A DNA stretch of 60,069 nucleotides from Deltaproteobacteria bacterium CG11_big_fil_rev_8_21_14_0_20_45_16 (GTDB taxonomy: Bacteria > Bdellovibrionota > UBA2394). A model generated the notes under the pieces. That model did not search any database. It was not told the DNA's origin and saw nothing but the letters and a program-made list of their open reading frames with translations. This document shows positions 1 to 60,069 of this stretch, in pieces. The translations under genes were made by a program, and so were the position numbers. Where the stretch lies: NCBI GenBank assembly GCA_002787535.1, contig PCXB01000078.1, positions 1-60,069 of the forward strand. Reading direction: 5' to 3'. How positions within the stretch are numbered: position 1 is the first letter of the stretch; every line of letters starts with the position of its first letter.

Positions 1-813
1 AATCTCCTCTAAAAGAATGGCTCCGGACAGAATGATATCGACGCGCTTCTCTTCCATGCCAGGAATATGCAAGAGCTCTTCCTGACAAAGGGGGATCATA
101 TTTTTTACTAAATCGTTAAGATCTTTCTTCTGGATATTATCTCCATGGCCCAAGGTCTTTGTTAGCTTGGCGATGGCTTTGACCGTCCCACTGGCCCCCA
201 GGACAAGATCGATCTTGGGCCAATCCTTAAACCCTCTAACAGCCCCGAAACTCTGTCGAATAGTAGCACGCACATTATCCACATCCGCAGTAGTGGGTGG
301 ATAAAATTTCATCATCTGTCTTAAGCGCGCCGCTCCGAGGGAAAAGCTCTCACTAAACAAGACTTGGTTATCATGAAAGACCCCAATCTCCGTACTGCCT
401 CCCCCGATATCAACAAAAGCAAAAGAACTCTTGGCTCGTGTATCAAAAGCACGAATCCCCTTCATGATGAGTCGGGCTTCTTCTCTTCCACTAATAATCT
501 GGATCTCGATACCGACATCTCTCTTTACGCGCCTTAAAAAATCTTTGGCATTTTTTGCCTCTCGTACCGCACTTGTGGCGGCTGCGACAATCTCATCAAC
601 GCCCTCCTTTTTCATTAGCCGAGTAAATTTTTGAAGGGCGTCAATGCTGCGCTGTATGGTGGGCTCTTGAAGCCTGGATGTCCGAAATACCTCATCGCCC
701 AGACGAACCATCTCCTTGTAGCGCTGAAGACATTTAATTTCTCCCGCTCCCTGAATCTCGTGGATATCGAAACGAATCGAATTGGTTCCAAGATCTATAA
801 CGCCAACACGCAT
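1..813 (-). CDS. ppx: Ppx/GppA family phosphatase, 3' end cut by window edge
   Basis: The family hydrolyses inorganic polyphosphate or pppGpp in the cytoplasm. The reading frame begins at the ATG complementary to 811-813 and runs without a stop to base 1, giving the first 271 residues. The N-terminus MRVGVIDLGTNSIRF is the first phosphate-binding loop of the ASKHA fold. Further in, AFVDIGGGSTEIGVF is the second loop and LVLGASGTVKAIAKL matches the adenosine-type motif of the family. Full-length Ppx/GppA proteins are about 300 residues (short type) or 500 (long type), so at least 30 residues are missing. A bifunctional Rel enzyme lies 5 kb away in the window, so a role in ppGpp/polyP balance is plausible but not proven. 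The choice between exopolyphosphatase and pppGpp phosphohydrolase cannot be made from sequence alone. Confidence 0.92.
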   Translation of the reverse strand, partial: MRVGVIDLGTNSIRFDIHEIQGAGEIKCLQRYKEMVRLGDEVFRTSRLQEPTIQRSIDALQKFTRLMKKEGVDEIVAAATSAVREAKNAKDFLRRVKRDVGIEIQIISGREEARLIMKGIRAFDTRAKSSFAFVDIGGGSTEIGVFHDNQVLFSESFSLGAARLRQMMKFYPPTTADVDNVRATIRQSFGAVRGFKDWPKIDLVLGASGTVKAIAKLTKTLGHGDNIQKKDLNDLVKNMIPLCQEELLHIPGMEEKRVDIILSGAILLEEI

Positions 814-1012
814 GCTCTTAGCTCTATGTTAAGGGATGCAGACCTTGATTCAAAAGCCTTTCTCCCACATCTCCCAATATGTCCTTTCCAAGGGCTTAAA
901 TGGGTCATTCAGACCCCAAGTCTGAGCTTGTTCCTCCTGCCATATCAAACACTTAGCTCAGGCATAGTTCCTGCAAACATGGGGGGGCCGGAGTAAATTT
1001 AGGGAGCATCAA
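814..1012. other. intergenic region between divergent ppx and MshEN-like gene
   Basis: These 199 bases separate two divergently read genes and must hold promoters for both. I see no convincing -35/-10 pair and no coding potential on either strand. A G-rich run (gggggggccgg) lies near 980. The ribosome binding site agggag for the downstream gene is at about 1000-1005. Confidence 0.5.
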
Positions 1013-1300
1013 ATGGACGCAAAAATTGGGGAAATTCTTGTACAGAAGGGACAAATTCGACGTTATCAGCTGGAGTTTGCGCTCCTTCTTCAAAACTCGT
1101 ATCGTCATCTTTCACAGCCTCGTCGCCTTGGCGAACTTCTTGTGGCTCATCGCGGCGTTAGCCAACGAATTGTTGATGAAGCCCTTCGAGTTCAAAAGGA
1201 GCTGCCGCGGGAACCCCTCACTCAGATCATCCGCTCTCTTGAGGGATCTGACGGCGATCACACCAAGTTGCTAACACCTCAAAAATTACAGAACGATTAA
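1013..1300 (+). CDS. small stand-alone MshEN-like (GspE N-terminal type) protein
   Basis: A 95-residue protein built almost wholly from two related segments. Residues about 4-27 (KIGEILVQKGQIRRYQLEFA...Q) and about 37-61 (RLGELLVAHRGVSQRIVDEA...Q) both follow the pattern hLGE-hLV-xxG-x(5)-hxxAL-xxQ. This pattern is typical of the N-terminal domain of GspE/PilB-type ATPases, and in its MshEN form it binds cyclic di-GMP. Normally the domain is fused to an ATPase; here it stands alone. The start is supported by gggag 8 bases upstream. The last 15 bases overlap the convergent pgi gene. Whether it binds c-di-GMP, or is an adaptor for a secretion/pilus ATPase, is inference. The first motif begins K instead of R, so binding may be altered. 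Confidence 0.7.
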   Translation: MDAKIGEILVQKGQIRRYQLEFALLLQNSYRHLSQPRRLGELLVAHRGVSQRIVDEALRVQKELPREPLTQIIRSLEGSDGDHTKLLTPQKLQND

Positions 1301-2425
1301 TTTAGAATGGGCCATCAGGTCCAAGGCGATTTTTTTCCCACGCTCGACGCCGGGTTGATCAAAAGCATTAATTCCTAATCGACCTCCAGCATATTCAACG
1401 AAGGCTTGAACAAACGAAATCGCCTCGCCCAAATCCTTATTCAAATCTGAAGTCAATCGCCAGCGGATAAGATCCTGCTGACTCCCTTTCTGCTCAAGTT
1501 TTTCATGGAAACTTTGATAACAAGATTCCGACAAAACACTCATCACTTTCGCTAATCCAGAAGGTGCCACGTCAGACATCCAATCAAAAAACCATAATAA
1601 ATGATTGTTCGGCCCTTGATGAAGAAACTGCAAAACCGAATGTTGATCCTGAGGTCCAATCAATACGGTCGGTAGCTTTCCTACTCGAAGATCAAATTTG
1701 TTTATCTTACCAAGGCTTTCGGCCAAGACTTGCTGAATCCACTGAGCCAAACCCAAAAGCCTCTCACCATAGGCCCAAAGAATCAGGCCCTGGCTTTGAG
1801 GATTGGCCATAAGCATTTGAAAGTACATCTCTAAAATTTTTGGATTGGCTTTGAGCCCCTCAATATTTTCCTTGGCCGCCATTCTCACCACATTTAGATC
1901 AACTCCGAACCGTTTCAAGAGAAGTTCGTGAAATAAAATAAAATTTGTAAATCGTCCGCCAATTTCTGAAGGAATAGAACAAGACGGAACGGAATTCTCT
2001 CCGGCCCAGTTTCTCAATGGCCCTTTTTCCCTGTCCGTAACGACCAAAATTTTATCTTTATGAATACCTTTGGCCATGAACCATCTGAGCGTGGCCTGAA
2101 GTTCCAAGGTTTCGCCCGATTTTGAAACCAAGATGAAATCCGAATCTCTCCAATATTTCAGAAGATGCTCCGCAAAGACTTGGTCCATCGTATTCCAAAT
2201 TAAAATCTCATCCCAAAGACCAAAAGCATCGACAAAAACCTTAAGAGGAAGGACGCTCCCGCCTTGACCGACAACTACAAATTTTTTTCCCTGGACCACC
2301 CGATCTCGAAAAGCCTCATCAACACTCTCACTCGCTTCGTAACGAAACATCGGATGTTTGGCCAAAAATTGCTCTCCCGATAATTTGTCTTCCTTAATAT
2401 TTTGAAAGCCTAGACTAGTTTCCAT
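1286..2425 (-). CDS. pgi: glucose-6-phosphate isomerase, short form
   Basis: Interconverts glucose 6-phosphate and fructose 6-phosphate in the cytoplasm. The SIS-type sugar isomerase fold is shown by VVVGQGGSVLPLKVF near residue 51 and by VSKSGETLELQATLRWF (phosphate-binding SKSGxT loop). The two family signatures are present: EIGGRFTNF (usual form GGRFSV) and, near the end, FDQPGVERGKKIAL (signature FDQxGVExxK, with the catalytic lysine). At 379 residues it is shorter than the 450-550 residues of most bacterial enzymes, and the N-terminal helices look trimmed. ATG start with aagg about 9 bases upstream. It is monocistronic and convergent with the small MshEN-like gene, overlapping it by 15 bases. 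Confidence 0.9.
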   Translation of the reverse strand: METSLGFQNIKEDKLSGEQFLAKHPMFRYEASESVDEAFRDRVVQGKKFVVVGQGGSVLPLKVFVDAFGLWDEILIWNTMDQVFAEHLLKYWRDSDFILVSKSGETLELQATLRWFMAKGIHKDKILVVTDREKGPLRNWAGENSVPSCSIPSEIGGRFTNFILFHELLLKRFGVDLNVVRMAAKENIEGLKANPKILEMYFQMLMANPQSQGLILWAYGERLLGLAQWIQQVLAESLGKINKFDLRVGKLPTVLIGPQDQHSVLQFLHQGPNNHLLWFFDWMSDVAPSGLAKVMSVLSESCYQSFHEKLEQKGSQQDLIRWRLTSDLNKDLGEAISFVQAFVEYAGGRLGINAFDQPGVERGKKIALDLMAHSKLIVL

Positions 2426-2525
2426 AACTCAAACCTTATTTAGCTAATATCTAGTGCTTTCAAAAGAAATCTCACTAGAGCTCAGGGGCTAGACACTGTC
2501 CCACAAATGCCTCAAAATTGAAATA

Positions 2526-4769
2526 ATGGCTTTGGGGCATTTTCGTCTCTTTATCCTCTTGATGGGGCTAGTCAATCTGCTGGCCGCTGCCCCATCCAAG
2601 CCCATCCACGATGAGCAAGTCTATGATGCAATTGGAAAAGGCGAATGGCAATCTAGTCTGGACCTGCTGGGACAACTATCCCCCAAACAAAGCAAGATGA
2701 GCTTGGGACAACGAGAGCTCCTTAAAAGACGAGCTTTATTTGAACTCGAAAAGTGGGATGAGCTTCGAAATCTTCCGGAGATTCAAGACAAGAGTCTTAA
2801 AGCCCATGACGGCTATCTCCGAGCGCGAGCGGCTTTCGAGTCCAAAAATTACGAACAATTTTTGAGTGTTAAATGGGAACAAGAATTTCCACGAAGCTTT
2901 CGAGAGATTTTGGATTTATTCAAAGCCCGAAGCCTTACCGAGCTCAATCGAATTCAAGAAGCCAAAGTGGCCTACCGTGATTTCCTTAAGAATCATCCGT
3001 ATAGTTCTGCAAAAAGCGATGCAACTCTGGAACTAGCGGATATCGAATGGCGGTTAGAAAATCAATTTGAAGCACTGGCCCTCTATGAAAAAATTTATAT
3101 CAACCATCCTGCTCGAGACACGGATAATATTGCCAAAAAGAGACTCCAAGAGACAGGGCGGCTTGACAGCCTGGATGCCGACGCTCATCTAAGTCGCATT
3201 CAACGACTTAAGCGCGCGGCTCTTTTTTCAAAAGCGATAAGAGAGCTTGCTAGTCTGGAAAAGAAAATTTCTCCGCAAGAAGCTCAGAAAGTCGAAATCG
3301 CGATTGCTCGCTTGGAGTTTGCTCAAAAAAATTATTCTCGTGCAGAAAGTTTATCGAAAAAATCACTCCGTGAGAAAGAAATTGATCCAGACTATGAAAT
3401 TCAATGGTTGCAACTTTTAGCCTTTTCACTAACTCGCCAAGGAAAGTATGATGAGGCTCGAAGCCATTACGAAGCGCTTCTACTTAAGAACCCGGCTGAC
3501 AGCATTAAGGAGACGAGCCTCTTGAGATTGGGGCTAATGGCTCTTGATGACAGGAAATTTGAGGAATCGTCTAAATATTTCGCACAGCTTCGAACAGATT
3601 TTCCAAAGGGTTCCTATCGCGAGAGCTCTCATTGGTTCGAAGCCTGGTCGCGGCTGATGAAAAATTGGAAAATCAAAAAGGGCAAACAGAGTTTATCTGA
3701 GGAGGATCAGGAATCCTTGAAACAAGCTCTTAACCTCCTCGAGACACTGCCTCAGCTACCTGAAGGTGAGGCCCTGGGGGCTCAATCCATTTATTGGATG
3801 GCTCAGATTTATGAGCTTCTGGATAACAAACGAGCCAAGGAAAAAACTAACTACAAGCTAAGTCATGAATGGAAAGCTTCGTTTCACTATCTTTTACAAG
3901 ATGAGAATTTGTTTAAGACATTTCGGTTTAATCCTCTTTTCATTGACGGAAGCATCGTGCGTAAGCCAAGCAAGAAGCACCGAATTGCTGACCCAGCTTT
4001 TCAGCAAGGCGCCTGGCAGCGATTGGAGTTCTTTGCAAACGCCAACCTTTTCTCATGGGCCAAATTGGAATTAGAGAGTTTTCTCGAGCGCACGGGTTCG
4101 AAAAATCATGGGCTAAAAGAATCCATCGCTTCCAGACTTGTTCAGCTTGAAGACTGGAGCGATCTCATTCGTTATGCTCAGCATAATTTTGACTTCCAGA
4201 TTAAGGGTCTTAATGCGCAAGACCCGATTGCCGCCTACTATTACCCTCAAAGTTATCATCAATTTGTTGTCGCCGCCGGCAAGGAATTTGAAGTCTCGCC
4301 ATTTCTCGCTTGGGGAGTCATGAGAGAGGAAAGTCGCTTTCAAGCCGATGTCATCTCTTCGGCCGGTGCCATCGGCCTTCTACAAATAATGCCATCACTC
4401 GGTGACCGCTTGGCTCGCAAGCTCAAAGTAAAACATTTTGATGCCAGTCGACTAACCGACCCCGAAACCAATGTCCGTTTAGGTGTCTATCACTTGAGAG
4501 AATTAATCGATCAAGTTCAAGGTTGGGATTTGCCCCCTGCCTTTGTCTTTCCCGTAGTTGTTGCCTCCTATAACGCGGGAACAACCCCAGTTAAACGATG
4601 GCTTAAAGAACTCGGTATGGATCGCTTAGATATTTTTGTTGAATCCATTCCTTATGCAGAGACCCGCGCCTATGTAAAACGTGTTTTGCAGAGCGCTCAA
4701 GTTTACTATCTTCTTTACGGAGAAAAAATTCAGAAAACTGCCTATGAAAACCAAAAGGGGAAACTATGA
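2526..4769 (+). CDS. slt: soluble lytic murein transglycosylase, Slt family, with TPR-like N-terminus
   Basis: Cleaves the MurNAc-GlcNAc bond of peptidoglycan in the periplasm, leaving 1,6-anhydro ends. The 747-residue protein opens with a signal peptide (hydrophobic residues about 6-22, likely cut after LLAAA). A long helical superhelix of TPR-like repeats follows (about 30-560), then a C-terminal SLT catalytic domain. The catalytic glutamate is in REESRF (Glu602), followed by AGAIGLLQIMP and the conserved VASYNAGTTPVKRWL. Its stop codon overlaps the start of the next gene in an ATGA, so it is translationally coupled to an FHA-domain sigma-54 activator. The ribosome binding site is weak. Membership of the Slt70-like class is clear; a specific role in predation or cell division cannot be read from the sequence. 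Confidence 0.92.
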   Translation: MALGHFRLFILLMGLVNLLAAAPSKPIHDEQVYDAIGKGEWQSSLDLLGQLSPKQSKMSLGQRELLKRRALFELEKWDELRNLPEIQDKSLKAHDGYLRARAAFESKNYEQFLSVKWEQEFPRSFREILDLFKARSLTELNRIQEAKVAYRDFLKNHPYSSAKSDATLELADIEWRLENQFEALALYEKIYINHPARDTDNIAKKRLQETGRLDSLDADAHLSRIQRLKRAALFSKAIRELASLEKKISPQEAQKVEIAIARLEFAQKNYSRAESLSKKSLREKEIDPDYEIQWLQLLAFSLTRQGKYDEARSHYEALLLKNPADSIKETSLLRLGLMALDDRKFEESSKYFAQLRTDFPKGSYRESSHWFEAWSRLMKNWKIKKGKQSLSEEDQESLKQALNLLETLPQLPEGEALGAQSIYWMAQIYELLDNKRAKEKTNYKLSHEWKASFHYLLQDENLFKTFRFNPLFIDGSIVRKPSKKHRIADPAFQQGAWQRLEFFANANLFSWAKLELESFLERTGSKNHGLKESIASRLVQLEDWSDLIRYAQHNFDFQIKGLNAQDPIAAYYYPQSYHQFVVAAGKEFEVSPFLAWGVMREESRFQADVISSAGAIGLLQIMPSLGDRLARKLKVKHFDASRLTDPETNVRLGVYHLRELIDQVQGWDLPPAFVFPVVVASYNAGTTPVKRWLKELGMDRLDIFVESIPYAETRAYVKRVLQSAQVYYLLYGEKIQKTAYENQKGKL

Positions 4770-6187
4770 GCACGGAGAAAACGGGAAAAACTAAAGTCAT
4801 TCGATGGGAGGAGCAGCCTACGCGCTTAATACTATCAAAGTGTAAGCTCAGCATTCTGAATGGCGAGCAAGAGGGCAAAGAATTTACGTTAACTCAACCT
4901 ATCATTCGGGTAGGAACTCGTGGCGACAATGAAATCGCCTTAAAAGATGATACGATGAGCAGACTGCACTTCGAAATCAAACAAACAAAAAATGGTTACC
5001 TCGTTCAAGATGCTGACTCATTGAATGGTGTCTATATTAATGGCATACGAGTGAAAGAAGCTTTTCTTAGCACGGGCGCTTTGATTCGAGCGGGCAAAAC
5101 GGAAATGAAGTTTATGCCTTTGGACGAAACCTTTGAGATTACTCCGAGTAAGAAAAGTAAGTTTGCCAACTTGATTGGTGGCAGCAACGCGATGCGAAAG
5201 ATCTACACGATCATTGAAAAGATCGCCCAAACCGACGTCACAGTGATTATTGAAGGCGAATCAGGGACAGGAAAAGAACTTGTAGCCTCAGCGATTCATG
5301 AGAAAAGTAAACGCGCTAAAAAACCCTTTGTTGTTTTTGATTGTTCAGCGGTTGCTGAAAACCTCATCGAGAGCGAACTCTTTGGTCACGAAAAAGGTTC
5401 CTTTACGGGAGCGACCGGGCTTCGAAATGGAGCCTTTGAATTAGCGGACGGAGGCTCAATCTTTTTGGATGAAATCGGCGAACTCCAAATGGACCTTCAA
5501 CCTAAACTCTTACGAGTTTTAGAGTCTCGACACATTCGTCGAGTCGGTGGCGATCGAGTGCTACCCGTTGATGTTCGAGTTATCGCTGCCACCAACAGAA
5601 ATTTGGAAGCGGAAGCCAAAAAAGGAAGTTTCCGAGAAGATTTGTTTTATCGGTTAAATGTGATTCCGATTTATCTTCCGCCTTTACGAAAGCGAAAAGA
5701 AGATGTTCCCCTTTTGGTCGATCATTTTATCGAGGAACATAATAGAGTCCATCCCGAGAGAGCCATCGAAGGCATCAGCTCTAGTGCTATGGAGTTACTA
5801 CTCTCTTACGACTGGCCTGGAAATGTACGAGAACTTCGCAATACGATTAGCCGGGCTCTGTCGATGATGGAGGGCTCACAAATAATTCCTGAGGATATTC
5901 CAGAACGAGTCCGCGTCCCAGTCGCCAAGGCCGAACTCGATATCCGTGATGATTTGGGTTTCAAGGATGCCAAGGAACAATGGGTGGCTTCTTTTGAAAA
6001 ACAATACCTCGAAGAAATCCTACAGCGAAATGGTTACAATATATCAGCCGCAGCTAAAGAAGCGGGTATTGATCGAAAAAGCGTGCAAAGACTTGTTCGA
6101 AAATACGGTATCAATGCGGGACGAGGCCGAATGGGCGGCAATGATGATGGAGACTTTGAAGATGAGGTCGAAGAAACGAAGGAATAA
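4766..6187 (+). CDS. FHA-domain sigma-54-dependent transcriptional activator
   Basis: An enhancer-binding protein that drives RNA polymerase with sigma-54 using ATP hydrolysis. The order is an N-terminal FHA domain (about 28-110, with VGTRGDNEI, the SRLHFEI core and SLNGVYING), then an AAA+ domain (about 125-370). Walker A is GESGTGKE (164-171), the sigma-54 contact loop is GSFTGA, and GNVRELRNTI marks the sensor II region. The end is a Fis-type helix-turn-helix (about 405-450, NGYNISAAAKEAGIDRKSVQRL) and an acidic tail. The FHA domain replaces the usual receiver domain, so the input is probably a phosphothreonine on a protein made by a Ser/Thr kinase; this architecture is frequent in myxobacteria and relatives. 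The ATG overlaps the slt stop by 4 bases. The loop has Ser where the consensus GAFTGA has Ala, a common change. Confidence 0.95.
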   Translation: MSTEKTGKTKVIRWEEQPTRLILSKCKLSILNGEQEGKEFTLTQPIIRVGTRGDNEIALKDDTMSRLHFEIKQTKNGYLVQDADSLNGVYINGIRVKEAFLSTGALIRAGKTEMKFMPLDETFEITPSKKSKFANLIGGSNAMRKIYTIIEKIAQTDVTVIIEGESGTGKELVASAIHEKSKRAKKPFVVFDCSAVAENLIESELFGHEKGSFTGATGLRNGAFELADGGSIFLDEIGELQMDLQPKLLRVLESRHIRRVGGDRVLPVDVRVIAATNRNLEAEAKKGSFREDLFYRLNVIPIYLPPLRKRKEDVPLLVDHFIEEHNRVHPERAIEGISSSAMELLLSYDWPGNVRELRNTISRALSMMEGSQIIPEDIPERVRVPVAKAELDIRDDLGFKDAKEQWVASFEKQYLEEILQRNGYNISAAAKEAGIDRKSVQRLVRKYGINAGRGRMGGNDDGDFEDEVEETKE

Positions 6188-6204
6188 ACGATTGAACTAG
6201 GCTT

Positions 6205-8379
6205 CTAGAATCGATAGCGTTCAGCCGTAATCACGCCCTTCAAACCTTCGATCTTTCTAATCAGACCATTTAAATGGTTCAAATCGGCCAGCCCAACCTC
6301 AAAATAAATATTCGCTTTGGCATCCGAAAGCATTTGAACTCTTGCATCGCTAATATTGGCCCCTGTTTGAGAAATCATTTGAGTAATGTCGGCCAGCATC
6401 CCTGGACGATCTTCAGTCGTAACTTTGATACCTGTTTTAAACTGTTTTTTCTGACCTGGATCCCACTCGAGCTCAAACTTTCGTTCGGGATCAAGATTTA
6501 AAGCCAATTCACAATCCGCCGAATGGACGGTGATGCCTCGACCTCGCGAGACAAAACCTACAATCGGCTCGCCGGGCAGTGGACTGCAACACTTAGCAAA
6601 GTGGACCAAAACATTGTCGATACCCTCAACGAGTACCGCGCTTCGCTCTCGCCCACTTCGTTCCCCAGCCTCTCGAAGCTTTCGTCGCTCGGCCGCAGCT
6701 TCGATTAAGGCGCTCTCCGGCTCCGCCTCGGTTATACCCATATGCACCAAAATACTTTTGGCCATTTCTCCAGCAAGCATCTTGCCATAGCCGATTTTTA
6801 CAAATAGATCCTCCTCATTGGCGGCTCCAAGCTTCCGAATCGCTTCTTCAAACTTTGGATCTTTCTGTAAGCGAACAACATTCTGTTTAAGCTTCTTAAA
6901 CTCTCGTTCTATCAGCTTGAATCCCATTTCTTTGGATTCATCACGCTCAGCTTTTTTGACATGAGCACGGATTTTTGAACGAGCTCGTGAGGTGACGACA
7001 AAATCCAGCCAATCCTTTCGGGGCGTTTGACCTTCGGAGGTTATAATTTCGATTTCATCTCCACTTTGAAGCTTATGACGAAGAGGTACCAATCTCCCGT
7101 TTACTTTGGCCCCGACACAGCGATGCCCCACTTCAGAGTGAATCGAATAGGCAAAATCAATCGGACATGAATTGCGGGGCAGAGCTACGACATCACCCTT
7201 CGGAGAAAAGACAAAAACCTCTTCTTCAAATAAATCTACTTTAAGAGTGTTTAAAAATTCAGAAGGATCTTGAACACTCTCTTGCTCTTCAACAAGGCGA
7301 CGGACCCAAGAAAATTTTTCGATAATGTTTTTCTCAACACTGCCGTCCTCTTTGTAAGTCCAATGGGCTGCAATTCCAAGTTCAGCAATCTCATTCATAT
7401 CATGGGTACGGATTTGAATTTCCATCCGCTGACCTTTTGGACCCACGATCGTTGTATGCAAACTCTGATAGAGGTTGGCCTTAGGCATCGCGATATAATC
7501 TTTGAATCTACCGGGCACCGGCTTCCACATCGAGTGAATGATCCCTAGAGCTTGATAGCACGAGCGAATATCTTCGCAAACAATTCTAAAGGCCAATAGA
7601 TCATGGATTTGATCAAAGTTAAGATGTTGATCTTCCATCTTGCGATATATGGAATAAAAGTTTTTAGGGCGCCCTGTTACTTCAAAGTTTGCAAACTCCG
7701 CCTCAATAAGCTTGGCATTTAAAATTTCAATGACCTCATGGATATATTTTTCACGGCTCTCTTTGCTTTGCGCGACCAATTGAACCAATTTGAAATAAAT
7801 CTCAGGCTTAAGATAACGAAGCGACAAGTCCTGTAATTCCGTTTTCAGCCAGTTAATCCCGAGACGATGCGCCAAAGGCGCATAAATCTCTTCGGTCTCA
7901 GCCGCGATGATCAACTGTTTAGCGGGACTCATAAACTGTAAGGTTCTCATATTGTGCAAGCGGTCTGCCAATTTGATTAGGATCACACGGATGTCCTTGC
8001 CCATGGCTAAAATCATTTTTCTAAAATTCTCAGCTTGCAGGCGATGCGAGGATCGGAAAGATAATTTTGAAAGCTTGGTTACACCATCCACTAAGAACTT
8101 AACCTCAGTGCCAAATTCATCTTCAATCTTATCAAGGGTCAAAAGAGTATCTTCCACTGTGTCGTGCAAAAGCCCCGCCACGAGGGAGGGCAAATCGACA
8201 TTCATTTTAAGTAAAATACGTACAACTTCGATAGGATGGACGATATAGGGTTCACCGCTTTTGCGTTTTTGAGTTCCGTGAGCAGACTCGGCGATCAGAT
8301 ACGCCTTGCTTAAAGGCTCCAATGGAAAATTAGGATGATCTTCTTTGACCTCCTGAAGGAGGCTCTCCAACAAACTCAC
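6205..8379 (-). CDS. rel: bifunctional (p)ppGpp synthetase/hydrolase, RelA/SpoT family
   Basis: Makes and degrades the stringent-response alarmone (p)ppGpp. Its 724 residues show the full long-RSH order. The HD hydrolase domain has intact HD at residues 72-73 (LLHDTVEDT) and KLADRLHNMRTL at about 136-147. The synthetase domain has RFKDYIAMPK at 291-300 and QIRTHDMNEIAELGIAAHW. Then come a TGS domain (EEEVFVFSPKGDVVALPR onward), a zinc-finger region with KCCSPLPGEPIVGF, and a C-terminal ACT domain (TEDRPGMLADITQMIS). The charged RFKD motif is the form found in bifunctional enzymes, whereas RelA-only synthetases carry ExDD, so both activities are expected. It is the last gene of a gmk-rpoZ-rel series, 40 bases after rpoZ. 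Confidence 0.95.
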   Translation of the reverse strand: MSLLESLLQEVKEDHPNFPLEPLSKAYLIAESAHGTQKRKSGEPYIVHPIEVVRILLKMNVDLPSLVAGLLHDTVEDTLLTLDKIEDEFGTEVKFLVDGVTKLSKLSFRSSHRLQAENFRKMILAMGKDIRVILIKLADRLHNMRTLQFMSPAKQLIIAAETEEIYAPLAHRLGINWLKTELQDLSLRYLKPEIYFKLVQLVAQSKESREKYIHEVIEILNAKLIEAEFANFEVTGRPKNFYSIYRKMEDQHLNFDQIHDLLAFRIVCEDIRSCYQALGIIHSMWKPVPGRFKDYIAMPKANLYQSLHTTIVGPKGQRMEIQIRTHDMNEIAELGIAAHWTYKEDGSVEKNIIEKFSWVRRLVEEQESVQDPSEFLNTLKVDLFEEEVFVFSPKGDVVALPRNSCPIDFAYSIHSEVGHRCVGAKVNGRLVPLRHKLQSGDEIEIITSEGQTPRKDWLDFVVTSRARSKIRAHVKKAERDESKEMGFKLIEREFKKLKQNVVRLQKDPKFEEAIRKLGAANEEDLFVKIGYGKMLAGEMAKSILVHMGITEAEPESALIEAAAERRKLREAGERSGRERSAVLVEGIDNVLVHFAKCCSPLPGEPIVGFVSRGRGITVHSADCELALNLDPERKFELEWDPGQKKQFKTGIKVTTEDRPGMLADITQMISQTGANISDARVQMLSDAKANIYFEVGLADLNHLNGLIRKIEGLKGVITAERYRF

Positions 8380-8419
8380 GATTTAAATAGTTTAGCAGGC
8401 AATGGCCCGAAAGATCGAC

Positions 8420-8650
8420 CTAGGCTTCGTCTTCATCAGGCAAGGCTTTTGTAGAATTGGGCGCCCGCTTTACACAGCCAGCCGCAACTTCCCTTAAAGC
8501 CAAAACCACGATCTTATTTTGACTAAATGTGTTGTCGACTAGAGGCCTAGCCCCCTTCATCAGCTGCCGAATTCGCTTCGTGGCAATATGAACAAGTTCA
8601 AACCGACTATCAACATGATCAAGACAATCTTCAACTGTAATACGAGCCAT
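8420..8650 (-). CDS. rpoZ: RNA polymerase omega subunit
   Basis: A small subunit that helps assemble RNA polymerase around the beta-prime subunit and takes part in the ppGpp binding site. The 76 residues begin [20 protein letters not shown] and contain [14 protein letters not shown] and [11 protein letters not shown], the standard omega motifs. The sequence ends in a short acidic tail (PDEDEA). Ribosome binding site aaggaag lies about 9 bases upstream of the ATG. It sits between gmk and rel, the order seen in many proteobacteria. Confidence 0.93.
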
Positions 8651-8710
8651 TTGTGCAACTTCCTTCTTTAAATCTAACTAGCCTAGGCTTCCCACCAATT
8701 CAAGGGCTTT

Positions 8711-9298
8711 TCAGAGCTTTAAACGCTCTTTCTCCACAATATCAAGGAGTTGTTGATAGGCGCTGGAAAACTCGCCATTTTCTATCCTGTACTCATAGGA
8801 TGGGGCCATGGCGATTTCTCGAGCCGCCTCTTCCAGCCTCATTTCGAGATCCTTTTGATTGTTTTGACGGCGCTCGCGTAGTCGACGTTCAAGCTCCTGC
8901 ATCGATGGTGGCAAAATAAACACCGTAACAGAATCCCGACCCATCCGCTTTTTAACAAATGATGCCCCTATGGTATCGATATCCATCACAATAATTTTGG
9001 CCTTCTTTAGACTTTCTTTTACAGGCCCCACAGGTGTCGCATAGAAATTACCAAAAACCTCGGCCCATTCCAAAAATTGCCAGGCCTCTTTCATCCTTTC
9101 AAACTCCTCATGGGAGACGAAAATATAATCCTTACCGGAAAGCTCCCCGGGTCGCTGAGGACGTGTGGTCACCGAGATGGAGCGATCCACATATTCATGT
9201 TCTGCAGCAAGTCGATCACAGAGGCTGGTCTTCCCACTGCCTGAAGGGCCGGATACACAAAGAACAAAACCTCGAGTTTTTTGATCCGTTTCGACCAT
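8711..9298 (-). CDS. gmk: guanylate kinase
   Basis: Phosphorylates GMP to GDP with ATP. The P-loop GPSGSGKTS is at residues 17-25. The GMP-binding stretch SISVTTRPQRPGELSGKDY follows at about 40-58, then the FLEWAEVFGNFYATP segment; 195 residues is a normal length. A 60-base gap precedes rpoZ, and the stop of yicC is only 3 bases upstream of its ATG, so it is almost certainly co-transcribed with yicC. GMP kinase is a known target of ppGpp in many bacteria, which fits its position in front of rel. Confidence 0.95.
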   Translation of the reverse strand: MVETDQKTRGFVLCVSGPSGSGKTSLCDRLAAEHEYVDRSISVTTRPQRPGELSGKDYIFVSHEEFERMKEAWQFLEWAEVFGNFYATPVGPVKESLKKAKIIVMDIDTIGASFVKKRMGRDSVTVFILPPSMQELERRLRERRQNNQKDLEMRLEEAAREIAMAPSYEYRIENGEFSSAYQQLLDIVEKERLKL

Positions 9299-9301
9299 TT
9301 T

Positions 9302-10192
9302 TTATTCTACATTCTGAATTTGCTCTCGAATACGCTCAACCAAAGCTTTCATCTCAATAATTTCATGGGTCGTCGCAACATCCACACATTTAGAGCCCAT
9401 CGTGTTCAGTTCGCGATGCGCTTCTTGCAGTACAAACTCCATTTTGCGCCCCACCTCACCGGTTTTGCCCGCCAGAGATTCAAGCGCCTCAAGATGATGC
9501 CGCAAACGATCAATCTCTTCTTGGAAATCCGCACGTGCCACCCACAAGACAATTTCCTGCTCCAAGCGAGCCGGATCTTGATGACAAGCATTTGAAATTA
9601 GATTCAATCTTTCACGAAATCTTTCCTTTAGAGATTGAACGAGTGAGTCAGACTTGGGCTCGATCTTGGAATAAAGTGCGCGAATATCCCTCAAATGTTG
9701 CAGAATGACTTTGGTCAAGCTTTCGCCTTCCGCTCGTCTATCTTTATTAAGCAATTCAAGAGCCTGCTCCAAGACTTCTGAGGCCTGGGCTTTTTCTTGA
9801 TCCAAGGCATCAAGTTTCTCATCACTTGCAAGCCAATCAGGAAACTGCAAAAGATCTCTTAGGCCAACGGTCGACGCAAGGGAGTTCTCTTCAACAACTT
9901 TTGCAAGTGCGGAAGCAAGCTTACGAGTTTGACCGATGTTGACATGAATCTCTGGCTCGTAGCCTTCCAATACACGACGCTGAATAAAGACTTCAATTCG
10001 TCCTCGCTTGAGTCTTTTGCGAATAATTGCCGAAAACGCCTGTTCAAGACCTAAATAAGACCGGGGGGAACGAATCTGAAGATCGAGAAATTTTGAATTT
10101 ACCGATCGTATCTCAACTCGAATCTCTAATTCGCCCTGAGGACCCCGAAAGATTTTCTGGGCTCCTGCATAACCCGTCATACTCTGAAGCAT
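9302..10192 (-). CDS. yicC: YicC/YloC family endoribonuclease
   Basis: YicC-type proteins are RNases implicated in small-RNA and mRNA decay. The protein of 296 residues opens with the hallmark MLQSMTGYAGA (usual form MIRSMTGFG) and ends with the family C-terminus. That tail includes FVLQEAHRELNTMGSKCVD and MKALVERIREQIQNVE, matching the DUF1732 domain. The middle contains the typical EVRSVNSKFLDL-type segment (IRSVNSKFLDLQIRSPRS, about 28-45). It is followed within 3 bases by gmk, as in many genomes. It begins 45 bases after the beta-barrel protein gene and may share that operon's transcript. Confidence 0.92.
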   Translation of the reverse strand: MLQSMTGYAGAQKIFRGPQGELEIRVEIRSVNSKFLDLQIRSPRSYLGLEQAFSAIIRKRLKRGRIEVFIQRRVLEGYEPEIHVNIGQTRKLASALAKVVEENSLASTVGLRDLLQFPDWLASDEKLDALDQEKAQASEVLEQALELLNKDRRAEGESLTKVILQHLRDIRALYSKIEPKSDSLVQSLKERFRERLNLISNACHQDPARLEQEIVLWVARADFQEEIDRLRHHLEALESLAGKTGEVGRKMEFVLQEAHRELNTMGSKCVDVATTHEIIEMKALVERIREQIQNVE

Positions 10193-10237
10193 AGAGTGTT
10201 TTAGCCCCCTAAAAACAGAAGGTCGAGTGTCTAGCTT

Positions 10238-10819
10238 CTAAAATGTATATCGAAGATAACCTGTGGCCTGGAGGACGGCTCCCTGGAGGTCTTTGATAAT
10301 ACTCAGACTCGGATCCAAGCCCATGGCCAGGCCCTTCACCTTGAGAAAATATTGAAGACCTAGACCTGCCGTAAACATTCCTCGATAGGCCGTGCCGACG
10401 ATTTCTTTTTGATTAGGATTGGTATACCAAAGTCCTCCACCGGCGTTGGCAAATAAGGTCAGACGGCGTGTCACAGGATAGTTTCCGATTAGAAACCCAA
10501 GACCTTGATAGGCTAAAAAACTATTAGGAACACCTGATTGACCTTGGGTTGAAGTATCATGTCCGGAAAACCGAAATTGCCCCTCGATAGAGAGATACTT
10601 GATCAGATCGTATCCGGCGCGAAGTCCCACGACCCATGCATCTTCAAAAACCCGTCGATCATTTTGATTCAAAAAATAAATCTGCCCCGTACTCATTCCG
10701 ACATAAAAACCCCGTGGCACATCCTGCGTGTCGTCCACAGCTTCTTGAGACATAAGTCCTCGAGAAAATCCCGCCAAAGCCAGGAGCATAATGACTGATG
10801 CGATCCATTTTAATTTCAT
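10238..10819 (-). CDS. outer-membrane beta-barrel protein of the Glt-like cluster
   Basis: The reading frame is open further upstream, but I start it at the ATG complementary to 10817-10819. That ATG has ggga 8 bases before it, and it begins a clean signal peptide (MKLKWIASVIMLLALAGFSRG). This gives 193 residues. Alternating polar/hydrophobic strands with many aromatic and Gly residues (GYDLIKYLSIEGQFRF, LTLFANAGGGLWY, GLGLQYFLKV) and the terminal aromatic TGYLRYTF fit an OmpA/OmpW-sized outer-membrane barrel. It starts just after the GltG-like gene stop, so it is likely part of that envelope module. In Myxococcus the gliding complex includes outer-membrane barrels such as GltA and GltB. Equating this protein with one of them is inference. 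Confidence 0.75.
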   Translation of the reverse strand: MKLKWIASVIMLLALAGFSRGLMSQEAVDDTQDVPRGFYVGMSTGQIYFLNQNDRRVFEDAWVVGLRAGYDLIKYLSIEGQFRFSGHDTSTQGQSGVPNSFLAYQGLGFLIGNYPVTRRLTLFANAGGGLWYTNPNQKEIVGTAYRGMFTAGLGLQYFLKVKGLAMGLDPSLSIIKDLQGAVLQATGYLRYTF

Positions 10820-10842
10820 TACGCGTCTCCCTATAATATCCA

Positions 10843-12918
10843 TCAACCACCTTTTCGGAAAACAAAGGGCCACGATACTTGAGCACCCGACCCACCACGA
10901 GGCTGTGGAAATTGCCAGCTCTCGATTCTGCGGGCCACGCAATCAAACAAGCCAGCTTCATTTCCAAAGCTACTCTGTTGTTGAAGGTTCTGAGCGCGGC
11001 CCGATCGATTGACAAACCAGCCCACTTTAAGACGTCCCGATAAATTCATATTTCCTGAGTTAATCAGGGCTTTCTCGTAACACGCTCGAATCTCATTTTG
11101 ATGTGCCATCACGACCCGCTCGATCTCTTCGCGAGTCAAACCGTCTCGAACTTCTACTTCTTCTTGGACATAAGAAACTTCGGCCTCACCCTTTTTGCCG
11201 CTACTCCCGAGACCAAAACCAGAGCGACCACCGCCCTTACCTTTAGTTCCAAGTCCACCCACATCTAATGAACTTCCGCCGCCACCAAATTCTTTTCCAC
11301 GTTCCCCACGTCCACCAGCCCCTCGTCCATCAGCCGTTGAGACACGTTCAAGCCCCGCTAGAGCGCCTTCTAGAGCACCTCCTAGACCTTCCCCCTCAGC
11401 TCTCCCACCGGAAGATGATTTTCCGCCGCCTCCGCTGCTACCCAAAACTCCCAATATTCCTTGATCCTCAACACGAATTTTAGGCTTGGGTTTAAGAGTG
11501 GCAACTTGTTGGCCCGTGCCCTTGGGTTTTTCCTTTCCAGTTCCGACGCCTCGATCAGGCGTCAAGCCTCGTTTGGCCACTTCGGATTTTTCCGAACCAA
11601 AGGCCCCTTTTGGAATAGCTTTTTTCGGGGGACTCGCCTTTGATTTGTATCCAATGGCGCGACCCTTAGCTTTCGTCGTGCCGTCTTTGCTTCCTCGCTT
11701 CCCTTCGGCGCCCTTGGCGCGAGCGCCCTGGCCTTCCGTTCCCGAGCTCTGGACTTTCTTCTGAGCCGTCGGCCCGGTTTTTACTTCCGGCCTGGGCTCC
11801 ACTTTCGGCTTTGGTGCCGGCGGCGTAGGTAAAGGTTCAAATTTAGGTTTTTCAACCTCTGGCTTTTCAAGTTGAAGTACTGCGACCGGCTCTTCCTCGA
11901 TGACGTCTTCCCGGGCTTCGGACAAACCTCCGACAATCAATAAAAATAAAACAAAAGAAGTAGCCACCGTCGCCAGCACACCCGAAAAGAAGGCTTCTTT
12001 AACCAAAGGAGCTTCTAAGGCCTCCGTAATTCGCAGTCGCACCGCCTGAATAAAAAAGCTAAAGGGCCCCATCTCAATCAAACAACGATCTTCAAACGGT
12101 ATAAAAGTGCTCAATCCCATCTCGGAAGGCCGAGCCAGTTTTCGAAGCTCCTCAAGATCTTTTGTTTCTTTACGAGTTTCAACCAATCCATTCATCGAGG
12201 CATGAAGATTCATCTCGATTCCCGTCGGAAGAATCTTCAAAAATTCAAAGCTGTCAGGAAATCCGGGCAAATGAATGACAAGATCATTACCAGCGCCGGT
12301 TCCGATATGAACGCTCTGACCCCTATCGAAACATTTGATATCAATTAATTCTTCTTTCCAAAACAGTGAAACTTGAACCCAATCCTTCGTTTGTGTTACT
12401 CGCTGAGGAGCCACTTTTAAAATAACTGGGGTTTTTAAACTTACTTCCGTCCTGGAATCGTCCGCAGGTGGCTCGATTGGCAGAGGCGAGACCTCATCCA
12501 TCGGCTCGGTCGATTCACCTTCCGGTTGAGGTTTCTTAGAAAGCTTTGTTCCCGTAAGCTCAGGAACCTGTCGTATCTCAACAGGAGTCAGATCAAATAC
12601 GGTTGACTCCTCTACGGTTTTTGAAATGCGCTCAATATGAATTTCAGTATCCCCGATTTTAAAGGAGTCACCAGCTTTGATGGCTTGCTTATCAATCTTC
12701 TGCCCCTGAAATTGAGTTCCGTTGGCCGACTGTAAATCGACGAGACGAACTTGACCCGCATCCGTTGGCTCCAAAATACAATGCTGACGAGAAGCTAAAT
12801 TGTCTTGAAGTACGAGATCACAAATTTTCGATCTCCCCATCAATATAGGAAGCCTGTCGAATATAGATTCAACGCTTTCGTGAGTCTTTAAATTAACAAT
12901 TTTTAGTATAATTTTCAC
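10843..12918 (-). CDS. GltG-like FHA / transmembrane / AgmX-PglI (TonB-like) protein
   Basis: A 691-residue inner-membrane protein with three parts. The cytoplasmic N-terminus has an FHA domain (about 20-95: LMGRSKICDLVLQ, ASRQHCIL, SANGTQFQG). A second, degenerate FHA-like segment follows at about 190-260 (VHIGTGAGNDLVI). One membrane helix spans about 306-329. The periplasmic part is a Pro/Lys- then Gly/Ser-rich linker (about 335-575) and a C-terminal AgmX/PglI domain containing HQNEIRACYEKAL, LKVGWFVNRSGRAQ and RRIESWQFPQP. This order matches GltG of the Myxococcus gliding/focal-adhesion machinery. There, cytoplasmic FHA signalling is linked across the envelope to outer-membrane partners. 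Neighbours on both sides (LolA-like, TPR protein, barrel protein) fit such a complex. Function in gliding rather than another envelope task is inference. Confidence 0.85.
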   Translation of the reverse strand: MKIILKIVNLKTHESVESIFDRLPILMGRSKICDLVLQDNLASRQHCILEPTDAGQVRLVDLQSANGTQFQGQKIDKQAIKAGDSFKIGDTEIHIERISKTVEESTVFDLTPVEIRQVPELTGTKLSKKPQPEGESTEPMDEVSPLPIEPPADDSRTEVSLKTPVILKVAPQRVTQTKDWVQVSLFWKEELIDIKCFDRGQSVHIGTGAGNDLVIHLPGFPDSFEFLKILPTGIEMNLHASMNGLVETRKETKDLEELRKLARPSEMGLSTFIPFEDRCLIEMGPFSFFIQAVRLRITEALEAPLVKEAFFSGVLATVATSFVLFLLIVGGLSEAREDVIEEEPVAVLQLEKPEVEKPKFEPLPTPPAPKPKVEPRPEVKTGPTAQKKVQSSGTEGQGARAKGAEGKRGSKDGTTKAKGRAIGYKSKASPPKKAIPKGAFGSEKSEVAKRGLTPDRGVGTGKEKPKGTGQQVATLKPKPKIRVEDQGILGVLGSSGGGGKSSSGGRAEGEGLGGALEGALAGLERVSTADGRGAGGRGERGKEFGGGGSSLDVGGLGTKGKGGGRSGFGLGSSGKKGEAEVSYVQEEVEVRDGLTREEIERVVMAHQNEIRACYEKALINSGNMNLSGRLKVGWFVNRSGRAQNLQQQSSFGNEAGLFDCVARRIESWQFPQPRGGSGAQVSWPFVFRKGG

Positions 12919-13016
12919 AGCTTAGGTGGTTTTGCCTATAGTAAAAGGCTAACCGATGCTCCGAAAAATTCCTACAGATTTACAGACTAACTCGCTGCAT
13001 CATTTTGCGGCGGCGC

Positions 13017-13523
13017 TCAAAACTTCCAATTGAAAAATCGAATTTGGCTACTGCCATCCAGCTGATCATGAACAATCGCCTGACTAACCCGCGAGTTTTC
13101 GACCCAAACATCAATCGATTTGAAGCTCGTCTCAAGCCCCTTCTTAACCTTTAGACGAAACTGTTTCGTCGAAACCTTTTCTATATCAAATATTTTTGAA
13201 TCAGCCTCCCCCCATAAAAATGAAAAAGCTTCTTCCAAGCTGATGCCCGGCGTCGTCACGAGCTCGCCGTCAACCCAAAGTTGCTTGCCGTCGAATCGGA
13301 TTTTCTTTTTTTGGGGTTTCTCATATACCCATTCAAATTGATTGGGCTTTGTGAACTGAATCCGCCCGGAGGCTTGTTCGGGATCATCCGGAAACAATTC
13401 TTGCGTTACCTTTTGCTCAAATTGAACTTTGAAGCTTTCTTTGTTTTTAAACTCCAAACGCACCGAATCCAATGCCGGATGGCCCGCCGAAATCAAGGAG
13501 ATTAAAACTAAAGCAAGAGTCAC
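13017..13523 (-). CDS. LolA-like periplasmic lipoprotein-carrier protein
   Basis: LolA proteins carry lipoproteins from the inner to the outer membrane through the periplasm. The 168-residue product has a short signal sequence (MTLALVLISLISAG). A LolA-type half-barrel follows: SFKVQFEQKVTQ, GRIQFTKPNQFEWVYEKP, IRFDGKQLWV, and a C-terminal QIRFFNWKF. It starts at a GTG (complement of 13521-13523) only 5 bases after the previous gene's stop, so it depends on upstream translation. Its place inside the Glt-like cluster suggests a dedicated carrier for an outer-membrane component of that machine rather than the housekeeping LolA; the latter cannot be excluded. Confidence 0.82.
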   Translation of the reverse strand: MTLALVLISLISAGHPALDSVRLEFKNKESFKVQFEQKVTQELFPDDPEQASGRIQFTKPNQFEWVYEKPQKKKIRFDGKQLWVDGELVTTPGISLEEAFSFLWGEADSKIFDIEKVSTKQFRLKVKKGLETSFKSIDVWVENSRVSQAIVHDQLDGSSQIRFFNWKF

Positions 13524-13528
13524 GCCTA

Positions 13529-13822
13529 TTATCTAGCTTCTTGAGCGGACGTCTTCAATTCAGGAATAAAGGAACGTCTAAGGTTTAATGAACTCTTAAA
13601 AGGAACGCGATCCTTCCGAAACACGCTGGAACCTTCGGGTCCTACTTTATCTCCCCGGATCAAAGTATCCTCGAAGTCATAATAAGACTTCTCCTTATAA
13701 ATGATTCTCTTTCTTAGCTCAGGACTGAGCGCCGGCCTAGATTCATCGCTTTGGCCAAAGCTCACGATCACGCTAAACAGCATATAAGAAAGCAAAGTAC
13801 ATAATACGCATCGGAGAGCCAT
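13529..13822 (-). CDS. small secreted protein of the Glt-like cluster
   Basis: A 97-residue protein with a clear signal peptide (CVLCTLLSYMLFSVIVSFGQS). The mature part is short, charged and unlike any enzyme. Its most ordered segment is YKEKSYYDFEDTLIRGDKVG followed by GSSVFRKDRVPF and RRSFIPEL. I recall similar YDFED-x-G-x(3)-PxG patterns in small proteins next to gliding genes of myxobacteria (for example CglF-type proteins), but this is from memory and uncertain. It lies 5 bases upstream of the LolA-like gene and 42 bases after the TPR gene. No strong ribosome binding site is visible. Confidence 0.65.
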   Translation of the reverse strand: MALRCVLCTLLSYMLFSVIVSFGQSDESRPALSPELRKRIIYKEKSYYDFEDTLIRGDKVGPEGSSVFRKDRVPFKSSLNLRRSFIPELKTSAQEAR

Positions 13823-13864
13823 ATACTTATTATCTAAAAGAACTGGCGGGATGTCTACGACGAC

Positions 13865-16432
13865 TTAACCTTTTAGGCCTGCTGTCTTATCCGCCGCCGC
13901 TTTCGCCTCGGAAGCCTTAACTTCATAAGCAGCGGCTTGCTCGCTTACGGCATTAAGATACTTTTGACGATCGTCTCCTTCGAGCACGGAAGGTACAGGG
14001 GCTTGACGAAGACTATTGGCCATATGGGAATAGGCCTCGCTCAAAAGCTTCAAAGCTTCGACAGCCAGGGGTGCGTAGCCAAGCTGAACAAACTGAGTTA
14101 CTTCGGTTTCGAATTTTTCAAGGCCTCTCATTTTTTTCTGAGTATTTTCCTTAAGCGTTTTAATACTAGACATCGAAAGACTTTCAAAGTTCTGGTGCGT
14201 GACTTCAAGAGCTCGAATGCGGCCTCGGGCCACCGCTTCGCGGTTGTCATCGGTCACCGGTAAACTCGCAAATTCCTTCTCTAAACTTCGCTTCTCCGAG
14301 TCAGTAGAGAAGTCATAAAGCATCATTCCCATATTGCCTCGAGTCGCCGCCGGTTGTGCACGCATCTGCTTCAACCAGGTATCGCGATAAGCTCGATAGG
14401 CGCTTAGGATTTGAGTCCCCGGTTTGATATAAGTTAAAAAATCTCCCATTAGCTTAATGGCTTCAGGAGCAAATTTGGAGTTAGGGTAGCGCTGAGTAAG
14501 AAGTTGAAAACTAGCTCGAAGCTCCGAGAAATTTTTATCTTGTGCCGCTGAAGCCGCATTAGCGTACAACTGCAATCCCGCCCAAATGGAAGCATCCACA
14601 AATGATGATTGGGGATAGTTACGAGCAAATTCCATATAGCGGCTGGCCACTCGACTTAATTCGCTCATTTGACTCTCCAGGGGTAAGGACTTCGCTTTGG
14701 TCTCATCTTCCTGAATGGTTTTGAAAACAGCTTTCTGTTCAATCATGCTTAAATAAGATTTTTCAGATCCACTGGCCGACGATTGAAAGTCCTTTGCAAG
14801 CTGTGCAACTTGAGCATAATCCTTTCTAAGATTATAAATATCCAAAACTAACTGCGCCGATAGCTTGGCCTCTTCGGTTCCTGCATGTTGCTTCGCCAGC
14901 GTTTCAAATATCGGCAAAGCTCGATCAAAATCATTAAGCTGATAAAGAAGGCGAGCTGATTGATAACTCGCTTTTCGTCGTTTATTTATATCCATATTGG
15001 ACAGCCTGGCGACAAAGCTCGCGGCTTCCAAAAATCTCTCGTCATCGGGGCTTGCGGCCTGAACATTTTTGCCCTGATAACGAAATCCAGGAGCCGTTTT
15101 TTCGGTCGTTAAATACCAGTTCCAAGCAGCTTCCGTTTGTTTATCATGAGGCTCTTTGGCCGCCAACTCATAGGCCTTAGAGGCCTCAGAAAAGCGGGCT
15201 CGGGCATAAAGGGCTTCGCCGTAATAAAACGACGTTTCGGCATGCTTGGCGGGCGATTCGTCTCCGAGCTGAAAGTAAGCCTGATAATAAGCAATGGCTT
15301 GATCAAGAAGAACGGACTTTCGCTTAGGATCCTTCTCGACCTGAGCTTCAGAGTGATATTTTTTAGCATTAGAATAAATTTTTGATCTCAGTGCGGGCGA
15401 GTTTCCCGCCACGCCGCTGAGTCGAGAAACAAGTTTAGCGATCTGATCGGATCGTCCCATTTTTTCTTCCGCCTCAAGTTGACCCGAGACCCATGTTTCG
15501 GCATCAACCTCCTGAGGAAATCTCTGAAGAAGGTAAGCATAGACTTTGCTCGCCGTCGCATATTCGCCCTTATCATTGAGACCTTTGGCAAGACCAGAGA
15601 GTCCAATTTTCAGAAGCTCTGCACTTTTTAGAATTCCTTCGAGATAAGGAATCACTTTGGATGGAGAGTAGACTTCAATCGCAGGCCAAACAATTTCGCG
15701 AGCCGCGTCGCGAGAATAATCAAAGGATTTTTCGCCATCTTGAACATTTAACTTTATCACTTGTTCGAAATGCCGAAGGGCCACTCCGGGCTGATCTTGT
15801 TGAATAGCCACCCAAGCCAATTTGTAATTCGCATAGGCTCGAGATTTTTCATTCTTCAAAGCCTGTTCATAAAAATTCTTGGCCTGAGAAAACTGAGATT
15901 TATCAAAATAATAATCACCAAGCAAATAAGAGGCTTGTTCCATAATCGGTGAATTAGGAAATCGATCCGCAATTTCGGCGAGAACTGAGCCCGTTTTAGC
16001 GGAATCACCCTGCTCGATGTAGGTGCTCGCTAAAACCAATAAAGCTTCGGGCGCACGCTCGTAGTAGGGGTGATCGCGACGAAGTGTTTCTAAGGCTTCA
16101 ATAGCTTTCTGCGTATATAAAGAACTTCGGGAGTCCTGACCTTGAAGCTGAGCGAATTTGGCACTTTCAAAATATGCCTCGCCCAATCGAAACAAAAAAT
16201 TAGCGCTCTTCTCACCCTGAGGATACTTCCGAACGTATTGCTCAAGTAGAGGAATTTGTTTTTCGTAAAGTTGTTGGATCTTTTCTCTTTTTTGAAGCTC
16301 GCTGGCCGTAGGAGCCGTATCTTCAGCGTGTAAGGGACGACCCGATAAAGTTATACATGCCGTCGTTATAAGCGCGACATAAAGGCCCCATATAATTCTC
16401 TTGCCAACTGGGTCAATAGAGCGGCGGTTCAT
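13865..16432 (-). CDS. large periplasmic TPR-repeat protein, GltE/GltD-like
   Basis: I place the start at the ATG complementary to 16430-16432. It has aggg(g) 7 bases upstream and opens a proper signal peptide (RIIWGLYVALITTACITLSG, cut near PLHAE); the frame upstream of it looks non-coding. The mature protein of about 820 residues is nearly all helical tetratricopeptide repeats, for example LEQYVRKYPQGEKSANFLFR, FRLGEAYFESAKFAQLQG and YLLGDYYFDKSQFSQAKNFY. The C-terminal third is less regular. Such proteins act as scaffolds. In Myxococcus, periplasmic/outer-membrane TPR proteins (GltD, GltE) bridge the gliding complex. It is the first gene of the minus-strand run and faces the CpaF-like ATPase gene across 107 bases. 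Cysteine placement does not suggest a lipobox. Confidence 0.75.
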   Translation of the reverse strand: MNRRSIDPVGKRIIWGLYVALITTACITLSGRPLHAEDTAPTASELQKREKIQQLYEKQIPLLEQYVRKYPQGEKSANFLFRLGEAYFESAKFAQLQGQDSRSSLYTQKAIEALETLRRDHPYYERAPEALLVLASTYIEQGDSAKTGSVLAEIADRFPNSPIMEQASYLLGDYYFDKSQFSQAKNFYEQALKNEKSRAYANYKLAWVAIQQDQPGVALRHFEQVIKLNVQDGEKSFDYSRDAAREIVWPAIEVYSPSKVIPYLEGILKSAELLKIGLSGLAKGLNDKGEYATASKVYAYLLQRFPQEVDAETWVSGQLEAEEKMGRSDQIAKLVSRLSGVAGNSPALRSKIYSNAKKYHSEAQVEKDPKRKSVLLDQAIAYYQAYFQLGDESPAKHAETSFYYGEALYARARFSEASKAYELAAKEPHDKQTEAAWNWYLTTEKTAPGFRYQGKNVQAASPDDERFLEAASFVARLSNMDINKRRKASYQSARLLYQLNDFDRALPIFETLAKQHAGTEEAKLSAQLVLDIYNLRKDYAQVAQLAKDFQSSASGSEKSYLSMIEQKAVFKTIQEDETKAKSLPLESQMSELSRVASRYMEFARNYPQSSFVDASIWAGLQLYANAASAAQDKNFSELRASFQLLTQRYPNSKFAPEAIKLMGDFLTYIKPGTQILSAYRAYRDTWLKQMRAQPAATRGNMGMMLYDFSTDSEKRSLEKEFASLPVTDDNREAVARGRIRALEVTHQNFESLSMSSIKTLKENTQKKMRGLEKFETEVTQFVQLGYAPLAVEALKLLSEAYSHMANSLRQAPVPSVLEGDDRQKYLNAVSEQAAAYEVKASEAKAAADKTAGLKG

Positions 16433-16539
16433 AAGTTTTCCCCTGTTATTATAATAGCTTAGAACTTTCATAGGCTCCCTTTTGGGTAATTTCCCCGCTC
16501 TGAGTACTGCAAGGCTTATGCCATTGTGGAGGTCCTCAA
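16433..16539. promoter_or_regulatory. divergent promoter region between TPR gene and CpaF-like gene
   Basis: The 107 bases separate the leftward TPR operon from the rightward ATPase gene. They hold ggagg at about 16527-16531 for the plus-strand gene, and aggg(g) near 16440 for the minus-strand gene. An AT-rich tattataatag stretch at 16447-16457 resembles a -10 element, but I cannot pair it with a -35, so no promoter is claimed precisely. Confidence 0.4.
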
Positions 16540-17673
16540 ATGCTCCCAAAAACGCGATATAATAGCTATTCTGTGGCAATTATCGATAGTGATACAACCC
16601 GTGCGTTTCTGGGCCCTATCCTTGAGTTTTTGGACGACGATACGGTCTCCGAAATTTTAATCAATGCGCCAGACGTAATTTATATCGAACGCAAAGGTCG
16701 TCTTTATCGGGCCGAAAGTGTTTTTGAAACCCAAGATGCCCTGATGGCCGCTGCTCGGAACGTTGCGCAATTTGTTGGCCGTCGCATTGATGAGAAGCAT
16801 CCCATTTTGGACGCGCGGCTCCCCGATGGTAGTCGAATCCATATCGTTGTTCCCCCGGCTGCTAAAGATGGTGTGTATATTGCCATTCGAAAATTTGGAA
16901 GTGAACCCTTGCTCGTAAAAGATATGATCCAAGGCGGAGCGATTTCTGTGGAAATGGCTCGATTTCTACATATGGCCGTACAGTTAAAGAAAAATTTGAT
17001 TGTATCGGGTTCCACAAGTTCAGGAAAAACAACTTTGCTCAATGCTATCTCGAGTTTCATTCCCGACGAGCAGCGAGTTGTAGTAATCGAAGATGCTTCC
17101 GAACTTCAGCTTCAACAAGAACATGTTTTAAGAATGGAAACCGTCAACAACGATAAACTCCATATCGAAATTCGCGATCTAGTTAAAAGCAGCTTGAGGC
17201 TGCGCCCGGATCGAATCGTCATTGGGGAAGTTCGAGGCCCTGAAGCTCTAGATCTTTTGCAAGCCATGAACACAGGCCATTCGGGATCGATGGCGACACT
17301 TCACGCCAACAATCCCAAGCAAGCTTTAGCGAGGCTAGAAACTCTGATTATGATGAACAGGCTTGAAATGCCTTTGATCGCCATTCGTAGTCAGATCGCC
17401 AATGCCATTCAAATAATTGTTCAAGCCTCCCGCCTTCGAGATGGTTCGCGAAAAATCACTCATATCTCGGAAGTTACCGGCCTCGATGAGGACGGAAACT
17501 ATCTGGTGAACGACATTTTTGTTCTTGAGATTTTAGGCATCGAAGGTGAAGACGAAAAACTTGTTACAGAATTTCGAGCCACGGGACACAAACCAAGCTT
17601 TTTGGAAGAAGCCAAGCGCGCCGGGATTAAAGTTCCGGACACGATGTTTGTCCAAAAACGGAAGGCTTCCTAA
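16540..17673 (+). CDS. cpaF: CpaF/TadA-family secretion ATPase
   Basis: A cytoplasmic hexameric ATPase of the type II/IV secretion superfamily. Members power Tad/Flp pili and related envelope machines. The N-terminal domain (about 20-120) carries FLDDDTVSEILINAPDVIYI and LDARLPDGSRIHIVVPP. The core has Walker A GSTSSGKTT at 157-165, an Asp box VVVIEDASELQL, Walker B RIVIGEVRGPEAL, and the His box GHSGSMATLHANN. Length 377 is typical. ggagg lies 7 bases before the ATG. No other Tad genes (rcpC, tadB, tadC, pilin) are nearby, so the partner is unknown. Its divergent position next to the Glt-like module makes that module a candidate partner. Confidence 0.9.
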   Translation: MLPKTRYNSYSVAIIDSDTTRAFLGPILEFLDDDTVSEILINAPDVIYIERKGRLYRAESVFETQDALMAAARNVAQFVGRRIDEKHPILDARLPDGSRIHIVVPPAAKDGVYIAIRKFGSEPLLVKDMIQGGAISVEMARFLHMAVQLKKNLIVSGSTSSGKTTLLNAISSFIPDEQRVVVIEDASELQLQQEHVLRMETVNNDKLHIEIRDLVKSSLRLRPDRIVIGEVRGPEALDLLQAMNTGHSGSMATLHANNPKQALARLETLIMMNRLEMPLIAIRSQIANAIQIIVQASRLRDGSRKITHISEVTGLDEDGNYLVNDIFVLEILGIEGEDEKLVTEFRATGHKPSFLEEAKRAGIKVPDTMFVQKRKAS

Positions 17674-17888
17674 TGCTACAAAGCAAACAGCTGAAAAAGG
17701 GCACCCAAATCGTCGTACATGCTAACTCCTGTACTTACAAAGGTGAGCTCATCGGGATGACCGAAACTGAGCTTTACCTTAAAACCCCCACACGTATATG
17801 GACACTCCCAATCGACCGAATCAATCATGTCAAGAACTTAGATACAATTCAGACTTTTGGTGGAAGCCGCACTCCCCGCAGAACTTGA
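17673..17888 (+). CDS. small protein coupled to the CpaF-like ATPase, unknown function
   Basis: A 71-residue protein whose ATG overlaps the ATPase stop by one base (taATG), so the two are translationally coupled. The sequence alternates short beta-like stretches (GTQIVVHANSCTYKGELIG, TELYLKT, TRIWTLPIDRINHVKNL). This resembles the small five-stranded barrels of Sm/Hfq or SH3-like proteins; the resemblance is structural guesswork and no family was recognised. It has no signal peptide. The coupling suggests it modifies or assists the ATPase. Confidence 0.6.
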   Translation: MLQSKQLKKGTQIVVHANSCTYKGELIGMTETELYLKTPTRIWTLPIDRINHVKNLDTIQTFGGSRTPRRT

Positions 17889-17941
17889 GATTTTTGATTC
17901 CTTGGGCTAGGTTCGTGCTGAGTTTTAAGGAGGCAGATTTA

Positions 17942-18889
17942 GTGAGGGGATGTCCCGCATTTTTTATTTATTTTATATTTGTAAGTTTTATCGCCCATGC
18001 GGAAGATCCATGCACGCCAAATTTTCAAAAACTGGCCGGTGAAGTTGATTACGAAAAGATCAAGACAACTGGTCAGCAAGTCCAAATGCCCCTCCGGCAT
18101 CAGATGGAAGACCCCGTCGTAGGCCTGAATAGCCATCGCGTTTATCGTTCAGATTGGTCTTTGATTCTTAATTTACGTGATATGAATCGTGACGGAATTT
18201 TACTTTTTGATTTTCATACAAGAGATCCGCACTTTGTCCCTCGAATTAAACTTATTGTGAGGGATAAAGCCGAAACCGAATATGCTTTAAGACATGGTGA
18301 ATTGATCGAGCGCCACGTACTCCCGAATATCGAACTCGATCTCCATCGCGCTGAAAACCAAAGCTTTGAGGACCTAAATCTCTTAAGCCCTGTTCTTGAT
18401 CATATTGCTTTGCATACAAAGCCTGGCGAAATTTTTGATATCACTCTCAACGATCCCGTCCTAATAGATGAATTGAATACGATTTTGACCGAGACCTTGG
18501 ATCGATTCGCCTTCAAAGGTCAAGTCGATGCGCCCCGACGAGCGAGCCCTCGTGCAGCCGAAAACCCTTTATCGGATCATCATGCTTTTGATTCATTAAC
18601 TGAGAGTTATTTTCCGGTCTTGGATATGGCAACCGCACAGGGAGTTCTTTCAGGGCTTACGAATGATTTTGATTTTACAGGTAATGCTCTCGCTCATATC
18701 CGAGAAACGGACTGGGGTAAGGCAATCTTAGAATACACGGATCAACGTGCCTGGAAACTTAATCTCGAAATCGTTGGCTTTGATTTGGTGATGCGCGAAA
18801 AAGTCGATGAGCACGACGCTGAGACTGAAGGCGTGCGCCCCTTTGTTTTTACCTACGTCTTGAAGTTAGAAAGGGGTCAGGGCGGTTAA
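17942..18889 (+). CDS. secreted protein of unknown function
   Basis: The frame is open upstream, but I start it at GTG 17942 because aaggagg stands 8 bases before it and the residues that follow form a signal peptide (CPAFFIYFIFVSFIAHAE). The product is 315 residues. The mature part is mixed alpha/beta and acidic, with PRIKLIVRDKAETEYALRHG and GEIFDITLNDPVLIDELN as the most ordered pieces; I recognise no family. The C-terminus is odd: the last residues, RGQGG, and the stop codon lie inside a perfect palindrome and are identical to the C-terminus of the convergent acyl-CoA dehydrogenase. It probably belongs to the CpaF transcript (53 bases downstream of the small gene). Confidence 0.72.
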   Translation: MRGCPAFFIYFIFVSFIAHAEDPCTPNFQKLAGEVDYEKIKTTGQQVQMPLRHQMEDPVVGLNSHRVYRSDWSLILNLRDMNRDGILLFDFHTRDPHFVPRIKLIVRDKAETEYALRHGELIERHVLPNIELDLHRAENQSFEDLNLLSPVLDHIALHTKPGEIFDITLNDPVLIDELNTILTETLDRFAFKGQVDAPRRASPRAAENPLSDHHAFDSLTESYFPVLDMATAQGVLSGLTNDFDFTGNALAHIRETDWGKAILEYTDQRAWKLNLEIVGFDLVMREKVDEHDAETEGVRPFVFTYVLKLERGQGG

Positions 18890-18930
18890 GTGCCAGGTTG
18901 CTAACCTGGCACTTAACCGCCCTGACCCCT
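18872..18930. repeat. perfect 59-bp palindrome with 28-base arms and a 3-base loop
   Basis: Arms 18872-18899 and 18903-18930 are exact reverse complements (28 of 28 bases), separated by gct. Each arm carries, in order, ggggtcaggg, cggttaa and gtgccaggtt. Both convergent coding regions end inside it at mirror-image taa codons (18887-18889 plus; 18913-18915 minus). It could act as a two-way transcription terminator by forming a very stable hairpin. It lacks the following T-run of a classic intrinsic terminator. A REP-like mobile palindrome inserted at the gene junction is the other reading. Confidence 0.9.
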
Positions 18931-20064
18931 AAGTATATTGCGGGAGATGATCATACGCTGAACTTCGCTCGTGCCTTCGCCAATCGTGCAGATACGGCAG
19001 TCCCGCCAATATCGCTCAACAGGATAATCTTTAATATAGCCATAGCCCCCATGAATCTGAATAGCCTCATCACAGGCTTTCAAGCCAGCTTCCGAAGCAA
19101 ACAGTTTAGCCATCGAAGCTTCCGTATTAATCGATCGCCCTTCCCTATGAAGATAACAGGCCCGATAGAGTAGAAGTCTCGCCGCCTCCAACTCAGTTGC
19201 CATATTCGCCAGCTTCCACTGAATCGCCTGAAAATTGGCTATCGGCTGACCAAACTGCTCCCGCTCTTTGGCATAGCGAATACTCTCTTCGAGCGCCCCG
19301 CGCCCCAAACCCAAGGCCATCGCGCCAATGATCACCCGACCCTTATCCAAAATTTTCAACGTATCGATAAAACCCATATCGCGTTCACCGACAAGATTCT
19401 CCTTAGGCACGCGCACGTTATCAAGACTCAAGGTCGAGGTGTCGCTTCCTCGACAGCCTAATTTGTCCTCAGGCTTCCCAGGCGTAAAACCAGGTGTCCC
19501 CTTTTCAATAATAAAAGCCGACACGCCTTTCTGACGTTTTTCTGGCGAGGTTTTCGCCAAGACTAAATAAACATCACCAACCGATCCCTGGGTAATAAAA
19601 GCCTTAGAGCCATTCAAAACAAAGCAGTCCTTTTCTTCGACCGCCACAGTTTTCATGCCACTGGCATCACTACCACTTCCAGGTTCGGTTAAAGCCCAAG
19701 CCGAGAGTTTTTTTCCAGCTGCAATATCTGGAAGATATTTCTTCTTTTGAGCTTCATTTCCAAATTCCAAAATATGTTTTGATCCCAGTCCATTGTGAGA
19801 AGCCAAGGTTAAGGCCGTCGAACCACAATGACGGGCCACTTCCTCCATCACAATTGCGCAAGACAATAGATCCAAATCCGAGCCACCATACTCCTCGGGA
19901 ATACTCATTCCCATAAAACCTAGTTCCGCTAATTTGGGGACTAATTCATGTGGAAATTTTTTTTCCTGATCCCACTTTGAAGCGGTCTCTTTAAGATCGG
20001 ACTCACTAAAATTTCTTGCCAATTGTCGAATCGCCTTGTGATCATCACTTAATTCAAAATTCAT
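18913..20064 (-). CDS. acyl-CoA dehydrogenase (third paralogue of the cluster)
   Basis: An FAD flavoenzyme that makes the alpha-beta double bond of acyl-CoA in beta-oxidation, passing electrons to ETF. Its 383 residues match the short/medium-chain family. FAD and substrate-contact motifs are SAWALTEPGSGSDASGM and NGSKAFITQGSVGDVY, the central signature is REQFGQPIANFQAIQWKLA, and the C-terminal catalytic glutamate lies in GEGTSEVQRMIISRNIL. The ATG overlaps the stop of the preceding dehydrogenase by 4 bases. The C-terminus RGQGG is encoded by the palindrome; relatives in this cluster end differently. Chain-length specificity cannot be told from sequence. Confidence 0.93.
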   Translation of the reverse strand: MNFELSDDHKAIRQLARNFSESDLKETASKWDQEKKFPHELVPKLAELGFMGMSIPEEYGGSDLDLLSCAIVMEEVARHCGSTALTLASHNGLGSKHILEFGNEAQKKKYLPDIAAGKKLSAWALTEPGSGSDASGMKTVAVEEKDCFVLNGSKAFITQGSVGDVYLVLAKTSPEKRQKGVSAFIIEKGTPGFTPGKPEDKLGCRGSDTSTLSLDNVRVPKENLVGERDMGFIDTLKILDKGRVIIGAMALGLGRGALEESIRYAKEREQFGQPIANFQAIQWKLANMATELEAARLLLYRACYLHREGRSINTEASMAKLFASEAGLKACDEAIQIHGGYGYIKDYPVERYWRDCRICTIGEGTSEVQRMIISRNILRGQGG

Positions 20065-21209
20065 AACCCTCCCAAAATATTTTTTGCTATCACTGTGCGT
20101 TGAATCTCACTCGTTCCTTCATAAAGAGAAGTCACGCGAACATCTCGATAGTATTTTTCAACCGGATAATCCTTGATATAACCGTAGCCCCCATGAATCT
20201 GTATCATCTCATCGCAAAGACGAATCGCCATCTCGGTTGAAAATAATTTTGCCATACTGGCCTCAAGACGATGCGGAAGCTTCTGCGACTTAAGCCAAGC
20301 GGCTCGCCGAATCAAAAGTTCAGCAGCTGATAATTCCGTCGAAGCATTTGCGATTTTCCACTGAATCGCCTGAAACTCGCCAAGCGTCTTTCCAAACTGT
20401 TCACGAACTTTGGCATATTCGATTCCAGCTTCTAGCGAACGTTTTGCTACTCCCAAAGCTTGCGAGGCCACCGAAATTCGTCCGCCGTCCAAAGCTCGCA
20501 AAGCAACCTGCATGCCCTCGCCTTCATTCAATAAGCGGTCTGATTCGGGAACTAAGACGTTCTCAAATACCATCCTGGTCGTACTCGAAGCATTCAGCCC
20601 CATTTTGTCTTCTTCTTTTCCAATGACTACACCTTTGCTTGCTCGCGGAACTAGGAAAGCCGAAACACCTTTTGATCCGTTAATTTCCGTATTCGTCCGG
20701 GCCATAATCAAAAAGAAGTTTGAAAAAGCTCCGTTAGTCACATAGATTTTTTCACCATTGAGGCAATACTGATCGCCTTCTTTCTTTGCGGTCATCTGGA
20801 GAGCACTCGCATCAGATCCACTTGAATTCTCGGTCAGACAAAAACTTGCGGTCGGGGATTCGCCCGAAAGTAACTGAGATAAAAACTTATCATGATGATG
20901 CTTCTGGCCCTCACGAACCAAGACATCCGCAATCATATTTGTCACAGCCACCGAAATACTCGTCGAGGCACAAATTCTTGCTAGCTCAGTAATGACGAGA
21001 GAAAAACTTAGGCTATCTAGCCCCGCCCCGCCCTGAGCTTCCGGAACCATCAAACTCATAAAGCCTTCGGCAGAAAGCTTTTTGAGAAGATCCATGGGCA
21101 ATTTATCGCGATCCGACAGTTTACTGACAACTGGCGCCACAATAGTTTCCGAAAAATTTCTCGCCCATTCCTGAACAGCCTTTTGATCATCAGTTAGTTC
21201 AAATTTCAT
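20061..21209 (-). CDS. acyl-CoA dehydrogenase (second paralogue of the cluster)
   Basis: The 382-residue product has the same fold and motifs as its neighbours: ASFCLTENSSGSDASALQM, NGEKIYVTNGAFSNFF, REQFGKTLGEFQAIQWKIA, and the catalytic-glutamate segment YEGTSEIQRTVIAKNIL. The substrate-loop sequence differs (TENSSGS in place of TEPGSGS), so it probably handles a different acyl group from the other two. It begins 16 bases after the upstream dehydrogenase and overlaps the downstream one by 4 bases. Confidence 0.93.
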   Translation of the reverse strand: MKFELTDDQKAVQEWARNFSETIVAPVVSKLSDRDKLPMDLLKKLSAEGFMSLMVPEAQGGAGLDSLSFSLVITELARICASTSISVAVTNMIADVLVREGQKHHHDKFLSQLLSGESPTASFCLTENSSGSDASALQMTAKKEGDQYCLNGEKIYVTNGAFSNFFLIMARTNTEINGSKGVSAFLVPRASKGVVIGKEEDKMGLNASSTTRMVFENVLVPESDRLLNEGEGMQVALRALDGGRISVASQALGVAKRSLEAGIEYAKVREQFGKTLGEFQAIQWKIANASTELSAAELLIRRAAWLKSQKLPHRLEASMAKLFSTEMAIRLCDEMIQIHGGYGYIKDYPVEKYYRDVRVTSLYEGTSEIQRTVIAKNILGGL

Positions 21210-21225
21210 AATTACTTGTCAGATC

Positions 21226-22383
21226 TTATAAATCTGAAAGACCCTCTTTTATAAGATTCCGCGCAATTAGTATCCTTTGAACCTCGCTGGTTCCTTCGTA
21301 TATTTCGCAAATTTTGGCATCTCGGAAAAGCCGTTCGGGAATATAATCTTCGACATAGCCATAGCCGCCATGAATCTGAACGGCTGCCCAAGCGTTGTAC
21401 ATGCACATTTCCGAGGCATAGAGTTTGGCCTGACTTGACTCGACAGGCGTTCGAGCCCCAGTGCCTTTGAGCTGCGCCGCTTTGTAAGTCAGCATTCGAG
21501 CGGCTTCGAGTCGAGTTGCCATATCCGCCATCATAAATTGAATGGCCTGAAAATTCGCAATCGGTTGTCCAAATTGTTCCCGCTCCTTGGAGTACTTTAG
21601 CGAAGCCGTCAGCGCTGCCTGACCAATCCCCAAGGCTTGAGCGGCAATACCAATTCGACCTACCTCTAAAGTGCTCATAGCTACTTTGAAGCCCTCTCCT
21701 TCACGATGCAAAAGATTGGCTTCGGGCACTTCCACATTATCCAATACGATTTGGACACAAGAGCTTCCCTTAATCCCTAGCTTCTTTTCCTTCTTCGAAA
21801 TCTTAAAACCAGGACTTTTGGTTTCCACTATAAACGCGGAAATTCCTTTGACACCTTTTTCGGGAGCCGTACTCGCATAAACGATACAAAGATCAGCTTC
21901 GGCCCCGTTAGTTATAAACTGCTTCGTTCCATTCAAAACAAAAGACTGTCCCTTTTTGATCGCCTTAGTTTCCTGATGACCAGCATCCGTTCCAGCATTG
22001 GGTTCGGTAAGCGCATAACATCCAAGCTTCTCACCCTTGGCTAGGGGAACTAAAAATCTCTGTTTCTGTTCGTCCGTCGCAAAACTCTTGATAGGCTCAC
22101 AAACCAACGAATTGTTTACTGACATAATGACACCCGTGGAGGCGCAAGCTGTCGAAATTTCTTCAAGAGCTAAAACATAGGCCAACATATCCATGCCGGC
22201 ACCACCCAAACTTTCGGGAACGCACATCCCCATCAAACTCAATCCCGCCATCTCCTTGACAAGTTCTTGAGGGTATCGCCCTGTCTTATCCAATTCGTCT
22301 GCAAGGGGGCGCACGCGTCGATCGGCAAAATCTCTGGCCATATCGCGGACGGCTATCTGCTCATCAGTAAAATTAAAATTCAC
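21226..22383 (-). CDS. acyl-CoA dehydrogenase (first paralogue of the cluster)
   Basis: A longer open frame starts inside hbd, but I choose the GTG complementary to 22381-22383. It follows hbd by 8 bases, has aggag 5 bases upstream, and yields 385 residues beginning with the family-typical NFNFTDEQIAVRDMARDF. Motifs are GCYALTEPNAGTDAGHQE, NGTKQFITNGAEADLC, REQFGQPIANFQAIQFMMA and YEGTSEVQRILIARNLI with the catalytic glutamate. TEPNAGTDA resembles butyryl/short-chain enzymes, which fits its position directly after 3-hydroxybutyryl-CoA dehydrogenase. Confidence 0.92.
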   Translation of the reverse strand: MNFNFTDEQIAVRDMARDFADRRVRPLADELDKTGRYPQELVKEMAGLSLMGMCVPESLGGAGMDMLAYVLALEEISTACASTGVIMSVNNSLVCEPIKSFATDEQKQRFLVPLAKGEKLGCYALTEPNAGTDAGHQETKAIKKGQSFVLNGTKQFITNGAEADLCIVYASTAPEKGVKGISAFIVETKSPGFKISKKEKKLGIKGSSCVQIVLDNVEVPEANLLHREGEGFKVAMSTLEVGRIGIAAQALGIGQAALTASLKYSKEREQFGQPIANFQAIQFMMADMATRLEAARMLTYKAAQLKGTGARTPVESSQAKLYASEMCMYNAWAAVQIHGGYGYVEDYIPERLFRDAKICEIYEGTSEVQRILIARNLIKEGLSDL

Positions 22384-22391
22384 AAGTTCTC

Positions 22392-23246
22392 CTATTTTTG
22401 AGGATATTCGTAAAAGCCTCGTCCGGACTTCCGACCCAAGAGCCCCGCCGCCACGTAGTTCTTGAGCAAGGGGCAAGCCCGGTATTTGGAATCGCCAAGC
22501 CCTTCATGCAAAACCTCCATAATCGCTAAACAAGTATCCAATCCAATAAAATCAGCAAGCTCCAATGGTCCCATAGGGTGATTGGTTCCAAGTTTCATAC
22601 CCGTATCAATCGCTTCTTTGCAGCCGACTCCTTCATAGAGTGCAAAAATCGCTTCATTAATCATGGGCATCAAGATGCGATTAACGACAAATCCAGGATA
22701 GTCAGCGGACTTCGTCCCAGTCTTATCGATCGCGGCCACAAGCGCTTCCATCCTTGTCATCGTGTCACTAGAAGTTAGTTGTCCTGAAATTAACTCCACT
22801 AATTTCATGATGGGCACAGGATTCATAAAGTGAACCCCGACAAATTTTTCGGGACGATTCGTTATGGCGGCTAATTTTGTAATGCTAATAGACGACGTAT
22901 TGGAAGCCAAAATAGAGGACGAAGGCAGAATTTGGTCGAGCTTTTTAAAGATTTCGCACTTTATGGCAAAGTTCTCCGTCGCAGCCTCAATCGCCAATTC
23001 GGCCGAAGCTACGCCTTCCATTTGATCGATCAATTGAATGCGCTCCATAACCTTTGATGGTTCCTCTTGAAGCCTTCCCTTTTCCTGTAACTTCGAAAGA
23101 CTCTTTTCTATCCCCGCTTTAGCTTTTTTCAATTGATCCCCAGAAATATCAAATAGAAACACATCCGCCGAATGCGAGGCCAAAACCTGCGCAATTCCAG
23201 AGCCCATTTGTCCTGAACCAATTACCGCAATTTTTTTAAAATTCAT
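22392..23246 (-). CDS. hbd: 3-hydroxyacyl-CoA (3-hydroxybutyryl-CoA) dehydrogenase
   Basis: Oxidises 3-hydroxyacyl-CoA to 3-ketoacyl-CoA with NAD. The Rossmann motif AVIGSGQMGSGIAQVL is at about 7-22. EAATENFAIK and LASNTSSISIT precede the catalytic stretch FVGVHFMNPVPIMKLVE (His in VHFMNP). The C-terminal domain has GFVVNRILMPMINEAI and LGTNHPMGPLELADFIGLD. At 284 residues it is the stand-alone short form, not a FadB fusion. It lies 38 bases after the thiolase gene and 8 before the first acyl-CoA dehydrogenase. Confidence 0.95.
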   Translation of the reverse strand: MNFKKIAVIGSGQMGSGIAQVLASHSADVFLFDISGDQLKKAKAGIEKSLSKLQEKGRLQEEPSKVMERIQLIDQMEGVASAELAIEAATENFAIKCEIFKKLDQILPSSSILASNTSSISITKLAAITNRPEKFVGVHFMNPVPIMKLVELISGQLTSSDTMTRMEALVAAIDKTGTKSADYPGFVVNRILMPMINEAIFALYEGVGCKEAIDTGMKLGTNHPMGPLELADFIGLDTCLAIMEVLHEGLGDSKYRACPLLKNYVAAGLLGRKSGRGFYEYPQK

Positions 23247-23284
23247 CTCTCATCCCTTTCATTGAGCAGCCCTCGAGTAAACGA

Positions 23285-24448
23285 TTAAAGTCGCTCAACC
23301 AACATAGCGATCGCCTCTCCCCCACCAATACAGAGACTGGCGATTCCTTTTTCACCTTTTTTCAAAGTATGTATGAGCGTTGTCATGAGTCGGGCTCCAC
23401 TTGCACCAATTGGATGGCCGAGTGCAACAGCTCCGCCCCGAGGATTCAAGCAATCACGCGGAATGCCTAATTCTTTTTGAGCCGCCATCGCTACTACCGA
23501 AAAAGCCTCATTAATTTCAAAACTGGTGATATCACCAACCTTAAGACTAGTTTCTGATAACAATTTTTTCACACAAGCCACAGGAGCTGTAGTAAACCAC
23601 TCAGGTTCATGAGCGTATTCCGTTGTATGAATAATTTTGGCCATCGCTTTATGACGAAGAGCTTCATCCTCCGGCCCCAAAATTAAAGCTGCCGCGCCGT
23701 CATTGAGGGAGCTCGCATTGGCCGCCGTGACCGTGCCCTCTTTGTCGAAGGCTGGTCTCAGGGTTGAAAACTTTTCTATCTGACCTCGACCAGGCTCTTC
23801 GTCGATCTCCACAGTGATTTTGTTTTTCTTCTCTTGAATTTCGACGCCGACGATCTCGGACTTAAATAAACCTTCTTGAATACTCTTTAAAGCCCGCTCG
23901 TAACTTTCACGAGCAAACTGATCTTGCTGCTCGCGAGTAAATTTATATTCGCGAGCACAAAGCTCGGCAGCATTTCCCATATGGAAGCGATTATAAACAT
24001 CCCAAAGTCCATCGTGAATCATTCCATCAATCAGCTCTTGGTTGCCCATTCGAAATCCCGCCCGCGCCTTCGTCACATAGTAAGGGCATTGAGACATATT
24101 CTCCATTCCACCCGCCAAGATAAAACCTGCCCGTCCAAGAGCTATCCGATCCGCGGCCAAACTCAATGCCTTGAGACCTGATCCACAAACTTTGTTGATG
24201 GTCATTGCCCGAACCGAAATGGGGAGCTCAGAAAAAATCGCGACCTGTCTTGCGGGCGCCTGACCCTGGCCTGCCGTCAATACCGAGCCCATAATCGCTT
24301 CATCAATTTGAGCAGGCTTAAGACCCGACTCCATTAAAGCCGCTCGGGCCGCGGTCGCTCCGAGCTGCGAGGCCGAAATCGAGGATAAATTTCCCATAAA
24401 ACTACCAATCGCGGTTCGTTTGGCACTGTAAATAACTGCGGTTTTCAT
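23285..24448 (-). CDS. atoB: acetyl-CoA C-acetyltransferase (thiolase)
   Basis: Cleaves or condenses acetoacetyl-CoA and longer 3-ketoacyl-CoA. The 387 residues carry the nucleophile cysteine in [15 protein letters not shown] (Cys88), [27 protein letters not shown], the histidine motif [18 protein letters not shown], and the second cysteine in [15 protein letters not shown]. It is the first gene of a minus-strand operon with hbd and three acyl-CoA dehydrogenases. A crotonase and ETF genes, needed to complete the spiral, are not in this window. Confidence 0.94.
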
Positions 24449-24515
24449 GGAGAAAGCCTATCGATTTTTCCTTGTAGTGGCCAGCACTTGGCACTTGAAC
24501 TAAGCTAGGTTTTTT

Positions 24516-25835
24516 ATGACTGCGCTAGATTTTGCTAATTCGATTGTCAAAGGCCTCCGAAGCGCTGGATTCGAAGCTTATTTTGCGGGCGGCTGTGTAC
24601 GCGATATGATATTGGGTCGGCCACCTCAAGATTACGATATTTCAACGAACGCCTTACCGGTCGATATTCAAAAAATTTTTCCTCGCACGGTCATCGTTGG
24701 CGAAGCCTTTAATGTTATTTTGATTATATCCGAACACAAAGAAAAACCATTTACAATTGAGGTCGCCACTTTTCGGAAGGACGTGGGCATCAAAGATGGT
24801 CGGCATCCTGAGCGAGTCGAAATGGCTACCGCACGTGAGGATGTCGAACGTCGGGATTTCACGATTAACGGCATGCTTTATGATCCGGTCGACGACAAGA
24901 TCTTGGATTGGGTTGGAGGCCAAGAAGATCTTAAAAAGAAAATCATTCGAGCCATAAGCGATCCAGAACTCCGATTGCGGGAGGATCACTTGAGAATGCT
25001 TCGAGCGATTCGCTTTGCCTCTCGATTTTCCTACCAAATCGAAGAGTCTCTTTGGAAAGGAATTCAGAAAAACGTTAGTTGGATTCAGAATATTTCCGCT
25101 GAAAGAATATTTGATGAATTTACGAAAATGTTAACTGAGGGACATGCCGCCCAGGCCTATGAAAGCTTAGCCGACTCTGGCTTGCTCGGAATCATCATGC
25201 CCGAGGCCCTCAAAATGAAGGGCGTTCCTCAGCCACCCGAGTACCATCCGGAGGGAGATGTTTGGGTTCATACCATGCTTCTCCTTAAGCAGCTAACGAC
25301 AGCTCACAGCAAAGAAGTCGCCTGGGGATGCTTGCTTCATGATATCGGCAAGCCTTCGACTTTTGAGCATCATCCGCCCGATCGAATCCGCTTCAATAGG
25401 CATGCCCAAATTGGACGCGAAATGAGTGGTTTAATTTTAAAGCGATTGAAGGCCCCGACGCATTTGAGAGAAGTTGTCTGCGAACTGGTCGATCAACATC
25501 TTCGTTTTGCCGATGTCAAAAAAATGAAGCCCTCAACTTTGAAACGATTTTTGCGAAACCCAAACTTTCCATTGCATTTGGAACAACACCGAATCGATTG
25601 TCTCGCTTCGCACGCGAATCTCGAGCTTTATGATTTCTGCCAGCAAGCCTTGGCCGAAATGCCGGAAGAAAGCCTGCGCCCCAAGCCCCTGATAAATGGT
25701 GATGACCTGATCGCAATGGGGCTTCAACCTGGACCAAAGTTCAAGAAGATCCTTGAGGCGGTCGAAACCGAACAGTTGGAAGGCCGTCTATCGAGTGAAA
25801 AACAAGCACTAGAGTTCGTAAGAGAGCATTTTTAG
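24516..25835 (+). CDS. CCA tRNA nucleotidyltransferase / poly(A) polymerase family protein with HD domain
   Basis: A class II nucleotidyltransferase that adds CCA to tRNA 3' ends or adenylates RNA. The head domain has FAGGCVRDMILGRPPQDYDI (about 22-41) with the metal-binding DYD. RRDFTINGMLYDP and the RAIRFASRFSYQIEESLW neck segment follow. A C-terminal HD phosphohydrolase-like domain is seen in GCLLHDIGKPSTFEHH, RFNRHAQIG and LVDQHLRFADVKKMK. Its 439 residues and HD domain resemble the E. coli-type Cca and deltaproteobacterial relatives. CCA-adding versus poly(A) polymerase activity cannot be separated safely by eye. It is a single-gene unit. Confidence 0.88.
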   Translation: MTALDFANSIVKGLRSAGFEAYFAGGCVRDMILGRPPQDYDISTNALPVDIQKIFPRTVIVGEAFNVILIISEHKEKPFTIEVATFRKDVGIKDGRHPERVEMATAREDVERRDFTINGMLYDPVDDKILDWVGGQEDLKKKIIRAISDPELRLREDHLRMLRAIRFASRFSYQIEESLWKGIQKNVSWIQNISAERIFDEFTKMLTEGHAAQAYESLADSGLLGIIMPEALKMKGVPQPPEYHPEGDVWVHTMLLLKQLTTAHSKEVAWGCLLHDIGKPSTFEHHPPDRIRFNRHAQIGREMSGLILKRLKAPTHLREVVCELVDQHLRFADVKKMKPSTLKRFLRNPNFPLHLEQHRIDCLASHANLELYDFCQQALAEMPEESLRPKPLINGDDLIAMGLQPGPKFKKILEAVETEQLEGRLSSEKQALEFVREHF

Positions 25836-25924
25836 GCCATTTATCTAGCCAAGAACTACTTTCTGAAGTCTAAAGCTGCCGACTTGCTCTTTGAAGATTT
25901 TGGAACTAGCTTCCGAAATCAATT

Positions 25925-26521
25925 ATGAAAGCTATTAGAAAAAAACATCGGATCGTTCTCATTCTTTCCTTGCTAAGTCTCGCCCCAATAACTGGCCAGA
26001 ATATTTATGCGCAAGAAGCCAATGGGGTACCTCCAGCATCTGACGGTCCTGGATGGGTAAGGCGCCCCATAGATCTTGAAAGTATCGCAGCTTATCGCGA
26101 TCTCGAAGACAAATTGAAAGGCCGCACCCCATTCTTTCCAGCAGTTTACGATCCAGCGACTGGCTATATGCCTGCCCGACTTCTCTACACAGCTCGAGAA
26201 GAAAACCCTGAAGGAAGTTTTCGCTATGGAGTCAAAGAAGCTCCCGATGGGGCCTTGTATGCCTATGTCGAAATCGATGGTTATGGCGAATTTCGAATCG
26301 GCGACCTAAGCCCTGAGCCTGAACTTATCGCGCCGCACCACAGTATGCCCGTAGTGGAACCTAATGAGATTTTTCCCCTTCGATTCAGCCCGAACGCTAG
26401 ATTATTTCCATTTCCTCATCCAAAGATTCCAGGATGGAATCGCTATTTCCTTGGACTCAGTGGCCAGCCAAACGCCGAGGGTTGCGTCATGCTGCTAGTG
26501 GATGTTGCTCGAAACTACTAA
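25925..26521 (+). CDS. secreted protein of unknown function
   Basis: A 198-residue product with an N-terminal signal peptide (basic MKAIRKKHR then IVLILSLLSLAPITG, likely cut after YAQ). The mature part is rich in Pro, aromatic and acidic residues (TPFFPAVYDPATGYMPARLL, YAYVEIDGYGEFRIGDLSPE, LFPFPHPKIPGWNRYFLG). It contains a single late cysteine (EGCVMLL). I recognise no domain. It lies 89 bases after the nucleotidyltransferase gene, with no visible link to it. Confidence 0.65.
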   Translation: MKAIRKKHRIVLILSLLSLAPITGQNIYAQEANGVPPASDGPGWVRRPIDLESIAAYRDLEDKLKGRTPFFPAVYDPATGYMPARLLYTAREENPEGSFRYGVKEAPDGALYAYVEIDGYGEFRIGDLSPEPELIAPHHSMPVVEPNEIFPLRFSPNARLFPFPHPKIPGWNRYFLGLSGQPNAEGCVMLLVDVARNY

Positions 26522-26536
26522 GCTTGGAAATTATTA

Positions 26537-26722
26537 TTACGAGGCCTTGGATTTCGTAGCCGTAGATTTTTCGTCAGTAGATTTTTCGTCAGAGGCTGGT
26601 GTCGCGAAATAAGTATAGTAATTGATCGTGCCCTTTAGACGTGCGGCGCGCTTTCGCTCCTTGCCGGCTTTCGTACGTTTCAATTTTCGATGGAGCTCCG
26701 AAATCGCTGTTGGTGATGGCAT
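26537..26722 (-). CDS. small lysine/arginine-rich protein with a duplicated DEKST tail
   Basis: A 61-residue basic protein. The core ELHRKLKRTKAGKERKRAAR looks like small RNA/ribosome-associated basic proteins that turn up as hypotheticals in deltaproteobacteria, but that link is from memory. The tail contains DEKST twice in a row, encoded by the 15-bp tandem repeat at 26562-26591. Ribosome binding is weak (aaggcgg about 4 bases before the ATG). It could be a false gene; the ordered basic helix and short gaps on both sides favour a real one. Confidence 0.5.
   Translation of the reverse strand: MPSPTAISELHRKLKRTKAGKERKRAARLKGTINYYTYFATPASDEKSTDEKSTATKSKAS
26562..26591. repeat. 15-bp tandem duplication inside a coding region
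   Basis: The 15-mer gtagatttttcgtca occurs twice back to back (26562-26576 and 26577-26591). The unit is a multiple of three, so it adds five residues (DEKST, minus strand) without a frameshift. Probably a slippage duplication. Confidence 0.9.
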
Positions 26723-26806
26723 AGACCGCCTTTTTCATTCAGTTTTAAGCCTGGGTCAACAAGAAAGCTTAAGTTTGTAGCCCTTTTTACAAGGCCAGGA
26801 GACGGC

Positions 26807-28726
26807 TTAAAACGGCAACTTAATTTTCGGAGCCTGCTTTGTGATATTTTTAAGTCTATCGCCAGCCTCTTTTTTTACCTTATTTTGAAGCTCCTTTTTC
26901 TTTTTCTCAGCGATATTTTGAACTTCCTTAAGTTTGGCTTCGGCTTGCTTTTGATAATTCTCAGCTAGCTTCTTTTTCTCTTCGACTTGGCCTAAAACAT
27001 CTTTTTTATAGCGATCAATTTCTGCCAAGGTTTCCTTTCGATATTTCTCAACCTTTTCCTCAATCGCCAATTTTAACTTAGCTTGAAAATCTTTCCATTT
27101 TTCTTCGATAACTTCCATGAGGGCCTTTTGCATCTTATCATCCAAATCACTGCGGACAATAAAATCAAAGTCCCCTTCTTTCCGAAGTATTTCAAATTCA
27201 ACAAAGAAGTTTTTTATCCTCTGGAGAACTTCTGAGATGGCAGGAATGATAAATCCAATTCTAGGAACCTCACGAAAATCCCACGCAATATCTTCAAAGT
27301 TGACCCGATTCGTCCACTTCATCTCATCGTCGACAAAGGAAAGCAGGCTGGAACTATTCGCCACGCCTTTTTCCATCGTTACCGGGAATATCTTGGGAAT
27401 TCCTACAGGCCAATTGGAGGCTGCAATTCGACTGGCCTCTAACTTATATCGATCTTTAATCGGAGTCCCCGTATAGTCCCAAAACATATCTAACTTGGCC
27501 TCGCCCAGTATCCAGTTTTTAAACCTTACATCCAAATCAACTTCCGTCGGCTTGCCGTACAAACGAGGGTTAGAATTCAAATCTTTGAGTTCAAGCTCAT
27601 AGGTCTGACTAACCGTCTTGGCATCATTATTTTCTAAGCCGGTAACCGAAAATCCTGAATGGGCCAAAACAAACGATGGCTTCCGCTTGGGACTGATAAA
27701 AATAATATCTCGACCTTGGGCACGCTGGCGCACTTCTACCCTCGCCTCTTCTTTAGGTTTCATTAATGCCAAATAATGTCGAATCATCGCATGATATTGA
27801 AGGACTTGCTCTGCCCGATCCATCCATTGTGAACCAAACATCAAGCGGGAAAGATTATTAAGATCAAATTGGTCTAAGGAAACTATGGCCTTCGCGCGTT
27901 TGTAATCTTCCTCGATGGAATCCGCCGCCATTTTATATGTAGCTTGCAACTTCTTCCATTCATTCTGAGTTTGCCTAAGCAACTCATCGGCTTTCTTAGT
28001 TTCATTCTCAAAAAAACTAATACTCGTTTGAATCACTTTTACCTTCTCTAAAATCTCCGCCGGCGTTTGCGGCGTCGAAGACGCCGCCCGTTGCACTTGC
28101 GAAAACATCTCTCGATACTCCGAAACATCCTTCAATTCCGAAATCGTCTTGGTCCATTCAGTTTTACTTTCTTGCGCACTCACGAGCGCGGCCCTTAAAG
28201 CTTTTTCGCTCTCCAAGTTTAGGGTCGTCAGAATTTCGTCAACATTTGTGGGCACACGAAAATCAGCCAACTTAGCGACTGGCAGTTGATCAAACTCGGA
28301 CTTAACTTTGCTCATGGCCTCATCCGCCCACTTCGAATACCACGAAGGTTTATCCTCTTTCGGCTGAGGTGGCAAAAACCCCGATTTCTTTCTAGGCGTC
28401 CCCCAGGTGATCCCTTTTATAGAAAAGTCATCAACCACAAATCTCTTCTCTAAGAGCGGAAGACTTTGAAAATCAATGACGATGTCTGAAAACTCCATGG
28501 CGTTTTTGAATTCTTCTTTGGAAGATGCAATCTCCAGCTTTTTTATCGTTAAACTCGATTGACGAAAAGAAACTCGTAAATAGGTAATATCCGTTTTAGT
28601 TCCGGTAACCGCGCTAATGGCGTTTTCAAAAGCGCCCTTTAGCCAGAAATCAATGCGGTAGATACAGAACCATAAGCTTAAAGCCACTATAACAAATACA
28701 GGCAAAAATACCTTCCAGCGAATCAT
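26807..28726 (-). CDS. TIGR03545-family membrane-anchored protein
   Basis: I start at the ATG complementary to 28724-28726 (MIRWKVFLPVF); it overlaps the upstream gene's stop in an ATGA. The 639-residue product has one N-terminal membrane helix (VFLPVFVIVALSLWFCIY). An AsmA-like beta-rich periplasmic region follows (YLRVSFRQSSLTIKKLEIAS, FSDIVIDFQSLPLLEKRFVV, WGTPRKKSG). The end is a long Lys/Glu-rich coiled coil (about 545-639). This matches the TIGR03545 family, known only as the constant partner of TIGR03546, whose gene is directly upstream. AsmA-like proteins work in lipid or outer-membrane assembly; extending that to this family is inference. Confidence 0.85.
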   Translation of the reverse strand: MIRWKVFLPVFVIVALSLWFCIYRIDFWLKGAFENAISAVTGTKTDITYLRVSFRQSSLTIKKLEIASSKEEFKNAMEFSDIVIDFQSLPLLEKRFVVDDFSIKGITWGTPRKKSGFLPPQPKEDKPSWYSKWADEAMSKVKSEFDQLPVAKLADFRVPTNVDEILTTLNLESEKALRAALVSAQESKTEWTKTISELKDVSEYREMFSQVQRAASSTPQTPAEILEKVKVIQTSISFFENETKKADELLRQTQNEWKKLQATYKMAADSIEEDYKRAKAIVSLDQFDLNNLSRLMFGSQWMDRAEQVLQYHAMIRHYLALMKPKEEARVEVRQRAQGRDIIFISPKRKPSFVLAHSGFSVTGLENNDAKTVSQTYELELKDLNSNPRLYGKPTEVDLDVRFKNWILGEAKLDMFWDYTGTPIKDRYKLEASRIAASNWPVGIPKIFPVTMEKGVANSSSLLSFVDDEMKWTNRVNFEDIAWDFREVPRIGFIIPAISEVLQRIKNFFVEFEILRKEGDFDFIVRSDLDDKMQKALMEVIEEKWKDFQAKLKLAIEEKVEKYRKETLAEIDRYKKDVLGQVEEKKKLAENYQKQAEAKLKEVQNIAEKKKKELQNKVKKEAGDRLKNITKQAPKIKLPF

Positions 28727-29268
28727 AACAGGTTCTCCCACTTTTCCTGAAAACTCTGATACTTTTCATAGAGCCCATAAAGTTTCGTCGCCTTAAACCA
28801 CTTCATAAATTTTGAATCTTTAATCCTCTCTTTCCAACGTTTTCGATACTGCCCAATCGCCCAAATAGCGGCCACAAAAACTGGAAGATAGAGGATCAAA
28901 CTGAGAGCTAATGAGCCCATAACCACCGTATTGTTCAACTTAAAAAATGGAAGTATCGGAGCCGAAGCGATCCAAATCCAAACACCTCGAGCCACTTCAA
29001 AATCAACTAATAGAAAATAGCCAAGCCGATCAAAAAGAGGGTCCAAGAAAAACCCGATGATCGCAAAAAATGCGGTCGCCATAAAAAACATCGACAAATT
29101 AACCCTTAACAAAAAGACCAATAGAAAAATGACGAGATTATGCCATGCAAAAAACGGGCTTAAGCCAACAATCATTCCAAAAGCGATTCCAGCAGAGAGC
29201 TGTGATGGCGCCGTTTCAGAATTCAAAAGATTTAGAAGTTTATGTAGAGTTTTAAGAATAATCAACAT
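28723..29268 (-). CDS. TIGR03546-family (DUF2062-like) membrane protein
   Basis: A 181-residue inner-membrane protein with several helices (ASIGMIVGLSPFF-type region read here as GIAFGMIVGLSPFFAWHNLV, then VIFLLVFLLRV, FFMATAFFAIIGFFLDPLFD and LALSLILYLPVFVAAIWAIG). The GLSPF...H pattern and the later LDPLFDRLGYFLL fit the DUF2062 fold and the TIGR03546 family. I use the ATG at 29266-29268; a GTG six bases upstream is equally possible, and the ribosome binding site is weak. It is paired with the TIGR03545 gene by a 4-base overlap. Confidence 0.82.
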   Translation of the reverse strand: MLIILKTLHKLLNLLNSETAPSQLSAGIAFGMIVGLSPFFAWHNLVIFLLVFLLRVNLSMFFMATAFFAIIGFFLDPLFDRLGYFLLVDFEVARGVWIWIASAPILPFFKLNNTVVMGSLALSLILYLPVFVAAIWAIGQYRKRWKERIKDSKFMKWFKATKLYGLYEKYQSFQEKWENLL

Positions 29269-29360
29269 ACCCACAAAGAGCTTAAGAGGCCCCCCTGGCC
29301 AAAATCAATCCTCGAATGCGAAAGCTTGCCATCCCTGAAGGCCTAATCTAGCCTCGAATC

Positions 29361-29822
29361 ATGCTCCAGATGTTAAAAGCCAAGATTCATAAAGCCTGCG
29401 TGACACGTGCGGACGTCGAGTATGAAGGTAGCTTTGGTATGGATGCAGGGGTTATGAAACAAGTCGGGATTTTGAATTTTGAAGCCGTGGAAATCTATAA
29501 TATCTCTAACGGTGCTCGAGTCAAAACCTATGCGATCCCCTTACCTGCCGGCTCGCGCCGATTCGAAAGTAACGGAGCGGCGGCTCATTTGATTAAAGAA
29601 GGCGACATCGTAATTGTAGCCTGTTACTCGCTTCTTTCAGATAACGAACTTTCTGCTTTCAAAGGTCCGCAAATAGCCTTGTTGGATCCCCGAAATAATC
29701 ACCTTAAGAAGCTTTATCAACCGGACTGGCGAAGAGCTGATGGCTCCAAAGCTCTTGAGGATTTTGACATTCTCCATGGTGACAAACATAATACGCTGGC
29801 CCTGGACCCCACTTGGATTTGA
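29361..29822 (+). CDS. panD: aspartate 1-decarboxylase with C-terminal extension
   Basis: Makes beta-alanine for pantothenate and CoA synthesis. It is a pyruvoyl enzyme formed by self-cleavage at a Gly-Ser bond. Here YEGS at 21-24 gives cleavage between Gly23 and Ser24, with [15 protein letters not shown] matching the E. coli VTHADLHYEGSCAID region. [20 protein letters not shown] and [19 protein letters not shown] are the other family blocks. The usual enzyme is about 126 residues; this one is 153. The extra residues are encoded in a stretch that overlaps the 3' end of the convergent yyaL-like gene by 119 bases. No other pan gene is in the window. Confidence 0.93.
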
Positions 29823-31695
29823 GTACTGAAAGACTCTCGAGCTCCTGATCTTCACGATCCCAAACAAAAAGCTTATTGGCCCCTATGTAATCCTTAGAAA
29901 TCGCTTGCAAACCTAGTTCTCCAGGCTGAACGGCCACAATGAGACTGGACCTACTTTCCTGAAGGGCTAAAACAAATCGTCCAAAACCGCCGCACTGTTG
30001 GAGCGCCGACCCCATAATAGCGACAGAAGACTTTTCAAAAGCTCGGGCATACTTTGCTTCGGTCGTCCATTGATGCATTTGATCCATTACCGATACAGCA
30101 ACCGCATAGGGCGAAGGCAGGGCCCCATCAAAGATATCCTTTGAGCGCAAAAGAATGTCCGCTTGATTCTGCGAGCTCATCCAAAAACCTCCAACTTCGT
30201 CGTCATAGAAGTCCTCAAGCAAAGCATTCGACAGACTTTGAGCGCGCTCAAAGTCTTCAAAACGTCCAACATATTGAAAATGTCTCAGGAAGGCTTCTGC
30301 CAAATAACTGTAGTCTTCGAGAAAGCCCATTTTAGTTACACCATCTTCATAAATGACATGCGCGAGCGAAGATCCTGTCCAGCCACGACTCCAAATGGAA
30401 TCCAAGGTCCGCCCCACAAGAGTTTTGAGCTCATCAAGCTGAAAAACAAAAGAGGCCTTACTTAGTGCACTCAACATGAGGGCGTTCCAGCTAACTTGGA
30501 TTTTCCTATCTGTTTCAGGCTTCACACGTCTCGAGCGAATTTCTTGAAGACCTCTTTTGAGTCTTTTGAACTTTAGCCAAACATCTTCTGGAGCGTCCTC
30601 TTTAAAATAGATGATGTTTCTTGATTCAAAATTTCCAGAAGGATGAATATCCAATGTTTGTAAAAGCTCAGGCTCGAGGAGCGACTTCAGATCGTCATAC
30701 TGCCAAACGTAAAATTCGCCTTCTTCATGATTTGAATCTGCATCGATCGAAGAAAAAAAGCCCAACTGAGCACTGGTCATTTCTCGCTTCAGCCAGTCGA
30801 TGATATCCAAGGCGACCTCTCGATACAGGTCCTTTTTGGTCAGTTGCCAAGCTTCAACCAACACGTCGAGCATTAGAGCATTATCATAGAGCATCTTTTC
30901 GAAATGTGGCGTATGCCAAGCATGATCGGTTGAATAGCGATGAAAGCCGCCTCCAACTTGATCGTAGATCCCCCCAAAAATCATCGCTTTGAGACTCTTT
31001 TCAAGAATCTCGAGGCAATGATTATTTTTCGTTACAAAATAATGCCTCATTAAAAGTCGGTAATTCTCAGCATGAAAAAACTTTGGGGCAGAACCAAAAC
31101 CTCCGTGCTCCTTATCACTAATTTTCATTAAATTTTGAATGCTTCGGTTTTCCAACTCAGTCGCCTGATCCAAAGGTTGAGCTTCAAAATAGCGCCCCGA
31201 TTGAAATAAGGCGTGGGTTAAACCATCGGAATTCTTTTTAACTGCGTCGGCTTGCTCATGAAATGCCTTGTCAATCTCTGTCAGGACCTGCCTAAAAGAC
31301 GGCCTAGATTTCATAGGCTCTGGGGGGAAATAAGTACCTCCAAAGAAGGGCCTCAACTCGGGAGTCAAAAAAACATTCAATGGCCAGCCGCCATGCCCCG
31401 TCATTAGCTGAACTGCTTTCATATAAAGCGCATCCAAGTCGGGGCGCTCCTCACGATCCAGTTTAATCGACACAAATTTTTCATTTAGAATCTGAGCGAT
31501 TTCCTGGTCTGAAAAACTCTCCCTCTCCATGACATGACACCAATGACAACTCGAATAGCCAATGCTCAAAAAGATTGGTTTTTTCTCGTTACGAGCTTTT
31601 TCTAAAGCCTCAGTTCCCCAACTAAACCAAGCTACTGGATTGTCTTGATGTTGTCTGAGGTAGGCAGAAGCTTCGAGTGATAAAGAGTTTTTCAT
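29704..31695 (-). CDS. YyaL/DUF255 thioredoxin-domain protein (spermatogenesis-associated protein 20 family)
   Basis: A 663-residue protein with an N-terminal thioredoxin-like domain and a C-terminal alpha/alpha barrel like that of glycan epimerases. The start shows [18 protein letters not shown], then [18 protein letters not shown] with CxxC at Cys50/Cys53, and [39 protein letters not shown] and GGTYFPPE follow, all standard for the family. [31 protein letters not shown]-type barrel residues appear at about 245-270. The C-terminus [15 protein letters not shown] is the conserved end. Its biochemical function is not established. The last 119 bases overlap panD on the other strand. Confidence 0.9.
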
Positions 31696-31822
31696 GCGGA
31701 CGACAGCCTAACTTTGTCCGGGCAAAAGGCAAGTCGAAGCCTAAATAAATGAAATCGAGCTTGATCTTCTCGTCACCTTCTCCCTAACCTCAATTTTTAG
31801 TTATTTGGAGAATATGCGTATT

Positions 31823-33181
31823 ATGGCAACAAAAGCAAAAACCAAGGCAAAAGCAAAAACCAAAGCAAAGGCAAAAAATATGAGCAAAAAAGCCACTAAG
31901 CCTAAAAAACAAGCCTCTTCGCCCAAAAAGAAGCTAAGCATTAAACAAGCGCGCTCCAAAACAAAAGCAGCCCCAAAACCTGCCAAAGCTCCCAAGGTAG
32001 CGAAAGCCCCCACAGAAAAGGCCATTAAACAGCCAGTGTTTAAGGGAACGATTCCTCTGGGCAACCCCGCTAAGCTCTTTATGGAGATATGGAACCCAAA
32101 ACATGAGAGCTTTTTTATGGGTATTAAGAAGCTTTTTTCAGAATATTTGGTTCCAGGGACAACGGACAAACAACGGGAAGAGAATGGCTCTCAAATTATT
32201 GAGAAAATTGAAGCCATGCTTCGAAAAGAGCCGCTTGATGCTGGCTTCATTGAGCAATTGGCTGAACGTTTTCCAAAAGATAGAATTCATCAAATTGCCT
32301 CCATCATGTCGATGAAGCCAAGGTCAACGATCCGACTTAATGTACTCAAAGCGGATATCAATGGGTTTGCTCAGAGCAAGGCCGCGGACGATTTAAAAAT
32401 TAAACGATGTCAATACAGCCCTTGGGCCTTTGATGTGCCCGCCAGTGTGAATCCAACCGATCACCCCGCCTTTGAAAAGGGACTGTATGAGCTGGAAGAT
32501 GAATCTTCTCAATTAGCCAGTCTAATGGCAAATGCGCGAGCTGGTCAGCGCGTTCTCGATATGAGTGCCCGCGATGGCGATCACACATTGACCCTTGCGG
32601 CCATGATGAAAAATAAAGGCTCCATTTTTGTTTACGATTCTGACCCCATGAAACTTAAAATTTTGAAGCAGAGAGCTCAAAAGGCTGGGGTAGAAAATAT
32701 TCGAATTCTTACCGACGCGCAGGTAGGCGAAGTTAAAGGATTGGATATTGTCCTTATCGATGCTCCCTGCTCGGGTTCTGGTTCACTTGCAAGACAACCA
32801 GAACTGAAGTGGCGATTTAAAAAAGACGATCTTCCTAAGCTGCAAAAGCTCCAGGCAGCACTTATCCGGGAAGGGGCTCGAAAACTCAAACTTGGGGGTC
32901 GACTGATTTACGTTACGACAAGTTTAAATCGATCAGAAAACGAAGCTCAAATTGACCATTTCATGAGGCAATCGCACAATTCCTACCGGATCGTTCCGGC
33001 TCTCGAATATTTCAAAGAATGTGTGGTGCCCTATATAAAAAATTTCTTTGGACAAAATTTGACGGAAGAACAAATTCAAAGCTTCGCGGAAGCGAATCCT
33101 TTTATGCTTCTTTCACCAGACATCCATGGCTGCAATGGAATGTTCATTGCGATCATTGAGCGGATAAGAATTAGCAACTAA
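31823..33181 (+). CDS. RsmB/NOP2-like RNA methyltransferase homologue lacking the catalytic cysteine
   Basis: The fold is that of RNA m5C methyltransferases. PYSPWAFDVPAS and GLYELEDESSQLASL precede the SAM domain, which has motif IV LIDAPCSGSGSLARQPELKW and LRxGARKLKLGGRLIYVTTS. Two key sites are changed. Motif VI, normally TCS with the nucleophile cysteine, reads TTS (ACA codon at 32918-32920). Motif I, normally DxCAAPGGKT, reads DMSARDGDHT. The motif IV cysteine is kept. A lysine/alanine-rich tail (about 65 residues) precedes the fold. The start is uncertain: ATG 31823 (MATKAK) is chosen, ATG 31814 and TTG 31805 are in frame, and ggag at 31807-31810 is badly spaced for each. Either a non-catalytic RNA-binding paralogue or an enzyme with an altered mechanism. 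Confidence 0.82.
   Translation: MATKAKTKAKAKTKAKAKNMSKKATKPKKQASSPKKKLSIKQARSKTKAAPKPAKAPKVAKAPTEKAIKQPVFKGTIPLGNPAKLFMEIWNPKHESFFMGIKKLFSEYLVPGTTDKQREENGSQIIEKIEAMLRKEPLDAGFIEQLAERFPKDRIHQIASIMSMKPRSTIRLNVLKADINGFAQSKAADDLKIKRCQYSPWAFDVPASVNPTDHPAFEKGLYELEDESSQLASLMANARAGQRVLDMSARDGDHTLTLAAMMKNKGSIFVYDSDPMKLKILKQRAQKAGVENIRILTDAQVGEVKGLDIVLIDAPCSGSGSLARQPELKWRFKKDDLPKLQKLQAALIREGARKLKLGGRLIYVTTSLNRSENEAQIDHFMRQSHNSYRIVPALEYFKECVVPYIKNFFGQNLTEEQIQSFAEANPFMLLSPDIHGCNGMFIAIIERIRISN
31826..31885 (+). repeat. low-complexity Lys-Ala-Lys-Thr coding repeat
   Basis: Imperfect repeats of gcaaaaaccaaggcaaaa encode alternating Lys/Ala/Thr (KAKTKAKAKTKAKAK) at the N-terminus of the RsmB-like protein. 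Such tails bind nucleic acid non-specifically and expand or shrink easily. Similar basic tails are common on RNA-binding proteins of this lineage. Confidence 0.75.
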
Positions 33182-33945
33182 AGACCCATAATATTATATC
33201 CGCAATCTACGTAAAGAACTTCGCCGGTAATGGCGCTAGAGGCCTTACTCGCCAAAAATAAGGCGGTCTGGCCAACGTCCTCGATCGTGATGTTTCGTCG
33301 CAAAGGAGCTTTGCTTTCAATGGACGATAAAATGCTCTTAAAGTCTTTGACCCCGCTGGCTGCCAAAGTCCGGATGGGCCCCGCAGAAATAGCATTCACA
33401 CGAATTCCTTTTTCCCCGATATCGGCCGCAAGATAGCGAACACTACTTTCCAAAGCTGCCTTCGCTACACCCATAACATTATAATTTGTCACGACACGTT
33501 CAGCACCATAGTAGCTCAGGCAAATGACAGAGCCTTTTGCCTTTTCGAGACTTGGCAAAAGCGCTCGGGTAACCCCGACAAGCGAATAGGCTGAAATCTC
33601 GACGGCTTTCAAAAAGCCCGCACGAGAAGTCTGACAAAATCCATGCTCCAAATCGGCTCTCTCCGCATAAGCTAGCGAATGAATAAGAACATCCAGCTCT
33701 CCACCCCACTGGTTATGAAGCTGCTGAGCCATCTTTTGAATCTCTTCGTCTGACCCAACATCACAAGGCAATATTATTTTGGCGCCCAATTCCTCGGCAA
33801 GGGGCCGCATCCGCTTCTCCACAAGGGGTATATAAGTAAAAGCTAGTTCCGCACCCGCTTCACGCAGAGCTTTAGCGATTCCGTAAGCGATACTTCGTTC
33901 ATTTGCGAGGCCCATGATGAGTGCTTTTTTGCCTTGGAGGTTCAT
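33178..33945 (-). CDS. fabI: enoyl-[acyl-carrier-protein] reductase, FabI type
   Basis: Reduces trans-2-enoyl-ACP with NADH in the last step of each fatty acid elongation cycle; the triclosan target in many bacteria. The 255-residue SDR protein shows LIMGLANERSIAYGIAKALR at the cofactor loop, the SLAYAERADLEHGF region, and the Tyr-x6-Tyr-x(6)-Lys catalytic group in YYGAERVVTNYNVMGVAKAA. ISAGPIRTLAASGVKDF follows, and the substrate loop is intact. It overlaps the convergent methyltransferase-like gene by 4 bases and stands alone. Confidence 0.95.
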   Translation of the reverse strand: MNLQGKKALIMGLANERSIAYGIAKALREAGAELAFTYIPLVEKRMRPLAEELGAKIILPCDVGSDEEIQKMAQQLHNQWGGELDVLIHSLAYAERADLEHGFCQTSRAGFLKAVEISAYSLVGVTRALLPSLEKAKGSVICLSYYGAERVVTNYNVMGVAKAALESSVRYLAADIGEKGIRVNAISAGPIRTLAASGVKDFKSILSSIESKAPLRRNITIEDVGQTALFLASKASSAITGEVLYVDCGYNIMGL

Positions 33946-33985
33946 TCCCCTGAAATGACCGAATAGGAATCGAAAGTCAATAATC

Positions 33986-35239
33986 CTAATCTACAACATA
34001 ATTTTTTGATGAAAATACAATCTGTTCAAGATGCTTTCGACGAGCTTGAAGACCTCTTGGGATCTCTGGAAAGCTCTCGCAAAGTTCATCGAAGCTCCAA
34101 CGATCACATTCGAGTAGCTGACAATCCGAGACGGTTGCCAAGGTAGCCGTCCGCATCGTTTGAAGAATGAGGCCCCGCTCGCCAACAAAATGGCCGGGTC
34201 CTAAAAATACATTCGATTGATTAAATTTTCTCACTTCAATCTTGCCCTTTAAAATCAAAAAAAATCGATCGCAAGGCGCATTAGGCTCCATGATGACACG
34301 GCCAGCGGGAACATGAACCGGGACAAAGTAATCCCAACAACGCTCCAACTCATGGGGCTTCAAAATATTAAAAATCAAACTATGAGGAGCAACGTTTAAA
34401 AACAATCGCTTGTAGAACAAATCCAGAACTTCCTGACCCAGTCTCGGAATACTTTGAAAGCACTCACGCAATTTTACCTCTGGAAAATAAATCAACTGGC
34501 AGGAGCCAAAGGCCTTAGCGGTAGCGGAATGATTCATTTGCCCAAAGAGAGAAATGTCCCCAAGAAAATCGCCTTCTTCAACAAATTTCTCCAGTCCGGA
34601 TGATGACTGAAGACTTAAACGACCTTGAGCTAAAATATAGAAACCTTGTGGCTTATCCCCTTCGGAAAACAGCAAAGCCTCATCCTTCAAAGTGATGAGG
34701 TCAGCAAAACGTAAAAGCCGCGCCACCTCTCCGGCTTTGAGCGCGGATAAAAGTGGATAAGATTTTTGAATACTATGCCGGAGTTGGGATCGGTCCAAGT
34801 CGGAAGATCCAAAATCTTCAAGACTAATGCTGGCTTCCATTTCTTGATAGGGGGTTGGAACCGGCAGATGATCATCAGACTTTCGTTTTCCCCCAGCCCG
34901 CGAAAACGCCTGCACGATCACTCGCTCCAATTTTTCGTAAGCCGTAAAAGCTTGAGGAAAACTTCGAACCCATAATAAACAGGCAATAGCCGGCGCAGGC
35001 CGACCCGCCTTAACATAATTTTCGCCCGCTAAAGCCGCATAGTTATAGGCCTTAGACTCTCCCGCCTTGTCTTTTGATTTGATATATTCCCAGGACAATT
35101 TTCTCGAAATATCCGCGACATCATAGGGGTCCTCAACATTTAGCAATAGGCTCTCAAGATCCGAAATAGCCTCTTCAATGCGACCTGATTGAATGAGGCG
35201 ATCGATTTCGGATTCTTTTTTTGAAAAATTCTTAAGCAA
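33986..35239 (-). CDS. protein with helical N-terminus and two cyclic-nucleotide-binding domains
   Basis: The frame is open to 35317, but that would overlap the zinc-ribbon gene. I choose the TTG complementary to 35237-35239, with gggggа-like ggggga about 6 bases upstream, giving MLKNFSKKESEIDRL and 417 residues. The N-terminal 130 residues are TPR-like helices (SGRIEEAISDLESLLLNVED). Two cNMP-binding beta-rolls follow. The first, at about 190-290, has LLFSEGDKPQGFYILAQGRL and GDFLGDISLFGQ. The second, at about 300-405, has VHVPAGRVIMEPNAPCDRFF and GHFVGERGLILQTMRTATL. No DNA-binding or enzymatic domain is attached, so it may be a regulatory scaffold. The usual phosphate-binding Arg is clear only in the second domain (RTATL); ligand binding is unproven. 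Confidence 0.78.
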   Translation of the reverse strand: MLKNFSKKESEIDRLIQSGRIEEAISDLESLLLNVEDPYDVADISRKLSWEYIKSKDKAGESKAYNYAALAGENYVKAGRPAPAIACLLWVRSFPQAFTAYEKLERVIVQAFSRAGGKRKSDDHLPVPTPYQEMEASISLEDFGSSDLDRSQLRHSIQKSYPLLSALKAGEVARLLRFADLITLKDEALLFSEGDKPQGFYILAQGRLSLQSSSGLEKFVEEGDFLGDISLFGQMNHSATAKAFGSCQLIYFPEVKLRECFQSIPRLGQEVLDLFYKRLFLNVAPHSLIFNILKPHELERCWDYFVPVHVPAGRVIMEPNAPCDRFFLILKGKIEVRKFNQSNVFLGPGHFVGERGLILQTMRTATLATVSDCQLLECDRWSFDELCESFPEIPRGLQARRKHLEQIVFSSKNYVVD

Positions 35240-35261
35240 GAACCATCCCCCATATCCTAAA

Positions 35262-35456
35262 CTAACGTGCTCGCCAAATTCGTTCACGACTACCGCCAGA
35301 AGGGTCCACTCTAACATGCAGCTTTCTCATGCATTTAGGACAGCGCCCCTCATAATAGTCTTGGTCAGACTCGCGATAAACCCGCGAGTAAACCTTGCAG
35401 CATTCGAAAAGGATGCCCAAATACGCTTTCTTCGGCTTTCCCTTTGAGTCGTTCAC
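35262..35456 (-). CDS. small zinc-ribbon-like protein
   Basis: A 64-residue protein with Cys pairs in LFECCKVYSRVYR and YEGRCPKCMRKLHVRV, a likely treble-clef/zinc-ribbon, ending in GGSRERIWRAR. I recognise the pattern FECC-x-VY-x-RVY...YxGxCPxC-x-R as a small conserved hypothetical found widely in deltaproteobacteria and planctomycetes; its role is unknown. The start is GTG (complement of 35454-35456). The stop lies 22 bases before the chosen start of the double-CNB gene, so the two may be co-transcribed. Confidence 0.75.
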   Translation of the reverse strand: MNDSKGKPKKAYLGILFECCKVYSRVYRESDQDYYEGRCPKCMRKLHVRVDPSGGSRERIWRAR

Positions 35457-35507
35457 CCACTATGATTATGGCATGAAGCAAGATTTAGGGGTACCGAGGC
35501 TCAAACA

Positions 35508-36473
35508 ATGATACGCCGCCCAAAGTCCAATCTTAGTAAGGTCAAACGTTTCGTGATCATAGGGCCAGGTCGCTGGGGCCAAGCCTTGGGTAACTGCATT
35601 AAAGAATCGGGCTTTGAGATCCAGTACTTAGGAGAAAATCAGTCTGAGCTCGAATGTAAAAAAATTTTAAGCGAGCAGGTATGCTTTGTTCTGATTTCAA
35701 CTCCATTCAAGGCGCTCCCCACCGTTCTCTCGGGCCTCTCTAAGATTCCGAACATCAAAGCGGTCATCAATGCTTCGAAAGGGATCGATCGTAAAAGTCT
35801 CATGTCTTTTACTCAGTTGGCTCGAGACTATTTGAAGTGTCCAATTGCGAGCTTGTCAGGCCCGAGCTTTGCGGACGAATTATCAAAGAAGCTTCCAACA
35901 GCTTGTGTAATCGCATCAAACTCAAGAGAGCTCGCCGGTTTTTTAGCTAAGAAAATATCAACACCTTATTTCCGCCTCTATGCGCACAGCGACCCGATCG
36001 GCGTGGATCTATGTGGTGCGATCAAAAATGTATTAGCTATTGCGTGTGGTATTTCGGATGGTTTGCAACTTGGTCAAAACGCTCGAGCCGCACTACTTAC
36101 GCGTGGCCTTGTCGAAATGATGCTCGTCACAAAAAAATTGGGCGGTAAGAGTGCGACAGTTTTGGGCTTGGCGGGCGTCGGAGATCTTTGGCTAACCTCG
36201 ATCGGAGATTTAAGTCGAAATCGACAATTTGGTCTTATGCTCGCTCAGGGTCGCGGTATTGAAGCATCGATTGACCAAATCAATGCCCCAATCGAAGGCT
36301 ACTACACCGTTTTTCAAATTGAAAAGCTTAGAAAAAAGTATCGGCTCGATTTACCAATTTGTGAGTCCGTCTACAAAATTTGCACGGACAAAATGCGTGT
36401 CTCTGAAGCGCTTCAGAGACTTATGAAGCGCGAACCAAAATTCGAGGAGTCCAGTTCTTGGCGACTTCGGTAA
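35508..36473 (+). CDS. gpsA: glycerol-3-phosphate dehydrogenase [NAD(P)+]
   Basis: Reduces dihydroxyacetone phosphate to sn-glycerol 3-phosphate for phospholipid synthesis. In its 321 residues, FVIIGPGRWGQALGN is the dinucleotide loop (usual GxGxWGTAL), INASKGID the second binding block, and ASLSGPSFADEL the substrate region. CGAIKNVLAIACGISDGLQL carries the catalytic lysine, and LAGVGDLWLTSIGDLSRNRQ the domain II signature. gagg stands 8 bases before the ATG. The last 53 bases overlap the convergent gene downstream. Confidence 0.93.
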   Translation: MIRRPKSNLSKVKRFVIIGPGRWGQALGNCIKESGFEIQYLGENQSELECKKILSEQVCFVLISTPFKALPTVLSGLSKIPNIKAVINASKGIDRKSLMSFTQLARDYLKCPIASLSGPSFADELSKKLPTACVIASNSRELAGFLAKKISTPYFRLYAHSDPIGVDLCGAIKNVLAIACGISDGLQLGQNARAALLTRGLVEMMLVTKKLGGKSATVLGLAGVGDLWLTSIGDLSRNRQFGLMLAQGRGIEASIDQINAPIEGYYTVFQIEKLRKKYRLDLPICESVYKICTDKMRVSEALQRLMKREPKFEESSSWRLR

Positions 36474-37065
36474 ACATTTTCTGCCAAACACCCAACTCAA
36501 TTTTAAATTCGCCCTGCAAAACAGCCTTGAAAGCGACATAGTCTTTGTTTTGAAGCTGCGTATGAAGTTGGGTAAGGGAAGATTCCATTCGCCTCACGGT
36601 ATCGGTTAAACTCTGGCCTTCATATTCGAAGTTCCGGCTCGTATCATCGCCATAGCTGTGAATGGAAGCTACCATCTGAAGCAACCAATCTACGAGTGAA
36701 CTGAGCTCCGCAATTCGATCGTTCGCTTTTAAGAACTCACTATTCTCCAATAATCCACTAATATCGTCACAGTCCATCAGTAGCGCTTCACAAATTTGAG
36801 GAGCCAACTGTAACGAATCTTTCAGCAAAGGACCAACTTCCCGAGACTTGAAAGCCAGTTGACCTAAATCTTTCATGGACTGAAGAATCATCATCTCTTC
36901 CTCTTCCATATTGACAGACCTTCCATCTACGAAAATCTCCGTCACCACGCGGTGCGGGGCCAAACTACTTTTGATTTGTTCCGCCACCGCTCCAAAAGAG
37001 GAGCTCGCGTCAAAAGCCAGATTTTCTCCGTCCAACTTAATTTCAATTTTTGATGTACCTGCCAT
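36421..37065 (-). CDS. protein of unknown function, mostly helical
   Basis: A 214-residue cytoplasmic protein. The first 60 residues are beta-rich with a ubiquitin-like flavour (SKIEIKLDGENLAFD, VVTEIFVDGRSVNMEE). The rest is helical and acidic (GLLENSEFLKANDRIAELSS, YVAFKAVLQGEFKIELGVWQ). No catalytic motif was recognised. Its last codons (36421-36473) overlap gpsA. It lies 11 bases downstream of the 122-residue coiled-coil gene, so the two form an operon. A flagellar-chaperone-type role for the pair is possible but rests only on size and helicity. Confidence 0.65.
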   Translation of the reverse strand: MAGTSKIEIKLDGENLAFDASSSFGAVAEQIKSSLAPHRVVTEIFVDGRSVNMEEEEMMILQSMKDLGQLAFKSREVGPLLKDSLQLAPQICEALLMDCDDISGLLENSEFLKANDRIAELSSLVDWLLQMVASIHSYGDDTSRNFEYEGQSLTDTVRRMESSLTQLHTQLQNKDYVAFKAVLQGEFKIELGVWQKMFTEVAKNWTPRILVRAS

Positions 37066-37076
37066 GATTTCGACTC

Positions 37077-37445
37077 CTAAACCATCGATGAGATCTTATT
37101 TCCTTTAGATCCCAACATAAACTCCTCAAGAAGGTCCGTCTTAATTCGTCTATCTTTTCTTAGCTGAGTTTCAGCATCTTTCATCATCAACTCAAGTCTC
37201 AACTTAAGTTGAAAATCCATCTCAATTACTTTTTCAAGTTGATTCATCCACCTTTGATCATCCGTCGTGGATCGGGTGCCAATTTTTCGATCCACTCGCT
37301 CCAGTTCGCGCAGAATAAGCGCGCGCTGTTTAAGTTTATCGTCCACAGGTTGTGGATCTCCGGAGTCAATTTCCACAATAAGATTGTGTGTTAAACTCAA
37401 AAGATCCTCGATCAATGCCGATTTCTTTTTGACTATAGCTTCCAT
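37077..37445 (-). CDS. small coiled-coil protein of unknown function (FlgN/FliT-like size)
   Basis: A 122-residue protein almost wholly predicted helical (KKSALIEDLLSLTHNLIVEI, KLKQRALILRELERVDRKIG, MDFQLKLRLELMMKDAETQL). It has no signal peptide, cysteines or catalytic residues. Length and an early run-of-helix layout resemble flagellar chaperones of the FlgN/FliT type. This is a weak structural hint, and no flagellar gene lies in the window. It heads a two-gene minus-strand unit. Confidence 0.6.
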   Translation of the reverse strand: MEAIVKKKSALIEDLLSLTHNLIVEIDSGDPQPVDDKLKQRALILRELERVDRKIGTRSTTDDQRWMNQLEKVIEMDFQLKLRLELMMKDAETQLRKDRRIKTDLLEEFMLGSKGNKISSMV

Positions 37446-37537
37446 GCCCGTCCCTCTTTTGACAGCTTAACATAATGAGCCTAGAAAGACTTTTACTTTG
37501 ATAAAATTTATGATTTTCTTCGAATGACGCAGAACGC

Positions 37538-38713
37538 ATGAGCATACTGAATACATTTCATAGTCGAGCTTCGGCTGTCGCGCTGCATCAAGATTTAATT
37601 TTGGAAGTGGAAACTCTATTGCAAGGACGATACGCGGACGCACTTGCCGTCTGCGGTGATCAGCGAATCTATGTGCTCGGCGCACTTCAGGGCGAGAAAT
37701 TAAAAGTACAACTTCTTGACGAATTTCGCCCCGGACAATGGAAGGCAAAAATTTTGGAAATCATGGAAGCGTCGACGCGTAGACGCAAAGCGGCTTGTCA
37801 GCACTTCGATGACTGTGGAGCCTGTCAAATTCAACACTGGAATTACGATTACCAAATTGAATGGAAACACAAAATGCTGCTTCAGCTCCTGGAGAATTCA
37901 AGCCTGGGGCCTAAAGTTCAAGAGCTTAAGATTCAAATCATGGCTGCGCCTTCAGAATATTTCTACCGCCAACATGCGCGCCTCTCCATTGCCGACAATA
38001 AACCGGCATTTTTTAAGGCTGGCTCACGGGTGACTGTAGGTCTCAATGAATGCCCGGTGATGAGCCATGCTCTATTCGCCTATGCTTGTGAAAAGGCCTC
38101 CGGACGTGAAACGTCATCTTCGATGCGGATACTCGATCCAATTGAGTTTGAAGGCCTATCTTTTGAATTTATACAGGGAAACCGCATTCCGGTTAGCCCA
38201 GCGAGTTTCATTCAGCCCAACCTCGCCGTCGCTCGAATGATCGGGCATAAACTAGAGAAAATTTGCTCAGAAAGTTCTCAAAAACGACTGGCGTTAGATC
38301 TCTTTTGCGGCTCGGGAAATTTTACAAGTCTTATCGCAAAATATTTTTCAAAAGTATTAGCGGTCGATGAATGTCATGAAGCCATTGAACTCGCAAGGCA
38401 AACTAATCCTTCGATCGAGTGGGTCGCAGGCAAAACAGATGATTTTCTGAAAGAGCTTTTTGAACGACCAAAGCAGCCACTCGATTTCTGCTTTTTAGAT
38501 CCACCGCGCAATGGAGCCTTTAGAGCGATGGAGGATCTAAAAAACTTGAAACCTACAACCGTGGCTTACTTGTCGTGCCAGCCCGATAGTCTCGTTCGAG
38601 ACCTAACGCGTCTTGTTAAAAATGACCATTACAGGATTCAAGATTGGATCATGATCGATCTGCTTCCCCAAACTAGGCATATCGAAAATCTAGTTATCTT
38701 AAAAATTTCGTAG
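37538..38713 (+). CDS. RlmD/TrmA-type RNA (uracil-5-)-methyltransferase with Fe-S cluster
   Basis: Methylates C5 of uracil in 23S rRNA or tRNA using SAM. A 391-residue protein: an N-terminal TRAM-like barrel (about 18-75), then Fe-S cysteines in CQHFDDCGACQIQHW (spacing C-x5-C-x2-C) with a later Cys in NECPVM. The SAM domain has LDLFCGSGNFTSLIA and FCFLDPPRNGAF. The catalytic nucleophile is in AYLSCQPDSLVRDL (usual SCNPxTLxRD). All key residues are intact, unlike the RsmB-like protein 5 kb upstream. RlmC, RlmD and TrmA activities cannot be told apart here. Single gene, divergent from the coiled-coil pair. Confidence 0.9.
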   Translation: MSILNTFHSRASAVALHQDLILEVETLLQGRYADALAVCGDQRIYVLGALQGEKLKVQLLDEFRPGQWKAKILEIMEASTRRRKAACQHFDDCGACQIQHWNYDYQIEWKHKMLLQLLENSSLGPKVQELKIQIMAAPSEYFYRQHARLSIADNKPAFFKAGSRVTVGLNECPVMSHALFAYACEKASGRETSSSMRILDPIEFEGLSFEFIQGNRIPVSPASFIQPNLAVARMIGHKLEKICSESSQKRLALDLFCGSGNFTSLIAKYFSKVLAVDECHEAIELARQTNPSIEWVAGKTDDFLKELFERPKQPLDFCFLDPPRNGAFRAMEDLKNLKPTTVAYLSCQPDSLVRDLTRLVKNDHYRIQDWIMIDLLPQTRHIENLVILKIS

Positions 38714-38745
38714 AATGCGGCAACCTGTGGGACAATAAAAGTTGA

Positions 38746-39285
38746 ATGTCAAATCAAGAGGTGTTTTTTAATTCTATTAGACGAGCTCTTGAGGAAGGAG
38801 CCTCCCAAGAAAGCGGCGTTGCTCTTGTCAAACTTATTGGATCCGGTCTGCTTTTTAGTTTTCTTACAATCTATTTGCTCCGTCATCGATGGTCGATTCG
38901 ACGTGAAATTACAATTTGGATTAAGTATCTAACTGGGGCAGCGGATCTTGCCGATCGGCGTCGGAGAGCAAGCTATCCCGTATCCATTATCGTTCCGATG
39001 TCTGCTCGGCCATTAGAAAGACATCGCACCGTCAACATTAGTAAGGGTGGGATGTTCATACACACTCGCCGGCCTTTTGAGCTTTCAACAAGCTTTCAAT
39101 TCATTCTGGAACTTAACAAGACCACTCTAATCAAAGCCACAGCCCTTGTACGATGGGTTAAGCCAAGCTCGGATCCTGACACTCCGGCCGGCATGGGCTG
39201 TGAGTTTATCGGCTTGACCGATGAGCAAAAGAATCTTATTCGCTTATTCTTACGAAGTCGCAAAACTCGTTACTTTAAAGGTTAA
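38746..39285 (+). CDS. membrane-anchored PilZ-domain protein (probable c-di-GMP receptor)
   Basis: A 179-residue protein with one membrane helix (LVKLIGSGLLFSFLTIYLLR, about 28-47) and a C-terminal PilZ domain. The c-di-GMP motifs are both present: the RxxxR-type DRRRRASYPVSI (about 72-83) and NISKGGMFIHT (usual D/NxSxxG), followed by the strand TALVRWVKPSS and GMGCEFIGL. It therefore probably senses c-di-GMP at the inner face of the membrane. The stop is 1 base before the queG ATG, an unexpected partner; co-transcription looks real, but a functional link is unclear. Confidence 0.85.
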   Translation: MSNQEVFFNSIRRALEEGASQESGVALVKLIGSGLLFSFLTIYLLRHRWSIRREITIWIKYLTGAADLADRRRRASYPVSIIVPMSARPLERHRTVNISKGGMFIHTRRPFELSTSFQFILELNKTTLIKATALVRWVKPSSDPDTPAGMGCEFIGLTDEQKNLIRLFLRSRKTRYFKG

Positions 39286-39286
39286 T

Positions 39287-40171
39287 ATGAAAATTGATTT
39301 AGGGGCTCTGGCCGAACGTCATGGCCTTGATTTGGCTGGCGTAAGTTCGCCCGAACTTGACCCTCAAACAAAATCTGAATTCTTGAAATGGCTTAGGTCA
39401 AAAAAGGGGCCTCAGATGCAGTATCTCGAGCGAAGAGTCGAAGAGAGGCTGAATCCTCCGAGATACTTTCCTCGAGTAAAAAGCATTTTATGTTTTGCTA
39501 TGAATTACTTTCAGGGTTGGGCTCAAGGAGAAGTCAAACTTTCGAACTATAGCTGGGATGCCGACTATCATCAGACCTTCAAAACCAAACTCTACTCCAT
39601 AGAGGCCGAGCTCCAAAAAAAATACTCGGATGAGGAGTTCCGAGTCTGCGTCGATACATCCCCAGTTTTAGAAAAATACTTGGCCACTCGAGCAGGAATC
39701 GGTTGGCAGGGAAAAAATACTCTAGTCATCAACCAAAAGTTTGGAAGTCAGATCTTTTTGGGTGAGATATTTACAAGCCTTGAAGCTTCATGCTTTGAAA
39801 GCCTTCCTAAAGTTACGGATCATTGTGGAACTTGCCAACGCTGCCTTCAGGCTTGCCCCACAAAGGCGCTAGAGGCTTATTCGTTAGACGCTTCAAAATG
39901 TATCTCCTATTGGACCTTAGAACATAAAGGAGAGTTCACGGCCGAAACGCCAGGTTTTAAGAATTGGGTCGCCGGCTGCGATATCTGCCAAGAAGTTTGC
40001 CCCTGGAATCAGAAACTGATCCCCTTAGAAAGTTCAGCCGCGGAACTTTCCCATTTGTCTGCAAAAGATATTGGCGATCAAAACTGGCTTAAAAGAATTG
40101 AGTCTAAGGCCGTTTCGTATCTTGCGCCCGATAATTGGAACCGAAATCTAGAGTGGATCTCTAAAAACTAG
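39287..40171 (+). CDS. queG: epoxyqueuosine reductase
   Basis: Reduces epoxyqueuosine to queuosine in tRNA, using cobalamin and two [4Fe-4S] clusters. I start at ATG 39287 (MKIDLGALAERHGLDLAG), with aaagg 5-6 bases upstream and the PilZ stop directly before; the open frame further upstream lies inside that gene. DTSPVLEKYLATRAGIGWQG is the cobalamin/active-site stretch. The cluster ligands are in CGTCQRCLQACP and CDICQEVCPWN. The 294 residues end soon after the second cluster, so the C-terminal HEAT-like tRNA-contact region of the longer enzymes (about 380 residues) is missing. queF lies 1.1 kb downstream on the other strand. Confidence 0.92.
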   Translation: MKIDLGALAERHGLDLAGVSSPELDPQTKSEFLKWLRSKKGPQMQYLERRVEERLNPPRYFPRVKSILCFAMNYFQGWAQGEVKLSNYSWDADYHQTFKTKLYSIEAELQKKYSDEEFRVCVDTSPVLEKYLATRAGIGWQGKNTLVINQKFGSQIFLGEIFTSLEASCFESLPKVTDHCGTCQRCLQACPTKALEAYSLDASKCISYWTLEHKGEFTAETPGFKNWVAGCDICQEVCPWNQKLIPLESSAAELSHLSAKDIGDQNWLKRIESKAVSYLAPDNWNRNLEWISKN

Positions 40172-40219
40172 AGTCAGCCCTTCCCAAAACTGCAAGTTTT
40201 CCCTTATCGTTGCCTCGTG

Positions 40220-41308
40220 ATGGCCAGGCTTTCGATTCAATCTCTTATTTTTATGCTATTTTTCATTCTTCTCTTCATTCTTCCTACTCACATCCAAACA
40301 CCTGCATTTGGACAAAGTCAGCCCCAGGAGAAATCTCGGGCTAGCGACTGCCGAGTAGGTTTTTTTGAAAAATTAACTCAAAATGTAGAAAGATCAGCAA
40401 CCCATACCCGAGCGGCGCTCAAAAAGGCCTACAGATTAATTGCTTACAAAAAAACCAAGCTGGGAGAATACGGTCAAAAGAGGCTCTTTGACTTTCGATA
40501 TCCCAGCGTAGAACTCGTCCACTATTTGAGAATGCATCCACTTTCAATTTTTCCAGAACGTAGGGAAATAATCATATTAGTAGAGCAACAGGCCACTTCG
40601 AACTCTATGGAGCTAAACCCCTTCAGTCGAGATCCGGAAGATATTCGACGACTCTACGGAGAGGGTAAAGACATCGACAATATTACTTTATTAGATGCTA
40701 AAAACTTTTTTGAAAATCAACGCGCCAAAATTCAACGGGGCTTCTCGGAAACCACGATCGATCACGAACGTCGCAGCTTTACATTCTTTAGACGTCTCGC
40801 CGTCTATTCATCCTTTATAGCCATCGGAGCCTTTGGTTTTAACTGGCTACAATCTAAATCAGCTGGTTATTCTGCAGCGCCTTCTGAACTTGGCGGAACT
40901 GAGTCTCGCCGCTCGTCGTATTCGACCCTTTTTGGCTCGATGCCTATTCCCGAGGATTCCAAACGAATTTATGAAATATTTCTCAGAGCCGAAGATAAAT
41001 ATTTTCGACAATACAATTCGGTGATTACCTTGATGCAGCAGCACTCACGAGATGCCTTAAGCTACCCACCCTATATGATTTTTTCAGCCCTAAACATCTA
41101 CTATAATAATGAACAAACCTTCAAAGACACTGAATTGAAAGATAGCCTCATTCGTTTTATATATTTTATGCGTTACGCCCATGCCGATTATTTTTATTCT
41201 GAGGGTGCAGAGATGATCAAGATTAGAGAGCTGACAGATAAAGTTCTTAACGAAGCTGATCCTGACAAGGCGATATTAAACGAAATGATCGAAGATTTGA
41301 GTCGCTAG
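40220..41308 (+). CDS. membrane-associated exported protein of unknown function
   Basis: I use ATG 40220; the GTG at 40217 directly before it is also in frame. A strong signal sequence (SLIFMLFFILLFILPTHI, possible cut near FGQS) opens a 362-residue protein. It has a second hydrophobic stretch (LAVYSSFIAIGAFGFNWLQ, about 190-210), so it may be anchored in the membrane. The rest is helical and charged (LFDFRYPSVELVHYLRMHPL, YFRQYNSVITLMQQHSRDAL). No family recognised. It overlaps convergent queF by 4 bases. Confidence 0.68.
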   Translation: MARLSIQSLIFMLFFILLFILPTHIQTPAFGQSQPQEKSRASDCRVGFFEKLTQNVERSATHTRAALKKAYRLIAYKKTKLGEYGQKRLFDFRYPSVELVHYLRMHPLSIFPERREIIILVEQQATSNSMELNPFSRDPEDIRRLYGEGKDIDNITLLDAKNFFENQRAKIQRGFSETTIDHERRSFTFFRRLAVYSSFIAIGAFGFNWLQSKSAGYSAAPSELGGTESRRSSYSTLFGSMPIPEDSKRIYEIFLRAEDKYFRQYNSVITLMQQHSRDALSYPPYMIFSALNIYYNNEQTFKDTELKDSLIRFIYFMRYAHADYFYSEGAEMIKIRELTDKVLNEADPDKAILNEMIEDLSR

Positions 41309-41742
41309 CGAAAATCATATCGCACTTTCCATTCAGGCGCACGCGGGCCTTGATAGCTTGGCTCAAACCTCTCGACTATCACATCGGTCTGAATATTTCC
41401 CCGCCGTGTATAATCCATGACAATCTTAAGATAATGGGGCCTCAAAACTTCAACCAAATCCCGAAGAATGAGATGGGCAAGTTCCTCGTGATAATGCGAC
41501 TCATTTCGAAATTTATTAATATAGATCTTCAGACTCTTTAGTTCGACAAGATATTTCTGAGGGACATACCAAATATGTGCGGTCCAAAAGTCTGGAAAGC
41601 CCGAACGTGGGCATAAACTTGTACCCTCTGGGCATGTAAAATAAATCAAACTCGGCGGGTCTTGGTACTTAAATTCAATGGGCTCCAACTTCGCTTCCGC
41701 AATGAGCTTTGTCCCATGCTTTTCTGGTAAGTCATTCGCCAT
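41305..41742 (-). CDS. queF: NADPH-dependent 7-cyano-7-deazaguanine reductase
   Basis: Reduces preQ0 to preQ1, the nitrile-to-amine step of queuosine synthesis. The 145-residue short (YkvM) type is recognised by GTSLCPRSGFPDF with the catalytic Cys and Asp, VELKSLKIYINKFRNES (usual VESKSLKLYLxSFRN), and the YHEE His-Glu pair. All catalytic positions are present although the surrounding sequence is divergent. It is the last gene of the hem operon, 24 bases after hemD. With queG nearby, the window holds two steps of the same pathway on opposite strands. Confidence 0.92.
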   Translation of the reverse strand: MANDLPEKHGTKLIAEAKLEPIEFKYQDPPSLIYFTCPEGTSLCPRSGFPDFWTAHIWYVPQKYLVELKSLKIYINKFRNESHYHEELAHLILRDLVEVLRPHYLKIVMDYTRRGNIQTDVIVERFEPSYQGPRAPEWKVRYDFR

Positions 41743-41766
41743 AACTGGTTTGGATCAATAAACGCT

Positions 41767-42417
41767 TCATGATCTCTTGTCAAAGTCCCTTAATCGTTTT
41801 GCGGTCGTAGGCCCAATACAGCTGTATCTTAGCCCCCAGGAAGCTCTAGAACGCCGAGTGGAAGATCGAAAAAAGGCTGTGACACTTGAAGGACTTGTAA
41901 AAAAAATTTCGCCTATAGACTTTGATTTTATGACAGCTGATAGCGCCTTCGGGCGTCTTATAATTTTTGTCGCATAAGGATGGCAAACAAATACTGAATG
42001 TCCCATTCCTCTTAGAGCTTGTATGAGTGTCGAATCACCAATCTGTGATCGCGCAAAAAAAATGGAAACAGGTTTCGAATACTTTCGTTTAATCCATGAG
42101 AGCACCTTTGTTGAATTTCCATTGTTTAAAATAAAATGTCGTTCGCCTTTTACACGTTGTATGGCGGAAGCCGTGGACGCTCCTATCGCCAGTACAGCAT
42201 TTGACCTGGGTCGCCTCTTCAAATAACTTAAAGTTGTTGCCGAACTAAAGATGGATAAATCATAAGATCGCCTGGGGCATCGATACGATAATTTTTTAAA
42301 CTTGATCAGCGGTAAAAAATAAAGTTTTCTGCCTTTGAGATCGGGGCGCTTCGACCATCTTGGCTCCCGCTCTCGCAATAGTAATAGATTTCTATGCGTT
42401 TTCAATTTTGCGGACAT
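41767..42417 (-). CDS. hemD: uroporphyrinogen-III synthase
   Basis: Closes and inverts hydroxymethylbilane to uroporphyrinogen III. HemD proteins conserve little sequence. Here the call rests on the position immediately after hemC (16-base overlap) and on the two-domain pattern YDLSIFSSATTLSYL (usual FTSxxGV) and EIFFTSPSSVTAFF (usual FTSxSxVxxF). CIGPTTAKRLRDF (usual IGxxTAxAL) ends the pattern. The product is unusually basic and short (216 residues against about 240-260). Confidence 0.85.
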   Translation of the reverse strand: MSAKLKTHRNLLLLREREPRWSKRPDLKGRKLYFLPLIKFKKLSYRCPRRSYDLSIFSSATTLSYLKRRPRSNAVLAIGASTASAIQRVKGERHFILNNGNSTKVLSWIKRKYSKPVSIFFARSQIGDSTLIQALRGMGHSVFVCHPYATKIIRRPKALSAVIKSKSIGEIFFTSPSSVTAFFRSSTRRSRASWGLRYSCIGPTTAKRLRDFDKRS

Positions 42418-43340
42418 TTTTCAAGAATCCGCTGAGCCCCTTGGGCCATAAACCTTTCGGCTAACTTCAATCCTAGATTTTCTCCGTGCCCGACAGGCGC
42501 TACATTGGTATCCATCATAATACTCAAACCATCTGGATCCGACAAAAACGCATGTAAGCGCATTTGAAACTGCTCAATCTCACACCATGCTCCAAGAGGA
42601 AGCGTACAGTTGGCCCCCATGGCTTCCAAAAAAGCCCGCTCCGCAGCCACTGATTGGCCAGACTCATCATCATGAATTCGACGAAGTTTCAATCGCAAAT
42701 TGTCATCATCTTCCCGACATTCCAGCGCAATGGCACCTTGGCCAGGCGCCGGAACAAAGATCTTCGGATCCAAGTATTCAGTGATAAAACTTTCTTGGCC
42801 GAGCCGCAAAACTCCAGCTGCCGCCATAATCAACCCGTCGACCTCGCCATTCATCATCTTTTCTATTCGCGTATCGACATTCCCGCGAATATTCACAATC
42901 TCACATCGTACGCCCTGGGAACCAAGCTGAGCGCGCCGCCTTAAACTTGAAGTTCCTATTTTCATTCCTTCATTAAAATCCGCCAGTGGTTTTTTGTCTC
43001 GACTCAGAAATACATCTCGAACTTCTCCACGTTCAATGATTCCAGCCAAACTACATCCAGTGGGCAATTTTACTGGCAAATCCTTTAAAGAGTGGACACA
43101 AAGGTCGACATCATTTCTTAGCAACGACTCTTCCAATTCCTTAATATACAGTCCCTTGCCCCCCGACTCTGAAAGACTAATGGACTTGTCATCGCCACTC
43201 GTAGTTATACCGACGATTGAAAACTGATCTTCCGGCCATTGCTCTTCAAGCAGCCATTGAACGAATTGCGCTTGCCACATCGCCAAAGGTGAATTTCTTG
43301 TTCCAATAATATAATTATGCGACATAGCCTCAGGCCTCAA
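42402..43340 (-). CDS. hemC: porphobilinogen deaminase (hydroxymethylbilane synthase)
   Basis: Joins four porphobilinogens into hydroxymethylbilane on a covalent dipyrromethane cofactor. In its 312 residues, GTRNSPLAMWQAQFVQWLL is the N-terminal signature, VDLCVHSLKDLPVKLPTGC the active-site Asp/Lys region, and GTSSLRRRAQL the Arg-rich substrate clamp. EAMGANCTLPLGAW holds the cofactor cysteine. The start overlaps the hemA stop by 4 bases, and the end overlaps hemD by 16 bases. Confidence 0.95.
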   Translation of the reverse strand: MRPEAMSHNYIIGTRNSPLAMWQAQFVQWLLEEQWPEDQFSIVGITTSGDDKSISLSESGGKGLYIKELEESLLRNDVDLCVHSLKDLPVKLPTGCSLAGIIERGEVRDVFLSRDKKPLADFNEGMKIGTSSLRRRAQLGSQGVRCEIVNIRGNVDTRIEKMMNGEVDGLIMAAAGVLRLGQESFITEYLDPKIFVPAPGQGAIALECREDDDNLRLKLRRIHDDESGQSVAAERAFLEAMGANCTLPLGAWCEIEQFQMRLHAFLSDPDGLSIMMDTNVAPVGHGENLGLKLAERFMAQGAQRILEKCPQN

Positions 43341-44563
43341 ATCTTAAAAAGTTTCTTGAATGCATTGGTCCAATGATCTCCTTCTTCCTTTTCCGAGACT
43401 CGAGCCTTCAACTCAATAATAGGATCCTGCAATATTTTTGAACTCAACCGGCGACTCATTTTCTCAATCTCAGTCCAGTCCTTCTCAGTGATCTCGGAAA
43501 GGCGGGACTTCAATTCTTTCAACTCTCGAACCCGAAGCTGTTCAACTTTCTCATTGAGGAGCTTAAAAATTTCGTCAATGCTTGTCGACTCATAAGCCCG
43601 CCAAGTCTTTTGAACTTCCTCGGCCACAAGTAGATGGGCTCGACCCAGTTCTTGCTCCCTAAGCCGCGTATTATCTTGAGCAATTCGTTTCAAGTCATCT
43701 ACATAATACAAAAAGCTGTTAGATCCATAAGCGGACCGAATGGTCGGCGGAACGGCTAAGTCCAAAATAAATAAAGTCGTTCCGGTTTTAGATAAAAGTC
43801 GATTCCAGTCTTGCTCACTTAAAATAGGTTCAGAGGTTGCTAGAATTAGTGCATCCGCACGACTAACAATATCTTCAGGCTTAGACAGCACTTCAACGGC
43901 CATACCTTCTTCCTGCATTTTGTCCCGAAGAGTTTCGGCCACCGTTTGAGTTCTATTGTAGAGCAAAAGTTTTTTTGGCTGAACACTGGCAAAGTGTTCT
44001 GCGGCGGCCTGACCGATCTCCCCTAGCCCCAAAATCCCGATATTTTTTTGACTCAAATCCCCCAGGACTTTCTCAGCCAATTTGACACCTATGGAAGGAA
44101 TACTTACGGCAAACTGTCCCACTTCCGTTTCCGTACGGACTCGTTTAGCCACTCGGAAGGCTTCCTGAAAAAATCGATGGAGCTGACTTTGAACTCGAGA
44201 CTGCTCGCAAGCCTGCAGATAGGCTCGCCGAACCTGCCCTGTGATTTGTGTTTCGCCTAGGACCATCGCCTCAAGGCTCGAACCCACTCTAAAAAGATGC
44301 TCAAGGGCTGCTCGCTCATAGTGAAAGTAAAACTTCGAGATTAAGACTTCACTCATTCCGGAAGATTCAAAAATCCAGGATTTGGGATCCGTATGTGAAC
44401 AAGCGTAAAGTTCAACTCGATTACAGGTAGATAAAATTAAACTTTCATCGCATTCACGACGTATGCGAGTGTCAACTTCGGAGTTTAAAATCCATCGTGA
44501 AGCCTCGACTCGTTCGTCAAGGCTAGCTGTCTTGAAATCAACTCCACAAACCCAGTATTTCAC
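43337..44563 (-). CDS. hemA: glutamyl-tRNA reductase
   Basis: First committed enzyme of C5-pathway tetrapyrrole synthesis; it reduces glutamyl-tRNA to glutamate 1-semialdehyde. The catalytic cysteine is Cys47 in LILSTCNRVELYA. LEAMVLGETQITGQVRRAY is the active-site signature and IGILGLGEIGQAAAEHF the NADPH loop. A C-terminal dimerisation helix bundle ends the 408 residues. It overlaps hemX upstream and hemC downstream by 4 bases each, so all three are translationally coupled. The aminomutase gene hemL is not in the window. Confidence 0.95.
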   Translation of the reverse strand: MKYWVCGVDFKTASLDERVEASRWILNSEVDTRIRRECDESLILSTCNRVELYACSHTDPKSWIFESSGMSEVLISKFYFHYERAALEHLFRVGSSLEAMVLGETQITGQVRRAYLQACEQSRVQSQLHRFFQEAFRVAKRVRTETEVGQFAVSIPSIGVKLAEKVLGDLSQKNIGILGLGEIGQAAAEHFASVQPKKLLLYNRTQTVAETLRDKMQEEGMAVEVLSKPEDIVSRADALILATSEPILSEQDWNRLLSKTGTTLFILDLAVPPTIRSAYGSNSFLYYVDDLKRIAQDNTRLREQELGRAHLLVAEEVQKTWRAYESTSIDEIFKLLNEKVEQLRVRELKELKSRLSEITEKDWTEIEKMSRRLSSKILQDPIIELKARVSEKEEGDHWTNAFKKLFKI

Positions 44564-45396
44564 TCGTCACTTGCACCATTTATTTTTAGTTCATCATGTT
44601 TCGTATGAAAGGCCAAATCAATCGCACCGGACACCATTAACACCAAAAAAAAACTTAAGCTCGCGAGCCAAGCGCTTTTTTGTCCTCGCCAAGATGGCTT
44701 AAGCCATCGTAACAAAAGAATCAGAAAATAAATTAGCCAAGTAAAATGAGCAAAGAGAACCTTGGCATCCAACCACCATGCCCCCTTCCAAAAACGTTCC
44801 GCAAAGAAGCCTCCTAACAAAATTCCGAAACTCAACGAAAACACTCCGGCAACCATTAAGCGCCCCAGCACCTCATCAAGTTTTGGCAAACTCAAAGAGC
44901 TTGTTAACCAGGACGGCGATTCTCGATTCTTAAGCTGGCGAGAACTAGCGATATAAACCAAACTCACCAATGCCGAAAACAAAAACAAGACTTCCCCGAC
45001 AATCATAAGAACGATATGTAACCATAACCACAAACTCGGCAGGCTCAATATGGCTCCAGAACTTAAATAAAACGGAACAATCGCTACGACAAACGAACTG
45101 AGTACCAATGCCAAAAGAACGACTGGCAAGAGTCGCTTCCAATGCAGAAGACCCAAACAACCAATCCCCACAATTTCCGTAAGAACGATATGGCTAAACC
45201 AACTAGGAAGACTTGCAATATTACTCGTTGTAATCAGTTCGAAGGCAATGAACGAACTTTGAATCGAAATTGCAAATATCAAGAGAAGTTTAGTTATCTG
45301 CAGGTAGCTCGGACGCAAAAGGCGCAGAAACTGCCAGAGATAAAAACTGCTTATCAAATCGAGCATCGATACTAGAGATAATACGACTAACTCCAT
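44560..45396 (-). CDS. hemX: CcsA/HemX-like integral membrane protein
   Basis: A 278-residue polytopic protein with about eight membrane helices (for example LISSFYLWQFLRLL, LLLIFAISIQSSFIAFELI, LWLWLHIVLMIVGEVLFLFS). It ends in GAWWLDAKVLFAHFTWLIYF, the counterpart of the WxWDxKE haem-handling segment of CcsA. The Glu that follows Lys in true CcsA is not seen here. HemX proteins sit before hemA in many genomes and influence glutamyl-tRNA reductase level; CcsA proteins assemble cytochrome c. The operon position favours the HemX assignment. Gap to the upstream DnaJ-type gene is 2 bases. Confidence 0.85.
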   Translation of the reverse strand: MELVVLSLVSMLDLISSFYLWQFLRLLRPSYLQITKLLLIFAISIQSSFIAFELITTSNIASLPSWFSHIVLTEIVGIGCLGLLHWKRLLPVVLLALVLSSFVVAIVPFYLSSGAILSLPSLWLWLHIVLMIVGEVLFLFSALVSLVYIASSRQLKNRESPSWLTSSLSLPKLDEVLGRLMVAGVFSLSFGILLGGFFAERFWKGAWWLDAKVLFAHFTWLIYFLILLLRWLKPSWRGQKSAWLASLSFFLVLMVSGAIDLAFHTKHDELKINGASDE

Positions 45397-45398
45397 CT

Positions 45399-46871
45399 CT
45401 ATCCCTTGTCCTTCTTAAACCACGAAGACGCCCCGCCGCCTTTCGGCTTTTCTCGCCTCATTCTAATCAAGCGTGCCTCAGATCCGGCTTCAGCAAAGTT
45501 CGGTTCAATTTCTATGGCTTTTTCGAACCACATCAAAGACTCGTTTTCTTGTTGCGCGACTTTGTGGAGCCATGCTTTTACGAAGCAACTCTGAGCATGT
45601 CTCGGAAATTGTTTAAGAACCTTATCAACTTGCCTATGAAAATCAGGAAGCTTTGGCAGCATATTTTCCTTGGCTTCAAGCCCACACATCAATTCAGCGT
45701 AAACCCTTTCTGTTGGATAATCAGGAATATCAATATCTTTTTCAATCTCTTTGAGAATCGACAAGGCGGGAGCAAACTGTTTCCTTCGGATAGCCATAAT
45801 AGCTTCATTAAATCTCATTTCGGCTTTCAGCTTCCGCTCAATCCCTTCCATGCCTCCCATTTCTTTCAATTTCTCTTCCGCTTCAAACTCTTCTCGTCGC
45901 TCGCTATCAGCCCAAATGTCGTGAGCTTCATTGATCTGAGCTAGCAAACTCTCACTGATCGTCCGTAGAGACTCCTTCAGGTCTTCGGGTAGGCGATCTG
46001 GATGATACTTCTTTACCAATTGCAAATAAGCTTTCTTACAGTCCGACGCGGAAGCCTCACGGGTTATGCCTAAGATTTCCCACGGACGACTCTTTTTGAA
46101 TCGACTCGACAATTCAGTTAATTCGGACTCAAGCTTATTGCCCGAGGCTTCCCCCCAAGTAATTAAGCCAAACTCTCCTGCAATCACGAGCATTTGTAGA
46201 CTCAATAAATTAAGATCCTTCAGACTTGCCCCTTGGGCTCGCATTTGATTCCAAATTCTTAGTTCGGCTGGCGCCAGGGGAAGCACAAATTCACCCATTA
46301 ATTTTATTTTTGCATCCTGACGCCTAGAATTACGTGAACGACAGTAAGCCTCGTCGTAGCGCGCCTTAACTTCCTCCCAAAGTAACTTTTTAAACTCACC
46401 AGTTAAGCGGAATTCATCGATCTTAAAGACATTTTCAGGAAGTTGAGGAAGTTCGTGAAATTCAGCCACGCCTCTTCGAAGCGACAATATACTGAAAAGC
46501 TTATCCTTAAAAAAACCCCCTAAAATCTCGGGAAGTTTCGCAGCATCCACCCAAACTCGCTGCATAAGAGCTCCTATGAGCTTTTCGTTTTGACTAAGGT
46601 CGACTCCCGCTTTAACGAGCGCGTCCAATTGTTCGCGCTTAAGCAGATTTGCCTGAAGCAAATGCTGACTCAATTTTTCTTGGTTCCTATTAGAACTTAC
46701 TGCAATCGGCTCACCCTGCTGAAAAATGATCTCTTTCCGACTATCCGGCATGCCAGCAGCACTCGATTCAACAGCCAAGAGCCCAGTTCGCCTGTTAAGG
46801 TTGATGTCCAACAAAGCCCAAGACAGACTCCGATCTTCATCAGGTAGTTTAATTTTGAATATGACCCCCAT
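45399..46871 (-). CDS. DUF4388-like / J-domain / TPR protein heading the hem operon
   Basis: Three parts are visible in 490 residues. The N-terminus (about 10-130) resembles the DUF4388/PATAN-type region found in deltaproteobacterial signalling proteins (LDINLNRRTGLLAVESSAAG, KEIIFQQGEPIAVSSNRNQE). A J-domain lies at about 285-345 (PWEILGITREASASDCKKAY, with the KYHPDRL tripeptide HPD that stimulates Hsp70 ATPase). The C-terminus has TPR-like helices (AIMAIRRKQFAPALSILKEI, LMWFEKAIEIEPNFAEAGS). ggagg stands 6 bases before the ATG. It probably recruits DnaK to a specific client. Being first in an operon with hemX and hemA, a tetrapyrrole enzyme is one candidate client. Confidence 0.8.
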   Translation of the reverse strand: MGVIFKIKLPDEDRSLSWALLDINLNRRTGLLAVESSAAGMPDSRKEIIFQQGEPIAVSSNRNQEKLSQHLLQANLLKREQLDALVKAGVDLSQNEKLIGALMQRVWVDAAKLPEILGGFFKDKLFSILSLRRGVAEFHELPQLPENVFKIDEFRLTGEFKKLLWEEVKARYDEAYCRSRNSRRQDAKIKLMGEFVLPLAPAELRIWNQMRAQGASLKDLNLLSLQMLVIAGEFGLITWGEASGNKLESELTELSSRFKKSRPWEILGITREASASDCKKAYLQLVKKYHPDRLPEDLKESLRTISESLLAQINEAHDIWADSERREEFEAEEKLKEMGGMEGIERKLKAEMRFNEAIMAIRRKQFAPALSILKEIEKDIDIPDYPTERVYAELMCGLEAKENMLPKLPDFHRQVDKVLKQFPRHAQSCFVKAWLHKVAQQENESLMWFEKAIEIEPNFAEAGSEARLIRMRREKPKGGGASSWFKKDKG

Positions 46872-46898
46872 GCAGCCTCCATTTTGGCCGAAAATCCC

Positions 46899-46923
46899 AA
46901 GAAAGCGAAGAACTGGCTTTCTT
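46899..46923. promoter_or_regulatory. 8-bp inverted repeat in the divergent hem-operon/trxA control region
   Basis: The arms aagaaagc (46899-46906) and gctttctt (46916-46923) match perfectly, with a 9-base spacer. They sit in the 101-base gap between the leftward DnaJ/hem operon and rightward trxA. The position and size fit an operator or a small hairpin in the leader. With 8-base arms this could be chance. Confidence 0.3.
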
Positions 46924-46972
46924 CAATAAGAAACTTTACAGCTGACAATAACTTCCGCTTGAATAGGCTCCT

Positions 46973-47296
46973 ATGGCAAATGTAACCGAAGTTTCAGATT
47001 CCAGCTTTCAAACCGAAGTTTTGCAATCTCCCATTCCTGTTTTGGTAGATTTTTGGGCCGCCTGGTGCGGACCTTGCCGCGCCATTGCTCCGGTCGTCGA
47101 AGAGCTGTCGAAAGAGCTTGAGGGAAAGGTCAAAGTCGTAAAAATGAATGTCGACGACAACCCCCAGACACCGGGCTCACTTGGCATTCGAAGCATCCCC
47201 ACTTTGAAGGTCTTTGTCGCCGGAAGTGAAAAGAATCAAATGGTGGGCGCTGGATCCAAAGAACAAATTAAACAACTCGTAACCGCTTTTATATAA
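46973..47296 (+). CDS. trxA: thioredoxin
   Basis: General cytoplasmic disulfide reductase. The 107 residues contain the active site [18 protein letters not shown] (Cys32/Cys35). [20 protein letters not shown] carries the cis-proline, and [12 protein letters not shown] is the end. It is a standard length. A single gene, divergent from the hem operon and convergent with the cyclophilin gene (12-base gap). Confidence 0.96.
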
Positions 47297-47308
47297 GCCC
47301 CCGAAGCT

Positions 47309-47920
47309 CTAAAGTAGAACCTCTACTTTTTCAATAATCACCGGCTCCACGGGTACGTCGTCATAATATAACTTAGAGGTAGTAGGAAGCTTGCCAATTT
47401 TTTCAACAATATCTTGGCCTTTCGTGACTTTCCCGAACACCGCATAGCCAGGCTGGGAGGCCGACCCATCAAGATTCGAATTGTCGATGAGGTTAATAAA
47501 AAACTGGGCCGTCGCACTGTCCGGATCTGGAAGCCTCGCCATTGAGATCGTCATCGCTTTATTCTGCAAGCCGTTTGACGACTCGTTTTTAATGGGGGCT
47601 CGCGTAGGTTTCTGATTGAAATCCTTATCGAATCCGCCCCCTTGAATCATAAATCCATCGATCACACGATGAAAGATGGTGCCATTGTAATGGCCATTCT
47701 CAATATATTCGATGAAGTTTTCGACACTGATCGGTGCCTTCTTAGCATCTAAACTAATCTCAAAACTTCCTAGGTTAGTAGTAATTTTAACCATTTTGGT
47801 ATCATCCTTTTTTTGGATTGCTTTATCAGTCGATGGGCTGCGAAATTTTTCACAAGAAACAAGGCAAACTATAGCCATGATTCCAACAGAAAAAAAACGG
47901 ATGAATCTTGGGAGACTCAT
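47309..47920 (-). CDS. lipoprotein cyclophilin-type peptidyl-prolyl isomerase
   Basis: Accelerates proline isomerisation in exported proteins. The 203-residue precursor has a lipoprotein signal with lipobox LVSC (Cys23), so it is probably anchored in the inner or outer membrane facing the periplasm. The cyclophilin core shows [49 protein letters not shown] and [14 protein letters not shown]. The active-site Arg (HRV) and QFFIN are intact. Its start overlaps the pyrophosphatase stop by 4 bases. Confidence 0.93.
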
Positions 47921-49986
47921 TCAAGTAAGCCCCCCATAGCAATCTTGGCAGCAATGACCAAGGAAACAATCGACATGAGTTTGATCAAAATATTCATCGA
48001 AGGCCCTGAAGTATCTTTAAAGGGGTCTCCAACTGTATCACCGACAACGGCCGCTTTATGAGCTTCTCCGCCTTTCTTTTCTCCTGCGAGATCTCCCTTT
48101 TCAATTGCCTTCTTTGCGTTGTCCCAGGCTCCACCAGAATTGGCCATCAGCAAGGCTAAGACCACGCCCGTAAGAGTCGCCCCCGCAAGCATCCCGCCTA
48201 AAGCTTCAGGTCCAATTAAAAAGCCAACAAGCACGGGAGCGGCCACGGCAACCAAACCAGGAAGCACCATTTCCTTCAAAGCAGCATTCGTCGAGATATC
48301 CACACATCTGGTCGTATCAGGCTTAGCGTTTTCATCTCCCGCTAACAGTCCTGGAATTTCCCGAAACTGACGCCGAATTTCATCAACCATCGCTCCCGCA
48401 GCACGCCCCACGCTTGTCATGGTCAGAGCTCCAATAAACAAAGGCACCATGGCTCCAATCAATAAACCAATAACAACCTCTGCACTCGAAATGCTCATCA
48501 CAATGGGCTCTAGACTTTCTCGAAGCCGAACAGCATTAACGACCTGGCCGTAGGCCGAAAATAAAGCCAAGGCTGTCAAGGCTGCCGACCCAATCGCAAA
48601 GCCCTTGCCAATCGCCGCTGTCGTATTGCCGATAGCATCAAGGCTATCTGTAATCTTTCGAACATCAGGTCCTAATTTTGCCATTTCAGAAATTCCGCCA
48701 GCGTTATCAGCAATTGGACCATAAGCATCGACCGACATGGTTATGCCAACCGTTGCCAACATGCCAACTGAAGCCAATGCAATTCCATAAAGGCCACTCG
48801 AAGCAAATGCGACATAGATAATTGCTGCGATGATCATGAGTGGAAGAACACAGCTCTCTAATCCAACGGCAAAACCGGTAATGATATTGGTGGCAGGTCC
48901 TGTTTTAGAAGCTTGAGCAATCCTCATAACCGGTCCTCGAGCCGTATAGTATTCCGTTACAAATCCAATTAGTAATCCGCCGATTGTTCCAGCCAAAATT
49001 GCCCAAACAATCCCGATGCTAAGATTCGTATAACCAACCCAATAGTAAGTGCCGATCAAAAAGAAAATCGCCGCCACAACCGAAGAACCGTGCAGAGCCT
49101 TCGCGGGATCCCAGGCCTTCAAAATATTCATGGCCCCAACAGCAATAACTGAGGCAAGCAAGCCAATTACCGATAAACTGAGAGGAAGCATCATGAGAGC
49201 CACTCGGCCAGTATCCTCTGCGGTTGAGGTTAGGTTTATAAGCTCTTGAGCTGCCATCGTCGAAGCAATAGCAACAGCCGCTACCATACCCCCAACATAA
49301 GATTCAAAAATATCGGCGCCCATTCCAGCGACATCCCCGACATTGTCTCCAACATTGTCCGCGATTACTCCAGGGTTACGAGGATCATCCTCAGGAATTC
49401 CCGCTTCAATTTTACCGACTAGGTCGGAACCAACATCAGCAGCCTTGGTATAGATTCCTCCGCCTACTCTAGCAAACAATGCAATGGATGATGCTCCCAT
49501 GGAAAAACCAGAAATGATTGCTGCCGAATGTGCATCGAATCCAAAATACCAAGTCAGGCCTCCCAACCCAATCAAACCTAAGGCTGCCACGGAAAGGCCC
49601 ATAACGGCGCCACCCTGAAAGGCCATAACAAGCGCTGCGGCCTGACCCTTGTCCTGAGCCGCTGCTGCGGTTCTAACATTAGCCTTGGTTGCCGCTTTCA
49701 TCCCAAAAAAACCAGCCAAAGCAGAACAAAGGGCCCCCGCTACAAAAGCCATCGAAGTATCCCAATCAATGCCAAAGCCAATCAAAATAGCGACGACAAT
49801 TACAAAAAACACAAGAATTCGATACATTCGACGGAGGAAAGTCATGGCTCCATTTTGAATCTCATCCGCGATACCTGCCATTTTGATTGAGCCAACATTG
49901 GCAGCAGCTACTTTTCGATAAAGTATCATCACAACAACAAGTCCCAAAAGACCTGCAATAACAGAAGGCATGGCGGCCAAACTCAT
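47917..49986 (-). CDS. hppA: membrane-bound, K+-dependent-type ion-translocating pyrophosphatase
   Basis: Couples pyrophosphate hydrolysis to H+ or Na+ export. I start at the ATG complementary to 49984-49986, because aaggag stands 7 bases before it; the upstream TTG codons are less likely. The 689-residue polytopic protein has the pyrophosphate site motifs [40 protein letters not shown] and [16 protein letters not shown]. Near the C-terminus it has [20 protein letters not shown]. The sequence [10 protein letters not shown] carries Ala at the position where K+-independent enzymes have Lys (GNTTKA), so K+ dependence is expected. Whether it pumps H+ or Na+ needs the ion-gate residues placed on a structure. 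Confidence 0.94.
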
Positions 49987-50130
49987 CAACAAACTCCTTT
50001 ATATTAGTTAAGCAATATCTAAACGGAAAAATTAATCAGCCCATTCAATATGGGCAAGCATAAAGGCTGTCTTTCTAGGGGCTAGCGCTTGATTCTTATG
50101 CGGCTTTGAGTGAACCTCAACCTTCAATCC
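49987..50130. promoter_or_regulatory. divergent region upstream of hppA with a small hairpin
   Basis: The gap between hppA and the plus-strand methyltransferase holds a perfect 6-bp hairpin, gcccat/atgggc (50039-50044 and 50050-50055, 5-base loop). Read toward hppA, it is followed by an AT-rich stretch ending in a T-run (gattaattttt). It might be a leader attenuator of hppA or a chance palindrome. No clear -35/-10 pair was found. Confidence 0.3.
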
Positions 50131-50946
50131 ATGAGTAAATCTATCGCCCTTAAAAATATCAGCAAATACGCATTGTATGAGGCTTCTGTGCAGGATGCCG
50201 CCGACGACGCGAAAATTCTTTATAAATTATACACACGAATTCGAGGCTACAAACCTCACTCATTTAGAGAGGATTTCTGTGGGACATTTAAGATTGCCTC
50301 TGAATGGGTAAAAATCCACCGCGATAATTCTGCTTTAGGCTTGGATATCGATCCAGTTCCCATCAGTTATGGCAAAGAGTTTCACTGGCCGGAACTTACA
50401 AAAGACCAGCAAAACCGATTAAGCATTCGAGTACAAAACGTTTTAAAACCCACAAAGCCGTCCGCTGATTTAATTGCAGCTTGTAACTTTTCGTATTGGA
50501 TCTTTAAGAAGCGAGAACAAATGATCCATTATTTTTCCCAAGTTAGAAAATCCCTTAAATCCGATGGATTGTTTTTTTTGGATATCGTGGGTGGATACGA
50601 AATGATGGAGCTACATAAGGATCGTCATCGTTATAAACTCGGAAAAACTCCATTTACTTATATTTGGCAACTGGAGCGATTCAATCCGATTACTCATGAT
50701 GGATTTTTTTCTATCTCGTATGAAATCAAGGGTGGGAAGAAGATGAAGCGGGCTTTTACCTATGATTGGCGCGTTTGGACCATTCCGGAACTTCGCGAAT
50801 GCATGGCAGAGGCGGGCTTTAAACGAAGCTGGGTTTATTGGGAAAAAGACGACCGAAACGGACATGGCACGGGCGAGTTTTATGCCTCGGAAAAAGAAGA
50901 AAATTGCCCCGTTTGGATTGCCTTTATCGTCGGCAGCAAGAACTAA
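50131..50946 (+). CDS. class I SAM-dependent methyltransferase of unknown substrate
   Basis: A 271-residue protein whose Rossmann SAM site is seen in FREDFCGTFKIASEWVK (a motif I variant with Asp-Phe-Cys-Gly-Thr) and ALGLDIDPVPISYGK (motif II acidic residue). Motif IV is DLIAACNFSYWIFKKREQ and motif V SLKSDGLFFLDIVGG. The last hundred residues are aromatic-rich strands (GFFSISYEIKGGKKMKRAFT). Small-molecule methyltransferases share these features. The start at ATG 50131 is a choice; GTG 50110 is in frame, and neither has a clear ribosome binding site. The end overlaps rodA by 4 bases. Confidence 0.8.
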   Translation: MSKSIALKNISKYALYEASVQDAADDAKILYKLYTRIRGYKPHSFREDFCGTFKIASEWVKIHRDNSALGLDIDPVPISYGKEFHWPELTKDQQNRLSIRVQNVLKPTKPSADLIAACNFSYWIFKKREQMIHYFSQVRKSLKSDGLFFLDIVGGYEMMELHKDRHRYKLGKTPFTYIWQLERFNPITHDGFFSISYEIKGGKKMKRAFTYDWRVWTIPELRECMAEAGFKRSWVYWEKDDRNGHGTGEFYASEKEENCPVWIAFIVGSKN

Positions 50947-52025
50947 AAAATATGACGCCTAAACGAAACACTCAGTAAAAGTCCGACGGCGAGCATATTC
51001 GTAATCAAACTACTTCCTCCGTAGGAAAAAAACGGAAGCGTTACGCCTACAACGGGCAGAACACCTATTTCCATCCCAACATTGACAACGACATGCCAAA
51101 TCAAGAGCGACACGGCTCCTGCAGCCAGAATCGATCCAAATCGATCTTTTGATTTTCGCGCGATGTCGATCCCCATCAAGGTCATCAAAAGATAGAGCCC
51201 GAGCATAATCACGGCTCCCACAAATCCCCATTCCTCCGCAAAAGCAGAAAAAATGAAATCCGTATGATGTTTGGGCAAAAACTCGAGTTTGCTTTGGGTT
51301 CCCTTTAGATAGCCCTTTCCAGCAAACTGCCCACTTCCAACGGCAATCATACTCTGAATACTATGATAGCCCTCGCCAAGGGGATCGCGCTGAGGATCAA
51401 TGAAGGTTCTAACTCGGTCCTTCTGATATTCCTTTAGAACAAAATTATACGCTAAGGGTGCCGCGATCAAACCCGTTAAAACAATCGCAATCAGGGACTT
51501 AATTCTCAAGCGGCAGTAGAGAATGATCGAAAATGCTACAAATGAAATCATCAGCGCCGTCCCGAGGTCAGGCTGCGCAAAGACCAATAAAACAGGTGCG
51601 CCTACAATCACAAACACGGGCCAAAGATCGCGCAAGCCATAGCCTTCTAGCGGTGGAGCTTTATCTCGTGCATAAAATCGTGCAAGTATTAAAACAATTG
51701 CAAACTTACCAAGCTCGGAGGGTTGGATATGAACCGGCCCTAATGGAAGCCAGCGTTGCGAACCGGCCGCTGTCTTACCGAAAAGATCCACGCCAATTAA
51801 AAGTAAAATAACGACGCCATAAAATGGCCAAGCCAAACTTTCAAAAATTCGGTAGTCGAGTAGAGCGATAAGCATGGCCACGGCGAGGCCGACACCAACA
51901 AAAATCATCTGCTTATAAAATACCTCGATCTGATTCATATAGGACGAGCTATAGAGTGTCATCAGGCCCAACATACAGATCAAAATGATCAACCCCAGAA
52001 AGCCCCAATCAAAATTTTGACTCAT
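50943..52025 (-). CDS. rodA: RodA peptidoglycan glycosyltransferase (SEDS family)
   Basis: Polymerises lipid II into glycan strands for cell elongation, together with PBP2. A 360-residue polytopic protein with about ten helices. Family blocks are WLPLGPVHIQPSELGKFAIV (with the conserved QPSE), HHTDFIFSAFAEEWGFVGAV (HTDFIF...EE), and the C-terminal LPFFSYGGSSLITNMLAVGL. I start at the ATG complementary to 52023-52025, 4 bases after mrdA; the longer frame begins inside mrdA with TTG. It is the last gene of the mre-mrd series. Confidence 0.94.
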   Translation of the reverse strand: MSQNFDWGFLGLIILICMLGLMTLYSSSYMNQIEVFYKQMIFVGVGLAVAMLIALLDYRIFESLAWPFYGVVILLLIGVDLFGKTAAGSQRWLPLGPVHIQPSELGKFAIVLILARFYARDKAPPLEGYGLRDLWPVFVIVGAPVLLVFAQPDLGTALMISFVAFSIILYCRLRIKSLIAIVLTGLIAAPLAYNFVLKEYQKDRVRTFIDPQRDPLGEGYHSIQSMIAVGSGQFAGKGYLKGTQSKLEFLPKHHTDFIFSAFAEEWGFVGAVIMLGLYLLMTLMGIDIARKSKDRFGSILAAGAVSLLIWHVVVNVGMEIGVLPVVGVTLPFFSYGGSSLITNMLAVGLLLSVSFRRHIF

Positions 52026-52029
52026 TCGA

Positions 52030-53970
52030 TCAGTGGATCGTCGTTCTTTGTCCAAGATTCGCCTCCACAGGAAAGTTTCGAGATAAATAATTCTCCATCA
52101 TCGCCCTGGCTATAGGTGCGGCCGTCGTTCCACCATGTCCACCATGCTCCACGATGACGGCAACTGCAATCCGAGCATGCTCCAGAGGCGCCATCCCGAC
52201 AAAGAGCGCATGATCCTGATAGTCCTCGCGATCCTTGTCTGCTTTTGCACGCAGCAATCCAACGACCTGGGACGTGCCAGTCTTCCCTCCGACGATATAA
52301 TTTTTTAAACGAGCACGCATTGCCGTTCCACCCGGGTCATTAACGACCGCACGAATTCCCTCCGTCACCGTCTTGACAGATTTCTCTTGAAATTCAATTT
52401 GGTTTTCCAAAATGGCCTTAAAAGATCTTTCGCGAAGTCCATCAGCCGAGGACATCTTTTTAAGGAGCTGGGGTTGAAAGACTTTTCCCGAATTTCCTAA
52501 GATCGAAATCATTCTAGCCAGTTGAGTAATGGTTAGCAAAAAAGCTCCCTGACCGATCCCCGCATTGATGGTCTCGGCTTTGATTGTCGTATTGCCTACC
52601 TGATTCACCCAATTCTCGCTGGGTATAAAACCACTCTGCTCCGAATTGAACCGCCATAGTTTGGCCACCTTCCCAACTTTACCATCATCCGACTCAAAAA
52701 CCTCGTTTCCTAAGTTGGTCCGACGTCCCAAGCCGAACAGTTTCGACCAGTGGTACATCGTATCGAGTCCAAGCATCAATCCAACGTTGAAGAAAAAAAC
52801 ATTTGAAGATCTCTGAATCGCATCATGAACGGTAATCGAACCAAAGCCAGCACGATTATGGTCACTCCAAACTCTGGAGCCTAGTCGAAATGATCCCGGA
52901 CAATAAATAATTGTATCTGGTTGAATCACGCCAGTTTCTAAAGCAGCAGTTGCCATGACAATCTTAAATGTACTTCCCGGAGGATAGTGCTCCCCCAAAG
53001 TCCGATCTAAAAAGGGCTTGTCCTCACGATCACGCCATTCCGCAAGTTGCTTGCCGCTAATCTGTTGCGTAAACAGGTTTGGATCCAAAGCTGGACGCGA
53101 AACCATGGCCAGAATCTCACCTGTTTGTGGATCCAAGGCGACGGCAGCACCAATATTTTCTCCAAATGCTCGTACCGCCGTAAGCTGTAATTCAAGGTCC
53201 AGGCTAAGAGTTAAAGAACGGCCTGCGACAGCTTCCTGTAAGTTCGACTTATCAAACCAATCCAATCCTGTACGCTCAACGGGTCGACCCTTAACATCTA
53301 CGACCGTAAATTCCCGTCCATCTCGACCCCTCAAGTATGGCTCGTAAAGCGCTTCTGATCCAATCACACCGATCTGATCGCCCAATCGATATTCGCGATC
53401 AGGATAACGCCCTTGGAGTCGATCCAAATCTCTATCGTCAACCTCGCCAGTGTATCCAATCGTATGAAAAAAAGCGTCACCATAGAGATAGTCTCTTACC
53501 GAGATCACATCAACATCGACGCCTAAAAACTCTAAGCTTCGGCTTTCAATTTTCGCCAACTGATCCCAACTGATATCTCGAGCCAGTCGTCTAGATTGGT
53601 AAGGCGCCGAAGCCTTAACTTGTGCAACTCGCGCAGCGTTCTCTTCGGTGCTCCAGCCAAAAATATCTTTCAGCTTGGTAAGCTCAAGCTCAGGATCATC
53701 CGAAAAGCCTCGAGTATAAAGAACATCGAAACGAGGGCGATTGTCGGCCAAGAGCTTTGCATTTCGATCAAAAATTTTCCCCCGAGGAGCCGAAATCCGT
53801 TTAATCTTAAAGCGGTTTCTGTCGCTAAAGGCTCGGTATTCATCCCCCCTCCAAATCTGCAAATACCAAAGGCGAACTAAGAGGCAAAAAACAAGGGCTC
53901 CAAAAAAAATAGCAAGTCCAATAGCGCGGGGTTTGAGATCAGCAACATTGTAGGGATCGGATAAACGCAT
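52030..53970 (-). CDS. mrdA: penicillin-binding protein 2 (elongasome transpeptidase)
   Basis: Cross-links peptidoglycan during elongation. The 646-residue protein has one N-terminal membrane helix (AIGLAIFFGALVFCLLVRLW), then the PBP dimer domain (about 60-250: IKRISAPRGKIFDRNAKLLA, GYTGEVDDRDLDRLQG). The transpeptidase domain has the active-site serine in GSTFKIVMATA (SxxK), SSN in AIQRSSNVFFFNVGLMLG, and KTGTSQVV. The C-terminal HGGHGGTTAAPIARAMMENY matches the class. Its ATG begins directly after the mreD stop, and its stop is 4 bases from rodA. Confidence 0.95.
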   Translation of the reverse strand: MRLSDPYNVADLKPRAIGLAIFFGALVFCLLVRLWYLQIWRGDEYRAFSDRNRFKIKRISAPRGKIFDRNAKLLADNRPRFDVLYTRGFSDDPELELTKLKDIFGWSTEENAARVAQVKASAPYQSRRLARDISWDQLAKIESRSLEFLGVDVDVISVRDYLYGDAFFHTIGYTGEVDDRDLDRLQGRYPDREYRLGDQIGVIGSEALYEPYLRGRDGREFTVVDVKGRPVERTGLDWFDKSNLQEAVAGRSLTLSLDLELQLTAVRAFGENIGAAVALDPQTGEILAMVSRPALDPNLFTQQISGKQLAEWRDREDKPFLDRTLGEHYPPGSTFKIVMATAALETGVIQPDTIIYCPGSFRLGSRVWSDHNRAGFGSITVHDAIQRSSNVFFFNVGLMLGLDTMYHWSKLFGLGRRTNLGNEVFESDDGKVGKVAKLWRFNSEQSGFIPSENWVNQVGNTTIKAETINAGIGQGAFLLTITQLARMISILGNSGKVFQPQLLKKMSSADGLRERSFKAILENQIEFQEKSVKTVTEGIRAVVNDPGGTAMRARLKNYIVGGKTGTSQVVGLLRAKADKDREDYQDHALFVGMAPLEHARIAVAVIVEHGGHGGTTAAPIARAMMENYLSRNFPVEANLGQRTTIH

Positions 53971-54480
53971 CTACTTTAACCCCACGATCCGCTTTAGAAA
54001 TTCGAACGCGAATAGACCGATCACAGCCTGTACGAGCGCACTTGCGAAGACGCTCCCAAGCAACGCCCAATAAAAATGAGAACCCTTGTAGATCTGTAGC
54101 AACATAAAGGTTTGCAAGGCATTAAGCGTTAATACGATCAAAAAAACAGATGCGGCAAACTGATACTTTGTCCTGACCATAAAACGCAACTGCGCCAATT
54201 TAAGAATCAGAAAAATAAGATACAAACTTAACCAATAAAATCCGGACAACGTAAGAGACAAACTGCCAAAAATCCAAGAAGCCAACATAAGGTAGAAAGC
54301 CCCGGAAACAAATCGCCAGGCATAGGCGCCGTACATCAACAGAAAACCAGCGCCACTCACCGAAATCCAGCCTGGCAGCTCTAGGCCAGCAACGAGATTG
54401 ACCCACAATCCCCAAGCCAAAACAATCAACAGATCCTTGGCGACGGAGCTCCGAGGATAATCTGCATAGGCTTCAAGCAT
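53971..54480 (-). CDS. mreD: rod shape-determining membrane protein MreD
   Basis: Inner-membrane partner of MreC in the elongasome. MreD sequences are poorly conserved; the call rests on the position between mreC and mrdA, the 169-residue length, and about five membrane helices (LLIVLAWGLWVNLVAGLEL, GAGFLLMYGAYAWRFV, LYLIFLILKLAQLRFMV, FLIVLTLNALQTFMLL). The gap to mreC is 6 bases and the gap to mrdA is zero. Confidence 0.85.
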   Translation of the reverse strand: MLEAYADYPRSSVAKDLLIVLAWGLWVNLVAGLELPGWISVSGAGFLLMYGAYAWRFVSGAFYLMLASWIFGSLSLTLSGFYWLSLYLIFLILKLAQLRFMVRTKYQFAASVFLIVLTLNALQTFMLLQIYKGSHFYWALLGSVFASALVQAVIGLFAFEFLKRIVGLK

Positions 54481-54486
54481 TTTCCC

Positions 54487-55329
54487 TCAACCCTTTTGAT
54501 TTTCAAAATTCGTTACAATAAACAACTCTTCCAATCGATTAAAATCTACGAGGGGCTCAACTTCGGCGTCTTCCAAAACATCATTAGGGTTCTTTCGCCG
54601 AGACGTGATCTTCCCAATGGGATAACCAGCTGGAAACAAGCCCCCCAATCCAGAGCTAACAAGCAAGTCCCCCTCCTGAATGTCCTGTCGCCTTGGCAAA
54701 AACCGCAGCCCCAATCCTCCGCCAAGAGTGCCCGCCACAATCACACGAGCCCGCGAACGCTGAACGATCGCATCGATACGAGAGTTCACATCTGAAATCA
54801 TCAAAACTCGAGAGCTCCAAAGGCCGACTTCAAAAACCCTCCCCACGACGCCATTTGTATTGATAACGGGCATCGATGGTCTGACCCCATTACTCTCCCC
54901 TCGATCAATAATAATTGTTCTAAACAAGGCGCTTGGATCCGTGGCGATTACTTTTACCGGCAGAAAAGAGTTTTTTTGAGCTTCTTTAAAACCGAGAAGA
55001 ACTCTCATCCTTTGGTTTTCAAGACGAAGCTCTTCCATCAATTGAAGTTCCAAGGCCTGCGCCTGTAATTGGGTCTTAAGGCGACGGTTCTCAGAATTAG
55101 CTTGAAACAACTCCGTCAGACTTCCTGCGCTATTCTTAGTAAATTGCTCCGACTTCAAGATCGCAAACTGAAACGGCCTCAACACCTTGGCAAAGAACTG
55201 ATCAATCCACATCGCCCTTTCATCAACAGGAGTTTTGTATGAAAAATTGAAATAAAGATTGAGCCCTACTATGAGGATAAGCAAAAAAACAAGCCACGAG
55301 CGCCTTTGATGAAAGCCAGGTATTAACAT
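54487..55329 (-). CDS. mreC: rod shape-determining protein MreC
   Basis: Periplasmic scaffold that activates PBP2-RodA. The 280-residue protein has an N-terminal membrane helix (SWLVFLLILIVGLNLYFNF) and a coiled coil (about 65-110, ENRRLKTQLQAQALELQLME). A beta domain follows with VIATDPSALFRTIIIDRGES, GVRPSMPVINTNGVVGRVFE and LLVSSGLGGLFPAGYPIGKI. It lies 17 bases after mreB. Confidence 0.94.
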   Translation of the reverse strand: MLIPGFHQRRSWLVFLLILIVGLNLYFNFSYKTPVDERAMWIDQFFAKVLRPFQFAILKSEQFTKNSAGSLTELFQANSENRRLKTQLQAQALELQLMEELRLENQRMRVLLGFKEAQKNSFLPVKVIATDPSALFRTIIIDRGESNGVRPSMPVINTNGVVGRVFEVGLWSSRVLMISDVNSRIDAIVQRSRARVIVAGTLGGGLGLRFLPRRQDIQEGDLLVSSGLGGLFPAGYPIGKITSRRKNPNDVLEDAEVEPLVDFNRLEELFIVTNFENQKG

Positions 55330-55346
55330 CGTCTCTATGTATTATT

Positions 55347-56396
<1,050 letters not shown>

Positions 56397-56505
56397 CTAA
56401 AGGAGGATTTACAGCGCTGGCTACAGAAAATTAACAATTCCGATCAGCTTTTAGACCCCGCCTCTCCACTTGCGGGTCGACCAGCATTCTGGAAGACTAA
56501 TCGAC

Positions 56506-58425
56506 ATGTCTATGGATTTTTTTCGGAACAAGCGCAACTCATTTTTTACCATTGCTATCTTTGGATTCATCATCCTGACTTTCATCTTTTGGGGGAGCTT
56601 CTCTAAGGACCCTGGTTCCATCAATGTTTTGACCACGGTCAATGGAGAGGAAATTTCCTATCGCGAATTTCAAAGAGTTCTTGGCCGGCAACTGGAAGTC
56701 TATGGACAACTCTTTGGCCAGGGCAAAAAAATAAATAAAAATCTTCAGGATTTTATTGAAAAACGCGTTGTCTCGGAATTAGTAACTCGCAAAGTGATGT
56801 CTCAAAAAGCCCGTGCCCTAGGTATTGTTGTGGGAAAAGAGGATATTCTTAGAGAACTTGAAAAGATTGAAGCCTTTCAAGACCCTCAGCTCAAACGATT
56901 TTCGCCTCGTATCTATCAACTTGTGCTGGAATCCAATGGTATGAACCCGCGATCTTTTGAAAAAAGTTTGGAAGAAGAAATTTCTGCCAAACGCTTGAGT
57001 GCCAGCCTAGACAATAATATTTGGGCAACAAAGGCTGAGAAAATGGATGAGGAGAAAGTCCAAAACTCACGGGCGGATATTCAGACAGCCAGCTTCACGA
57101 CAAACTCAGCAGCCAAATCTGGAAAGCTAAAAATTGATCAAAATGAAGAGAAAGATTATTTTGAAAAAAATGCCGGCCAGTATCTGCGTGCTGAGAAAAG
57201 AATTTTAAAAATCGCCAGCCTTGACAACCTTAGGCTTAGTCAGGGGATTCTGGTTTCCGAGGACGAAGTTAAAAATTACTTTGATGAAAGTGTGAAGGGC
57301 TCGACTGATAAAAAATGGGGCCAAAAACGTGCTCGTGCCTACCATATTTTATTTTCCGAAAAATCACCAAGCTCCTTATCGAAAGCTAAGGCTGTTCTTA
57401 ATGATTTGATGCAAGAAAGCCGGCAAGAGAATTCTCAACTTGAAAGTTTCTTTCAACAAACGGCTACTCAGAAGAGCGAAGACTATGCATCGGCTTTCAA
57501 TGGCGGTGATCTAGGCTATTTTAATGAAGAGGATATGGTCGGTCCCTTTGCTAAGGCTGTTTTCAATCCCAAAAACTCTATAAATAAGGTCATTGGGCCA
57601 GTTGAAACGGATTTTGGTTATCACCTTATCTATATCAAGGACCGCGCAGGGAATGAGAAAAGCCTCCGAAACCGAACTGGCGAAATTCGTTTTGAGATCG
57701 CAAAATCAAAATTGAAGTCAAATCTAGAGAAAATCCGGAAGGACCTTGATTCGTCGGTAGTGGGCAAAGCGGATGGTGAAACGGCCTTAAAGGCCATGGG
57801 ATTTGAAATTGTCGAAACAGCGCCGGTCGATCGCTCAACAAAAAGCCGATTGATTCCTTTCAATGTCTTGCAAAAATCCTTCGCAGCTCCCAAAGGCTTA
57901 TGGCAAGAACCGGAAAATTTTGAAGACAATCTCTATGTTTATATGGTGAGCCAAATATTGGAGCCTGAAAGCATGAGTTTCGAAGAAGCCAGGTCTCAGA
58001 TTCGTGAGCACATTCTTGAAACCAAGCTGGAAACACTCATTCGTTCCCTGCAACAAGAGATGAACTCTGGGAAATTAAAATGGATGGATCTCAAGTCTTA
58101 CGGAGCCGAAATTAAAACCTACCCTTCGGTTTACTTGTTTCAAGACAATCCAATTCCCGAGCTAACGAAGTCCGACGCCATTCTCAAAGCGCTTCAGAGC
58201 CTAACTTCCAAAAATTCAATAAGCGCGCCTCTCTTGAATCAAGGTACATGGCTCCTTATTCGGGCCTCGAATTTTGATAGCAAACCGGATACGAAAGCTA
58301 GCAAACCTGAAGATACTAAAGAAATTTTAACGGTTAAGCGAACAGACGTCTTAGAAAGCATGGTCACACAACTCATTAAAGAAGCGGATATTCCTAAGAG
58401 TTTCCGCGACAAATACCAGTTGTAA
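56506..58425 (+). CDS. ppiD: PpiD/SurA-type membrane-anchored periplasmic foldase
   Basis: A chaperone with parvulin domain that helps exported outer-membrane proteins. I use ATG 56506 (MSMDFFRNKRNSFF); the open frame upstream begins with TTG and lacks a ribosome binding site. The 639 residues hold one membrane helix (FTIAIFGFIILTFIFWGSF). A SurA_N-type chaperone region (TVNGEEISYREFQRVLGRQL, about 45-64) and a parvulin PPIase domain follow (about 270-385: RARAYHILFSEKSP, FNGGDLGYFNEEDMVGPFAK, DFGYHLIYIKDR). Weaker C-terminal helical regions end the protein. The order matches PpiD of proteobacteria. It is divergent from mreB across 118 bases. Confidence 0.9.
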   Translation: MSMDFFRNKRNSFFTIAIFGFIILTFIFWGSFSKDPGSINVLTTVNGEEISYREFQRVLGRQLEVYGQLFGQGKKINKNLQDFIEKRVVSELVTRKVMSQKARALGIVVGKEDILRELEKIEAFQDPQLKRFSPRIYQLVLESNGMNPRSFEKSLEEEISAKRLSASLDNNIWATKAEKMDEEKVQNSRADIQTASFTTNSAAKSGKLKIDQNEEKDYFEKNAGQYLRAEKRILKIASLDNLRLSQGILVSEDEVKNYFDESVKGSTDKKWGQKRARAYHILFSEKSPSSLSKAKAVLNDLMQESRQENSQLESFFQQTATQKSEDYASAFNGGDLGYFNEEDMVGPFAKAVFNPKNSINKVIGPVETDFGYHLIYIKDRAGNEKSLRNRTGEIRFEIAKSKLKSNLEKIRKDLDSSVVGKADGETALKAMGFEIVETAPVDRSTKSRLIPFNVLQKSFAAPKGLWQEPENFEDNLYVYMVSQILEPESMSFEEARSQIREHILETKLETLIRSLQQEMNSGKLKWMDLKSYGAEIKTYPSVYLFQDNPIPELTKSDAILKALQSLTSKNSISAPLLNQGTWLLIRASNFDSKPDTKASKPEDTKEILTVKRTDVLESMVTQLIKEADIPKSFRDKYQL

Positions 58426-58427
58426 GT

Positions 58428-58847
58428 TTATTTGATTTGAATCTTTTCATCGACGGCAGCCAAGACTACAAATACCTTGCCATCCTTGTCCCTTTTCAAT
58501 TCGAGAGGGAATTTTAAAACTTCTGCCTGAGTAGAACTCTTGTTCGAAGGATAAACTCGCTGCTCCGTAACATAATGAAAAGCTTCCCGCCAATTTTGTG
58601 AGCTATCTTTTTTTAAAATAAATAAGGTCGTTGACTCTCTAAGACTACTTGTCCCTTCTTTCGGACTTTGAACACGCAGAAGAAGGATATCCGAGTCCTC
58701 CTTCCATATTTCACAGGATTCAAGCTTTTCGACCATACCCAAGTTTGGGGAGCTAAAGGGAAGGCCGGCGATCGTCAAGCCTTCGGATTTGAACTCACAG
58801 GTGGGATTTGAAATCGACAACAAACTAAAGAATATCACGCTAATCAA
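58428..58847 (-). CDS. small secreted protein of unknown function
   Basis: The start is TTG (complement of 58845-58847). An aaggagg ribosome binding site lies 5 bases upstream, inside the previous gene, and the codon overlaps that gene's stop (ttga). The 139-residue product has a signal peptide (ISVIFFSLLSISNPTCEF) and a mature beta-rich part (LESCEIWKEDSDILLLRVQS, LFILKKDSSQNWREAFHYVT). Two cysteines could form a disulfide. No family recognised. It is co-translated with the larger secreted protein upstream. Confidence 0.68.
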   Translation of the reverse strand: MISVIFFSLLSISNPTCEFKSEGLTIAGLPFSSPNLGMVEKLESCEIWKEDSDILLLRVQSPKEGTSSLRESTTLFILKKDSSQNWREAFHYVTEQRVYPSNKSSTQAEVLKFPLELKRDKDGKVFVVLAAVDEKIQIK

Positions 58848-59884
58848 TTTCGCCTCCTTATCCCTACAAAATGTCGAGGATTCACTTTCGACTCATAACT
58901 TCCAGCCGCCACCGACACTAGTCCAGCCTTGTTATCTTGGTCGAGGCGAATAATTTCGGGTAGGTCCTGAGAGGTATATCTTTGCAAGGTACCCGAATCA
59001 AACCACCAATTCGGATATATTCGATCGACCAAAAACTCTTGCGCTTCGACCTTTGGCAATCTTTTCTCTAGCCCTTCATTTTTTTCACGCTCTTCCTGAC
59101 TCGCAATGGGTAGACTTCCGGGTGAAATATAGTGAGTCAGAATCGGGAGCTCCTTGTTATCTTTTGTCACCACAATACCCGCGTCTTGTGCCGCTACAAA
59201 CTCCACGATATCTCGAGTCTGAATACTTGAATTAGCTAAAATGATTTTTGACAGATTGGAATCCCCCGGGTTCCAGGAGCTAAACTGACTCTTAACTAAT
59301 GCCATGCTAGCTCGGTTTGCATTGGCGCTTCTAAAAAACTGACTGGCCTCGCCTTTGGGGTCATAGCGACTATCTATCGCCTGATCCTTCCATGGTGAAA
59401 GATTGGCTCGGTTCTGAATAACTTGATTGGCCCAGAAAAGATGCGGCAAACTTCTGTGGGCGTTCGTATTGAACTCGCCATAAAGTGTCAGAGCCACAAT
59501 CAATCGCTCAGCTCGTTTCGGATCCTCGACAAATTTCTTCTCAGATTGAATTTCTTTCAGAAATCGAGACATAAACCTTTGCTGAACACTAGCAATTTTT
59601 GCTGTGGGATTTCTCCTAGAACTGCTCCCATTTAGGCCGTCCTTAATTATCGCCTCGTCACTTATAATCATGATTCGCTTGCGCATATCGATAAACCATT
59701 GCCAGTCCTCATTAAGCTGCCTATTTAGAGCGTCTTTGGTTTTTATTTTATTTTCGAGTTGCTGACGTTCGGCCTGACGAAGAAACTCAGGTGTAGACTC
59801 TGGCTGGAGGCATTCTAGGGAATAGGAATGGCTCAGAGGAAATCCACTAAACATAAAGGCCAAAATAAAAAGAGAGGCTCGCAC
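58844..59884 (-). CDS. secreted protein, possibly SleB-like cell wall hydrolase
   Basis: A 346-residue precursor from a GTG start (complement of 59882-59884) with a signal peptide (SLFILAFMFSGFPLSHSYS). The N-terminal third is a charged helical region. A middle block, LIVALTLYGEFNTNAHRSLP followed by WANQVIQNRANLSPW and EASQFFRSANANRASMALVK, faintly recalls the SleB-type hydrolase pattern (xxYGEARGE...VxxVIxNRV...). The usual GE-A-RGE cluster is incomplete, so the assignment is weak. The C-terminus has PNWWFDSGTLQRYTSQDLPE and NPRHFVGIRRRN. Its stop overlaps the TTG of the next gene. Confidence 0.6.
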   Translation of the reverse strand: MRASLFILAFMFSGFPLSHSYSLECLQPESTPEFLRQAERQQLENKIKTKDALNRQLNEDWQWFIDMRKRIMIISDEAIIKDGLNGSSSRRNPTAKIASVQQRFMSRFLKEIQSEKKFVEDPKRAERLIVALTLYGEFNTNAHRSLPHLFWANQVIQNRANLSPWKDQAIDSRYDPKGEASQFFRSANANRASMALVKSQFSSWNPGDSNLSKIILANSSIQTRDIVEFVAAQDAGIVVTKDNKELPILTHYISPGSLPIASQEEREKNEGLEKRLPKVEAQEFLVDRIYPNWWFDSGTLQRYTSQDLPEIIRLDQDNKAGLVSVAAGSYESKVNPRHFVGIRRRN

Positions 59885-60069
59885 GAACTAGTTTTGAAGC
59901 AATTCTTTTGCCAAGCTATGGGCTTGAAATCTATGGGGATTTTTAGTCCGATCGATAGTAATTGCGACCTTCAGTGTCTTTTTCCCGATTCTGTTGGTCA
60001 GTTAAACATATGCGAGCAATATTGGGAGTTTAGGTAGCCTACTTTTTGGAGGATTTTGAGAATAAAATA
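59885..60069. other. terminal non-coding stretch at the window edge
   Basis: The 185 bases contain no supported gene. They include the upstream region of the secreted-protein gene (minus strand). Near the right edge, tttggagg at 60045-60052 looks like a plus-strand ribosome binding site, so a gene may begin at or just beyond the edge. Confidence 0.4.

Follow-up and report, generated by a model that had tools for sequence, protein, structure and literature searches.

Agl-Glt machines and the glt run of the window

The closest described systems are the Agl-Glt and Agl-Nfs surface machines of Myxococcus. In Myxococcus xanthus, the G1 cluster follows the order gltD-E-F-G-H (Table 1 in PMC3169522), G2 comprises gltK-B-A-C, and the motor genes aglRQS (M1) stand at a third locus. 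AglR contacts GltG in two-hybrid assays (PMC3169522), and the proton-driven Agl motor powers gliding as well as, when combined with Nfs paralogues, the assembly of the spore coat (PMC3858216). The nfsA-H genes of the spore-coat machine, a paralogous set without I, J and K that relies on the same kind of motor, form one cluster, and the core complex is also present in bacteria for which gliding has not been described (PMC3169522). The gliding motor of the Bdellovibrionota is still to be identified (PMC13104615). A 2011 study did not find gltH in Bdellovibrio and took it to be a late acquisition (PMC3169522).

We analysed a 60,069-nucleotide stretch of DNA (the window) from a member of the Bdellovibrionota class UBA2394, a class represented here by five assembled genomes of one family. 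Between positions 10238 and 17673, the window carries a five-gene run on the minus strand, gltD–gltF(CglF)–lolA–gltG–cglE, and a CpaF-type ATPase gene on the plus strand; an earlier note on this DNA had placed six genes here, and all of them were confirmed at its coordinates. The run probably (at a rough probability of 0.75) constitutes the G1 part, namely gltD, F, G and the barrel gene cglE, of a proton-driven surface machine of the Agl-Glt/Nfs type that is scattered over three loci. It shares with Myxococcus xanthus G1 the order D, F, G, then a barrel after G, from which it differs by the insertion of lolA between gltF and gltG. With other Bdellovibrionota clusters (L198, L206; Bd0828-0838 type of Bdellovibrio) it has in common a GltD-GltF-GltG core with a GltG of the FHA type; unlike the class, these clusters lack both CglE and lolA.

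The genes are tightly packed, with intervals of 42, 5, 98 and about 26 bases. A yicC homologue (9302–10192, minus strand), a context gene outside the machine, lies 45 bases downstream of cglE, and the guanylate kinase gene gmk (8711–9298, minus strand), likewise context, lies beyond it; both were named by inspection, and they also neighbour the run in other class genomes, gmk wherever the contig extends that far. A scan found about as many promoter-like sites as in shuffled sequences and slightly more terminator-like ones. The window also encodes a sigma-54 activator that carries an FHA domain at its N-terminus (4766–6187, plus strand), 4 kb from the glt run and separated from it by spoT, gmk and yicC.

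The first gene of the run (13865–16471, minus strand) encodes a secreted, GltD-like TPR protein. Its reading frame is open to 16579 and its likely start is the ATG at 16471. This codon is preceded by a good ribosome site and lies 68 bases from the CpaF gene; the gap of 107 bases given in the earlier note holds for the alternative ATG at 16432 and is lost if the upstream one is used. In profile-profile alignment (hhalign), the protein matched GltD of other Bdellovibrionota families along its whole length, with a probability of 100 over 784 columns. GltD proteins of the class measure ~870-900 aa, compared with 1191 in Myxococcus xanthus. No GltE was found at the operon, and a GltD-GltE fusion as the explanation was ruled out, since the 904-aa TPR protein aligns with GltD and not with GltE. 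Fused GltD and GltE of about 1280 aa do occur in other Bdellovibrionota families (L199, L200, L203, L205, L208).

The remaining Glt proteins were compared with NCBIfam models built on Myxococcota proteins, which stand in for a comparison with Myxococcota genomes; CglE scored above its cut-off, and CglF and GltG were recognised below their equivalog cut-offs. The small secreted protein encoded at 13529–13822 (minus strand), left unnamed in the earlier note, corresponds to CglF (NF033764, 4.1e-7, 30 bits against a curated cut-off of 90), which is GltF (PMC4488436). Its orthologue in G001 also matches below the 90-bit cut-off (3e-10), and the motif YxExSYxxFEDxLIxG is common to the orthologues in the other four class genomes. 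GltG (10843–12918, minus strand) combines an FHA domain (PF00498, 4.5e-15), one transmembrane helix, a low-complexity linker and a TonB-like AgmX/PglI C-terminal domain (NF033768, 7e-23), both domain matches being above cut-off; the full-length model NF033760 gives 206 bits, under its strict equivalog cut-off of 650. A PDB search with GltG returned FHA domains only, and a tree built from the C-terminal domains of GltG proteins gave the class no clear position. The last gene of the run, cglE (10238–10816, minus strand; reading frame to 10942, likely start ATG 10816), encodes an outer-membrane barrel that exceeds the curated cut-off of NF033755 (106 bits against 70), and its reading frame also matches PF13505 (4.5e-11). 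The AlphaFold model of CglE has eight strands (mean pLDDT 74) and finds its best structural matches in OmpA (E 5e-7), so that the protein is modelled as an 8-strand barrel of the OmpA type. Judging from its position after GltG and its size, CglE is probably GltH.

Other probable parts of the machine and its possible output

The genes expected to complete the machine lie elsewhere in the same genome (G000). At C73, a GltC-type protein (99 bits, cut-off 450) is encoded beside a GltA/B-type barrel (TIGR04565, 106 bits, cut-off 60), and a strong TIGR04565 barrel is kept in all five class genomes. At C22, two tandem AglR-like proteins (AglR and AglR') are followed by two ExbD-type, AglQ/S-like proteins. 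A third site, C18, encodes an MglA (E 8e-100 to the Myxococcus MglA structures) that adjoins a weak MglB match. The trans-envelope, Glt-like module proposed in the earlier note is thus borne out by the homology of CglE, CglF and GltD and by the AglR/Q/S-like, GltC and MglA proteins encoded outside the run. Regarding the components it had proposed to look for, the motor was located at C22, and GltI and GltJ, like GltK, were not identified in a search via their shared AgmX tail. The overall layout resembles that of Myxococcus xanthus, with an outer-membrane barrel and GltC at a second locus, the motor at a third, and MglA in both organisms. It differs by the duplication of AglR and by the lack of identified gltE, gltI, gltJ and gltK. 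It also differs from the other Bdellovibrionota families surveyed, in which GltA/B/C, GltD, E, F and G and AglR/Q/S are encoded in one cluster.

Since the loci are unlinked, we infer the pairing of the C22 motor with the gltG module. This motor is closest to those adjoining FHA-type gltG genes in other families and less like that of a second glt-like cluster of the same genome (C66, see below). The AglR pair is present in four of the five class genomes (G000, G001, G002 and G004); G003, a 90% complete genome that does carry the gltG module, yielded no such pair. In G001, it is the sole AglR-type motor among the matches listed, and the two other PF01618 matches, by comparison with those of G000, appear to be TolQ and MotA.

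Gene identities, their order and conservation and the additional loci come from the sequences themselves; complex formation, energy source and output are proposed from homology with Myxococcus. A proton channel formed by AglR/Q/S in the inner membrane would act on GltG, a transmembrane protein predicted to have its FHA domain on the cytoplasmic side and its TonB-like tail in the periplasm. The TPR protein GltD and GltF may then carry force across the periplasm to outer-membrane barrels, the putative targets being CglE from the run and the GltA/B-type barrel with GltC from the other locus. Surface material or adhesions moved in this way would make the cell glide or spread surface polymer, and MglA may polarise the machine.

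Between these two outputs, the presence of MglA and a split layout like that of the Myxococcus gliding genes slightly favour gliding. That the module is instead Nfs-like, moving or laying down surface polysaccharide without driving gliding, is possible at somewhat less than even odds: GltI, J and K were not identified in the class and are absent from Nfs, one Agl motor serves both outputs in Myxococcus (PMC3858216), and the core complex also exists where gliding is not known (PMC3169522). Against this stand, neither of them decisively, MglA itself and the separation of gltD-H-like from gltA/C-like genes, which resembles the gliding genes of Myxococcus and not the single nfs cluster.

Two further clusters of the genome contain related genes. 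The C66 cluster (L103:10656-18319) encodes an AglR-like protein, two ExbD-type proteins, a CglF-like protein of 79 aa and a short GltG without FHA domain, as well as a sub-threshold TIGR04565 barrel, a GltC-like protein and a 934-aa TPR protein. A third, small cluster at C34 (L105:2422-6445) comprises genes for proteins of ~196 aa and 365 aa, a TPR protein and a CglF-like protein of 83 aa; the NCBIfam scan of this cluster gave a weak AgmX tail alone, in the 365-aa protein, and motor genes are absent nearby.

LolA and CpaF beside the glt genes

The lolA gene (13017–13523, minus strand) encodes an outer-membrane lipoprotein carrier with a signal peptide recognised by inspection (PF03548, 8e-14, 52 bits against a cut-off of 23.6). 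Its location inside a glt operon is a new point: in each of the five class genomes it is placed between gltF and gltG, and the 20 gltG loci surveyed from other families showed no LolA. This pattern could suggest a carrier dedicated to Glt lipoproteins, close to the earlier idea that the module has a lipoprotein carrier of its own. We consider this unlikely. Each of the five genomes has a single PF03548 match, always the one in the glt operon, so that the sorting of lipoproteins at large would otherwise lack a carrier, and none of the glt proteins encoded in the operon is an evident lipoprotein. As the sole PF03548 match in each class genome, LolA probably serves lipoproteins in general and has come to sit in the operon.

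The CpaF gene (16540–17673, plus strand; PF00437, 3e-56) stands divergent to the glt run and on the same side of it in all five class genomes, which belong to one family. At protein-family level, its product matches the CpaF/TadA ATPases, including those of solved structure (PDB 8rjf and 9e24, E about 5e-94), and KilF of Myxococcus, and its orthologues are 73-76% identical in the four other class genomes; by these values, the CpaF that the earlier note called divergent is not a very divergent sequence. The absence of other Tad genes alongside was confirmed within the window and extends to the class, where none stands beside the short CpaF (TadB/TadC, secretin and pilin genes in one locus were looked for).

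The earlier note had also offered CpaF as an ATPase belonging to the machine, which would make it the cytoplasmic energiser of an ATP-driven Glt variant. The constant arrangement in the class is the point in favour of this idea, which we nevertheless regard as very improbable. Four genes stand between CpaF and gltD in G004, and the adjacency carries little weight, since gmk, yicC and genes for acyl-CoA dehydrogenases accompany the module in the class just as constantly as CpaF does. Outside the class, the synteny of CpaF and GltG, whose absence from relatives the earlier note had named as a refutation, disappears: none of 20 CpaF neighbourhoods (15 other families) contained gltD, gltF, gltG or cglE, the GltG-profile matches of one of them (L194) being FHA proteins only and not counted as gltG, and none of 20 gltG neighbourhoods of other families contained CpaF. 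The CpaF neighbours in those genomes are instead enolase (13/20), a PhoH-like protein (9/20) and a cupredoxin-like protein (9/20), as named by inspection. Moreover, such a CpaF is nearly universal in the phylum, with or without the module alongside (matches at E 1e-95 in 177 of 192 genomes), and the genome has a proton motor. After this survey of 20 + 20 loci, CpaF was rejected as a Glt partner, and its adjacency should not be taken as a functional link; it is most likely a neighbour and not a part of the machine. That the class has recruited both CpaF and LolA into the Glt machine, giving it an ATP-driven cytoplasmic part beside the proton motor, is likewise very improbable.

The best CpaF matches listed are for the most part short, at about 380 aa, with 49-56% identity. 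Short CpaF proteins of this size (~380 aa, L178-L197) occur almost phylum-wide outside the Tad/Kil locus. In a tree, the class CpaF falls beside the short CpaF of the phylum (support 91/83), apart from the longer Tad/Kil-locus CpaF. The Tad/Kil locus of the class has a CpaF of its own, an 801-aa protein (L117:3937-6342, G003) that is fused to an N-terminus of MinD-like appearance; the short CpaF lacks this extra N-terminal part and has no Tad genes alongside. The short CpaF, a paralogue spread through the phylum and located outside the Tad/Kil locus, most likely acts elsewhere. That it serves as a second ATPase for a Tad/Kil-type machine whose genes lie at another locus, and stands beside glt by chance, comes close to an even bet. 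In one exceptional locus (L194, G114), a short CpaF gene lies in a run with those of three FHA proteins, a DUF192-like protein and a TadC-type protein, much as in a Tad/Kil locus, and Kil systems include several FHA proteins (PMC8460266). On the other hand, this is the only TadC-type gene in 20 short-CpaF neighbourhoods outside the class, the Tad/Kil locus of the class already has its CpaF fusion (L117), and Kil has been described with a single ATPase (PMC8460266).

Distribution of CglE and variation within the class

The CglE model matched at E 1e-6 in 4 of 192 Bdellovibrionota genomes, all four from the class, a count of recognisable copies only, since barrels diverge fast. This restriction of CglE to the class within the phylum is a second new point. 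The class thus combines a split layout like that of Myxococcus with CglE in the gltH position, which leaves two histories: either gltH predates the split of the Myxococcus and Bdellovibrionota groups and was then lost in most Bdellovibrionota, or the class gained the cluster by transfer. Various gene inserts split the operon or part it from CpaF in G001, G002 and G004 (L110:14101-15291, L112:10086-15464 and L114:7207-11703).

Follow-up and report, generated by a model that had tools for sequence, protein, structure and literature searches.

Does a full-length RsmB-like gene whose product has lost the catalytic cysteine of m5C methyltransferases still encode an enzyme, or is its protein kept for another function? 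This question is raised by a locus on contig PCXB01000078.1 of the Deltaproteobacteria bacterium CG11_big_fil_rev_8_21_14_0_20_45_16. The whole stretch of DNA that was analyzed (60,069 bp, hereafter the window) contains a putative pseudo-RsmB gene at 31823–33181 on the plus strand, encoding a protein of 452 aa in an open reading frame that runs from ATG 31823 to a stop at 33181. Earlier in-frame starts are possible at ATG 31814 and TTG 31805; a GGAG sequence lies 3 bases 5' of ATG 31814 and 12 bases 5' of ATG 31823, and the choice of start codon is uncertain. The window protein matched the Pfam model PF01189 with E = 8.8e-33 (114 bits at a cut-off of 27). Its scores with the NCBIfam RsmB models were below their cut-offs: 158.5 bits versus an equivalog cut-off of 269.05 for TIGR00563 and 182.2 bits versus 319 for NF011494. 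A search of PHROGs gave no match for this protein.

According to the original prediction, motif VI of this protein reads TTS instead of the TCS that contains the nucleophile, and its motif I is scrambled. Both statements were borne out when we compared it with 111 distinct homologues, comprising every row read except the five members of its own family and one further homologue, L022. Motif VI of the window protein is YVTTSLNRSENE; its TTS (T365-T366-S367; 32915–32923, plus strand) contains Thr366, encoded by ACA at 32918–32920, in place of the nucleophilic Cys, which is present in 111/111 of the other homologues. In the broken motif I, DMSARDGDHT (32558–32587, plus strand), the universal Lys is replaced by His254 (codon 32582–32584); Lys was found here in 110/110 of the other homologues. 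Motif IV, DAPCSGSG (32759–32782, plus strand), contains Asp313 and Cys316, each of which is present in all 111. It had also been noted, correctly, that Cys cannot be converted to Thr by a single base change (TGY to ACN).

In human NSUN6 the residues Lys248, Asp323, Cys326 and Cys373 touch the target base (PMC10249782), and this set is described as strictly conserved (PMC10354557). The motif I Lys column probably corresponds to NSUN6 Lys248, since it is the sole invariant Lys column. In total, 14 columns were at least 97% constant in the 111-homologue comparison (columns with a letter in 80% of the rows). Four homologues were omitted from the motif comparison, namely L059, with an in-frame stop in the stretch, and L067, L075 and L080, which are cut off. 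Both cysteines are present in the first three of them, and L080 stops short of motif VI.

Orthologues of the gene were found in all four other genomes of the same bacterial family (G001–G004), a group of uncultured relatives of Bdellovibrio that most likely is the UBA2394 lineage of GTDB within Bdellovibrionota, and are 49–57% identical to the window copy. The same five genomes are all those examined of this family, its order and its class; they are draft genomes, metagenome-assembled as far as their titles show, and are 76–96% complete. The pseudo-RsmB gene stands alone, flanked by divergent and convergent genes. It lies in a conserved block, where it is preceded by a gene for a DUF255/thioredoxin-domain protein (29704–31695, minus strand) and followed by genes for a FabI-type enoyl-ACP reductase (33178–33945, minus strand), a cyclic-nucleotide-binding protein and a glycerol-3-phosphate dehydrogenase. 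Both flanks match in three of the four relatives, and the fourth matches on the left, its contig ending inside the gene. An RNA m5U methyltransferase gene (PF05958) from the same syntenic block, located at 37538–38713 on the plus strand, served as an internal control. The Ser-Cys motif of this enzyme has been retained in the window as well as in the three relatives that were read, which argues against both poor sequence and a general loss of RNA methylation. The motif has persisted although the m5U methyltransferases of the different family genomes share only about 30% identity.

We looked for TCS in the four orthologues and did not find it. The column of the motif VI Cys contains Ser in G001 and G004 and Tyr in G003; the G002 gene is split over two contigs, and its second piece begins with Ser at this column. 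The nucleophile is therefore absent from all five family members (the G002 fragment counted), Thr itself being the residue of the window copy. The relatives use the codons TCG, TCG and TCA for Ser and TAT for Tyr, and the presence of Ser and Tyr in these genomes makes Ser a likely intermediate step in the change from Cys to Thr.

The other catalytic positions are affected as well. None of the five members has the motif I Lys, one has the motif IV Cys, which is the releasing residue, and two have the motif IV Asp. Asp313 and Cys316 are retained together only in the window copy, and Cys316 is replaced by Ser in 4/4 relatives. Across the family, the former catalytic columns read H/T/S/H/N (motif I Lys), D/H/E/D/H (motif IV Asp), C/S/S/S/S (motif IV Cys) and T/S/Y/S, with one more S in the G002 fragment (motif VI Cys); the active-site columns of the five members have not converged on any new residue. 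Among the remaining constant columns, the initial Met disregarded, the structural residues S229, G252, P315, Q344, G359, Y363, E372 and P432 are retained in all family members that have a letter there, D246 is retained in four of five, and the motif II acid (Asp or Glu) is found together with G252 in all five. The motif I Asp is replaced by Ile in G003.

For the domain, pN was 0.24–0.34 versus a pS of 0.74–0.89 in 10/10 pairs, where pS is near saturation and the direction of the difference alone counts. This direction indicates that the frame is under purifying selection. Selection had been predicted from the intact motif IV of the window copy; the conclusion stands, while the reason given for it fails, as the Cys of this motif is Ser in the four relatives. 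In the tree of homologues the five family members form one clade (SH-aLRT 100), the stem of which measures 1.54 changes per column versus 0.19–0.38 for its end branches. Judged by these branch lengths, fast change was followed by constraint. The tree was built without the near or exact copies L039, L047, L050, L044, L045, L046 and L051; L113, L114 and L117, which are identical to L044, L046 and L045, respectively, are likewise absent from it. In an 81-row comparison, the family members agree at 47 columns on a residue that is rare elsewhere, which is Lys or Arg at 13 of them. L078, a homologue with a long branch and both cysteines, was omitted from this comparison and included in that of 111 homologues.

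Could another enzyme of the same type have taken over the lost activity? As had been proposed, an intact RsmB was sought elsewhere in the window's own genome. No other PF01189 gene above the cut-off was found there, the only further match being a sub-cut-off one of 21.5 bits on contig C47, and none of the five family genomes (76–96% complete) contains a second one above the cut-off. It is unlikely that an intact second copy is hidden in assembly gaps five times. Positions C967 and C1407 of 16S rRNA are C in all four 16S genes found in the five genomes, one of which yielded none; thus, the target loops are unchanged. A search for 23S rRNA in the window's own genome found none.

Among 368 genomes of the phylum, 264 contained a PF01189 match at 1e-8 and 104 did not, so a lineage that needed only to drop methylation could have lost the gene altogether. 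The genomes without a match include a run of genus g35 in family f9, and RsmB/F was seemingly lost outright in several lineages. We also inspected 26 low-scoring PF01189 matches (42–124 bits) from 24 genomes with weak best scores. Both cysteines were present in 26/26; therefore, a low score is no proxy for the loss of catalytic residues, and the decay is specific.

A dead RsmB/F homologue was observed in another family of the phylum, represented by G016 alone among the genomes examined. This homologue (L022; G016:C126:3937–4695, plus strand) contains VAAGKGERATH, YLPSSETG and AVSSLLPEEGE, and all four catalytic residues are gone here too (R, Y, S, S). It differs from the proteins of the five genomes in being tail-less, in its position outside the five-member clade, where it forms a long branch of unsure placement, and in the presence of an intact copy in the same genome (L086 on C176). 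Two RsmB-like matches with in-frame stops, G224:C5:136552–137379 with three TAA and G195:C157:8182–8964 with one TAG, are candidate decaying copies or matches overrunning a gene end.

The window protein begins with a Lys/Ala-rich tail (residues 1–74; 31823–32044), in which K+R make up 37% of the first 70 residues. This proportion is 33–49% in all five orthologues; the other rows have at most 30%, with a median of 17%. The tail is followed by a helical N-terminal segment (residues 75–135; 32045–32227), an RsmF_N or ferredoxin-like RNA-binding subdomain with the invariant residues R171 and N173 (residues 140–222; 32240–32488; PF17125, below its cut-off), and the PF01189 methyltransferase domain as delimited by Pfam (residues 237–393; 32531–33001), all on the plus strand.

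AlphaFold predicts a full fold for residues 75–452 with a pLDDT of 94.9. In VIA-align comparisons the structures best matched by this model were Nop2 on a nascent pre-60S particle (8esq_q; Z 36.7, rmsd 1.7, 289 aligned), PH0851 (2yxl; Z 36.5, rmsd 3.4, 333 aligned), RsmF (3m6w; Z 35.1, rmsd 1.8, 285 aligned) and Fmu with SAM (1sqf; Z 34.3, rmsd 3.1, 326 aligned); ranks within 1 Z are ties, and the matches are relatives. E. coli Fmu and PH0851 can be aligned from model residues 5–6 onward, within the helical segment, and the N-terminal helices may thus be a remnant of a NusB-like domain. The NusB Pfam model gave no match at E 0.001 in the window protein or in three homologues of normal length.

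We consider it probable that the locus encodes a family-wide pseudoenzyme that arose from an RsmB-type 16S rRNA m5C methyltransferase and was kept for methylation-independent RNA binding, most likely in 30S assembly. Because both the nucleophile and the motif I Lys are gone, the window protein would not be expected to form m5C by the known route (PMC6409601). The non-catalytic rRNA-binding factor of the original prediction holds as far as sequence goes, in view of the loss in 5/5 genomes, the full-length frames, the synteny, the purifying selection and the basic tail. RNA binding is suggested by R171 and N173, the RsmF_N-like subdomain, the conserved basic positions and the tail. With the last three of these elements the pseudo-RsmB would still bind its RNA, probably 16S rRNA in the vicinity of helix 31, where position 967 is still C. 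Its retention may be explained by help in 30S maturation, such as the RsmB protein may give apart from methylation.

By analogy, a ribosomal role appears likeliest because of several precedents. In an E. coli delta-rsmB strain 17S rRNA accumulates, and an assembly role of RsmB was suggested (PMC7056703). Deletion of yeast Nop2 is lethal, and mutation of both its cysteines gave no phenotype (PMC4510066), while human NOP2 with the C513A substitution rescues rRNA processing (PMC9561284). Yeast Nop2 and human NOP2 (NSUN1) share the fold of the window protein, and the cysteine-independent role in ribosome assembly is known from them; unlike the window protein, natural Nop2 has both cysteines, methylates and acts on the large subunit. 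The mitochondrial NSUN4-MTERF4 pair illustrates a dual function of NOP2/Sun proteins in methylation and monosome assembly, as described in the abstract of PMC3916286; NSUN4 is reported to differ in that it methylates 12S rRNA and acts in assembly together with MTERF4. The closest bacterial counterparts, RsmB/Fmu (the 16S m5C967 methyltransferase) and RsmF, are alike in Pfam domain, fold, PF17125-like N-terminal subdomain and structural residues. The family differs from them in lacking the motif VI Cys and the motif I Lys (5/5) and the motif IV Cys (4/5), and in having the Lys-rich tail.

An alternative is that the dead methyltransferase has left the ribosome and that its basic tail has made it a general RNA or DNA binder, of a nucleoid-like or RNA-chaperone type. 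We regard this as unlikely, although not negligible. A tail with 33–49% K/R, unlike that of other rows, would suit such a protein, as would the isolated gene with its divergent and convergent neighbours, and the catalytic residues would be lost in this case too. However, R171, N173 and the whole RsmF_N-like and Rossmann core are retained, which would be needless for a mere carrier of a tail. Basic tails are also found on ribosome-associated proteins.

It is considerably less probable that the chemistry has changed, with SAM still being used to methylate another atom or target by means of new catalytic residues. SAM may indeed still bind, given that G252 and the motif II acid are retained in all five members and that the window copy also has DAPC and Asp313. 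However, the catalytic columns vary within the family with no new residue fixed in them, and G003 has lost even the motif I Asp to Ile.

A special form of this idea, namely an m5C enzyme of DNMT type in which the motif IV Cys is the nucleophile, was suggested by the original prediction and can hardly be maintained. The DAPC of the window copy is intact, and DNMTs do use the motif IV Cys as the nucleophile (PMC6409601). However, this Cys is Ser in 4/4 orthologues under otherwise equal constraint. In addition, PF00145, which we take to be the DNA-methylase domain, gave no match at E 0.001 in the window protein. Because the motif IV Cys is gone in all four relatives, the DAPC of the window copy is, by this comparison, a leftover and no new nucleophile.

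Equally improbable is a sequencing error, a frameshift mosaic or a decaying pseudogene, for which the draft-genome contig and the odd motifs would speak: independent assemblies of five genera share the losses and add further ones in open frames (one split at a contig end), the copies are 49–57% identical with pN well below pS, and the adjacent m5U methyltransferase is intact.

For the pseudoenzyme retained as an RNA-binding protein, an order of the losses can be proposed. Loss of the motif VI Cys would have preceded that of the motif IV Cys, an order read from one clade, because an enzyme deprived of the motif IV Cys alone would remain trapped on RNA. When only the motif IV Cys is mutated, the covalent intermediate is stable (PMC6409601), and changes of the releasing Cys have often proved deleterious (PMC4510066). 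The window gene, which has lost the Cys of motif VI and retains that of motif IV, is in the state that an intermediate would show, and its relatives lack both cysteines. A regain of Cys in the window lineage is a less parsimonious alternative to this order.

The fold is ordinary, and catalytically dead NOP2/Sun proteins are of a known kind; what is unusual here is a lineage-wide, sole-copy, tailed RsmB-family pseudoenzyme. Our literature search, made at the level of listings and with subscription journals mostly outside its coverage, found no report of an RsmB/RsmF pseudoenzyme in bacteria. More tentatively, and with somewhat less than even confidence, we suggest that in a class-level lineage the sole gene of the RsmB family has come to encode a 30S assembly factor, dedicated to this role and free of methylation, that the order of losses was fixed by the chemistry with the window gene as the intermediate, and that the G016:C126 homologue hints at recurrence. 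Many rRNA methyltransferases are suspected to act as assembly checkpoints apart from methylation, and active enzymes mix both roles. If our reading is true, a lineage that has dispensed with the chemistry but not with the protein would indicate that selection there maintains RsmB for its binding role. The pseudo-RsmB would then be a natural separation-of-function protein, testable in an E. coli rsmB deletion strain.
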